DNA from: Actinobacteria bacterium Ga0077541
GTDB taxonomy: Bacteria; Actinomycetota; Thermoleophilia; Miltoncostaeales; Miltoncostaeaceae
Direction of reading: 5' to 3'
Length of the DNA: 40,038 nt
Assembly: GCA_001464995.1 (NCBI GenBank)
Contig: LNEQ01000281.1
Coordinates: 1-40,038, forward strand
The position numbers and the translations under genes were made by a program. This document shows, one piece after another, positions 1 through 40,038 of this stretch. The notes under the pieces were generated by a model. It was not told the DNA's origin. It searched no databases and saw only the letters and a program-made list of their open reading frames with translations. Numbering within the stretch: the first letter of the stretch is position 1; the number at the start of each line of letters is the position of its first letter.

Positions 1-578
1 CTCTGGTCGCGGTAGAGCTGCACCCGCTCGGCCACGTCGGGCAGCGCGAGGATCTCATCGACGGTCTCGTGACGGATGCAGGCGTCGATCAGGCTCATCA
101 TCAGCTCGTAGTTCGAGATCCGGAAGTCGCGGAAGCGCCCGAGCCCGGTGCGGCTGTCCATCAGGAAGTTGAGCAGCGTCCAGCCCGTCGGCTCCAGGAT
201 GTCGTCCCCGTCGTACGCCGCGGAGTCGGCCTGGTCGACGGCCGCCATCAGGTCGTCCGGCACCATCGGGAGACGGTGGCCGCCTCCGAAGTGCTCGTAC
301 ACCACGCGCGCCGCCGAGGGCGCGTCGGGGATGATGACGTGGTTGGCGGCCCCGCCGCCGACCCGCAGCGACTCGGAGGCGTGGTGATCGAAGACCAGGT
401 GGGCCGCCGGCGCGTAGGGGAGGTTCGTGAGGATGTCCCGGCCCGTGATCTCGACGACCCCGTCCTGCACGTCCTTGGGGTGGACGAACGCGATGTCGTC
501 GATCAGGTCGAGGTGGCGCAGCAGGACGGCGCACACGAGTCCGTCGAAGTCGCTGCGGGTCACGAGACGATGCTTCAC
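1..578 (-). CDS. DHH-family phosphoesterase (exopolyphosphatase-like), 3' end outside window
   Basis: This gene is read on the minus strand from a GTG at 578-576, with an AGAGGAGGA ribosome binding site a few bases upstream. It runs off the left edge, so the C-terminus is missing and 192 residues are visible. The N-terminus carries SDFDG (residues 9-13), the DHH-superfamily variant of the first metal motif, and further in FDHH, the signature that names the family. Relatives are annotated as exopolyphosphatase-like or NrnB-like phosphodiesterases that cleave phosphoanhydride or short oligonucleotide bonds in the cytoplasm using Mn ions. The substrate cannot be fixed from sequence. It diverges from the DGPF/ECF42 pair and shares a 192-bp intergenic region with it. 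The long antisense open frames over this stretch are shadows. Confidence 0.8.
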   Translation of the reverse strand, partial: MKHRLVTRSDFDGLVCAVLLRHLDLIDDIAFVHPKDVQDGVVEITGRDILTNLPYAPAAHLVFDHHASESLRVGGGAANHVIIPDAPSAARVVYEHFGGGHRLPMVPDDLMAAVDQADSAAYDGDDILEPTGWTLLNFLMDSRTGLGRFRDFRISNYELMMSLIDACIRHETVDEILALPDVAERVQLYRDQ

Positions 579-690
579 GTGGGGTCCTCCTCTTGTGGTG
601 TCGAGCGGCCCGGGCCACCCCGTGCATCGGCGTGGGGACGGGTCCACTCAACCGGCGCGGAGGGCGCCGCGGCACTTTTTTGCGCGAGCG

Positions 691-717
691 TGTCGATCTC
701 GCGTCGGCTCGTTCGAC
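691..717 (+). promoter_or_regulatory. Candidate ECF42-type promoter (TGTCGA-17-CGAC)
   Basis: TGTCGA at 691-696 is followed after 17 bases by CGAC at 714-717. From memory, ECF42 sigma factors of Streptomyces were reported to use TGTCGA in the -35 region and CGA(T/C) in the -10 region. The site is 54 bases upstream of the DGPF gene start at 771, where an autoregulated ECF42 operon promoter should be. The match and spacing are visible; its use is inferred. Confidence 0.7.
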
Positions 718-770
718 GTGCATGCGATGGGCGGCACGGGCCGCCCGGGACGCGACCGGAGGAGGATGGG

Positions 771-1187
771 ATGCGCTGCATGGTGATCGTGAAGGCGACC
801 CCGGCGAGCGAGGCCGGCGAGATGGGCCCGCCCGAGGTCTTCGAGGAGATGGGCCGGTTCAACGAGCAGCTGATGAAGGCCGGGGTGCTGCTGGCCGGCG
901 AGGGGCTCCACCCGAGCTCGACCGGCGCCCGGATCACGTTCGACGGCGACGCCACGACCGTGACCGACGGACCCTTCGCCGAGACCAAGGAGCTGATCGC
1001 CGGCTTCTGGATCCTCCAGGTGAAGTCGTTCGACGAGGCGGTGGAGTGGATGAGGCGCAGCCCGTTCCGCGAGGGCACGATCGAGATCCGCCGCGTCTTC
1101 GAGGCGGAGGACTTCGGTGACGCGATGCCCGACGAGGTGCGCGCGTCCGAGGAGCGGATGCGTGCCGAGCTCACCGACCGGCAGTAG
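771..1187 (+). CDS. DGPF/YCII-domain protein, ECF42 partner
   Basis: A 138-residue single-domain protein of the YCII-related fold, a small dimeric alpha/beta barrel. It contains the defining DGPF stretch (TVTDGPFAETKE, about residues 63-74) and the following GFWILQV strand. The start at 771 has GGAGGA at 759-764; an ATG three codons later is possible. It is followed after 12 bases by an ECF42-type sigma factor. DGPF proteins are the conserved genomic partners and main targets of ECF42 sigma factors, so the pair is read as one transcription unit from the TGTCGA/CGAC promoter upstream. The biochemical role of DGPF proteins is not established. Confidence 0.9.
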   Translation: MRCMVIVKATPASEAGEMGPPEVFEEMGRFNEQLMKAGVLLAGEGLHPSSTGARITFDGDATTVTDGPFAETKELIAGFWILQVKSFDEAVEWMRRSPFREGTIEIRRVFEAEDFGDAMPDEVRASEERMRAELTDRQ

Positions 1188-1199
1188 GCGGGTGGCGGG

Positions 1200-2459
1200 G
1201 TGAGCCGGTCCGACCCGCGCGGCGCCATCGACGCCGTCTGGCGGATCGAGTCGCCCCGCCTGATCGCAGGCCTCGCGCGGATGACGCGCGACGTCGGCGT
1301 GGCCGAGGACCTCGCGCAGGACGCGCTGCTCGCGGCGCTGGAGCAGTGGCCGGAGTCGGGCGTCCCGGACAATCCGGGCGCCTGGCTCATGGCCACGGCG
1401 AGGCGCCGGGGGATCGACGGCGTGCGCCGCGCCGCGACGCTGCGCCGGAAGGTGGAGGAGATCGGCCGCGAGGTCGCCCGCGAGCAGCTGACGCCGCCCG
1501 ACCTCGCGGCCGCGGCCGACGACGCGATCGGCGACGACCTGCTTGCGCTGATCTTCACCACCTGCCACCCGGCCCTCTCCCCCGAGGCCCGCGTCGCGCT
1601 CACGCTGCGGCTGCTGGGCGGGCTGACCACGGCGGAGATCGCCCGCGCGTTCCTCGTGCCCGAGGCGACGGTCGCCCAGCGGATCGTCCGCGCCAAGCGC
1701 ACGCTGTCGGCGGCCGGCGTGCCGTTCGAGGTGCCGGGCGCCCGGGAGCTGCCGGCGCGGCTCGGGGCGGTGCTGGAGGTCGTCTACCTGGTCTTCAACG
1801 AGGGCTACTCGGCGACGGCGGGCGAGGACTGGCTGCGGCCCGCCCTCTGCGAGGACGCCCTGCGCCTGGGGCGGATCCTGGCCGGGCTCGCGCCGCGCGA
1901 GCCGGAGGTGCACGGCCTGGTGGCGCTGATGGAGATCCAGGCCTCGAGATCGCCGGCGCGGGTGGGGCGCGACGGCCGGCCGGTGCTGCTGCTCGAGCAG
2001 GACCGCTCCCGCTGGGACCGGCTCCTCATCGCGCGCGGCCTGGTCGCGCTCGAGCGTGCCCGGGAGCTCGGGGGGTCAGCCGGCCCCTACGCCCTCCAGG
2101 CCGCCATCGCCGCCTGCCACGCCCGCGCCCTCACCGCGGAGGAGACCGACTGGGAGCGCATCGCGGCGCTCTACGACGGCCTCGGACAGATCTCGCCGTC
2201 CCCGGTCGTGGAGCTCAACCGGGCGGTCGCCGTCGCCATGGCGTTCGGGGCCTCCGCCGGCCTCGAGATCGCGGACGCCCTGCAGGACGAGCCCGCGCTC
2301 GCCTCCTACCACCTGCTCCCGAGCGTCCGCGGTGACCTGCTGGCGCGCCTCGGGCGCCACGAGGAGGCGCGGACCGAGTTCGCCCGCGCCGCCTCGATGA
2401 CGCGCAACGCCCGCGAACGCGACCTGCTCCTCGCCCGGGCGGCCGAGCTCGGGCGCTGA
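1200..2459 (+). CDS. ECF42-group RNA polymerase sigma factor with C-terminal TPR-like extension
   Basis: A 419-residue sigma-70 family protein starting with GTG at 1200, just after the DGPF gene. Region 2 lies at about residues 15-85 (AEDLAQDALLAAL) and region 4 at about 110-170 (LTTAEIARAFLVPEATVAQR, a helix-turn-helix). A long C-terminal extension follows, beginning near LVFNEGYSAT. This extension of about 230 residues, helical and TPR-like, is diagnostic of ECF42; ordinary ECF factors are near 180-200 residues. No membrane anti-sigma factor is adjacent, as is usual for this group, whose extension is thought to control activity. It directs RNA polymerase to promoters of DGPF genes, probably including its own. 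Confidence 0.92.
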   Translation: MSRSDPRGAIDAVWRIESPRLIAGLARMTRDVGVAEDLAQDALLAALEQWPESGVPDNPGAWLMATARRRGIDGVRRAATLRRKVEEIGREVAREQLTPPDLAAAADDAIGDDLLALIFTTCHPALSPEARVALTLRLLGGLTTAEIARAFLVPEATVAQRIVRAKRTLSAAGVPFEVPGARELPARLGAVLEVVYLVFNEGYSATAGEDWLRPALCEDALRLGRILAGLAPREPEVHGLVALMEIQASRSPARVGRDGRPVLLLEQDRSRWDRLLIARGLVALERARELGGSAGPYALQAAIAACHARALTAEETDWERIAALYDGLGQISPSPVVELNRAVAVAMAFGASAGLEIADALQDEPALASYHLLPSVRGDLLARLGRHEEARTEFARAASMTRNARERDLLLARAAELGR

Positions 2460-2473
2460 CGGGCGGCTCAGCG

Positions 2474-2502
2474 TGAATCCGCCGTATCTCGCGGCGGATT
2501 CA
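2474..2502. terminator. Perfect 11-bp hairpin between convergent genes
   Basis: TGAATCCGCCG at 2474-2484 and CGGCGGATTCA at 2492-2502 are exact inverted repeats around a 7-base loop. The hairpin sits between the ECF42 stop codon (2459) and the stop codon of the convergent ABC permease (2506). It probably acts as a terminator in both directions, although no T-run follows it. Confidence 0.7.
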
Positions 2503-2505
2503 GGC

Positions 2506-3360
2506 TCAGCTCCTGCGCCGGTAGAGGTGCGAGGTGAGCGGCGCGAACACGAGGGTCAGGACGATGGCGGTCGCGAGCACCAGCATGACGTCGCCGGCGC
2601 TCGAGGTGCCGTCCATCAGCCCGCGGGCCGCGGTGACCAGGTGGGAGACCGGGTTCGCGTTGACGATGGCCTCGAGCCAGCCCGGAAGGGTCTCGGGCTC
2701 GACGAAGGCGTTGCTGAGGAAGGTCAGCGGGAACAGCGCCATGAAGCCGCCGTTCATCACCGCGCTCGGCGTGCGGAAGACCAGGCCGACGGTGGTGAAG
2801 GCCCAGGCGAGGCCGAAGGCGAACGCGACCACGAGCAGCATCGCGGCCACGACGCCGCCGACGCCCGCCTCCGGCCGGTAGCCCAGGATCACGCCGACCA
2901 CCACGACGACGGTCCCCGCGCAGAGGTAGCGGACCGTGTCGCCGAGCACCGCGCCCACCAGCGGCGCGGGCCGCCAGATGGGCAGCGAGCGGAAGCGGTC
3001 GACCACCCCCTTGGAGGCATCGGTGCTGAGGGCGACGCCCGAGTAGACCGTGGTGAACAGCACCGACATCACCAGGATCCCGGGGAGGAGGAACTGCAGG
3101 TACTCCTGGGTGGACCCGGCGATCGCGCCCCCGAACATGAACGTGAACATGATCGTGAACAGCACCGGCGTCATCGTCGCGTCGATGAGCTGCTCGGGAA
3201 CGTGCTTGATCTTGAGCATCCCGCGCCAGCCGAAGGTCAGCGTGGCGCTGAGCGCGCTCGGCCGCGGGGGTCGTGCCGTGGAGGCGAGCGCCGCGCGCAG
3301 CGCCGCCTCGTCGGCGGCCTGCCCGGGCGCCGTGGCCTGCCCGGCGGGTGCTTCGCTCAT
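2506..3360 (-). CDS. ABC-2 type permease, DrrB-like
   Basis: A 284-residue integral membrane permease of the ABC-2 (daunorubicin resistance DrrB) type. After a hydrophilic N-terminus of about 45 residues come six predicted membrane spans. They include the segment around [18 protein letters not shown] and the conserved amphipathic LPIWRPAPL loop. Its ATG overlaps the stop codon of the upstream ATPase gene (ATGA at 3357-3360), so the two are translationally coupled and form one exporter. Family members export drugs, lipids or polysaccharide precursors; the substrate here is unknown. Confidence 0.9.
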
Positions 3361-4340
3361 GACGCGCCTCCTGCGGTGTCGTCGGCGGACGCCTGCTCGG
3401 CCGGGTGGCCGGTGAGGGCGAGGAAGACCTCGTCGAGGCTCGGCTGCCCCAACGCGAAGTCGGCGACCCCGATGCCGGCCCGGGTGAGCTCGGCGATCGC
3501 CTCGGCGGCGCGGCCGGCATCGGAGCACGGCGCCGAGAGCGCCGCGGGGTCGGGCTCGAGGTGGACCGCCTCGAGCCCGCGCTCGAGCACGGCCTGCGCC
3601 TCCGGTCGCCGCGCGGGGTCGAGCAGTCGCACGTGCAGGGCTCCCAGGCCGACCGAGGCCTTCAGCTGGCCCGGCGTCCCCTCGGCGATCACACGGCCGT
3701 GGTCGATCACGGCGATGCCCTCGGCGAGCTGGTCGGCCTCGTCGAGGTACTGGGTGCAGAGGAGGATCGTGGTGCCGCCCGCCGCCAGCGTGCGCACGAT
3801 GTCCCACACCTGGTTGCGGGAGCGCGGGTCCAGGCCCGTGGTCGGCTCGTCGAGGAACATCAGCTCCGGCGTGACGACGATGCTCGCGGCGATGTCGAGC
3901 CGGCGGCGCATGCCGCCCGAGTAGTGCTTGACCAGGCGCCCCGACGCCTCGTCCAGCCCGAAGGCACCGATCAGCTCGTCGGCCCGCGCCTTGGCGGCCG
4001 GACGCCGGAGCCCGAGCAGCCGGCCGATCAGGATCAGGTTCTCGCGGCCGGTCAGGTCCTCGTCGACGGAGGCGAGCTGCCCCGTGAGGCTGATCGCCTC
4101 GCGCACGGCGTCCGCGTCCTCGACGATGTCGTGGCCGAGCACGCGGGCCGACCCGCCGTCGGGCCGCAGCAGCGTCGCCAGCATCCGGATGGTCGTCGTC
4201 TTGCCGGCGCCGTTCGGGCCGAGCACGCCGTAGACCGCCCCCCGGCGCACTGCGAGGTCCACGCCATCGACGGCGCGGGTCTCCCCGAACGACTTCGCGA
4301 GGCCGGTGGCCTCGATGGCGAGGGTGGTCTGTGATGGCAT
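3357..4340 (-). CDS. ABC-2 exporter ATP-binding protein, DrrA-like
   Basis: A 327-residue ATPase that energises the DrrB-like permease encoded directly downstream. Visible motifs are Walker [11 protein letters not shown], signature YSGGMRRRL, Walker [13 protein letters not shown] and a DrrA-type C-terminal extension. The ATG at 4340 is chosen because AGGAG lies five bases upstream (CCAGGAGCGACG); in-frame starts further upstream lack this and would extend past the usual family N-terminus. The gene diverges from the DedA gene. Drug or lipid export is typical for the family, but nothing here identifies the substrate. Confidence 0.93.
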
Positions 4341-4454
4341 CGTCGCTCCTGGGTCGCTCGCCCTGCCGCGGACTGACCGGACGGGCGCGCCTCGCGGCGC
4401 ATTCACTGATCTTCCACGTCAGACGCCCGTCGGCCCAGGAAATCATCGCAGTGG

Positions 4455-5081
4455 GTGGAGACGGCGTCGCGCGGGCACACTGGGAGGGTGTTCGACGCCC
4501 TCACCGACGCCGTCTCGGGCTCGCCGTACACGTACCTGGTGGTCTTCGCGCTGGTCGCCGGAGACGCCGTTCTGCCGCTGCTGCCGGGCGAGTCCAGCGT
4601 CGTCGCGGCCGGTGTGCTGGCGGGCCAGGGGGACCTCGTCGTGTGGCTCGTCGTGCTCGCGGCCTTCGCGGGCGCCTTCCTGGGCGACCTCGCGATGTTC
4701 ATCATCGGCCGGCGCTTCGGGCCCGGGCTGATCGAGCGGCACGCCGCCGAGGGCTCCCGGGCGGAGCGCGTGGCCTGGGCGCGCGGGCAGCTCGACCGCC
4801 GCGGGATCGCGCTGATCGCCTCGGCCCAGTTCGTCCCCGGGGGCCGGAACATCGTGATGATCGTCGCCGGAGCCCTCCGCTACCCCGTCCGGCCCTTCCT
4901 CGCCGCCGAGGCGATCGGCGCGGCGGCCTGGGCCGCGTTCCAGACCTCGATCGGCTACTTCGGGGGGCGGCTGGTGGACGACACCCTGGTCGCGCTCGTG
5001 GTCTCGGTGGCCCTCGCGATCATGGTGGGGGGCCTGATCGAGCTCGGCGACCGCATGCGGCGGCGGGCCGCCGACGCGTGA
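4455..5081 (+). CDS. DedA-family membrane protein
   Basis: A 208-residue protein with four to five hydrophobic segments and DedA/SNARE-associated-fold motifs. LPLLPGESSVVAAG is near residue 42, and FVPGGRNIVMIVAGALRY near 125 corresponds to the family's conserved re-entrant region with an essential arginine. DedA proteins reside in the inner membrane. They include undecaprenyl-phosphate and phospholipid flippases and affect membrane potential and drug tolerance. The start is uncertain: GTG at 4455 gives the full frame, while GTG at 4488 is preceded by GGGAGG with no spacing. A PAP2-family gene lies downstream in the same direction, a combination that could serve lipid-carrier recycling. Confidence 0.88.
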   Translation: METASRGHTGRVFDALTDAVSGSPYTYLVVFALVAGDAVLPLLPGESSVVAAGVLAGQGDLVVWLVVLAAFAGAFLGDLAMFIIGRRFGPGLIERHAAEGSRAERVAWARGQLDRRGIALIASAQFVPGGRNIVMIVAGALRYPVRPFLAAEAIGAAAWAAFQTSIGYFGGRLVDDTLVALVVSVALAIMVGGLIELGDRMRRRAADA

Positions 5082-5146
5082 GCGGGTCGGTTTCGGCGCC
5101 GCCCGGCGCGGGGTAGGCGGATCTCCACCCCCCGACAGGAGCCGAC

Positions 5147-5974
5147 ATGACGACCCGGACCGTGGCGGCGGAAGCCCAGGCGCAGACGAGCAGGCCGTGG
5201 TTCCGCGCGCTCTCGCGCGCGGGGATGGCCGCCCGGGGCGCCGTCTTCCTGATCATCGGGATCCTCGCGATCGCGGTCGCGGCCGACGCGGGTGGCACCA
5301 CCACCGACCAGGAGGGCGCGCTCGCCGTGCTCGCCCGCCAGCGCTTCGGCGAGGTGCTCCTGCTGGCGCTGGCCATCGGGCTCGCGTGCTACGCGCTGTG
5401 GCGGATCGTGCAGGGGATCCTCGACACCGACGGCAAGGGCGACGACGCGTCCGGGTTCGCCGTGCGGGCGACCACGGTGGGCAGCGGGGTCTCGTACGCG
5501 ATCCTCTGCGCGGCCGCGATCGGGATCCTGACGGGCACCTCGAACGGCGGCGCCTCGAGCGGGGGCTCCGGCGACACCAGGAGCACCACCGCCGGCGTGC
5601 TCGGGTGGCCGGCCGGCCGTCATCTGGTGCTGGCCGCGGCCGCGGCGATCCTGGGCGTCGCGGTCTGGAACGTCTACCGCGGCCTCTCCACGAGGTTCAT
5701 GAAGCGCCTGCACCCGCCCGCCGGGATGCGTCCGGCGGTGGAGGCCATCGGGCGCGCGGGCATGTGCGCGCGCGGGGTGATCTTCGGGCTGATCGCCGTC
5801 TTCCTCGCCAAGGCCGCATGGGAGTACGACCCGGCCGAGGCGATCGGGCTCGACGGTGCGCTGGCGCGTCTCGCCGCCCAGCCCTATGGCCCCGTACTCC
5901 TCGGGGTGGTGGCGGTCGGCCTGGTCGCGTTCGCCCTCTACTGCTTCGCCGAGGCGCGGTATCGCGAGGTCTGA
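5147..5974 (+). CDS. DUF1206-domain membrane protein
   Basis: A 275-residue protein with six hydrophobic segments arranged as three repeated two-helix units, the pattern of DUF1206. Each unit opens with a similar phrase (SRAGMAARGAVFLIIG near residue 23 and GRAGMCARGVIFGLIA near 201), showing internal duplication. AGGAG lies eight bases before the ATG. The family is common in actinobacteria and cyanobacteria and has no known biochemical function. It is followed by an overlapping PAP2-family frame, so the two are probably co-transcribed. Confidence 0.9.
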   Translation: MTTRTVAAEAQAQTSRPWFRALSRAGMAARGAVFLIIGILAIAVAADAGGTTTDQEGALAVLARQRFGEVLLLALAIGLACYALWRIVQGILDTDGKGDDASGFAVRATTVGSGVSYAILCAAAIGILTGTSNGGASSGGSGDTRSTTAGVLGWPAGRHLVLAAAAAILGVAVWNVYRGLSTRFMKRLHPPAGMRPAVEAIGRAGMCARGVIFGLIAVFLAKAAWEYDPAEAIGLDGALARLAAQPYGPVLLGVVAVGLVAFALYCFAEARYREV

Positions 5975-6677
5975 CGGCGACGCCCCCCTCGGGCGGCGCC
6001 CCCTGCTGCTGGGCGCCGCGGCCCTCTGCCTCGCGGCCGCGGGCGTCCTTGCGATCGTGGTGGGCGTGTCGGCGACGCCGCTCCCGATCGACGAGGCCGT
6101 GGTCCATGCGGTGCACGACGGCCGGCTGGACGCCCTCGAGGGCGCGTGGCGGTTCCTCGCCCTCGCCGGGGGGAGCGCGGGCCTCGGCGTCGTGCTGCTG
6201 GCTGGCTGCGTCCTCGCCTGGCGCCGCGGCGGGCCTCGGTGGCTCGCCTTCCTGATCGGCGCGTACGCCGGCACCCAGGTCCTGTTCTGGAGCATGAAGC
6301 TGGTGGTCGACCGCCCGCGCCCCCCGCCCTCCCTCCAGCTGGCCACGGTGGGGAGCCCGAGCTACCCGAGCGGCCACGCCGCCATCGCCACCGCCGTGGC
6401 GGCGGCGCTCGTGATCGCGGCGGCCCGGGCCCGGCGCCCGCTGGTGCGGCGCCCGCTGCTGGCGCTGCTCGTGGCGCTGCCCCCCGTGGTGGGCCTCAGC
6501 CGGATCGCGCTCGGCGTCCACTGGGCCACCGACGTCGTGGGCGGAGCGCTCCTGGGGCTCGGCTGGGTGCTGCTGCTGGCCGCGCTGGTGCTGCCCGATC
6601 ACCCGGCCGGCGCGGAGCGGGGAGGGCGTGCGCCCTCCCCGCCGGTCACGGTGCCCGGCCGGAGCCGGGCACCGTGA
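5886..6677 (+). CDS. PAP2-family phosphatase, membrane-bound; start uncertain
   Basis: An integral membrane phosphatase of the type-2 phosphatidic acid phosphatase family. It carries all three catalytic motifs: KLVVDRPRP (motif 1), YPSGHA (motif 2) and SRIALGVHWATD (motif 3), between five or six hydrophobic helices. Such enzymes remove phosphate from phosphatidate or undecaprenyl diphosphate at the outer membrane face. The conserved part begins near 5990. The only in-frame ATG nearby is at 5886, which would overlap the DUF1206 gene by 89 bases, and no start codon lies near the DUF1206 stop. The true start may therefore be non-canonical, or the 5' end may carry a small error. The last 20 or so codons run through two strong hairpins, so the encoded tail (GRAPSPPVTVPGRSRAP) is probably not functional. 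Confidence 0.85.
   Translation: MAPYSSGWWRSAWSRSPSTASPRRGIARSDGDAPLGRRPLLLGAAALCLAAAGVLAIVVGVSATPLPIDEAVVHAVHDGRLDALEGAWRFLALAGGSAGLGVVLLAGCVLAWRRGGPRWLAFLIGAYAGTQVLFWSMKLVVDRPRPPPSLQLATVGSPSYPSGHAAIATAVAAALVIAAARARRPLVRRPLLALLVALPPVVGLSRIALGVHWATDVVGGALLGLGWVLLLAALVLPDHPAGAERGGRAPSPPVTVPGRSRAP
6619..6640. terminator. Hairpin inside the 3' end of the PAP2 gene
   Basis: GGGGAGGGCG at 6619-6628 and CGCCCTCCCC at 6631-6640 are perfect inverted repeats separated by two bases. This is the first of two tandem hairpins before the convergent BMP operon. Confidence 0.6.
6646..6677. terminator. Strong hairpin overlapping the PAP2 stop codon
   Basis: TCACGGTGCCCGGC at 6646-6659 pairs perfectly over 14 bases with GCCGGGCACCGTGA at 6664-6677, around the loop CGGA. 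It includes the PAP2 stop codon and lies 16 bases from the end of the convergent BMP lipoprotein gene, so it can serve both strands. Confidence 0.75.
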
Positions 6678-6692
6678 TGTCCGCGGGGGGAC

Positions 6693-7844
6693 CTACTTCG
6701 GGATGTTGCCGACGACCCCCTCGACGAGGAAGTTCATCTGCTCGACCTCGTCGTAGGTGAGGGTCGTGCCGGCCGGGACGACCTCCTTGCCGTCCTGGTC
6801 CGTCAGCGGCCCGGTGAAGATGCCCTTCTCCGCGAGGCCCGCCTTGGCGGTCTCGATGGCGGCCTTGGTCTCGTCGGTCACCGACGGGCCGAAGGCGCTC
6901 TGCACGAACGGGTTGTCGCCGGTCTGCAGGCCGACGCGGTAGTCGCCGTCGTACTGGCTGCCCTCGAACGTGCCATCGAGCGCGGCGGTGATGATGTCGG
7001 TGTACATCGGGCCCCAGCTCCACTCCGACCCGGTCAGCCAGCCCTCGGGGGCGAGTGAGGACGCGTCGTAGTGGTAGCCGACGGTCGACGCCCCGGCGCG
7101 CTCGGCGGTCTCGATGATCGTCTTGGTGCAGTCCTGGTGCTGGGTCAGCACGTCGGCGCCGCCGCTGATCAGCGCGGTGGCCGCCTGGGCCTGCTTGCCG
7201 GGGTCGCACCAGCTCGCCGTGAAGACGACGGTGGTGGTGGCCTCCGGGTTCACCGACTTGGCGCCCAGCTCGAACGCGTTGACGTTGGCGAGCGTCTGGG
7301 GGATCGGGAACGCGACGATGTAGCCGAGCTTGTTCGACGTCGTGGCCTTCCCCGCGGCGATGCCGGCCAGGTAGACCGGCTCGTAGACGGTGCCGAAGTA
7401 GGTGCCGAAGTTCGGCTGCTTCGGCTCGGCCTCGAGTCCGCCCTGATGGACGACCACCACGTCGGGGTGCTTGGCCGCGACGGCCTGGGCGTACTTGAGG
7501 TAGCCGTAGCTGGTCGGGAACAGGACCTTGGCCCCCTGGGAGATCATCCGCTCCATGACCCGCTCCGCGCCGGCGTCCTCCGGGACGCTCTCGGCCTGCA
7601 GCAGCTCGATGTCGGGGAGGTTGGCGGCGGCGGCCTCGCTGCCCTCGTAGGCGGCCTGGTTGTAGCCGAAGTCGTCCTTGGGACCGACGTAGATGAATCC
7701 GACCTTCGTCTTCTCGCCGGATCCGGCGGCCGCGGTGCTCGCCGCGCCGCTCTCCTCGTCGTCGCCGCAACCGGCGGCGACCAGGGCGATGCTGAGGGCC
7801 GCGACGAGCGCGGCCAGGGTGCGTGTGCGCCTCATGTGTGGCAT
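6693..7844 (-). CDS. BMP-family substrate-binding lipoprotein of an ABC importer
   Basis: A 383-residue lipoprotein with a basic N-terminus, a hydrophobic stretch and the lipobox VAAGC with the lipidated cysteine at residue 26. It is exported and anchored outside the membrane. The mature part is a periplasmic-binding fold of the basic membrane protein (BMP/PnrA) family; TKVGFIYVGPKDDFGYNQA shows the conserved ligand-pocket opening. Family members bind purine nucleosides, autoinducer-2-like sugars or related ligands. It is the last gene of an operon with two permeases and a double ATPase, starting 19 bases after the second permease. ATG 7844 has GAGAGGA upstream; ATG 7835 is an alternative. 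Confidence 0.93.
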   Translation of the reverse strand: MPHMRRTRTLAALVAALSIALVAAGCGDDEESGAASTAAAGSGEKTKVGFIYVGPKDDFGYNQAAYEGSEAAAANLPDIELLQAESVPEDAGAERVMERMISQGAKVLFPTSYGYLKYAQAVAAKHPDVVVVHQGGLEAEPKQPNFGTYFGTVYEPVYLAGIAAGKATTSNKLGYIVAFPIPQTLANVNAFELGAKSVNPEATTTVVFTASWCDPGKQAQAATALISGGADVLTQHQDCTKTIIETAERAGASTVGYHYDASSLAPEGWLTGSEWSWGPMYTDIITAALDGTFEGSQYDGDYRVGLQTGDNPFVQSAFGPSVTDETKAAIETAKAGLAEKGIFTGPLTDQDGKEVVPAGTTLTYDEVEQMNFLVEGVVGNIPK

Positions 7845-7863
7845 CGGTCCTCTCGTTGATGGG

Positions 7864-8769
7864 TCATCGGGAGATCTCGAAGACGCGCGACAGGCCCTCG
7901 GGGGCGGCGTGGAGCCGCCTCCGGCTGAGGACCACGAGCACGGCGAGCGTCGCGAGATACGGAAGGGCGTTCAGCAGGTCCGCCGGCAGGGACACGCCCT
8001 GGGCCTGCAGCTGCAGCTGCAGCGACTCGACGCCGCCGAAGAAGAGCGCGCCCACGAGGGCGCCGATCGGGTTCCAGCCGGCGAAGATCACCAGGGCGAC
8101 CGCGACGAAGCCGCGCCCGGCGACCATGTTCTCGCTCCAGTTGAGGGCCAGGGCGATCGAGAGCTGGGCGCCCCCGATGCCGGCGAGCATCCCGCCGAAG
8201 GCGACCGCCGAGAAGCGCACGAGGCGCGGCGAGTGGCCCGCGGCGAACAGCACCTCGCCCCGCTCGCCCGCCGCCCGCACCAGCAGGCCCGGACGGGTGC
8301 GGTTGAGCAGGAACCACACGGCCGGCGCGGCGAGCAACGCGAGATAGGTGAGCGGGTCCTGGTCGAAGAGGATCGTCCCCACGAACGGGATGTCCGACAA
8401 CAGGGGCACGGCCCAGCGGTCGAATCCCTCGACGCCGACGCCGACGTAGTCGCGGCCGAGCAGCGCCGTGACGCCGAGTGCCAGGAAGAGCACCACGATG
8501 CCGGTGGCGAGCTGGTTGGCACCGCGCCACACGACCATCGCGGCGAAGAGCGCCGCGAGCGTCGCGCCGGCGGCGGCGCCCGCGAGCACCCCCATCCACG
8601 CGTTGCCCGTCTCGACCGCCACGGCGTATGCCGAGAGCGCACCGACGAGCATCGAGCCCTCGGTCGACAGGTTGATGACCCCGGCCTTCTCCGAGACCGT
8701 CTCGCCGAGCGCCGCGAACAGGATGGAGCTTCCGCCCCGGACGGCGCCGGCCAGGATCGCCTCGATCAT
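7864..8769 (-). CDS. BMP-type ABC importer permease 2
   Basis: A 301-residue permease of the branched-chain/ribose transporter superfamily (YufQ/NupQ type). It has about eight hydrophobic segments and the conserved opening LFAALGETVSEKAGVINLSTEGSM, in which the GVINLSTEG motif contacts the ATPase. Its start codon overlaps the stop codon of the first permease by four bases. With permease 1 it forms the membrane channel for the BMP-bound ligand, probably a nucleoside or purine. Confidence 0.92.
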   Translation of the reverse strand: MIEAILAGAVRGGSSILFAALGETVSEKAGVINLSTEGSMLVGALSAYAVAVETGNAWMGVLAGAAAGATLAALFAAMVVWRGANQLATGIVVLFLALGVTALLGRDYVGVGVEGFDRWAVPLLSDIPFVGTILFDQDPLTYLALLAAPAVWFLLNRTRPGLLVRAAGERGEVLFAAGHSPRLVRFSAVAFGGMLAGIGGAQLSIALALNWSENMVAGRGFVAVALVIFAGWNPIGALVGALFFGGVESLQLQLQAQGVSLPADLLNALPYLATLAVLVVLSRRRLHAAPEGLSRVFEISR

Positions 8770-9842
8770 CCCTCGACCCCCGCGGTGCGGCCCCGGCGGC
8801 CGAGCACGGCCAGCAGCAGCAGGGCGAGAAGGATGTTGATCGCGGCCGCCGGCAGGCCCGCGTCGATCTGGAGGGCGTCGCCGCCGACCACGATGCCGCC
8901 CACCACCAGCGCGCCCAGCAGGATCGCGAGGGGGTCGTGCCGGCCGAGCCAGCTCACGAGGAACCCGAGGAAGCCGTAGACGCCCGCGATGCCCCCCTTG
9001 GCGGCGCCCTCCACGCCGGTGAGCTGGACGAACCCGGCGACCCCGGCCAGCGCGCCGCCGGCCAGCATCGCGGTGAGGATCAGCAGGGGCACGCGCAGCC
9101 CGGCGCGCCGCGCGGCCTCGGGGTTGCCGCCGACGACCCGCAGCCGGAAGCCCCACACGGTGCGGCGCGAGACGTAGAGGACGACGCCGAGGGCGACGAG
9201 CGCGATCAGGATGCCCGCGTGGAGGCGGCCGCCGCCGAACACCGGCAGCCAGTCGAGCAGGGGCAGCCGCTGGGCGGACGGCACCGGCTCGGCCTGGGGG
9301 ATGCCGAGGCTGCCAGGGTCCTTCCAGGGGCCGTTGACCAGGTAGTCGAGGACGCGCAGGGCGACGTAGGAGAGCAGCAGCGAGCTGATCGCCTCGTTGA
9401 GGTTGACCGTGATCCGCAGCAGCCCCGCGACGCCGCACCAGATCGCGCCCGCGATCGCGGCGCCGATCGCGAGCAGCGGCAGGGCGGCCCAGGACGTGAG
9501 GGAGGCGGGCAGCAGCTGCGACGCCAGGGTCGCGCCCACCACGCCCATCGCGATCTGCCCCTCGCCGCCGAGGTTCCACAGGCCGGCCCGGGCCGGGATG
9601 GCGACGGCGAGCGCCGCCAGCACCACCGGAGCGGCGTAGACGAGGACCTCGCCCGGGCCGATCGGGTCGACCACGGCCGCCCGCCACATCGCCGACAGGG
9701 CGTCGAAGGGGTTCTCGCCCACCGCGGCGACGAAGAAGGCGAAGCCCGCGAGGCCCACCAGCACCGTCGCGGCCCACCGCAGCGTCTCGGTGACCAGCAC
9801 ACCGGTGGGACGGAACGCCACGGCCCTCCGGAGGGCCGTCAC
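8766..9842 (-). CDS. BMP-type ABC importer permease 1
   Basis: A 358-residue permease of the YufP/NupP type with about nine hydrophobic segments. It contains the coupling motif [19 protein letters not shown], equivalent to GVINLSTEG in its partner. Translation starts at a GTG (9842-9840) that overlaps the ATPase stop codon as GTGA. No separate ribosome binding site is evident, which suggests translational coupling. The paired permease follows immediately. Confidence 0.92.
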
Positions 9843-11413
9843 GCCGCCGCCGGGGCGGCGGGGGCCGCGTGCGCGGCCCCGGTCATCATGCGGCCGATCT
9901 CGGCCCGGTCGGCGCCGGCCGCCGGCACGACGCCCACCAGGCGGCCGTCGTGCATCACGGCGATGCGGTCGGACATCTCGAGGAGCTCATCGAGGTCCTC
10001 GCTGATCATCAGCACCCCGGCACCGGCCTCCCGGGCCTCGAGCAGGAGGGACTGCGTGGCGCGGGTCATGGCCACGTCGAGCCCGCGACTGGGGTACGAG
10101 GCGACCACCAGGTGCGACGGGCGCCCGAGGGCGCGGGCCAGCATCACCCGCTGGACGTTCCCGCCCGAGAGCTCCGAGACCACCCGCTCGGGGCCCGCCA
10201 TCTCCAGGCGGGCGGCGGCGGCGTGCCCGTCGAGCGCGGTGCGCGCGGCCGGCCAGTCGATGCCGAGCCCGCGGCGCGCCGGCCGGATGCCGCCGAGCAC
10301 CATGTGCTCGAGCACCGTCATGCCGTCCACGACGGCCTCCTTGCGGGGGTCCTCCGGGATGCCCACGGCGCCCGCGGCGATCCCCGCCGCGGGGTTCGGA
10401 CGGGAGACCGGCGCCCCTCCGATCGACAGCGAGCCCGCCGTCGGCACGCGAAGCCCCAGGGCCACCTCGGCCAGCTCCCGCTGACCGCTGCCCGCGACGC
10501 CCGCGACGCCCATCAGCTCCCCGCAGAGGACCGTCAGGTCGAGCTCCGCGACGGCGGTGCGCCCGTCGTCGCCGCGCGCCGCGATCCCCCGCAGCTCCAG
10601 CGCCACCGGGGCGTCCGGGCCCGGAGGCCGCCGCCCGGTCGGCAGGGGCGGTACCGGACGGCCGACCATCGCCTCGACCAGTGCGTCGTCGTCGACCGAT
10701 CCGGGCAGGGCGTCGGCGAGGACCACCTTGCCGGCCCTGAGCACGGTGATCCGGTCGGCGATCTGCCGTACCTCGGGGAGCTTGTGCGTGATCAGCGCGA
10801 TCGCCAGTCCCTCCGCCCGCAGCCGCCCCACGGCCTCCATCAGGGCGTCCACCTCCTGCGGGGCGAGCACGCTGGTCGGCTCGTCGAGGATCAGGATCCG
10901 CGCGCCCGCCATCAGCACCTTGAGGATCTCGACGCGCTGGCGCTCGCCGATCGACAGGTTGCGGACCCGGGCGAGGGGGTCGACGTCGAGACCCACGCGG
11001 GCGGACGCCTCGGCCACGCGGCGGGCGAGGCGCGCCGGCCGCAACAGCAGCCCCTCGCCCGCGAGCCCGAGGCTGATGTTCTCCACGACGGTGAGCGCCG
11101 GGACCAGGCGCATGTCCTGGAACACCATTCCGATCCCGAGCGAGCGCGAGAGCGCCGGGGTGAGGCCCTCGACCCGGCGACCCTCCATCACGATCCGCCC
11201 GGACTGCGGCTGGTAGATGCCGCACAGGAGCTTCATCAGCGTGCTCTTGCCCGCACCGTTCTCACCGAGGACCGCGTGCACCTCGCCGGCGCGGAGCGTG
11301 AGCGACACGGCGTCGTTCGCCACCAGGTCGCCGAACCGGATGGTCAGCTCGTGGGCCTCGAGGGGCGGCGAGTGGGGGATCAGATCCGGATCCCCGTGGG
11401 CGTCGATCGGCAC
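9839..11413 (-). CDS. BMP-type ABC importer ATPase with two nucleotide-binding domains
   Basis: A 524-residue duplicated ATPase of the RbsA/YufO type. Domain 1 has Walker [10 protein letters not shown], signature [11 protein letters not shown] and Walker [14 protein letters not shown]. Domain 2 has the usual degenerate Walker A (GVAGSGQRE), signature [11 protein letters not shown] and an altered Walker B region ending SYPSRGLDV, as is typical when only the first site hydrolyses ATP efficiently. GTG 11413 is chosen because it gives the usual family N-terminus and lies just downstream of a TTGTATACAA palindrome; ATG 11449 would place that operator inside the gene. It is the first gene of the importer operon. 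Confidence 0.9.
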
Positions 11414-11417
11414 GCCG

Positions 11418-11428
11418 ATTGTATACAA
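11418..11428 (-). promoter_or_regulatory. TTGTATACAA palindrome, candidate GntR-type operator over the -10 of the BMP operon
   Basis: TTGTATACAA at 11419-11428 is a perfect 10-base palindrome in very GC-rich surroundings, immediately before the ATPase gene. Sites of this form are bound by FCD-type GntR regulators, often of purine or sugar-acid genes. On the minus strand it includes TACAAT (11423-11418), a good -10 hexamer ending four bases before the GTG at 11413. A bound repressor would cover the promoter, and the mRNA could be leaderless. No GntR gene lies in the window. Confidence 0.55.
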
Positions 11429-11500
11429 CCGCGTCGGATCGTCGCCCATTAGGCGGGCGGCCAGGGATCGGGGCGCCCGTGTTCTCCCCAGGGCCATGAC

Positions 11501-11541
11501 GACGCGCTGCCGCCGGTGTACACAACCGGCGGCAGCGCGTC
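11501..11541. terminator. 17-bp perfect hairpin downstream of serC
   Basis: GACGCGCTGCCGCCGGT at 11501-11517 pairs perfectly with the complement at 11525-11541 around a 7-base loop (GTACACA). It begins 10 bases after the serC stop codon on the minus strand and separates serC from the BMP operon. It is the strongest simple hairpin in the window; no T-run follows. Confidence 0.8.
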
Positions 11542-11550
11542 AGCGGTGGA

Positions 11551-12681
11551 TCAGGCGGTCGCCTCCGCGAACGCCCAGTCGAGCCAGGGCAGGAGCGCCT
11601 CGAGGTCGGACGCCTCGACGGTGGCGCCGCACCAGATGCGCAGGCCGGGCGGCGCGTCGCGGTAGGAGCCGATGTCGAGCGCGACGCCCTCGGCCGCGAG
11701 CAGCTTCACCATCGCCTTCGGCACCGCCTCGTCGGCCTCGAGTACCAGGCAGACGGAGGTGTTGGAGCGCGTCTCGGGGATGACGGCGAGGTTGCGCGCC
11801 CAGGGCGTGCGGTCCATCCACCCCTGGAGCACCGCCGCGTTGGTGTCGGCCCGGCCGCGCAGGGCGGCGAGGCCGCCGATGCCCTGCCCCCACTCGAGCG
11901 CGGCGATGCAGTCCTCGACGCAGAGCATCGAGGGCGTGTTGATCGTCTCCCCCTCGAAGATGCCCGCGATCAGCGACCCGCCCTTGGTCATGCGGAAGAC
12001 CTTCGGCATGGGCCAGTCGGGCACGTGGCTCTCGAGGCGCTCCACCGCCCGGGGCCCGAGGACCAGCACCCCGTGCGCGCCCTCGCCGCCGAGCACCTTC
12101 TGCCAGGAGAAGGTGACGACGTCGAGCTTGGCGAAGTCGAGGTCCTGCGCGAAGACGGCCGAGGTGGCGTCGCAGATGGTCAGCCCCGTCCGGTCGCCGG
12201 GGATCCAGTCGGCGTCCGGCACGCGCACGCCCGAGGTCGTGCCGTTCCAGGTGAAGATCACGTCGCGGGCGAAGTCGACCGTGGCCAGGTCGGGCAGCTC
12301 CCCGTAGGGCGCGCGCAGGGTGCGGGTGCCCTCCAGGCGGAGCTGCTTGACCACGTCGGTCACCCAGCCCTCGCCGAAGCTCTCCCAGGCGAGCACGTCC
12401 ACCGGGCGCGGCCCGAGGAGCGACCAGAGGGCCATCTCGACGGCGCCGGTGTCCGACGCGGGCACGATCCCGACGAGGTGCCCGTCGGGGACCTCGAGGA
12501 CCTCGCGCGTCAGCGCGATCGCCCGCTTCAGGCGGGCCTTGCCCTCGCCCGAGCGATGGGACCGGCCGACGAGGGCCGACTCGAGGAGCGCGGCGGACCA
12601 GCCCGGGAACTTGGCGCACGGGCCGGACGAGAAATGCGGTTTCGCCGGGCGCACCGGCGGCGTGGGTAGCGGCGTCGTCAT
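11551..12681 (-). CDS. serC: Phosphoserine aminotransferase
   Basis: A 376-residue PLP-dependent fold-type I aminotransferase. It converts 3-phosphohydroxypyruvate and glutamate to phosphoserine, the second step of serine synthesis. The pyridoxal lysine is K195 in [15 protein letters not shown]; the N-terminal HFSSGPCAK and GNTS-like NTPSM segments also fit. Overall it matches the branch of SerC found in alphaproteobacteria and Methanosarcina rather than the E. coli type. The start at ATG 12681 has AGGGGG directly before it with no spacer, so initiation may be weak. It follows the CBS/HypB-like gene after 64 bases and ends at the 17-bp hairpin. Confidence 0.92.
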
Positions 12682-12745
12682 CCCCCTGCGAGTGGTCGGC
12701 GGCGGCGCGCATCCTGACAGACCGGCACGCCGCCGGCCGGGCGGG

Positions 12746-13654
12746 TCATCCGTGCCGGCGCAGCACCTGCATCGACAGCCAGCGGACCCACGGATCCAGC
12801 CCGGCGTCGTCCTGCACCGAGGCCACCACGAACACGGCGAGGCCGGGGCAGCGCTGCTCGACGGCCGCGACGATCCGCGCGACCTCCTCCGGCTCGAGCC
12901 CGTCGGCGGCCGTCAGCACGGCGGCCTGGGCGTCCGAGAGCTGGAGGGCGCTCAGCGAGCCGGCGTCGGCCGCGGAGACGACCGCCACCTGCACGTCCTC
13001 GCCGATGCCGTGCGCCAGGTCGAGCTCCCCGTCGCGGTCCTCGACCAGGATCAGCTCCGCGTCGGCGAGGCGGCTCACGACGCGCTCGAGGCCCGAGCGC
13101 CAGTGCGCGGACGGCTCGACCACCTCGCGCACGCCGGTGGCGCCGGCGGGCCCGCCGTCCTCCGCGTCGTCCGGCCCCAGATTGGCCTGCACCACGACGG
13201 CGTCGAACTGGCCGAGGTGGGCGAGCGAGCGCATGATCAGGGTGGTCTTGCCGGCACCCGAGGGCCCGGCGATGCGGATCACCGTCGGCCGCGGATGCCG
13301 GCGTCCGATGCCCCGCCCGAGCGCCGTCCTCACGATGCCGAGCACGTCCGAGCGCGTGATCACGCCCACGGGCAGCCCGGCGTCGCGCACGAGCACGGCC
13401 TCGGCATCGCCCATCAGGGCCCGCATCCCGGCGTCGGCGCTGGCGTCGGATGAGATCTCCTCCACCCGGTCGCGGCCGAGCATCACCACGCGGCCGTCGC
13501 CGGTCGCGACCCAGACCCCGAGAAGGTGGCCGTCCTCCACGATCGGGAGGTGATGGATGTCGGCGTCCTCCATCAACCGCCGCAGCGCGGCGCGATCCTG
13601 TTCGGCGGCCGAGACGAGGATCGGGTGCGAGGTCATCACGTCCTTGGCTCTCAT
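12746..13654 (-). CDS. CBS-domain pair fused to a HypB-like P-loop domain
   Basis: A 302-residue protein with an unusual architecture. Residues 1-110 form a CBS pair ([16 protein letters not shown], then [15 protein letters not shown]), which normally binds adenine nucleotides. Residues 122-302 resemble the hydrogenase/urease accessory GTPase HypB: Walker [10 protein letters not shown] (130-138), [11 protein letters not shown] (153-163), [12 protein letters not shown] (202-213) and the C-terminal GLDPWVRWL (285-293), close to HypB's GLDEWxxWL. The guanine-specificity motif NKxD is replaced by TAAD (248-251), and the metal-binding cysteine/histidine motif of HypB is not seen, so GTPase activity and nickel handling are doubtful. 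The start overlaps the upstream USP stop codon (ATGA). It is the last gene of the flavodoxin-USP-CBS operon. Confidence 0.85.
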
Positions 13655-14127
13655 GCCGTCGGCTCCGGTGTCGTCGGGGGGGCCATCGCGCCGCGAGCGC
13701 CGTCGGGGCGGACGACCAGCACCGTGCAGGGGGCGTGGTCGACCAGGTGGCGGGTGACGCTGCCGAGCACGGCCGCGCTCCAGGGTCCGTGCTGGCGGGC
13801 CGCGACCAGCAGGTCGACGCCGGACGTCCCCGCCCAGCGGACGATCTGCGGCCCGGGCCGGCCGTCGAGCAGCACGGGCACTGCGCCGGGCACCCCGGCG
13901 GCGAGGTCCTCGAGCCAGGCCCTCTCGCGGGCGTTGATGTCGCGCGGGGAGGCGACGGTCTCGCCGTCCACCGACTCCACGATCAGCGGCACCGGGGCCA
14001 CGTGCACGAGACTGAGGACGCCGTCGGTGGGCACCCACAGCCCGCGTGCGTGGCGGAGGGCCTCCATCGACGCCGGCGTGTCGTCCACGCAGCAGCCGAT
14101 GTGCCGGTAGAGGGAGGGCGCCGTCAC
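13651..14127 (-). CDS. Universal stress protein (UspA family)
   Basis: A 158-residue single USP domain starting at GTG 14127, which overlaps the flavodoxin stop codon (GTGA). Its N-terminus HIGCCVDDTPASMEAL matches the first strand and nucleotide-contacting Asp of the family. The C-terminal ARQHGPWSAAVLGSVTRHLVDHAPCTVLVVRP retains the G-x9-GSV phosphate loop and the final APCxVLVV strand, so it is probably ATP-binding. USPs of this kind are abundant in the mycobacterial DosR dormancy regulon. It is the middle gene of a tightly overlapping three-gene operon. Confidence 0.9.
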   Translation of the reverse strand: MTAPSLYRHIGCCVDDTPASMEALRHARGLWVPTDGVLSLVHVAPVPLIVESVDGETVASPRDINARERAWLEDLAAGVPGAVPVLLDGRPGPQIVRWAGTSGVDLLVAARQHGPWSAAVLGSVTRHLVDHAPCTVLVVRPDGARGAMAPPTTPEPTA

Positions 14128-14633
14128 CGCGCCACCGCACCCGTGAGCGCCCCGGCGATGCCGGCGGCGAGGATGGAGACCGGCGCCCCGCCCGGGCCAT
14201 CCGCCCCCGCCCCGCCCGCGACGCGCGCGACGAGGCGCCCCGTCGCCCCGAGGGGGTCGCTCTCCAGGCGGCCGCCGACGACCAGGTGCTCGCGCGCGCC
14301 GGTCATCAGCCGCACCGCCGCGACCCCCGGGGGTTCCTCGTCCCGCTCGGCGCCGAGGGGCTCCGCGCTGAGCAACCAGACCGGCAGCGAGGTGAGGACG
14401 GCCGCATGCCGGGCAGCGTAGCGCCGCGCGGCGGCCGGCCACCGGCCGTAGTCGACGGCGCTCGCGATCACGACCGCGTCATAGGCCTCCGGACCGGGGG
14501 CGTCGCCCGCGTCCTCCACCCGCGCGTCGATGCCGGCGGCGCCCATGTCGCGGGCGAGGGCGTCGGCGATCTCGCGCGTCGCCCCCTGGCGGCCGGCCAC
14601 GACGACGAGCACGCGTGGCAGGGGGCGATCCAT
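14124..14633 (-). CDS. Flavodoxin-domain protein
   Basis: A 169-residue flavodoxin-fold protein related to the menaquinone-dependent protoporphyrinogen oxidase/flavodoxin_5 group. The first strand and FMN phosphate loop read VLVVVAGRQGATREIADAL, followed by VVIASAVDYGRWPAAARR and PVWLLSAEPLG. An Ala/Gly-rich C-terminal tail replaces the usual last helix. It would carry FMN and act as a low-potential electron carrier or quinone-linked reductase. The ATG is six bases after a TAGCCT hexamer and has no ribosome binding site, so the mRNA may be leaderless. It is the first gene of the flavodoxin-USP-CBS operon and diverges from another USP gene. Confidence 0.85.
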   Translation of the reverse strand: MDRPLPRVLVVVAGRQGATREIADALARDMGAAGIDARVEDAGDAPGPEAYDAVVIASAVDYGRWPAAARRYAARHAAVLTSLPVWLLSAEPLGAERDEEPPGVAAVRLMTGAREHLVVGGRLESDPLGATGRLVARVAGGAGADGPGGAPVSILAAGIAGALTGAVAR

Positions 14634-14639
14634 GCGTCC

Positions 14640-14645
14640 AGGCTA
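14640..14645 (-). promoter_or_regulatory. Candidate leaderless -10 of the flavodoxin operon (TAGCCT-6-ATG)
   Basis: On the minus strand TAGCCT (14645-14640) ends six bases before the ATG at 14633 and fits the actinobacterial TAnnnT -10. A very similar AAGCCT-6-ATG arrangement precedes the histidine kinase gene. The -35 position (CTGGCG) is poor, which would suit an activated promoter. Confidence 0.4.
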
Positions 14646-14672
14646 CGACGCGGGGCCCCGGGCGCCAGCCGT

Positions 14673-14750
14673 GCGTTCCCCACGGACCCCTGCGGCAACC
14701 CCGCACGAGCGCTGCACGGCTCACCGATGGCGGATCCCCCGATCGGGCCC
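14673..14750. promoter_or_regulatory. Divergent control region with two candidate activator sites
   Basis: The 166-base region between the flavodoxin operon and the divergent USP gene contains GCGTTCCCCACGGACC (14673-14688) and CCCCGATCGGGCCC (14737-14750). Both resemble a loose CCCC-N2-4-GGNCC motif seen also near 17033, 19918 and 20618, upstream of other stress-block genes. The first is centred about 47 bases upstream of the inferred flavodoxin transcription start, a usual activator position. The motif's spacing varies, so this is tentative. Confidence 0.3.
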
Positions 14751-14799
14751 AGCATTGGTCCACCGGCACCGCTTCCCGGGGCCCGACGTGGAGGTACCG

Positions 14800-15279
14800 A
14801 TGGACAGGCCGTACGAGCGCATCGCTTGCTGCGTCGAGCGCGACGACATGGCCGCGCAGGTCATCGCCGAGGGCCTCCGGCTCGCCGGTGGCGACGCCTC
14901 CGCGCTGCAGCTGGTGCACGTGGTGGCGCCGCCGCACACGGCCGTCGCGGGCCCGTTCGCCTACATCGCGCCGGTGACCGAGATGTGGGGGGAGGCGGAG
15001 GCCTGGCTGGAGGACCGCGCGCGCGAGCACCCGGGCGCCACCCCGGTGCTGCTGGACGGCTCCCCGGCACGCGCCCTGTGCGCGTGGGCGGCCGGCCACC
15101 GCGTCGACCTGATCGTCGCCGCGGCGCACCGCGGCCGCGTCGAGCGGGCGATGCTCGGTGGCTTCGCGTCGCACATCGCCTACCACGCACCCTGCCCGGT
15201 GCTGCTCGTGCACCGGCCCCGGGACGAGGACGCCCAGGAGCCGCGCCACGCGCCGGCCGGCGCGAACGAGATCGCCTAG
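14800..15279 (+). CDS. Universal stress protein (UspA family)
   Basis: A 159-residue single USP domain. The ATG at 14800 is preceded by GGAGG at 14790-14794. The N-terminus ERIACCVERDDMAAQV resembles the other two USPs in the block (a CC or C pair followed by an acidic turn). The end reads ERAMLGGFASHIAYHAPCPVLLVHRP, with the phosphate loop GGFAS in place of GSV. It diverges from the flavodoxin-USP-CBS operon. Its TAG stop codon (15277-15279) is part of the left inverted repeat of the element at 15276-15461, so that element defines the end of the protein. Confidence 0.9.
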   Translation: MDRPYERIACCVERDDMAAQVIAEGLRLAGGDASALQLVHVVAPPHTAVAGPFAYIAPVTEMWGEAEAWLEDRAREHPGATPVLLDGSPARALCAWAAGHRVDLIVAAAHRGRVERAMLGGFASHIAYHAPCPVLLVHRPRDEDAQEPRHAPAGANEIA

Positions 15280-15461
15280 TGTCCTGATTCAGAAGTTGGC
15301 GAGTAGTTCCCGAGCGAATCTCCCGCGAGGCAAGGACGCAGTTCAGCCCCAATATCGGGAATATTGGGGCTGCCGAGGACGCCGCCTCGCGATGAGACCC
15401 CGGCCGGCCGGCGGCCGGCAAAGCCGGGAAGTGCCGCCGGACTTCTGAATCGGGACACTAG
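15276..15461. repeat. Structured intergenic element, copy A (CTAGTG...CACTAG)
   Basis: A 186-base element. Its ends, CTAGTGTCCTGATTCAGAAGT (15276-15296) and 15441-15461, are 20/21 complementary. Inside, a 28-base box at 15314-15341 (ending GGCAAGGACGCAG) precedes a perfect 12-bp hairpin (CAGCCCCAATAT 15344-15355, loop CGGGA, arm 15361-15372). Then come CCGAGGACGC (15373-15382) and a GC-rich CCGGCC repeat stretch. Copy B at 17079-17222 shares the same order of parts. The element fills the gap between convergent USP and kinase genes and supplies the TAG stop codon of both. No open frame or transposase is inside. Confidence 0.85.
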
Positions 15462-16933
15462 ATGCAGCGCTCCGCCGCACCGGCCAGGCGCAGGGCCTCG
15501 TCCCGCACGAGGCCCTGCGCCCGGCCGGTGTCGAGCGGTCGCGCCTCGGGCCACGGGGCGGCGGCCGCGGCGAGGCGGGCGGCGATCTCCGGGGTCGCAT
15601 CGGACGAGCCCCGCCCGGCGGCGCGGCGGCGGGTGATCCGCGCGGCCGCCTCAGCGGGATCGAGGCGGCACTCGATCTCGACCAGGCGGGCGCCCGCGCT
15701 CCGTGCGGCCTCTCGGGCGGCCGCGCGCCGGCCGGCGTCGCTCCACGATGCATCGAGGACGACGTCCACGCCGAGCGCGAGGCGCCCGGCGGCGCGGCGC
15801 AGCATCTGCTCGTAGACGCCGCCCGTGATCCCGGGCGCGTAGAGACCCTCTTCGAAGCCCCCGGGATCGCCCGGCGCCCGGGGCAGCCCGGCGGCGTCCT
15901 TGCGGGTCTCGTCCGAGCCGATCACCTCCCACCCGCGCGCGTCGCCCACGGCGTGGGCGACGGTGGTCTTGCCGGTGCCCGGGGCGCCCCCCACGAGCAC
16001 CATCCGCACCTGCGCGCACTCGAGGTGGCGCAGCGAGAGCTCCTGCAGCGACCGCGCCCGCGCCGCCGCTCCCGGATCGCCCTGCGCGGCGCGCAGGGCG
16101 GCCACCTTGGCCCGGACGTGCGCACGGTAGGCGACGTAGTGGTGGGCGAGCGAGTCCGGGTGGTCCTCGCCGAGCTCCCTCCCCCACTCGGACAGCAGCA
16201 CCCTGCCGAGGGCCGGATGCCCGTGGGCCTCCAGGTCCATCGCGAGGAAGGCGATGTCGCCGAGCACGTCGCCGTGCCGGAGGCGGTCGGAGAACGCGAG
16301 GCAGTCGAGCACGCGCGGCCCGTCGGCGAGGCAGAAGACGTCGTCGGCGAGCAGGTCGCCGTGCCCGTCGCGCACGCGGCCCGCGGCGATCCGGCTCTCC
16401 AGCAGCGGCACCCGTCCGGTGAGGTATGCGCGGGCGAGCCCGCGGGCGCGCGAGATCCCCTCGGCCGGCACCGCCGCCGGCACGATCGCGGCGAGCTGGT
16501 CGAGCCCCTCCTCCCAGAGGCCGAGCACGACATCGAGGCCACCCGCGCGTGCGATCCGCGCGGAGGTGGGCGCGTCGCGGTGGAACCCCGCCACCAGCCG
16601 GGCGACCTCGCGCACCAGCCCGGGCGCCTCCGGCGCGCCGAGCAGGGCCGACAGGCGCCGGGAGGCCGGCATCCTCCGCATCTCGACGAGGTGGTCGCGT
16701 GGCGTTCCGTCCTCGCCGGCGACGTCCAGCACGCCGAGGTACACGTCCGGTGCGAACCGCCGGTTCACCTCGGTCTCGCGGCGGCACGCCGCCAGGCGGT
16801 CGATGCGCAGGCGGTGGTCGAGGAAGCCCATCGCGACGGGCTTGAGGAGCTTGAAGGCCCGGTCGCCGATCAGCGCGATCACCGAGACGTGGGTCTCGAC
16901 GATCTCGGCGGGAGGTTCGGGAGATCCCGTCAT
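15458..16933 (-). CDS. Bifunctional APH-like/AAA_33 kinase, Rv2004c type
   Basis: A 491-residue two-domain protein. The N-terminal half resembles aminoglycoside phosphotransferase-like kinases, with the catalytic HGDLLADDV loop and a distal VLDCLAFSDRLRHGDVLGDI segment. The C-terminal part (from about residue 305) is a P-loop AAA_33 kinase with Walker A VGGAPGTGKTTVAHA and an aspartate-containing VLDASWSD. The same arrangement occurs in M. tuberculosis Rv2004c of the DosR regulon; the substrate is unknown. GGAGGGG lies before the ATG at 16933. The stop codon TAG lies in the right inverted repeat of element A, and element B lies upstream between this gene and the response regulator. Confidence 0.9.
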   Translation of the reverse strand: MTGSPEPPAEIVETHVSVIALIGDRAFKLLKPVAMGFLDHRLRIDRLAACRRETEVNRRFAPDVYLGVLDVAGEDGTPRDHLVEMRRMPASRRLSALLGAPEAPGLVREVARLVAGFHRDAPTSARIARAGGLDVVLGLWEEGLDQLAAIVPAAVPAEGISRARGLARAYLTGRVPLLESRIAAGRVRDGHGDLLADDVFCLADGPRVLDCLAFSDRLRHGDVLGDIAFLAMDLEAHGHPALGRVLLSEWGRELGEDHPDSLAHHYVAYRAHVRAKVAALRAAQGDPGAAARARSLQELSLRHLECAQVRMVLVGGAPGTGKTTVAHAVGDARGWEVIGSDETRKDAAGLPRAPGDPGGFEEGLYAPGITGGVYEQMLRRAAGRLALGVDVVLDASWSDAGRRAAAREAARSAGARLVEIECRLDPAEAAARITRRRAAGRGSSDATPEIAARLAAAAAPWPEARPLDTGRAQGLVRDEALRLAGAAERCI

Positions 16934-17078
16934 CGCGGCCCCTCCGGGACGCCGGCGTGGTCGGCCTCCGAGTGTGCCGCGGAGGCGGCACGGGGGCATC
17001 CGTGGGCCGGCGGCGGGTGCTGCGGGTTTCCCCGGTGGACCATCCCGACGCGCCGGCGGCCGGCGCGCGCAGGCGCGC

Positions 17079-17222
17079 CTAGTGGAGCATCCACCAACGT
17101 TGCTGGTGTTCTGGCCGCGAAAATCCCGCGGGGCAAGGACGCAGGGAGATCGCATGGCTGAGGCTATGCGTTCGACCGAGGACGCAGCATCCGCCGGCGG
17201 AGGTTGGTTGACGCTCCACTAG
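17079..17222. repeat. Structured intergenic element, copy B (CTAGTG...CACTAG)
   Basis: A 144-base element. Its ends, CTAGTGGAGCATCCACCAAC (17079-17098) and 17203-17222, are 18/20 complementary. It contains the 28-base box at 17117-17144, which differs from copy A at only three positions. It also has a hairpin CGCATGGC-TGAG-GCTATGCG (17151-17170, one G-T pair) and CCGAGGACGC at 17176-17185. Apart from CTAGTG, the outer stem sequence is unrelated to that of copy A, although both pair with themselves. It sits between the response regulator stop codon (17233) and the kinase promoter region. Confidence 0.85.
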
Positions 17223-17232
17223 CGGCGGGTCG

Positions 17233-17874
17233 TCAGTCGTCCTCGGTCAGCAGGCCCGCGTGGAGCGCCGTCCGCACCAGGCCGGCGCGCGTGCTGACGC
17301 GGAGCTTGGTCATGACGTGGGCGCGGTGGCTCTCCACGGTGCGGACGCTCACGACCAGGCGCTCGGCGATCTCCTGGTTGGTGTGGCCGAGGGCCAGCAG
17401 CCGCAGCACCTCGCGCTCGCGCGAGGTGAGCTCATCGAGCGGCCCGTTGCGCTCGGCCGGCGCGGCCAGGGCCGCCCCGAGGGACGGGTGGACGTACCGC
17501 TCGCCGGCGGCGACGGCGCGGATCGCGCGGATCAGGTCCTCGTCGGCGGCGGCCTTCAGCAGGTAGCCGTCGGCGCCGGCGTCGAACGCCTTGCGGACGT
17601 CGTTCGCCTGGTCGTGCATGGACAGCACGAGGATCCGGACTCCGGGCTGGCGCTCCTTGATCCGGGTGGCGCCCTCGAGCCCGCCGATGCCCGGCATCTC
17701 GATGTCGATCACCACCACGTCGGGCTGCAGGCGCGGCAGCGCACGCAGCGCCGCCTCGGCCGACTCCGCCTCGCCGACGGGCTCGAAGCCCTCCTCGCGC
17801 TCCAGCAGGAGGCGCACGCCCGAGCGCAGCACCGCGTGGTCGTCCACCAGCATGATCCGGATCGGATCGCTCAT
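17233..17874 (-). CDS. NarL/DosR-type response regulator
   Basis: A 213-residue response regulator. The receiver domain (about 1-125) has the acidic pair in MLVDDHAVLRSG, the phospho-acceptor in VVIDIEMPGIGG and the switch residues in VLSMHDQ and LLKAAA. The C-terminal LuxR-type helix-turn-helix (about 148-210) reads LTSREREVLRLLALGHTNQEIAERL. The start overlaps the histidine kinase stop codon (ATGA), so the two form a co-translated two-component pair. By context it is the likely regulator of the USP, flavodoxin and kinase genes around it, as DosR is in mycobacteria; that regulon is inferred. Confidence 0.93.
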   Translation of the reverse strand: MSDPIRIMLVDDHAVLRSGVRLLLEREEGFEPVGEAESAEAALRALPRLQPDVVVIDIEMPGIGGLEGATRIKERQPGVRILVLSMHDQANDVRKAFDAGADGYLLKAAADEDLIRAIRAVAAGERYVHPSLGAALAAPAERNGPLDELTSREREVLRLLALGHTNQEIAERLVVSVRTVESHRAHVMTKLRVSTRAGLVRTALHAGLLTEDD

Positions 17875-19901
17875 CGGGGGATCTCCAGATCGACGACGAC
17901 GGCGCTGCCCGCGCCGGGGGAGGACTCGATGCGCAGATTGCCGCCCAGCAGCTCGACGCGCTCGCGGATGCCGACCAGCCCGAGGCGCGATGTGGGCGAC
18001 TCGGGGTCGAAGCCGACCCCGTCGTCCTCCACCACGATCCGCAGGCGGGAGCCGCTCGCGGCCGCGAGCACGCTCGCGTGGCTGGCGCCGGCGTGGCGGG
18101 CGATGTTGGTCAGGGATTCCTGCACGGTACGGAACACTACGGTCTGGACGTCGTCGGGGAGCTCGGGGGTGATGCCGCGCACGTCCACGTCCACCTCCAG
18201 GCCGGCGGCGCGCAGGCGGTCGGCCTGCTCCTCGATGGCGTCGGCGAGGCCGCGCTCGAGCAGCCGGGCGGGACGCAGGCGGATGGCCAGCTCGCGCAGG
18301 CTGCGGGCGGCGTCGCCCACCGAGCCGCGCAGGTCCTCCACGCGCCGGCGCGCCTCGGGGGTGCTGACCTCGTCCTCCAGGGTCCGCAGGTGCACCGCCA
18401 GGGCGGTGAGGACCTGCCCGACCTCGTCGTGCAGCTCCCGCGCCACCCGGGCGCGCTCCGACTCCTGGGCCGCGACGGCGCGGCGGAGCCCCTCGGCGGC
18501 GGCCTGGTCGCGCGCGGCGGCGGCCTCGCGCCGGGAGGTCTCCTTCATGCTCTCCCGCTCGGCGGCGACCGAGCGGGCGTTGGCCAGGGCGATCGCCACC
18601 TGGCTGGAGAAGGTCTCCAGGAGCCGCCGCGCCCCGGTGTCGAAGGGACGCCAGCCGATCGCGACCAGCGCGCCGGCCAGCTCGCCCCCCACTTCCAGCG
18701 CCGAGGCGACGACCACCGGCGCGCCGAGGGTCTCGCGGAGGGAGCTCTCGAGGAGATCCATCTCGACGGGCACGCGCACCCCCTCCAGCCCGAGCGCATC
18801 GACGCCGTGGGCGTACTGGAAGGTCAGCCGGCCGCCGTCGGCCACCGCGAAGCCGACCGTGTCGGCGCCCGTCAGGCGGCGGGCCCGGCGGGCGACGAGG
18901 GGCAGGAGGGCCTCGACGTCGAGCGTCCCGAGCACCGCGCGGGCGATCTCCAGGACGCTCTCCAGCTCGCCCGCCCGCCGGCTCTCGGCCTCGAAGCGGC
19001 GCAGGTTGTCGACGGCCACGGCGGCCTGCGAGGCGAAGGTCTGGGCGATCTGCTCGTCCTCGGCGGTGAAGCTCCCGCCCACCTTGTCGGTGAGATAGAG
19101 GTTGCCGAAGGCCTCTCCGCGCAACATCACCGGGACGCCGAGGAACGAGGTCATCGGGGGGTGGCCGGGCGGGAACCCGGCCGACCGGGGATCGTCCTCC
19201 ATGCGGTCCAGGCGCAGGGTGCGGGCGTCGCGGATCAGCGCGCCCAGGAGGCCGCGTCCGCTCGGGGGGTCCCCGATCGCCGCCCGCTCCTCCTCGCTGA
19301 GCCCCGCGGTGACGAACTCCGCCAGGCGGGTGCGGCTGGCGTCGAGCACGCCGAGGGCGGCGTACCGCGCGCCGACGACCTCCCGGGCCGCCTGCACGAT
19401 GCGCGTCAGGAGGTCGTCGAGAGCCAGCTGACGCCCGAGCGAGAGACCCGCGTCGACCAGGCTGGCCATCCGCGCGCGGGCGTCCTCGGCGCGCATGCGC
19501 GCGCCGTCGAGCCCGATGCGGGACGCGATCAGGCCGGCGAGGACCTCCAGCGACGCGGTCGCCTCGTCCTCGGCGACGGCGCTCGCCGGATCGACGGCGG
19601 CGAGGAGCGTCGCCTCGACGCCCTCCTCGACCGGGACGGTGCAGGTGATGAGCGCGCCCCCCGACCCGCCCGCCGCCTCGAGGATCTCTGCGGGGCTGGG
19701 CGACTCCCCGAGAATGGGGCGACCGGACAGGTCGACCGGCCACGACGCGCGCACCGACCTGCCGTCGGGGCCGCCGATGACGATGGCCACCGCGTCCAGT
19801 CCCGCGACGCGGGCCGCGAACCGCAGCAGCTCGGCGTCGTCGTGCCGGACCCGCGCGCCCTTCGGGGGTGCCCCGCCCGGGCCGTCGTCGGTCATCGCCA
19901 T
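17871..19901 (-). CDS. GAF-domain sensor histidine kinase, DosS/DevS-like
   Basis: A 676-residue cytoplasmic sensor without membrane segments. An N-terminal GAF-like region (about 20-135) is followed by a GAF domain (145-305) very close to the heme GAF of DosS/DosT. It includes FPPGHPPMTSFLGVPV with His247 at the position of the heme-ligand region in those sensors, and LYLTDKVGG. A third GAF lies at 315-445. The HisKA_3 dimer domain has the phospho-acceptor H491 in ARELHDEVGQ, and the ATPase domain has DDGVGFDPES. It probably senses O2, NO or redox and phosphorylates the overlapping response regulator. No ribosome binding site is seen; TTGACA-17-AAGCCT-6-ATG suggests a leaderless mRNA. Confidence 0.92.
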   Translation of the reverse strand: MAMTDDGPGGAPPKGARVRHDDAELLRFAARVAGLDAVAIVIGGPDGRSVRASWPVDLSGRPILGESPSPAEILEAAGGSGGALITCTVPVEEGVEATLLAAVDPASAVAEDEATASLEVLAGLIASRIGLDGARMRAEDARARMASLVDAGLSLGRQLALDDLLTRIVQAAREVVGARYAALGVLDASRTRLAEFVTAGLSEEERAAIGDPPSGRGLLGALIRDARTLRLDRMEDDPRSAGFPPGHPPMTSFLGVPVMLRGEAFGNLYLTDKVGGSFTAEDEQIAQTFASQAAVAVDNLRRFEAESRRAGELESVLEIARAVLGTLDVEALLPLVARRARRLTGADTVGFAVADGGRLTFQYAHGVDALGLEGVRVPVEMDLLESSLRETLGAPVVVASALEVGGELAGALVAIGWRPFDTGARRLLETFSSQVAIALANARSVAAERESMKETSRREAAAARDQAAAEGLRRAVAAQESERARVARELHDEVGQVLTALAVHLRTLEDEVSTPEARRRVEDLRGSVGDAARSLRELAIRLRPARLLERGLADAIEEQADRLRAAGLEVDVDVRGITPELPDDVQTVVFRTVQESLTNIARHAGASHASVLAAASGSRLRIVVEDDGVGFDPESPTSRLGLVGIRERVELLGGNLRIESSPGAGSAVVVDLEIPR

Positions 19902-19907
19902 GCGTCG

Positions 19908-19936
19908 AGGCTTGTCCCGCGGGGCCGTGATGTCAA
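19908..19936 (-). promoter_or_regulatory. Candidate leaderless promoter of the histidine kinase operon
   Basis: On the minus strand TTGACA (19936-19931), a 17-base spacer and AAGCCT (19913-19908) are followed six bases later by the ATG at 19901. The -35 is a perfect sigma-A match and the -10 is weaker. Transcription would start at or within a base or two of the ATG, in line with the missing ribosome binding site. Confidence 0.55.
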
Positions 19937-19950
19937 GGCGCCGAGCGTCC

Positions 19951-20427
19951 TCAGGCGGTCGCCGGAACGCGCGCGCCGGCCGCCGGGGCGCCGGCGTCCC
20001 GTCGATGGAGGGGCGGACGGACCACCAGCACCGGGCAGGGCGCGTCGCCGGCGAGATCGCGCGCCAGCGGACGGCGGCCGGCGCCCGGCTCGTCGACCGC
20101 GCCGGCCCCGACCACGAGCAGGTCGACTCCGGCGCCCTCGGCCCAGGCGCGCACGGCCGCGGCGGCCGGGCCGTTCAGGCACACCGGCTCCGCGCCGGGG
20201 ATGCCCCGCACGGTCGCGCGCAGCAGCTCGCGCCCCGCCGCGGAGGGGTCGTCGCGACGCAGCACGGCGGAGAGGCCGAGAAGCCCCGGACCCGGCGGCG
20301 GCCCCACGTGCACCACGCTGAGCCGGCCACCGCCGGCCCGCCAGAGCGCGACGGCCGTGCCGAGCGCGATCACGCCGCACGATGGACCGTCGATCAGGCA
20401 GCCGATGTGGGCGTGTGCGTCCTTCAC
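19951..20427 (-). CDS. Universal stress protein (UspA family)
   Basis: A 158-residue single USP domain starting at GTG 20427. The N-terminus HIGCLIDGPSCGVIALG resembles the other two USPs. It ends RPLARDLAGDAPCPVLVVRPP, retaining the last strand but with a poorly conserved G-x2-G-x9-G nucleotide loop, so ATP binding is uncertain. It follows a 36-residue membrane peptide gene by four bases and is probably translated from the same mRNA. It lies upstream of the sensor kinase gene in the same direction, 49 bases apart. Confidence 0.88.
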   Translation of the reverse strand: MKDAHAHIGCLIDGPSCGVIALGTAVALWRAGGGRLSVVHVGPPPGPGLLGLSAVLRRDDPSAAGRELLRATVRGIPGAEPVCLNGPAAAAVRAWAEGAGVDLLVVGAGAVDEPGAGRRPLARDLAGDAPCPVLVVRPPLHRRDAGAPAAGARVPATA

Positions 20428-20431
20428 CCCA

Positions 20432-20542
20432 TCAGTGCCCGTCGCCGTGCCCCTCGCCCCTCAGGATCATCGCGGTCACGATCATCGAGCCGACCGCCAG
20501 CACGGCCCAGATGACGTACAGGAAGACCTCACCGATGGGCAT
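20432..20542 (-). CDS. Small single-span membrane protein, 36 residues
   Basis: A short open frame with a clear ribosome binding site (GAGGGGG, seven bases before the ATG at 20542). The product begins MPIGEVFLYVIWAVL, has one hydrophobic helix of about 22 residues and ends in a soluble tail, RGEGHGDGH, rich in Gly and His. It lies four bases upstream of a USP gene and is probably co-transcribed with it. The function is not recognised. The size and shape fit regulatory or complex-stabilising membrane peptides, and the histidines could bind metal, but that is speculation. A TAGCGT hexamer at 20580-20575 on the minus strand is a candidate -10. Confidence 0.65.
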   Translation of the reverse strand: MPIGEVFLYVIWAVLAVGSMIVTAMILRGEGHGDGH

Positions 20543-20734
20543 GTCATCCCCCTCGTCCGTGGAACGTCTCCACGACGCTAGGAGCCGCTCCGCCCCCATC
20601 GCATGGGCGGCGTCCCCGATGGGTCCCGCGGATTCTCCGCAGCGCGGCGCTCAGGGTTGGGGCATGACGACCGATACCCGGAAGTGGACGACCGTCCGAA
20701 GGCCGTCACCTTGTCGAGCGCGGAGGTTTGCGAA

Positions 20735-21142
20735 GTGGACAGCATCCGGGTGGGGATGATCGGCGCCGGAGAGACGGGCACCCCGTTCCTCCGCCAGCTC
20801 CTGGGAGCGGACTTCGTCGAGGTGGTCGGTGTCGCCGACCTCGACGCGGACGCGCCCGGCATGACGCTCGCGCGCGCCCACGGCCGGCCGACGACCCAGG
20901 ACTTCATGGAGCTCGCCGACATGGGCGAGCCGGTGGACATCCTGATCGACGCGACCGGCGTCCCCGAGGTCCGCGACCGCCTCCGCAGCACCCTGCAGGA
21001 GTCGGGCAACCGCCACACGATCATCATGCACGAGATGATCGCGGTGCTGATGATGTCGCTCTCCCAGGGCCGCCTGGTGGCGACCAAGCACGGAGCGGTC
21101 GACTACGAGACCCCCTCGGCCGTGGCGGGTTCCGGGGCCTGA
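20735..21142 (+). CDS. Stand-alone Rossmann-fold NAD(P)-binding protein
   Basis: A 135-residue protein consisting only of an N-terminal dehydrogenase-type nucleotide-binding domain. The loop GMIGAGETGTPFLRQLL is followed by the acidic strand end VVGVADLDADAPG and by VDILIDATGVPEVRDRL. It resembles the first half of dihydrodipicolinate reductase or homoserine dehydrogenase, but no catalytic C-terminal domain follows: a stop codon and hairpin do. GTG 20735 is chosen because GGAGG lies at 20722-20726. It precedes the 2-oxoacid oxidoreductase operon and may act as a redox-state sensor or accessory protein; this is inference. Confidence 0.8.
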   Translation: MDSIRVGMIGAGETGTPFLRQLLGADFVEVVGVADLDADAPGMTLARAHGRPTTQDFMELADMGEPVDILIDATGVPEVRDRLRSTLQESGNRHTIIMHEMIAVLMMSLSQGRLVATKHGAVDYETPSAVAGSGA

Positions 21143-21182
21143 GCCCCGGGGGGCGCGGCATGCGCCCCCACTGCTCCGGGGC
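21143..21182. terminator. Composite GC-rich hairpin after the Rossmann gene
   Basis: GGGGGCGC (21149-21156) and GCGCCCCC (21162-21169) form an 8-bp stem with loop GGCAT. Outer GCCCC (21143-21147) and GGGGC (21178-21182) can extend it. It starts at the base after the stop codon. The remaining 185 bases before the next gene hold a further palindrome CGGCTCCGGAGCCG (21194-21207) and nothing else recognised. Confidence 0.55.
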
Positions 21183-21367
21183 CGCCCCCGCGGCGGCTCC
21201 GGAGCCGTCCCCGCGCGCCGGCCCCCCGCCGTTCCGTAGTCGCCCGTAGCGCCGCTCCGCGCGCGCCCGGTGTGCCGCCCGGCCTCATCCGGTCACAGTC
21301 GGAGTGATGGACGACGCGCCTCCCGAGGCGCTCCGTCCGATGACCACGGCGAGACGGGAGGCGCGTG

Positions 21368-21664
21368 ATGGCCGTCATGCTCCATGCGCAGTACGAGGTC
21401 GCCGATGCCGGACGCTTCCTCGAGGCGTTCGACGGATACGACGACGCGCGGCGACGGGCGGGCGCCGTCAGCCGGGGGCTGCTGAGCCCGGCCGACGAGC
21501 CCTCGGTGATGGTCGCCCTGATCGGTTTCGGCACCCGGGAGGAGGCCGAGGCCTTCGCCTCCGATCCCGACCGGGCGGCGACGCTGAAGGCGGCGGGCGT
21601 CACGCGCACCACCGACCGGATCCTCGAGGTCGTGCGGCCGGTCTCCCCCGTCGGCGCGGCCTGA
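21368..21664 (+). CDS. ABM-like ferredoxin-fold small protein
   Basis: A 98-residue protein with the alternating strand-helix pattern of dimeric alpha/beta barrel proteins (antibiotic biosynthesis monooxygenase/EthD-like): MLHAQYEVADAGRFLEAFDGY, then VMVALIGFGTREEAEAFASD. GGGAGG lies seven bases before ATG 21368; an adjacent GTG at 21365 is too close. No catalytic residues can be assigned. It stands 14 bases upstream of the 2-oxoacid oxidoreductase gamma gene and is probably the first gene of that operon, where it could be an accessory factor. Confidence 0.75.
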   Translation: MAVMLHAQYEVADAGRFLEAFDGYDDARRRAGAVSRGLLSPADEPSVMVALIGFGTREEAEAFASDPDRAATLKAAGVTRTTDRILEVVRPVSPVGAA

Positions 21665-21678
21665 GCCCGGCGGCGGGC

Positions 21679-22269
21679 GTGTTCCAGGTGCGCATCCACG
21701 GCCGCGGCGGCCAGGGCGTCGTGACCGCCGCCGAGATGCTCTCGGTGGCGGCGTTCGACGAGGGGCGCGAGGCCCAGGCCTTTCCGAGCTTCGGATCCGA
21801 GCGCATGGGCGCGCCGGTGGTCGCGTTCTGCCGCATCGACGACCGCCCGATCCGCCTGCGCGAGCCGGTGGCCGATCCGGACGCCCTGATCGTCCAGGAC
21901 GCCACCCTGCTCCATCAGGTGGACCTGTTCGCCGGCCTGCGCCCGGACGGCTGGATCCTGATCAACTCGCCCCGCGCCTTCGACGAGCTCGGCCTGGGCG
22001 CGCTGACGGAGCGCTTCCGCCACGACCGCCTGCTCACCGTCCCCGCCACCGAGCTGGCCCTGCGCCACATCGGCCGGCCGATCCCGAACACCGTGCTGCT
22101 CGGGGGCTTCTGCGCGGCGACCGGCCTGATCTCCCTCGAGTCGCTCGCACGCGCCGTCGGCGAGCGCTTCTCCGGTGATGTCGCCGACGCGAACGTCGCG
22201 GCCGCCCGCGAGGCCCACGCCTGGGTGGCGTCCGAGATGGGGGAGCTCGCGCATGCGCCGGCAGATTGA
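21679..22269 (+). CDS. porG: 2-oxoacid:ferredoxin oxidoreductase, gamma subunit
   Basis: A 196-residue gamma subunit starting at GTG 21679. It opens with FQVRIHGRGGQGVVTAAEML, the hallmark G-RGGQGV motif of the family, followed by AQAFPSFGSERMGAPVVAF and, near the end, PNTVLLGGFCAATG. The complex oxidatively decarboxylates pyruvate or a related 2-oxoacid to acyl-CoA and reduces ferredoxin, usually under low oxygen. Its 3' end overlaps the alpha gene by 17 bases. The substrate (pyruvate, 2-ketoisovalerate or other) cannot be told from this subunit. Confidence 0.92.
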   Translation: MFQVRIHGRGGQGVVTAAEMLSVAAFDEGREAQAFPSFGSERMGAPVVAFCRIDDRPIRLREPVADPDALIVQDATLLHQVDLFAGLRPDGWILINSPRAFDELGLGALTERFRHDRLLTVPATELALRHIGRPIPNTVLLGGFCAATGLISLESLARAVGERFSGDVADANVAAAREAHAWVASEMGELAHAPAD

Positions 22270-23506
22270 GGGCGCGAGGGGCGTCGCCGAGTCGGTCGCC
22301 GCGTGCCGGCCCCAGGTGGTCTGCGCGTATCCGATCACGCCGCAGACGCACATCGTGGAGGGACTCGGCGTGCTGGTGGGCACGGGGGCGCTGGCCGGGT
22401 GCGAGTTCGTGAACGTCGAGTCGGAGTTCGCGGCCATGTCGGTCGCCATCGGCGCCTCCGCAGCGGGGGCCCGTGCCTACACGGCCACCGCCAGCCAGGG
22501 CCTGCTCTTCATGTCCGAGGCCCTCTACAACGCGTCGGGACTCGGGCTCCCGGTCGTGATGACGGTGGCCAACCGGGCCATCGGAGCGCCGATCAACATC
22601 TGGAACGATCACTCCGACGCGATGTCGCAGCGCGACTCGGGCTGGATCCAGCTCTACGCCGAGACCAGCCAGGAGGCGATCGACCTGCACGTCCAGGCCT
22701 TCCGGCTCGCCGAGGAGATGTCCGTACCGGTGATGGTCTGCATGGACGGCTTCGTGCTGACGCACGCGTTCGAGCCGCTGGAGGTGCCCTCGCAGGAGGA
22801 CGTCGACGCGTTCCTGCCCCCGTTCACCCCGCGACAGGTCCTCGACCCCGCCGAGCCCGTGAGCATCGGGGCCATGGTCGGGCCGGAGGCCTTCACGGAG
22901 GTCCGGTACCTGGCCTTCCACCGTCAGAGGGAGGCGCTCGGCCGGATCCCGGAGATCGCGGCCGACTTCGCCGCGGCGTTCGGCCGCGACTCCGGCGGAC
23001 TGCTGCACACGTACCGCTGCGAGGACGCACAGACGATCGTCCTCGCGATGGGCTCGGTTCTCGGCACGCTGAAGGACACGGTCGATGCGCTGCGCGACGA
23101 GGGCATCCCCATCGGGGTCGTGGGCCTCACGTCCTTCCGGCCCTTCCCGATGGCGGCCGTCCGGGCGGCGGTGGGCGGCGCCCGGACGCTGATCGTGCTG
23201 GAGCGGGCCTTCTCGGTGGGCGTCGGCGGCATCGTGTCGGCCGACGTCCACATGGCCGTCGCGGGCCTCGACCAGCGCCACCACACCGTCATCGCGGGGC
23301 TCGGCGGACGCCCGGTGACGCGCGTCTCGTTGCGCCGGATGCTGCTCGATGCGGAGGCGGGACGTCTCGAGCCCCTGACGTTCCTCGACCTCGATCGCGA
23401 CCTGATCGACCGCGAGCTGGCGCGGGTGCGCGCCCGGCCGCGCTCGGGCCCTGCGGCCGAGAACATCCTGCGCGACGTCGGCGTCGTCGGCGCGCGCCCG
23501 CACTGA
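22253..23506 (+). CDS. porA: 2-oxoacid:ferredoxin oxidoreductase, alpha subunit
   Basis: A 417-residue alpha subunit. The ATG at 22253 is preceded by GGGGGAG and lies within the gamma gene's last codons. The N-terminal pyrimidine-binding domain reads VCAYPITPQTHIVEGL and FVNVESEFAAMSVAIGASAAGAR, typical of pyruvate ferredoxin oxidoreductases. The later domain has IVLAMGSVLGTLKDTVDALR and VGVVGLTSFRPFP, the transketolase C-terminal-like fold. Together with beta it forms the thiamine diphosphate active site. Pyruvate is the most likely substrate because of the YPITPQT phrase, but 2-oxoisovalerate is possible. Confidence 0.93.
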   Translation: MRRQIEGARGVAESVAACRPQVVCAYPITPQTHIVEGLGVLVGTGALAGCEFVNVESEFAAMSVAIGASAAGARAYTATASQGLLFMSEALYNASGLGLPVVMTVANRAIGAPINIWNDHSDAMSQRDSGWIQLYAETSQEAIDLHVQAFRLAEEMSVPVMVCMDGFVLTHAFEPLEVPSQEDVDAFLPPFTPRQVLDPAEPVSIGAMVGPEAFTEVRYLAFHRQREALGRIPEIAADFAAAFGRDSGGLLHTYRCEDAQTIVLAMGSVLGTLKDTVDALRDEGIPIGVVGLTSFRPFPMAAVRAAVGGARTLIVLERAFSVGVGGIVSADVHMAVAGLDQRHHTVIAGLGGRPVTRVSLRRMLLDAEAGRLEPLTFLDLDRDLIDRELARVRARPRSGPAAENILRDVGVVGARPH

Positions 23507-23515
23507 GGAGCTGCG

Positions 23516-24520
23516 GTGGGCACCCAGGAGATCCGCTATTTCCAGGTGGGCAGCCACGCCGTCGGCAACCGGCTGCTCGACCCGGGGCAGCGCACCGTCC
23601 AGTCCGACCCGGAGCGGGCGAACGCCCTGACCTGCGGGCACCGCGCCTGCCAGGGGTGCGGTGAGGCCCTCGGGGCCCGCTACGTCGTGGACGCGGCCCT
23701 GCGCGCGACCGCCGGCCGGCTGGTGGCGGTCAACGCCACCGGGTGCCTCGAGGTGTTCTCGACGCCGTACCCGGAGACGTCGTGGCAGCTGCCCTGGCTC
23801 CATTCCCTGTTCGGCAACGCGCCGGCCGTCGCGACCGGCGTCGCCGCCGCGCTCCGCGCCCAGGGCCGGGAGGACGTGCGCGTCCTCGCGCAGGGCGGGG
23901 ACGGGGGGACGGTCGACATCGGCTTCGGCTGCCTGTCGGGCATGTTCGAGCGCGACGACGACGTGCTGTACGTCTGCTACGACAACCAGGGGTACATGAA
24001 CACGGGCGTCCAGCGCTCGGGCGCGACGCCGCCCGGTGCCCGCACCGCCACCACCGAAGCGGTCGGCGACGCGCCGGGCGCCCCCTTCGGCCAGGGCAAG
24101 GACGTCCCCCGGATCGCGATGGCGCACGGGGTCCGCTACGTCGCGACCGCGACGGTCGCCGACCTGCGCGACCTGGAGGCGAAGGTCGAGCGGGCGATGG
24201 AGGTGCGCGGCGCGCGGTACCTGCACGTGCTCGTGCCCTGCCCGCTGGGCTGGGGGAGCCCCGCCGCCCTCACGGTGCGGATCGCGCGCCTCGCCACCCA
24301 GACCGGCCTCTTCCCCGTCTACGAGGCGCGCGACGGCGAGGTGACCGGCGTCACCACGATCCGGCGGCCCGCCCCGGTCGAGGAGTACCTGCGCCCGCAG
24401 AAGCGCTTCGCCCACCTCTTCTCGCACCCCTCGGGTCCGGCGGCCCTGGCGCGCATCCAGGAGGCCGCCGACCGCAACATCCGGCGATACGGACTGCTCG
24501 GCGACGGAGGCCCGTCATGA
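23516..24520 (+). CDS. porB: 2-oxoacid:ferredoxin oxidoreductase, beta subunit
   Basis: A 334-residue beta subunit starting at GTG 23516 with GAGGAG upstream. It carries the thiamine diphosphate and Mg motif [11 protein letters not shown]...[10 protein letters not shown] (about residues 127-163) and cysteines for a 4Fe-4S cluster, including [12 protein letters not shown] near residue 40. [17 protein letters not shown] is typical of pyruvate-specific members. Its stop codon overlaps the next gene (ATGA). Alpha, beta, gamma and the ferredoxin-bearing next gene make the complete four-part complex. Confidence 0.93.
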
Positions 24521-26142
24521 TGGAGAAGCCCTTCGCGATCACGCTCGACGCCGGCTCCTCGCGGGCCAACCACACCGGCTCGTGGCGCAACGAGCGCCCG
24601 GGGTACGTCCGCAACCTGCCCCCGTGCAACGCCGCCTGCCCCGCGGCGGAGGACGTCCAGGGCTGGCTCTTCCACGCCGAGGGCGGCGACTACGAGGCCG
24701 CCTGGCGGGCGATCGTCCGCGACAACCCCTTCCCCGCCGTCATGGGGCGCGTCTGCTACCACCCCTGCGAGACGGCCTGCCACCGGGGCCACCTGGACGA
24801 GGCGGTCGGCATCAACGCGGTCGAGCGCTTCCTCGGCGACCTCGCGATCGAGCGGGGCTGGGGGATCCCGGTCGAGGCGCCGGCGTCGGGCCGGAGCGTC
24901 CTGGTGGTGGGGGCGGGGCCGTCCGGGCTCAGCGCCGCCTACCACCTGCGGCTGCTCGGGCACGCGGTGGAGGTCCGCGACGCGGCGCCGGCCGCCGGCG
25001 GGATGATGCGCTACGGCATCCCGCGCTACCGCCTGCCGCGGCCGGTCCTCGACGCCGAGATCGCGCGCATCGGCGCCATGGGCGTCCGCTTCGCGCTCGG
25101 CCGGTCGGTGACGGACCTCGCGGCGGCGATGGCCGAGGGCGGACACGACGCGGCCTTCCTCGCGGTCGGCGCGGGCGTCGGCAGGAAGGCCCACGTCCCG
25201 GCCGGGGCCGCCGCACGGATCATCGACGCCGTCTCCTTCCTGCACGGGATGGAGGACGACGAGCCGCCGCGCATCGGGCGGCGGGTGGTGGTGTACGGCG
25301 GGGGCGACACGGCAGTCGACGCGGCCCGCACCGCGCGGCGCATGGGCGCCGAGCCCGTCATCGTGTACCGCCGCACGCGGCAGCGCATGCCGGCTCACGA
25401 CGCCGAGGTGGAGGAGGCGCTGGAGGAGGGGATCCTGGCGCGGTGGCTGTCGACGATCACCCAGGTCGAGGCGGGCGAGGTCACGGTCGAGCGGATGGAG
25501 CTCGACGCCGAGGGGTTCCCCCAGCCGACCGGCGAGACCGAGACGCTCGCCGCCGACACGGTGATCCTCGCCCTCGGCCAGGACTGCGACCTCGCGCTCG
25601 TGGAGGGCCTCGACGGCATCGAGGTCGAGGACGGCGTCGTGAGCGTCGGCCCGGACATGATGACCGGCCGGGCCGGGATCTTCGCCGGGGGCGACATGGT
25701 GCCGGCCGAGCGGACGGTCACGACCGCCGTCGGACACGGCCGCAGCGCGGCGCGCCACGTGGACGCGTGGCTGCGCGGGACGGCCCACGCGCCGGCCGCG
25801 CGGCCGCCGGCCGCCGGGTTCGACGCGCTCGAGACCTGGTACTACGAGGACGCGCCGCACGCGATGCGACCGCGGCTGGAGGCGGCGCGGCGCGCGTCCA
25901 CCTTCGACGAGGTCGTCAGCGGTCTCGACGAGACCACCGCCCTCTACGAGGCGCGGCGGTGCCTGTCGTGCGGCAACTGCTTCGAGTGCGACAACTGCTA
26001 CGGGGTCTGCCCCGACAACGCGATCGTGAAGCTGGGCCCGGGGCGGGGCTACCGGATCGACCTCGACTTCTGCAAGGGCTGCGGGATCTGCGTGCAGGAG
26101 TGCCCCTGCGGGGCCATGGCGATGGGCCCGGAGCCCGGCTGA
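24517..26142 (+). CDS. GltD-like NAD(P)H flavoprotein fused to a POR delta-type ferredoxin domain
   Basis: A 541-residue fusion. The N-terminus (about 30-90) has the cysteine-rich Fe-S module of glutamate synthase small subunits (CNAACPAAEDVQGWL, CYHPCETACHRG). It is followed by an FAD domain (VVGAGPSGLSAAY, about 130) and an NAD(P) domain (VVYGGGDTAVDAARTARR, about 260). The C-terminal 55 residues form a two-cluster ferredoxin (CLSCGNCFECDNCYGVCP, then CKGCGICVQECP) equivalent to the delta subunit PorD. This would let electrons pass between the oxidoreductase and NAD(P)H within one complex. GGAGG precedes the tandem ATGATG, and the gene overlaps the beta gene by four bases. It contains no glutamate synthase large subunit partner here. 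Confidence 0.9.
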   Translation: MMEKPFAITLDAGSSRANHTGSWRNERPGYVRNLPPCNAACPAAEDVQGWLFHAEGGDYEAAWRAIVRDNPFPAVMGRVCYHPCETACHRGHLDEAVGINAVERFLGDLAIERGWGIPVEAPASGRSVLVVGAGPSGLSAAYHLRLLGHAVEVRDAAPAAGGMMRYGIPRYRLPRPVLDAEIARIGAMGVRFALGRSVTDLAAAMAEGGHDAAFLAVGAGVGRKAHVPAGAAARIIDAVSFLHGMEDDEPPRIGRRVVVYGGGDTAVDAARTARRMGAEPVIVYRRTRQRMPAHDAEVEEALEEGILARWLSTITQVEAGEVTVERMELDAEGFPQPTGETETLAADTVILALGQDCDLALVEGLDGIEVEDGVVSVGPDMMTGRAGIFAGGDMVPAERTVTTAVGHGRSAARHVDAWLRGTAHAPAARPPAAGFDALETWYYEDAPHAMRPRLEAARRASTFDEVVSGLDETTALYEARRCLSCGNCFECDNCYGVCPDNAIVKLGPGRGYRIDLDFCKGCGICVQECPCGAMAMGPEPG

Positions 26143-26260
26143 CGCTCGCGCCGGGGCCCGCGCGCCGCGCTGCGGGAATGCCGCCGGGAGGAGGGCAGTG
26201 GGCTCCCGGATGCCGCCCGGCCGGCGGCCGCGGATGCTGTGCTCCGGACCGAGGAGGACC

Positions 26261-27196
26261 GTGCCGGCACAGCAGCATCCCGACGAGACGACGACCCGGC
26301 CCGGCGCCCCGCCGGCCGAGGTCGTGCTTGTGGCCAACGCGAACGCGAGCGGCATCCGCCGCGACGGCGGGCCCGAGAGGGTCGCCGCCGAGCTGACCGC
26401 CCTCGGGGCGCGCGTCGAGGTGGTGCTGACCCACAGCGTCGACGAGATGGCCCGGCTGTGGCGGCCCGAGCCGGGCCGGCTGCTCGCGCTACTCGGGGGC
26501 GACGGCACGCTGCACAGCGCCGTCAACCTCCCCGGCCCCGCCCCCGAGGTCGCGCTGATCCCCGCCGGCGGCGCGAACAACGTCGCCCGCTGCCTCGGGA
26601 TCCCGACGGACCCCGCCGGCGCCGCCCGGGTGGCGATGACCGGCGCCCCCACCGCGATCGACCTGATCGAGTGCCGCTCGGCGGCCGGCCGGGTGATCGC
26701 GGTCGAGGGCCTGAGCGTCGGCTTCCTCGCCCTGGCCCGCGCCCGCTACCACGCGAGCAACTCGTCGGACGTGCCCGCCGCCATCGCCGCGGGCGCCGCG
26801 GCGCTCGTGCACTTCCACCCCCTCGACGTGCGGCTGGTCGAGCACGGGGACCCGCGGGTCGTCCACATCGGCCAGCTCTTCGTGGCCAACATGCCCTGCT
26901 ACGGAACCCACCTGCGCGTCGCCCCGCACGCCGACCCGCGCGACGGCCTGCTCGACGTGGTCGCGCTCGACATCCCCGGTCGCCGCGCGATCCCGGCGAT
27001 GCTCGTGCGGCTGCGCAGGGGCACCCACCTGGCCCACCGCGGCGTGCGCGAGTGGCGCGCGGCGGGCATGAGGATCGAGACGCGGGGACGCTCTCCCGTG
27101 CGGGCGGACGCCGAGGACCTCGGGAGCGGCCCGGTGGACGTCCGGGTGCTGCCGGGCGCGCTCCGGGTCGTCGTGAGCGCGCCCCGATGCGCCTGA
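26261..27196 (+). CDS. Diacylglycerol kinase-family lipid kinase
   Basis: A 311-residue protein of the DAGK/YegS/sphingosine kinase family. The nucleotide-binding GGDGTLH is at residues 79-85, preceded by VVLVANANASG, the first strand of the domain. IPAGGANNVARCLGIP corresponds to the conserved GTxNDxAR loop, with GGANN in place of GTxND, and VADAEDL-like acidic residues lie near the C-terminus. GTG 26261 is chosen because GAGGAGG lies just before it. Family members phosphorylate diacylglycerol or similar lipids with ATP. It overlaps the following MFS-PAP2 fusion by 10 bases, so one mRNA encodes both a lipid kinase and a lipid phosphatase. Confidence 0.88.
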   Translation: MPAQQHPDETTTRPGAPPAEVVLVANANASGIRRDGGPERVAAELTALGARVEVVLTHSVDEMARLWRPEPGRLLALLGGDGTLHSAVNLPGPAPEVALIPAGGANNVARCLGIPTDPAGAARVAMTGAPTAIDLIECRSAAGRVIAVEGLSVGFLALARARYHASNSSDVPAAIAAGAAALVHFHPLDVRLVEHGDPRVVHIGQLFVANMPCYGTHLRVAPHADPRDGLLDVVALDIPGRRAIPAMLVRLRRGTHLAHRGVREWRAAGMRIETRGRSPVRADAEDLGSGPVDVRVLPGALRVVVSAPRCA

Positions 27197-29109
27197 GCGC
27201 CCCCCTCCCGCCCGCGGCGGTGCTGAGGGGCCTGTCGGTGTTCAGCGCCGCCGCGCTCGCAGCGGGGATGGGGCGCGCGGCGGTCACCACCTACCTACCC
27301 GTCGCGCTCGAGCGGATACGCGACGCCCCCGGGCTGATCGGCATCGTGATGCTCGTGAACGTGGCGGCGGGCTTCGCCGTCCCGCTCTGGGTCGGCGTGT
27401 GGAGCGACCGGCTGCGGGCCCGCGGCCACGGCCGCACGTTGCCCTTCATCCTCGGCGGGTCGCTGCTCACGTCGGGGGGGCTGATCGCGATCGCGGCGGG
27501 TGCGGGCACCGGTTATCTCACCCTGGCCGTCGCGGCTCTGGTCACCTACATCGGGCTCAACGCCGTCACGACGGCGCACCGGGCGCTCATCCCGGAGACC
27601 TTCGACGAGGACGACCGGGCGGGCGCGACCGGCGCCGAGGAGCTCGCGATGCTGCTCGGTGCGACGCTCGGCGTCGCCGCCGGCGGCCTGCTGGTGGAGT
27701 GGCGGATCTGGGCGCCCTTCGCGGCAGCCGCGGTCGCGGTGCCGCTGATCGCCGCCCCGACCGTCCTGCGCATGCGGCGGCGCGAGCGGACGGGCCCCGT
27801 GGGCCGGCCCGTCGTGCAGAGGGCGCCGCTGCGCTACTACGCGCGCATCGCCCGGCGGCCCGGGGTGCGGAACGTGCTGGCGGCCCAGACGCTGTGGGTG
27901 CTCGGCTACGCCGCGCTGCCATCCTTCTTCGTGCTCTACGCGCAGAACCAGCTCGGCCTGAGACCGTCGGTGGCAGGGGGCATGCTGGTGGCCTTCGGCG
28001 CGGTGTGCGGCGCGGCCATGCTGATCGCCGGGCTCGAGAGCCGCGCCGAGCGGCACGTGCCGCTGCTCGCTGCCGGCGTGGTGCTGATGGGGGGCGGGCT
28101 GCTCGCCATGACGCCCGCGGACAGGGCCGTCGACGCGGCCCCGGGCCTGATCTGCGCGGCGGCGGGCTTCGGGGTGCTTTCGACCCTCGGCTTCCCGGTG
28201 ATGGCCCGCTTCATCCCCGTGGGCGAGGCGGGCGCCTACACCGCCGCGTACTTCAGCGTCCGCTCGGTGGCGGGTGCGGTCGCCCTGCCGGCCGCCGGCG
28301 GGATCATCGCCGCCACGGGCAGCTACCGCTCGCTGGTGGCGTTCGGCGGCGGCGCCACGCTGCTCGCGCTGGCGCCCGTCGCCCTGCTGGCCGAGCGGCC
28401 GGCGGGCGCGTGGCGGCGATGGGTGCCGCCGCCCGGCCGCCGGGCGGCGCTGCGTGCCGGCGCGCTGGTCGGAGCCCTCGCGGCGTCGGCCCTGGCGCTC
28501 GGACTGCTCGCCGAGCGCCTCGCGCCCCTCGCGCGCGCCGACGAGTGGCTCTTCCGGCGGCTCAACGCGGCCCAGGAGCCGGTCGAGCTCGCCGACGACC
28601 TGATCATCGGCCCCGACGCCCGCAACTACGCCATCCTGGTCATCGGCTCCCTCCTGGCGGCGCTCCTCTGGAGACACGGCCGGGAGCTGCGCATCCTCCT
28701 GACGGTGACCCTCTCCGGGCTCGTCGCCTTCGGGGTCGTCCGGGTGCTCTGGACGATCTGGGACCGCGACCGGCCCCAGGAGCGGTGGGCGGACGTCGCG
28801 CTGGGTGGTCACGACTGGGCGCCCTACCCCTCCTTCCCCTCCGGGCACGTCGCCGTGTGGCTCGCCATGTCGCTCGCGATCGTCGCGTTCTTCCCGCGTG
28901 TCCGGGTGCCTCTGCTGGCCCTGGTCGCGGCGGTCGCGCTCACGCGGATCGTGGGCGGGGCGCATCTGCCCTCCGACGTCGTCGGCGCCGCGATCGTGGG
29001 CGCCGGGGCGTGGAGAATCGCGCAGACGTTGCTCGACGGGGCCTACGAGGCGGCGGCGCCGACGGCGACGGAGGGCGCCGTCGCGCCCGCCGTCACGGCA
29101 CGAACGTGA
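27187..29109 (+). CDS. MFS transporter fused to a PAP2-type phosphatase
   Basis: A 640-residue membrane protein of two normally separate families. Residues 1 to about 410 form a 12-helix major facilitator domain with the loop WSDRLRARGHGRTLPF after helix 2; it most resembles sugar/lipid-type MFS carriers. From about 430 a second membrane domain has the PAP2 motifs: DRDRPQERW (about 526), FPSGHVAVW (about 550) and TRIVGGAHLPSD (about 585). Motif 1 has arginine where lysine is usual. The gene starts within the lipid kinase gene. A flippase-phosphatase acting on lysophospholipid, phosphatidate or prenyl phosphate is plausible. Its 3' end overlaps the convergent PhoD gene by 17 bases. Confidence 0.88.
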   Translation: MRLSAPLPPAAVLRGLSVFSAAALAAGMGRAAVTTYLPVALERIRDAPGLIGIVMLVNVAAGFAVPLWVGVWSDRLRARGHGRTLPFILGGSLLTSGGLIAIAAGAGTGYLTLAVAALVTYIGLNAVTTAHRALIPETFDEDDRAGATGAEELAMLLGATLGVAAGGLLVEWRIWAPFAAAAVAVPLIAAPTVLRMRRRERTGPVGRPVVQRAPLRYYARIARRPGVRNVLAAQTLWVLGYAALPSFFVLYAQNQLGLRPSVAGGMLVAFGAVCGAAMLIAGLESRAERHVPLLAAGVVLMGGGLLAMTPADRAVDAAPGLICAAAGFGVLSTLGFPVMARFIPVGEAGAYTAAYFSVRSVAGAVALPAAGGIIAATGSYRSLVAFGGGATLLALAPVALLAERPAGAWRRWVPPPGRRAALRAGALVGALAASALALGLLAERLAPLARADEWLFRRLNAAQEPVELADDLIIGPDARNYAILVIGSLLAALLWRHGRELRILLTVTLSGLVAFGVVRVLWTIWDRDRPQERWADVALGGHDWAPYPSFPSGHVAVWLAMSLAIVAFFPRVRVPLLALVAAVALTRIVGGAHLPSDVVGAAIVGAGAWRIAQTLLDGAYEAAAPTATEGAVAPAVTART

Positions 29110-30319
29110 AGGTCTGACCCACCAGGCGCGCGCCCGTGTGGTTCCACCCCTCGAGGGCGATCTCGAGGCGGCGTCCGTCATCGCGGACGGTCATCGTCCC
29201 GAACTGCCCGCTGCCGTCGAACGCGCCGCCGCTGTAGGGGCCGCCCTTGATGCTCCCGTGGCGGTCGAGAGGGGCGGAGTGCAGCACCGGGAAGCCGGCG
29301 TGGCCGGTGCCCGAGTAGTCGGAGTGGCTGCCGTCGTCGAGGGCGACCATGTGGGCGTCGCCGGCGAGCATGACCGCCGGGATGCGCTCCCGCGCGACGA
29401 AGCGCGACAGCGCGGCGCGCTCGGTGGAGTAGCCGGCCCAGTCGTCGGCCCCGGGCGATGCCGGGCTGATCCACGGCACCGAGCTCACGAGGGCGACCAC
29501 CTGGCCGCGGTCGCGGGCCCGCAGCATCTCGCCCTCCAGCCACCCGCGCTGCACGGCGCCCAGCATGCTCTTGCGCGCGTCGTCGGGCGCCGCGGCGTCG
29601 CTGCGCTCGGAACGCAGGTCCATCAGCAGGAAGCGGACCCGGCCGAGCGTGAACGCCTGGTTCACCGGGCCGGTCCGCGCACCGCCCGCCAGGGGGCCGT
29701 GGGGCACGTACTCGCGGTACACGGCGCGCGCCGCGTCGCGGGTGGGCGAGGAGGAGCCCGCGTCGTTGGGCCCGTAGTCGTGGTCGTCCCAGATGTACGC
29801 GGCCCGCGTCGACAGCAGCAGGGCCTGCTGGGCGTCGCGCGTGAGGGTCACGTCGTACATGTCGCGGAACCGTTCGGGATCATCCGTCTCGATGTCGGCG
29901 TAGTACATGTCGCCGAGGATCAGGTAGAGGTCGGGGTCCGTGGCGCGGATGGCGTCGAAGACGGCCCCGTTCGAGCCGACGCGCGCGCAGCCGCCGATGG
30001 CGACCCGGAAGTCCGCGGCCCGCGCGGGGACGGTGCGCAGACGCCCGGCCCGCGTGCGATCGAGCGCGCCGTCGACCTCGAGGGCGTAGTGGTACTCGCG
30101 GCCGGGCCGCAGTCCGCGCACGTCGAACGCCAGCACCCCCTCCTCCGCGCCGCCCCCCGGGGCGTCGACCGTCGTCACGCGCTCGGAGAGCGCCGCGTCG
30201 CGGGCCACGACGAGCCGCACGCGCCCGGCCGGCTCCTGCAGGCGCGCCGTCACGCGGGCGCCCGTCGGGCTCGGCGCGCCCGCCCAGATCCAGCGCACGG
30301 GGCCGTCGGGGAGCCGCAC
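29093..30319 (-). CDS. PhoD-like metallophosphoesterase
   Basis: A 408-residue PhoD-type phosphatase/phosphodiesterase as read from GTG 30319. An N-terminal fibronectin-like region (WIWAGAPSPTGARVTARL) precedes the metal-binding core: FRVAIGGCARVGSNG, LYLILGDMYYAD, YIWDDHDYGPND and MLAGDAHMVAL. The family uses Fe and Ca or similar ions to hydrolyse phosphate mono- and diesters outside the cytoplasm. The reading frame continues open upstream to about 30368, encoding PYDYAFGPTHPESS, which fits the protein. This indicates the true N-terminus is the membrane segment encoded in another frame at 30361-30749. Confidence 0.88.
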   Translation of the reverse strand: MRLPDGPVRWIWAGAPSPTGARVTARLQEPAGRVRLVVARDAALSERVTTVDAPGGGAEEGVLAFDVRGLRPGREYHYALEVDGALDRTRAGRLRTVPARAADFRVAIGGCARVGSNGAVFDAIRATDPDLYLILGDMYYADIETDDPERFRDMYDVTLTRDAQQALLLSTRAAYIWDDHDYGPNDAGSSSPTRDAARAVYREYVPHGPLAGGARTGPVNQAFTLGRVRFLLMDLRSERSDAAAPDDARKSMLGAVQRGWLEGEMLRARDRGQVVALVSSVPWISPASPGADDWAGYSTERAALSRFVARERIPAVMLAGDAHMVALDDGSHSDYSGTGHAGFPVLHSAPLDRHGSIKGGPYSGGAFDGSGQFGTMTVRDDGRRLEIALEGWNHTGARLVGQTFTFVP

Positions 30320-30360
30320 CGACGACTCGGGGTGCGTCGGCCCGAAGGCGTAGTCGTACG

Positions 30361-30749
30361 GCCGCCGTCATCACCACCAGCAGGCCGGCGACGGCCACCG
30401 CCCCGAGCGCGATCGAGCGCCCCCTCAAGCCGAGCGCGATCAGGAGCGCTCCCGGCACCATCAGGACGGCGAAGGGGACGAACGCCGCCAGCGGGTGGTA
30501 CTCGAACGCCGCGAAGATTCCGATGCCCGCGGCGGACACGACGATCAGCGCGCCTCCGGCGACCGGCAGGCGCAGGGCCAGCAGCAGGCCGGCGGCCGCG
30601 ACGGCGAGCAGGCCGATCTGGATCCGGGTCTGCAGGGCCCCGGCGATCAGGGTGCCCTCGGGACCCTGGGGTATCCCGGCGGTCACCGCCAGGGCGGCGA
30701 ACCCGCCCAGCACGAGGGCGCACCAGGCGATGGCGAGGCGGCGGGCCAT
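30361..30749 (-). pseudogene. Membrane N-terminus split from the PhoD-like gene by an apparent frameshift
   Basis: The frame starts at ATG 30749 with GCGAGGA upstream and encodes about 130 residues with four or five hydrophobic helices (beginning MARRLAIAWCALVLGG). It then passes into nonsense overlapping the PhoD gene, in frame to 29880. At 30361-30371 the hydrophobic frame meets the PhoD frame, which is shifted by one position and is blocked upstream only by a TGA at this point. Joining the two gives one membrane-anchored phosphatase of about 550 residues. Whether the lesion is real, programmed or a sequencing/assembly error cannot be told here. Confidence 0.6.
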
Positions 30750-31531
30750 GGCGACATCCTCGCCCTCGCACCCCCCGCGGTCAGCGGCGCCGGCCCGGAT
30801 GCCGCCCGCAGGCTTCCCGCGCCGCCGCGGGGGATAACCGCACGCACGCGCCCGGTGCGCCCCGTCCGGGCGCACCGGGCGACCAGCTCAGCTCGGCTGG
30901 GGCACGATCCGGATGTAGGGCCCTCGGGCCAGATCTCCTTGGCCTGGTCGTTGGAGAGCGAGCCCGCGATGATCACGTCCTGGCCGAGCTGCCACTGGGC
31001 CGGGGTGGCGACCTTGTGGTTGGCGGTGAGCTGCAGCGAGTCGATCACACGCAGCACCTCGTCGAAGTTGCGCCCCGTGGTCATGGGGTAGACGAGGATC
31101 AGCTTCACCTTCTTGTCGGGCCCGATGACGAAGACGTTGCGCACCGTCTGGTTGTCGGCCGGAGTGCGCGCGAGGGGGTCGCCCTCGACCTCGGCCGGCA
31201 GCATCCCGTAGAGCTTGGACACGTTGAAGTCGGCGTCCGAGATGATCGGGTAGTTGGGCGCCGTCCCCTGCGTCTCGGCGATGTCCTTCGCCCACTCGGA
31301 GTGGCGGTCGAGCGGATCGACCGACAGGCCGATCACCTTCACGCCCCGGCGGGCGAAGTCGGGCTCGATCTGGGCCATGTAGCCGAGCTCGGTGGTGCAG
31401 ACCGGCGTGAAGTCCTTGGGGTGCGAGAAGAGCACGGCCCACGAGTCGCCGATCCACTCGTGGAAGCGGATGCGCCCCTCGGTGGTGTCGGCCTCGAAGT
31501 CGGGGGCCTCCTGGTTGATCTGCAGCGCCAT
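30683..31531 (-). CDS. 1-Cys peroxiredoxin (Prx6/AhpC-TSA), C-terminus apparently frameshifted
   Basis: The enzyme reduces peroxides through the cysteine in SHPKDFTPVCTTELG. The 1-Cys (Prx6) type is shown by the long C-terminal domain with LILVYPMTTGRNFDEVLRVI and QLTANHKVATPAQW. ATG 31531 has AGAGGAG eight bases upstream. After LSNDQAKEIWPEG the frame loses the family ending; instead the neighbouring frame reads PYIRIVPQPS and stops at 30888, exactly the expected C-terminus. A few residues that normally separate the two parts are also absent, which suggests a short out-of-frame deletion near 30918-30926. As written, the frame runs on to 30683 through a terminator hairpin. Confidence 0.88.
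   Translation of the reverse strand: MALQINQEAPDFEADTTEGRIRFHEWIGDSWAVLFSHPKDFTPVCTTELGYMAQIEPDFARRGVKVIGLSVDPLDRHSEWAKDIAETQGTAPNYPIISDADFNVSKLYGMLPAEVEGDPLARTPADNQTVRNVFVIGPDKKVKLILVYPMTTGRNFDEVLRVIDSLQLTANHKVATPAQWQLGQDVIIAGSLSNDQAKEIWPEGPTSGSCPSRAELVARCARTGRTGRVRAVIPRGGAGSLRAASGPAPLTAGGARARMSPWPAASPSPGAPSCWAGSPPWR
30850..30880. terminator. 13-bp hairpin downstream of the peroxiredoxin gene
   Basis: GCCCGGTGCGCCC (30850-30862) and GGGCGCACCGGGC (30868-30880) pair perfectly around CGTCC. It lies eight bases after the stop codon expected for the unbroken peroxiredoxin (30888). This supports that codon as the original end of the gene. Confidence 0.75.
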
Positions 31532-31657
31532 CGTCGTCACTCCTCTGGGGTCTCGCCGCGCGGGTGGGAACCGGTCCGTCGAAGAACGGGCCGGTGGATA
31601 CCAGATAAAGCTAGCGAGATTCCGGAGAATCGCGCCGCCCGGGACGGCCGCGCCGTT

Positions 31658-32806
31658 CTACCCGGCCCAGTCCCTGCGGGCGGCGCACGAGTTGACGCCG
31701 ACCTCGAGACGGGCCGCGTCGTCGGCCGGCATGTCATCGCCGAGGTTGACGGCGATGATCCGGAGGTGGTTCGCGGGCGTCGGCGGCAGCTGGGAGAGGA
31801 CCCGCGCCACGAAGGCCTCACGCTCCAGCACGAGCTCGGGAACGCGTCCGCGGACCTCGCCCAGCGTCGCCGTCAACGGGCCCGGGAGGCGGCCTCCGGC
31901 GTAGTGACAGGGCAGCAGGAGCGTGTCGTCGGGCAGCGGCGCGATCCGCTCGCCGAGGGTCGCGAAGAGCTGCCGGGCGGCCTCGCCGGCCCCGGCGTCA
32001 CCGGCCTCGAGGTCCGGGCGGGCGACCGAGTCGGTGAAGAGGCAGTCGCCGCCGATCAGGGCGGCCTCGCCGAGCGCGAGCCCGGTCATGTCGCTGGTGT
32101 GCCCCGGAAGCCCCACCACGCGCACGGCCTCGCCGCCGAGTGACAGCCGGTCGCCGTCGGCGACCGGCGCGATCGCGTCCCCGTAGCGCAGACCACGCCG
32201 CAGCGCGGCGCCCGACAGGTGCAACGTCGCCCCCGCCGCCGCGGCCAGCTCGCGGGCGCCGGAGAGATGGTCGGCGTGGATGTGCGTGTCGAACACGCGC
32301 GTGATGCGCGCCCCGCGTGCCTGCGCCTCGTCCAGGTACGGCGCGATGCCGGGGGCGGGATCGACGACCAGGGCCTCCCCGTCGGAGATGACCAGGTACG
32401 ACAGGCAGCCCCGCGCCTCGCGCCGGAGCTGCACGACAGCGAAGGGCGCGTCCACCGCGACCTCGGATGCCTGCAGCACCCGCGACCAGCCGATCATGCC
32501 GCCGCCCACACTGAGCACCTCGGCGAAGCGGTCGAGAAGGGCGGCGGCCACCCGGCGGGAGCCGATGCCGGCGTGGCAGATCACGCGCACCCGCGCATCG
32601 GCGGGGATCCCGGCGAGCAGGTCGTCCGCGCCGGCCGCCAGCTCGTCCTCGGGCGCGTTGCGGAGCCGGCGCGCACCCGGGACGCGCCATGCCGCGTAGG
32701 ACGCGCGATCACGGGTGTCGAGCACGACGACGTCGGCGCGCTCCCGCAGCTCGGCCTCGAAGCGGGCCGGTGCGATGTCCTCCACAGCCGGGGCGATCTG
32801 GCTCAC
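31658..32806 (-). CDS. Rhodanese domain fused to an ETHE1-like metallo-beta-lactamase fold hydrolase
   Basis: A 382-residue fusion starting at GTG 32806. Residues 10 to about 105 form a rhodanese domain with the active-site loop VICHAGIGSRR. Residues from about 125 form an MBL-fold domain with the metal site THIHADHLSGA, GLPGHTSDMTG, GGDCLFTD and LPCHYAGG. This resembles persulfide dioxygenases, which oxidise glutathione or other thiol persulfides to sulfite; the rhodanese would exchange sulfane sulfur. The more familiar fusions have the MBL domain first, so the order here is reversed. It precedes the peroxiredoxin in the same direction, 126 bases away, which suggests a thiol-stress pair. Confidence 0.9.
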   Translation of the reverse strand: MSQIAPAVEDIAPARFEAELRERADVVVLDTRDRASYAAWRVPGARRLRNAPEDELAAGADDLLAGIPADARVRVICHAGIGSRRVAAALLDRFAEVLSVGGGMIGWSRVLQASEVAVDAPFAVVQLRREARGCLSYLVISDGEALVVDPAPGIAPYLDEAQARGARITRVFDTHIHADHLSGARELAAAAGATLHLSGAALRRGLRYGDAIAPVADGDRLSLGGEAVRVVGLPGHTSDMTGLALGEAALIGGDCLFTDSVARPDLEAGDAGAGEAARQLFATLGERIAPLPDDTLLLPCHYAGGRLPGPLTATLGEVRGRVPELVLEREAFVARVLSQLPPTPANHLRIIAVNLGDDMPADDAARLEVGVNSCAARRDWAG

Positions 32807-32838
32807 GACGCGACTCTTCCTTATGGCGGCGGGTGGCT

Positions 32839-32860
32839 CCGGGTTATGCCCGACACCCGG
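32839..32860. promoter_or_regulatory. Interrupted palindrome upstream of the rhodanese-MBL gene
   Basis: CCGGGT (32839-32844) and ACCCGG (32855-32860) flank ten bases, 33 bases upstream of the GTG at 32806, where an operator could overlap the promoter. The rest of the 163-base divergent region shows no other clear signal. Confidence 0.3.
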
Positions 32861-32969
32861 CACTCTAGACCGCGCGCCCGAGCGACCGCCACCGCGGCCC
32901 GGCCGGACGGGTGGTGCCGCCGGCCCGCCGCGTGTTCGGGATCGTCCGCAGCGGGTAGCTGAAACCTCG

Positions 32970-33236
32970 ATGCCCCTTGTGCGCGCCGCCGACATCCGCC
33001 CCGGCGACTCCATCGAGACCGCACCAGGCCAGTGGACCCTCGCAGGCCGGGTGACCGCCGGCGACGGCCGCGCGCGGGTGGAGCACGAGAAGGGCCGCCC
33101 GATCGTCTGCGACGACCCGGGCGGCGACCCGACCTGGAGCGTCCGCCGACCGGGGCGCCTCGCGATCTGGCACGTCCGGCCCGGCGACGACGCCGACCGT
33201 CGCGAGATCGTCTGGAGCGACGCCGCCTCCGCCTGA
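32970..33236 (+). CDS. Hypothetical small protein, 88 residues
   Basis: A short frame with codon use like its neighbours. The product is acidic/basic mixed and soluble, starting MPLVRAADIRPGDSIETA; WTLAGRVTAGDGRARVEH and WSVRRPGRLAIWHVRPG suggest a small beta-barrel of the kind seen in Hint-like or PGD-containing single-domain proteins. No ribosome binding site is evident before ATG 32970. It lies between divergent and convergent neighbours, alone in its direction. No function is recognised. Confidence 0.6.
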   Translation: MPLVRAADIRPGDSIETAPGQWTLAGRVTAGDGRARVEHEKGRPIVCDDPGGDPTWSVRRPGRLAIWHVRPGDDADRREIVWSDAASA

Positions 33237-33243
33237 GTGCAGG

Positions 33244-34941
33244 CTACGGAGCGGTGGCGGGGCCCGCTCCGGCGCGCAGGAGGCCGCCGCGGCCGGTGGG
33301 CCAGGGCAGGCAGTTCGGCGCCGAGCGGGGCACCCGGAAGACGTCGATGCCGTGATCGAACGACGTCAGCACGATCTCCAGGCGCCCGTCACCGTCGATG
33401 TCGGCGATCGACGGCGCGGCGGCGACGCCGATCCCGTTGCCGTTGCGGCCCTGGCGGGGGATGCGGACCTGGTGCAGCAGCCTCCCGCGCCCAGAGAGCA
33501 CGATCAGCCGGCCGCCGTTGCGTGCGAGCGAGTAGGTGCCGAACACGAGCTCCGGGCGGCCGTCGCGGTTGAGGTCGGCGGCCACCACCTCCGAGGCGAA
33601 GGTACGTCGTGCACCGCGGGCGACGTCGTATCGCCAGAGCCTCTTGCCGTTCGGGCCCACGGCGTACACGGCCCCGTCGGGCACCGCGGCGACGATCTCC
33701 GGCCGTGCATCGCCCGTGATGTCGACCACTGTGGGCGCCGGGATGCCGCTCGGCGGATACCAGTCCCCCGCGCCGCGCACGGCGGGCTTCCGCGTGAGCG
33801 GGGGGTTGACGAAGCCGGCGTGCCGGCGTGCGGAGCGCGAGCCGTCGCCGTGGGCCCCGTCGAGGACCATGAACGCGTAGGCCTGGGTCTCGTAGGGCTC
33901 CTTGCGCTCGGCGTTCGGAAGCCCGATCACCTCGTTGCGCCCGTCGCCGTCGAGGTCGGCGACCGACGGTGGTGAGGCGGTCCACTGGAGCCACATCTGC
34001 CGCCTGACGTCCGGCCAGGGGCCGCGCTGCAGGTGGTAGTGGTTGCGCTCGACGCCGGGCGACAACCAGCGGATGAACTGGCCCCAGCCGAGACGCCGGC
34101 CCGCGAACTGACTCGCCCGGTTGGTGAACCACGGGGAGGCGAGCACCGACGTGCCGTCGTGGTTGAAGACGTTGATCTGGTGGTTGTCGAACGTCACGAC
34201 GATCTCCATCTGCGGATCGTCGTCGAGGTTCCCGATGCCGACGTTCTGGCCGTAGGCGCCGTAGCCCTGGTTGCCCTGGCCGTTGAAGCCGCGGTCGCTC
34301 GCGTTGTAGCGGGGCCACGCGCCGGCGGCGGCCCCCGCCGGCCGGTAGAGGTCGCCCTCCGCATCGAAGACGAACACCTGGGCGCCGTCCCGGGCCGTGT
34401 TGGTGGTGGTGACGACGACCTCGACGCGCCCGTCGCCGTCGAGGTCGGCCGCCGCCATTCCGCGGGCCTCCGGCCGCTGGCCGCCGCTGGCGGTCGATGC
34501 CGTCCAGACCGTCCGCAGCCCGCCGGGCCCGAGGCGGTAGGCCGCCACGGTGCCGTCGTTGCCCCCGACCACGATCTCGGTGGTGCCGTCGCCCTCGAGG
34601 TCGGCCGTGACCCCCGGCGCGTAGACGCGCCCCGCGGTGGCGGTGCCCGTCCCGAGGCGGCGGCCCTGCGCGTCGAAGACGAAGGTCGAGTAGAACGGCG
34701 CCACGATCTCGAGGCGCCCGTCACCGTCGAGGTCCACCAGCCCCGGCGAGGCGAACCAGCCCGTCTCCCCGGTCGCGATGCGGCGCACGAAGCGCGGCTT
34801 CGCCACGGCGCCGGGAGGTCCGGGCGCAGTGCAGCTCGGCGCGGCCGCCGCCTGGGCGACGGCGTCGTCGGGTGACGCCGAGAGAGCGACCGCGGCGGCC
34901 GCCAGGAGGGCGGCGCCGGTGGCGAGCAACCGTCGTGACAC
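33244..34941 (-). CDS. Secreted FG-GAP/VCBS beta-propeller protein
   Basis: A 565-residue exported protein starting at GTG 34941, with a Sec signal peptide (MSRRLLATGAALLAAAAVAL, cleavage near AVAQA). At least eight FG-GAP units follow, each with a Ca-binding acidic loop: LDGDGRLEIV, LEGDGTTEIV, LDGDGRVEVV, LDDDPQMEIV, LDGDGRNEVI, ITGDARPEIV, LNRDGRPELV and IDGDGRLEIV. This predicts a seven- or eight-bladed propeller stabilised by calcium outside the cell, as in integrin-like domains. No catalytic domain is attached. It diverges from the RTX-like secreted protein, and the two share a 186-base intergenic region. Confidence 0.9.
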   Translation of the reverse strand: MSRRLLATGAALLAAAAVALSASPDDAVAQAAAAPSCTAPGPPGAVAKPRFVRRIATGETGWFASPGLVDLDGDGRLEIVAPFYSTFVFDAQGRRLGTGTATAGRVYAPGVTADLEGDGTTEIVVGGNDGTVAAYRLGPGGLRTVWTASTASGGQRPEARGMAAADLDGDGRVEVVVTTTNTARDGAQVFVFDAEGDLYRPAGAAAGAWPRYNASDRGFNGQGNQGYGAYGQNVGIGNLDDDPQMEIVVTFDNHQINVFNHDGTSVLASPWFTNRASQFAGRRLGWGQFIRWLSPGVERNHYHLQRGPWPDVRRQMWLQWTASPPSVADLDGDGRNEVIGLPNAERKEPYETQAYAFMVLDGAHGDGSRSARRHAGFVNPPLTRKPAVRGAGDWYPPSGIPAPTVVDITGDARPEIVAAVPDGAVYAVGPNGKRLWRYDVARGARRTFASEVVAADLNRDGRPELVFGTYSLARNGGRLIVLSGRGRLLHQVRIPRQGRNGNGIGVAAAPSIADIDGDGRLEIVLTSFDHGIDVFRVPRSAPNCLPWPTGRGGLLRAGAGPATAP

Positions 34942-35127
34942 GCGACGAACCTAGCGGCCCGCCCGAGTCCGGATGAGGGGCGACTTGTTCGGGGACGTTA
35001 AGAGAATCGCGCCGGGCGGCCGCGATTGCTTACAGCCCATCGCGAAAACCGCCGGAATAGGTGGGCGCTCCCCTCACAAACGCCCCCCAGACTGGATCTC
35101 ACCTTTTCCCCTGATGGAGGTCCTGAG

Positions 35128-35811
35128 ATGAACGTGCATCGGAGATTGGCGGCGGTCGCGCTGGCCGTGCTGGTCGCGGCTCCGCTCGCGACGGCGGCGG
35201 TGCTGGACGGGACGGACGCCGACGACGTGCTGCGCGGCACGCGTGGCGCCGACACGGCGACGGCGAAGGCGGGCAACGACGTGGTCTTCGGCTTCCGCGG
35301 CCCGGACGTGATCACCGGCGGTCCCGGCCGCGACGTGCTGCTCGGCGGCGCGGGGCGCGACACCATCTTCGGCGGCCCCGATGACGACGTCATCGATTCG
35401 GGCCCCGGCCGTGACGTGGTGCTCGGGCAGGGCGGCAACGACGTGATCTTCGGCGGGTGGCGCGGCGACGTGCTGAGCGGCGGCTCCGGCGACGACCGCC
35501 TGCTCGGCGGGCGCGGATTCGACACGCTCTACGCGGGCGAGGGCGCCGACGTCCTCGTGGGCGGCTTCGGGCGCGACGTGCTCTTCTCCCGGGCCCCCGA
35601 CGGCGTCGTGGACACGCTCATCTGCGGACCGGGCCGCGACGTGGCCTACGCGCGTCCCGAGGACAAGGTCTCGCGCGACTGCGAGCGGGTGATCGTGCTG
35701 CCGGCGGCGGACACGACGACCGACCCCGGTGACGAGGACACCGCGCCGGCGCGGGCCACCACGGGCGACGACGGCTCGGGCGAGGGCGGCACCGACCCCG
35801 CCGACCAGTAG
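35128..35811 (+). CDS. Secreted RTX-like calcium-binding repeat protein
   Basis: A 227-residue exported protein. GGAGG lies before ATG 35128. A signal peptide (MNVHRRLAAVALAVLVAAPL, cleavage near ATA) precedes about ten nonapeptide repeats of the GGxGxDxUx type (GGPGRDVLL, GGAGRDTIF, GGSGDDRLL, GGFGRDVLF). These fold into a Ca-filled parallel beta-roll. A cysteine pair occurs near ICGPGRDV and RDCERVIV, followed by an acidic Thr/Asp/Gly-rich tail. Proteins of this plain type are common in some deep-branching actinobacteria; no toxin or enzyme domain and no type I secretion genes are present, so export through Sec is likely. Confidence 0.88.
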   Translation: MNVHRRLAAVALAVLVAAPLATAAVLDGTDADDVLRGTRGADTATAKAGNDVVFGFRGPDVITGGPGRDVLLGGAGRDTIFGGPDDDVIDSGPGRDVVLGQGGNDVIFGGWRGDVLSGGSGDDRLLGGRGFDTLYAGEGADVLVGGFGRDVLFSRAPDGVVDTLICGPGRDVAYARPEDKVSRDCERVIVLPAADTTTDPGDEDTAPARATTGDDGSGEGGTDPADQ

Positions 35812-35824
35812 CGGGACGCCCCGC

Positions 35825-35850
35825 GGGGCCGGCTCTGGGGAGCCGGCCCC
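35825..35850. terminator. 10-bp hairpin between convergent genes
   Basis: GGGGCCGGCT (35825-35834) and AGCCGGCCCC (35841-35850) pair perfectly around CTGGGG. The hairpin fills the 39-base gap between the RTX-like gene stop and the aldo/keto reductase stop (35851). Confidence 0.75.
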
Positions 35851-36795
35851 TCAGGCCCCCGCGCCGATGGTCGCGAGGTCCCCGGCGGTCAGGTCGACGT
35901 GCGCGGCCGCCATGAGCGGGTCGACCTGCCCGGCCCGGCGGAAGCCCACGATGGCGCCGTCCACGGCGGGGTTCCGCAGGGTCCAGGCGATCGCGACCGC
36001 TCCGGGGGTCGTGTCGTGCCGCTCCGCGACCTCCCCCAGGCGCTCCACCAGGGCGAGGTGCTCCGTGAGCAGCGGCTCGCGGAAGCGGGCGTCGTGGGCG
36101 CGCCAGTCGTCGTCGGGCAGGCCCTCGGCGCGTTCGCGCGACATCCCGCCGCTGAGCATCCCCGAGCCCATCGGCGAGTAGACGATCACCCCCATGCCCT
36201 CACCCTCGGCGAAGGGCAGCGTCTCCTCCTCGACGGCCCGGTCGATGAGCGAGTACGGGGGCTGGAGGGTCTCGACGGGGGCGATCCCCTGAGCGCGGCG
36301 CAGCTGCGGGACGTCGAAGTTGGACACCCCGATGTGCCGCACGAGGCCCTCGTCGCGCGCCTCGGCCAGCGCCGACCAGCCCTCCTCCAGGTCCTCGTCG
36401 GGGATCGGGAAGTGGATCTGCCAGAGGTCGATCGCGTCGACCCCGAGGCGCGCGAGGCTGCCCTCCAGCTCGCGGCGGAGGGAGTCGCGGCGCAGACTCC
36501 GCACCGTGGTCCGGCCGGGCCCCTCCGGCTGCCCGCACTTGGTGAACACGTAGGGGCGCTCGGCCAGGCCGGCGATCGCCCGCCCGACGACCTCCTCCGA
36601 ATGGCCGAAGCCGTACTGGGCAGCCGTGTCGATCCAGTTGACGCCGAGCTCGACCGCCCGGTGGATCGCGGCGATCGAGTCCTCGTCGTCCTGCCCGCCC
36701 CAGGCCCAGTCCCAGCCGCCGCCTCCGATCGCCCAGGCGCCGAAGCCGACGCGGCTGATCTCCATGCCGGTGGTCCCGAGCGGTGTCGTCCTCAT
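35851..36795 (-). CDS. Aldo/keto reductase
   Basis: A 314-residue (beta/alpha)8 barrel NADPH-dependent oxidoreductase. The catalytic tetrad is visible: Asp in NWIDTAAQYG, Tyr in the same motif, Lys in YVFTKCG and His in WQIHFP. The C-terminal nucleotide-binding segment reads AVDGAIVGFRRAGQV. GGGAG lies upstream of ATG 36795. It most resembles the AKR11/YajO-like general-stress branch, which reduces aldehydes or ketosugars; the substrate is not evident. It stands alone between the RTX-like gene and the M20 deacylase. Confidence 0.92.
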   Translation of the reverse strand: MRTTPLGTTGMEISRVGFGAWAIGGGGWDWAWGGQDDEDSIAAIHRAVELGVNWIDTAAQYGFGHSEEVVGRAIAGLAERPYVFTKCGQPEGPGRTTVRSLRRDSLRRELEGSLARLGVDAIDLWQIHFPIPDEDLEEGWSALAEARDEGLVRHIGVSNFDVPQLRRAQGIAPVETLQPPYSLIDRAVEEETLPFAEGEGMGVIVYSPMGSGMLSGGMSRERAEGLPDDDWRAHDARFREPLLTEHLALVERLGEVAERHDTTPGAVAIAWTLRNPAVDGAIVGFRRAGQVDPLMAAAHVDLTAGDLATIGAGA

Positions 36796-36879
36796 GTCGC
36801 GTCTCCCGTCCGTCTGGGGGCGTGCCGTCGCTCTCACACCCTTCCACGATCCGGGCACGCCGGAACCCGGCGGCGGCGC

Positions 36880-38037
36880 TCACCGGCGCGCCAGCAGCCT
36901 CCGGGCGAGGTCGATGAAGACGGGGACGCTCGCCTCGACCTCGTCGAGGGGGACCGATTCGTCGGCGATGTGCGCCTGGTCCATCGAGCCGGGCCCGAGC
37001 AGGATCGTCGGGATGCCGGCGCCGTCGGCGTAGAAGCGGGCGTCGGAGCTGCCGACCAGGCCGCCGCAGGGACGTGGCACGCCCATCACGGACGCGACCG
37101 CCGCCTGCGCGGCGACGACCAGCGGGTGGTCCTCCGCCGTCTCGAACGGGGCCCCGAGGTGGGTGGCCGCGACGGCGCCCCGATCGCCGACGAACGCGGC
37201 GAGCTCCGCGAGCGCCTCCTGCGGCGACTCCCCCGGCAGCACGCGGCGGTCCACCCCGAGGACGCAACGATCGGGGACGACGTTCGTCGCCGTGCCGCCC
37301 GCGATCGTGCCGACGTTCAGGGTGCGCGGGCCGACGAGCGGGTGCGTCCGCTCCGCGAGCCGCGCGCCGAGCCGGTCCTCCAGATCGGTGACGAGGCGCG
37401 CCGCGAGGCTGACGGCGTTGAGCCCGTGCGAGGGCATGCTGCCGTGTGCCGAGCGACCCGTGACCGTGATGTCGGCGAAGACGTTGCCCTTCTGGGCGCG
37501 GAAGACGCTCAGCCCGGTCGGCTCAGCGACCACGGCGAAGTCTCCCGCGATCCTCCCGGCCCGCAGGAGCGCCTCGGTGCCGAGATGCCCACCGGGCTCC
37601 TCGTCCGGCACGGCGTGCAGCTCGATCGTGCCGGCGAGCTCGTCGCGCATCTCCGACAGCCGGGCGAAGGCGACGACCAGCCCGGCAAGGCCCGACTTCA
37701 TGTCGCTCGCCCCGCGGCCGTACATGCGGCCGTCCGCGATCTCGGCGCCGAAGGGGTCACGGGTCCAGCGGCCCCCGGCGGGGACCGTGTCCATGTGGCC
37801 GTTCAGCAGGAGCGCCGGCCCCTCCCGGCGCCCGCGCAGCCGCGCGACGATCATGGGCCGGGCCGGGTGGACCCCGGCGTCCTCGATCTCGATCCCCGGG
37901 ATCCCGGCGAGGTACCCGCGGATCACCGCGGCGGCGGCCCGCTCGTCCCCCGGGGGATTCGGCGATGCGGCCTGGATGAGGTCTCGCAGGAGCTCCGTGG
38001 CTCCGGATCGGGAGGGTCTCTGCGCCTGTCCGTCCAC
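36880..38037 (-). CDS. M20-family ArgE/DapE-type deacylase
   Basis: A 385-residue dizinc amidohydrolase starting at GTG 38037. The metal and catalytic residues are in LLNGHMDTVPAGG (His, catalytic Asp), GRGASDMKSGLAG (bridging Asp), HAVPDEEPGG (general-base Glu and metal Glu) and, at the end, MDQAHIADESV (His). A dimerisation domain lies between (TGRSAHGSMPSHG). Relatives remove acyl groups from N-acyl amino acids, succinyl-diaminopimelate or allantoate. Because it diverges from an allantoinase gene 98 bases away, allantoate or another ureide is worth considering, though the motifs fit ArgE/DapE deacylases best. Confidence 0.88.
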   Translation of the reverse strand: MDGQAQRPSRSGATELLRDLIQAASPNPPGDERAAAAVIRGYLAGIPGIEIEDAGVHPARPMIVARLRGRREGPALLLNGHMDTVPAGGRWTRDPFGAEIADGRMYGRGASDMKSGLAGLVVAFARLSEMRDELAGTIELHAVPDEEPGGHLGTEALLRAGRIAGDFAVVAEPTGLSVFRAQKGNVFADITVTGRSAHGSMPSHGLNAVSLAARLVTDLEDRLGARLAERTHPLVGPRTLNVGTIAGGTATNVVPDRCVLGVDRRVLPGESPQEALAELAAFVGDRGAVAATHLGAPFETAEDHPLVVAAQAAVASVMGVPRPCGGLVGSSDARFYADGAGIPTILLGPGSMDQAHIADESVPLDEVEASVPVFIDLARRLLARR

Positions 38038-38135
38038 AGGTGGAACCCTGCCGGTCGGCTGCCCCTTTCAGGGATGGACCTGGGGCCAGAGGCCTGCGGT
38101 CCCGAATGGGCCGACGGGCGGCTACCCTCCCCGAG

Positions 38136-39608
38136 GTGCATGACCTCGTCATCCGCGGGCGGCTCGAGGACATCGCGGTGACCGGCGGCCTCATCGCGGC
38201 GGTCGGCCCGGGCCTCGGCGCGGGCACCGAGGAGATCGACGCGACCGGCCTGCTGGTGCTGCCGGGGGCCGTGGACGCGCACGTCCATCTCAACGACCCC
38301 GGGCGCGCCGACTGGGAGGGCTTCACGACGGGCACGCGCGCCCTCGCCGCGGGCGGCGCCACCTGCGCCGCCGACATGCCGCTCAACTCCACACCCCCCA
38401 CGGTCGATGCCGACGGCTTCGCCGCCAAGGTCGCCGCGGCGCGGGGGCGCGCCCACGTCGACTTCGCCCTCTGGGGAGGCCTCGTGCCGGGCGACCTCGA
38501 CCGCCTCGACGCGCTCGCCGCGCTCGGGGTGATCGGGTTCAAGGCGTTCATGTGCGAGACCGGGATCGACGACTTCGTGCGCGCGACCGACGACGTGCTC
38601 GCCGCGGGCATGGCGCGGGCGGCCCGGCTGGGGCTGCCGGTGGCCGTCCACGCCGAGGACCAGGACGTCGTCGGCCCGCTCGCGGCCGAGGCCATCGCCG
38701 GCGGCCGCACCCGGATGCGCGACTACCTGGCCTCCCGTCCGGCCCGGGCCGAGGTGGCGGCGGTGCGGAGAGCGCTCGCGATCGCGGGGGAGACGGGCTG
38801 CGCGCTGCACGTGGTGCACGTCTCCTGCGGCGAGAGCGCCCGGCTGGTGGCGGAGGCCCGCACCCGCGGCGTGGACGCCACCTGCGAGGTCTGCCCGCAC
38901 CACCTGGTGCTCGACGACGACGACGCCGAGGCGATCGGCGCGCTCGCCAAGTGCGGCCCCCCGCTGCGCTCCGCATCGGAGATCGAGGGCCTCTGGGCCG
39001 CGCTGGAGGCCGGGGAGATCGGCTCGATCGCCTCCGACCACTCCCCCGCCCCGCCGGGGATGAAGCGGGGCGACGACATGTTCGCGGTGTGGGGCGGAAT
39101 CGCGGGCGCCCAGACCACGCTCGCCCTGACGCTGACCCACGGCCTCGCCCGCGGCATCGCCGCCGCCCGCCTGGCCACCTGGCTGGCCACGTCGCCGGCC
39201 GCCCGCTTCGGCCTGGCGGGCAAGGGCCGCCTCGAGGCCGGGGCCGACGCCGACATCGTCCTCGTCGAGACCGGGGGGCCCTGGACGATCCGGCCCGAGG
39301 ACATGGAGTACCGGCACCGCCTGACGCCCGGTCACCGCCCGGGCGGTGCGCACGATCCTGCGCGGGGAGACGATCGCTCTCGCCGGCCGGGCCGTGGGCG
39401 AGCCGCGGGGGCGTCTCGTGCGCGCCGGCGACGGCTGACCGCCGGCGCGTGCTGCCGCCGACGTGGCCAGGCGCCGGCCGGGGCCGGGCGACGGCGGATC
39501 ACACCGGGTGCGCGACGAGGAACTCGTAGCCGAAGCAGTCGTGGTGCGCGATGTACGTGTCGATCTCGGCGTCGCACATGTCGAGTACCGCCCGCGCCTC
39601 GGCGGTGA
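38136..39608 (+). CDS. allB: Allantoinase, C-terminus apparently frameshifted
   Basis: A cyclic amidohydrolase that opens allantoin to allantoate. Metal ligands are in VDAHVHLNDPG, the carboxylated lysine in GFKAFMC, histidines in AVHAEDQ and HVVHVSC, and the catalytic Asp in IASDHSP. DYLASRP is also typical of allantoinases. GTG 38136 gives the family start (VHDLVIRG); ATG 38106 is the alternative. After EDMEYRHRLTP the expected ending continues in another frame as VTARAVRTILRGETI and stops at 39438. As written, the frame runs to 39608 and overlaps the convergent methyltransferase by 110 bases. A short out-of-frame deletion near 39329-39331 explains this. Confidence 0.88.
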   Translation: MHDLVIRGRLEDIAVTGGLIAAVGPGLGAGTEEIDATGLLVLPGAVDAHVHLNDPGRADWEGFTTGTRALAAGGATCAADMPLNSTPPTVDADGFAAKVAAARGRAHVDFALWGGLVPGDLDRLDALAALGVIGFKAFMCETGIDDFVRATDDVLAAGMARAARLGLPVAVHAEDQDVVGPLAAEAIAGGRTRMRDYLASRPARAEVAAVRRALAIAGETGCALHVVHVSCGESARLVAEARTRGVDATCEVCPHHLVLDDDDAEAIGALAKCGPPLRSASEIEGLWAALEAGEIGSIASDHSPAPPGMKRGDDMFAVWGGIAGAQTTLALTLTHGLARGIAAARLATWLATSPAARFGLAGKGRLEAGADADIVLVETGGPWTIRPEDMEYRHRLTPGHRPGGAHDPARGDDRSRRPGRGRAAGASRARRRRLTAGACCRRRGQAPAGAGRRRITPGARRGTRSRSSRGARCTCRSRRRTCRVPPAPRR

Positions 39609-40038
39609 GGGTCCCGTCCGCGCGGAGCGCGGCGACACGGGCCCGCATGGGCGCGTAGAACTCGTCCCACCAGGCCTCGGCGGGCAGGGGGAAGTGGCCG
39701 ACGACGGCGAAGCCGCGCGCGGCGAGCAGCGCGAGCACGTCGGGCACCGCCCCCATCTGCGGGTAGTCCGCGAACGCCTCGCGGACCGGCTCGGGGACCT
39801 CGTCGGTCCGCCACACCGCCTCCGTGAAGGCCAGATGCCCCCCGGGGCGCAGCAGGCGGCGGCACACCGCGAACGCCCGCTCCAGGCCGATGTTGTAGAG
39901 GGCGCCCTCGGACCACACCAGATCGGCGCATCCCTCTGGCAATCCCGTCTCCGACATGTCCGCCACGAGCGGCCGGATCCGCGCCGCGCACCCCCGCGCG
40001 GCCGCGCGCTCGGCGAGGAGGCGCAGGAAGGGCGCATG
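39499..40038 (-). CDS. Class I SAM-dependent methyltransferase, 5' end outside window
   Basis: The frame is open from the right edge and ends at 39499, giving 179 C-terminal residues of a Rossmann-fold methyltransferase. Visible are the motif II/III region PLVADMSETGLPEGCADLVWSEGALYNIG and the post-motif helix RLLRPGGHLAFTEAVWR. The SAM-binding glycine loop lies beyond the window. The C-terminal part (WWDEFYAPMRARVAAL, YEFLVAHPV) matches small-molecule methyltransferases of unknown substrate. It converges on the allantoinase gene. Confidence 0.85.
   Translation of the reverse strand, partial: HAPFLRLLAERAAARGCAARIRPLVADMSETGLPEGCADLVWSEGALYNIGLERAFAVCRRLLRPGGHLAFTEAVWRTDEVPEPVREAFADYPQMGAVPDVLALLAARGFAVVGHFPLPAEAWWDEFYAPMRARVAALRADGTLTAEARAVLDMCDAEIDTYIAHHDCFGYEFLVAHPV

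What the first reader, a model, noticed from the sequence alone, without database searches (positions are those of the whole stretch)
15276..17222. Two copies of an unexplained CTAGTG-bounded structured element with conserved core and non-conserved but self-complementary outer stems
Seen directly: copy A (15276-15461) and copy B (17079-17222) share, in the same order, CTAGTG plus the left stem arm, a 28-base box ending GGCAAGGACGCAG (25/28 identical), a variable hairpin (12 bp with loop CGGGA in A; 8 bp with loop TGAG in B), CCGAGGACGC, and the right stem arm ending CACTAG. Beyond CTAGTG the 18-21 base outer stems are unrelated between copies, yet each pairs with itself (20/21 and 18/20). Copies of one MITE should share terminal repeats, so this looks like structure preserved while sequence changes. 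The CTAG edges fit a TA or CTAG target duplication of IS630/IS5-type elements. It could be a MITE-like family, a REP-like hairpin, or a structured RNA. The near-repeated AAGGACGC/GAGGACGC on either side of the hairpin could be paired protein or RNA contacts.
Basis: seen in the sequence. Interest (0 to 1): 0.78.

Follow-up and report, generated by a model that had tools for sequence, protein, structure and literature searches.

The report
Mobile hairpin element with conserved core
The two look-alike hairpins are copies of an undescribed family of tiny mobile DNA elements, found in soil and water actinobacteria and a few other bacteria, that insert at CTAG sequences (often gene stop codons) and keep a strand-specific folded shape and a fixed inner core while their end sequences drift freely, the reverse of the usual rule for small transposons.

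Summary
Both copies are real insertions. A same-genus genome (G002) has both sites empty: a single CTAG at A, a single CTA at B. Filled sites carry CTAG on both sides. Copies A and B belong to two different high-copy families in this genome (21 exact-core copies; many more by end sequence). The core occurs on >=115 contigs, mainly Thermoleophilia and Acidimicrobiia, also Planctomycetota and Desulfobacteraceae, and in 28 of 396 genomes of the phylum. No Rfam family matches. The outer stem covaries (13 of 19 pairs with double changes), as does the inner stem. The two "near-repeats" are opposite strands of one internal loop (5'-GGAC/5'-GGAC) in which a non-Watson-Crick A.G pair covaries with C.A (p=1e-11). 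In the stems G.U exceeds A.C 211:71 on the core strand, whichever way neighbouring genes run, replicated 100:31. So one strand folds, as RNA or ssDNA, and that fold is selected. Best reading: a non-autonomous mobile element recognised by its folded core. The mobilising enzyme is unknown: Y1, DDE_Tnp_1, DDE_3 and RT were not found in this genome or in G005.

The parts
15276..15279 (.). left CTAG of copy A: target duplication; its TAG is the stop codon of the upstream + strand gene (ORF ends 15279)
   Evidence: empty site in G002 has a single CTAG
15280..15457 (+). copy A, complete element (family 1), core strand = +
15279..15297 (+). outer stem, left arm (19 nt)
   Evidence: covaries with the right arm across 17 family-1 copies
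15440..15458 (+). outer stem, right arm
15330..15341 (+). core left strand GCAAGGACGCAG, with GGAC at 15334-15337
15344..15372 (+). apical hairpin, 12 bp, loop CGGGA
15375..15382 (+). core right strand GAGGACGC, with GGAC at 15377-15380
15458..15461 (.). right CTAG of copy A; supplies the TAG stop codon of the convergent - strand kinase-like gene (ORF 15458-17155)
17079..17082 (.). left CTAG of copy B
   Evidence: G002 has a single CTA at the empty site
17083..17218 (+). copy B (family 2), core strand = +; about 24 nt missing from the right arm compared with full-length copies
17133..17144 (+). core left strand GCAAGGACGCAG
17178..17185 (+). core right strand GAGGACGC
17219..17222 (.). right CTAG of copy B

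Best explanation
A family of small (about 100-180 bp), protein-less mobile elements. One strand, the core strand, folds into a single long hairpin interrupted by a conserved internal loop whose two strands pair as 5'-GGAC-3'/5'-GGAC-3' (G-C, G.A, A.G, C-G). Shown: copies insert at CTAG, leaving CTAG on both sides. Shown: the fold of the core strand, not the end sequence, is conserved. Shown: the strand preference does not depend on the direction of neighbouring transcription. Inferred: a trans-acting enzyme, not yet found, recognises the folded core as RNA (a guide or substrate RNA made from the element) or as ssDNA. Inferred: the enzyme takes the ends from the geometry of the paired stem plus a CTAG-like target, so the outer stem may drift as long as it pairs. 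Inferred: because CTAG is rare except at stop codons in these GC-rich genomes, and the 3' arm often carries a GGAGG-type ribosome-binding site, insertion between stop and start codons is nearly harmless.
For: Empty sites for both window copies and at a third locus. Near-identical recent copies with different neighbours in G000 and G005. Core conserved on >=115 contigs with unrelated ends. Covariation: outer stem 45 double-change cells vs 13.4 in shuffles, 92.6% paired vs 30-48% when slid; inner stem 125 vs 45. A.G to C.A switch in the internal loop in model-found copies, 28 vs 18, two A.A. G.U vs A.C on the core strand 211:71, p=3e-17, same in tandem-sense (37:9) and tandem-antisense (66:22) copies, replicated 100:31. 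CTAG edges shared by families with different ends.
Against: No enzyme identified. Ends do share a loose G-N-G-N-C-style look within lineages, so a tolerant end-binding transposase is not excluded. G000 and G005 are incomplete MAGs, so a missing transposase is weak evidence. IS110, IS256, TnpB and others were not tested. No conserved promoter is visible in the drifting outer arm, which speaks against the RNA version. No RT was found in element-bearing relatives. Flanks of many older copies are not identical repeats.
Confidence: 0.55

Rival explanations
1. Ordinary DNA MITEs: each family is moved by its own DDE transposase through its terminal repeats (for example IS630-like, which prefers TA in CTAG), and the core is only a hitch-hiking RNA or protein-binding module.
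For: Terminal inverted repeats, a short duplication and small size are classic MITE features. IS630 prefers TA in CTAG (Tenzen and Ohtsubo 1991, cited in PMC2170065). Some ends look like IS ends.
Against: Ends drift with compensatory changes while the core is fixed across phyla. Strand-asymmetric G.U is not expected of a dsDNA substrate. DDE_3, DDE_Tnp_1, Y1 and RT not found in G000 and G005; rve 1 match in G000, none in G005. No pair of matching ends at IS spacing in G000 or G005.
Confidence: 0.2
2. A host-useful RNA element (3' end, leader or operon-spacer element) that spreads and is then kept for its RNA function in place.
For: An orthologous copy in the rplN-rpsQ gap of two genomes shows three double compensatory changes in place (by inspection). 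Copies recur in ribosomal-protein operons. 3' arms supply ribosome-binding sites in front of start codons.
Against: Core strand lies both ways relative to genes (27 antisense, 14 sense, 13 convergent), yet G.U excess stays on the core strand in antisense copies, so selection is not on read-through mRNA. Related genomes lack the copies.
Confidence: 0.15
3. A narrower version of the best explanation: an ssDNA hairpin recombination substrate in the style of integron attC or REP/REPIN, copied by a tyrosine or HUH enzyme from the exposed strand, with no RNA involved.
For: Strand-specific fold with conserved internal irregularities and free stem sequence works like attC. No transcript is needed, so antisense copies are no problem.
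Against: No attC R-box and no GTAG tag seen in the sequence. Y1_Tnp not found in most element-bearing relatives. The A.G/C.A switch is typical of RNA motifs, though sheared pairs occur in DNA too.
Confidence: 0.25

Closest known systems
Bacterial MITEs (ERIC, Correia/NEMIS, RUP, YPAL/RU-2; PMC2229807)
   Same: Small, protein-less, intergenic, hairpin-forming, terminal complementarity, target duplication; YPAL/RU-2 is also about 168 bp and duplicates its target
   Different: In MITEs of one family the ends are shared and tied to a transposase; here ends drift with compensatory changes and the inner core is conserved across phyla
REP/REPIN and CGTC-tagged REPs (PMC3733652)
   Same: Extragenic palindromes between convergent or tandem genes; CGTC REPs also lack a known transposase
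   Different: Those are 20-40 bp with a GTAG or CGTC tag (CGTC stems 8-9 bp); here 100-180 bp with an internal loop; no RAYT in most hosts tested
Integron attC sites (own knowledge)
   Same: One strand folds; structure rather than sequence is kept
   Different: No R-boxes or cassette array seen
Guide RNAs of IS110 or TnpB/IscB elements (own knowledge)
   Same: A structured RNA carried by a small mobile element
   Different: Those elements lack long self-complementary ends; no Rfam match here; the nucleases were not searched

Membership tests
MITE | small, no protein, terminal inverted repeats | tested here: met
   178 bp and 136 bp; arms pair
MITE | target-site duplication | tested here: met
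   CTAG at both edges, single CTAG or CTA in the empty sites
MITE | terminal repeats shared by members and by an autonomous transposon | tested here: not met
   ends differ between families sharing the core; no autonomous relative seen at matching ends in G000 or G005
IS630-mobilised MITE | IS630-type transposase in the host | tested here: inconclusive
   PF13358 not found in G000, G001, G002, G005, G033, G034; present in G011. Hosts may have lost it; most are incomplete
REP/REPIN | RAYT (Y1_Tnp) in the host | tested here: not met
   PF01797 not found in G000, G001, G002, G005, G011, G033; present in G034
REP/REPIN | GTAG or CGTC tag at the foot of a 20-40 bp hairpin | tested here: not met
   sequence read against PMC3733652
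Integron attC | R-box GTTRRRY/RYYYAAC ends | tested here: not met
   not seen at the element ends
Known structured RNA family | match to an Rfam 15 model | tested here: not met
   no match covering the elements, window or nine other loci
Retrotransposed element | reverse transcriptase in the host | tested here: not met
   PF00078 not found in any element-bearing relative
IS110 or TnpB-guided element | DEDD recombinase or TnpB in the host | not tested

The most novel reading that the evidence does not exclude
A categorically new mobile system: a protein-less element whose transposition signal is a folded single strand (RNA or ssDNA) with a conserved tandem G.A internal loop, whose ends are set by pairing instead of sequence, served by a still unknown enzyme shared across several phyla.
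Probability: 0.35. Interest if true: 0.9.

Novelty: new variant of a known kind. Interest (0 to 1): 0.72.

Why it matters
Small transposons are normally defined by their ends. Here the ends are free and an inner fold is fixed, with sequence evidence that one strand acts as a folded single strand. If confirmed this gives a new type of mobile signal and a concrete way to find its enzyme. It would also explain many unannotated intergenic hairpins in Thermoleophilia and Acidimicrobiia, including some inside ribosomal-protein operons.

Tried and rejected
IS matching the ends: all paired end matches in G000 and G005 lie 98-169 bp apart, no IS-length pair. RAYT, DDE_Tnp_1, rve, RVT_1 and DDE_3 searches gave no enzyme common to element-bearing genomes. 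Viral contigs, plasmids and phages: no match with the pattern or with copy A. Rfam: none. Read-through mRNA selection rejected by the orientation test. An apparent orthologous element in the rplE-rpsN gap of G033 turned out not to be an element. Literature: no paper found that describes the element; core-string hits listed were unrelated. Core invariance in the first set is partly by construction (exact-match search); it was re-checked on model-found copies.

Full report
Observation. Both copies are present as described. A: CTAG 15276-15279, element 15280-15457, CTAG 15458-15461. B: CTAG 17079-17082, element 17083-17218, CTAG 17219-17222. A covariance model (R1) scores them 70 and 66 bits, and the next best place in the window 15.8. 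Copy A folds with z = -9.3 as RNA on the core strand and -9.1 as DNA.

They are insertions. A 491-aa protein query found the orthologous region in G002, same genus. There both elements are missing. At site A, G002 has one CTAG shared by the stop codons of the two convergent genes. In the window each gene ends on the TAG of its own CTAG copy. At site B, G002 reads CTA then C. A third filled site (L009) has a single CTAG in G001 (L260), and at L211 the G002 site is CTAG-GGCA-CTAG, possibly a remnant. The duplication is therefore CTAG, or TA within CTAG; a palindromic target cannot separate these.

Two families in one genome. The core pair occurs 21 times in G000 and its reversed control 0 times. 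Copy A belongs to family 1 (ends TGTCCTGATTCAG), copy B to family 2 (ends TGGAGCGTC), which has over 20 assembled places. Family 3 (TGCCGTGTCAGG) fills G005 with many near-identical copies. So the unlike outer stems of A and B are two lineages sharing one core.

Distribution. With the model, 28 of 396 sampled genomes of the phylum match (27 of 236 genera; at most 9 places scored per genome). G020, same family as the window genome, has the same contig as a record named Thermoleophilia (L023/L053). None in viral contigs by core pattern, or in plasmids or phages by BLAST with copy A. No Rfam match.

Structure is selected. Outer stem of 17 family-1 copies at fixed offsets: 92.6% of cells paired, 13 of 19 pairs with double changes, 45 double-change cells against 13.4 in shuffles, 30-48% paired when slid. 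Stem next to the core, 78 diverse copies: 91.6% paired, 125 double-change cells against 45 (the structure came from this alignment). Shuffles ignore relatedness, so these are not probabilities. The internal loop, on 49 model-found places not chosen by an exact core (48 distinct, because L298 and L326 hold the same place): left GGAC with right GGAC, or left GGCC with right GAAC. The third left base and second right base are A.G 28, C.A 18, A.A 2, C.C 1 (Fisher 1e-11, not corrected for relatedness). A.G and A.A are isosteric sheared pairs in RNA motifs (PMC8450098); that C.A fits the same geometry is my own knowledge. One copy (L336) changes the closing C-G to A-T.

One strand folds. In the stems, counted with a symmetrical score, G.U outnumbers A.C on the core strand 211 to 71 (p = 3e-17). 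A double-stranded substrate predicts equality. The excess holds where the core strand is sense (37:9) and antisense (66:22) to tandem genes, so it is not read-through mRNA. It repeats in a second set, 100 to 31 (p = 1e-9). Either the core strand is selected as a folded single strand, or it is exposed and deaminated as one; the covariation favours selection.

Setting. Element edges coincide with stop codons in many copies, and in over ten copies a start codon follows the 3' arm directly, often with a GGAGG-like site inside the arm. An element in the rplN-rpsQ gap of two genomes is orthologous and differs by three double compensatory changes (by inspection), hinting at selection in place in at least that case.

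Mechanism. Shown: mobility with CTAG duplication, strand-specific fold, free ends, fixed core. Inferred: recognition of the fold by a trans-acting enzyme. Not found: Y1_Tnp, DDE_Tnp_1, DDE_3 and RT in G000 or G005; rve has one match in G000 and none in G005. G000 is 92.8% and G005 73% complete, so this is weak. IS110, IS256 and TnpB-type enzymes were not tested. I cannot decide between RNA and ssDNA. The absence of a conserved promoter in the drifting outer arm argues for ssDNA; the sheared-pair loop suits RNA.

Caveat. Many family-2 copies in G000 lack about 20 nt at differing places but total 146-151 bp, and copy B (144 bp with its CTAGs) is one such. This looks like a short-read assembly effect. 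The conclusions use copies from many other assemblies.

Noticed in passing
G000 family-2 copies (L009, L018, L184, L185, L187, L188, L212, L214-L219) and window 17083-17218: Each lacks about 20 nt at a different internal place while total length stays near 146-151 bp; probably a short-read assembly artefact.
   Followed up: partly
L131 (509, 1042, 3642), L142 (3726, 2210), L033, L067, L102: Copies sit exactly between stop and start codons inside ribosomal-protein operons of several genomes.
   Followed up: partly
L054, L066, L112, L136 (Thermoleophilia FR_37): One element is nested inside the core (GGCAA|GGACGC) of another, the same place in several copies.
   Followed up: partly
L259 (G002) junction: CTAG-GGCA-CTAG at a site filled in G000: possible excision footprint or deletion remnant.
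   Followed up: no
L131:980-1160 and L142:3660-3840: Orthologous copy with compensatory changes in place, suggesting some resident copies are kept for their structure.
   Followed up: partly
L118:1035-1309: Two elements in tandem sharing one CTAG.
   Followed up: no
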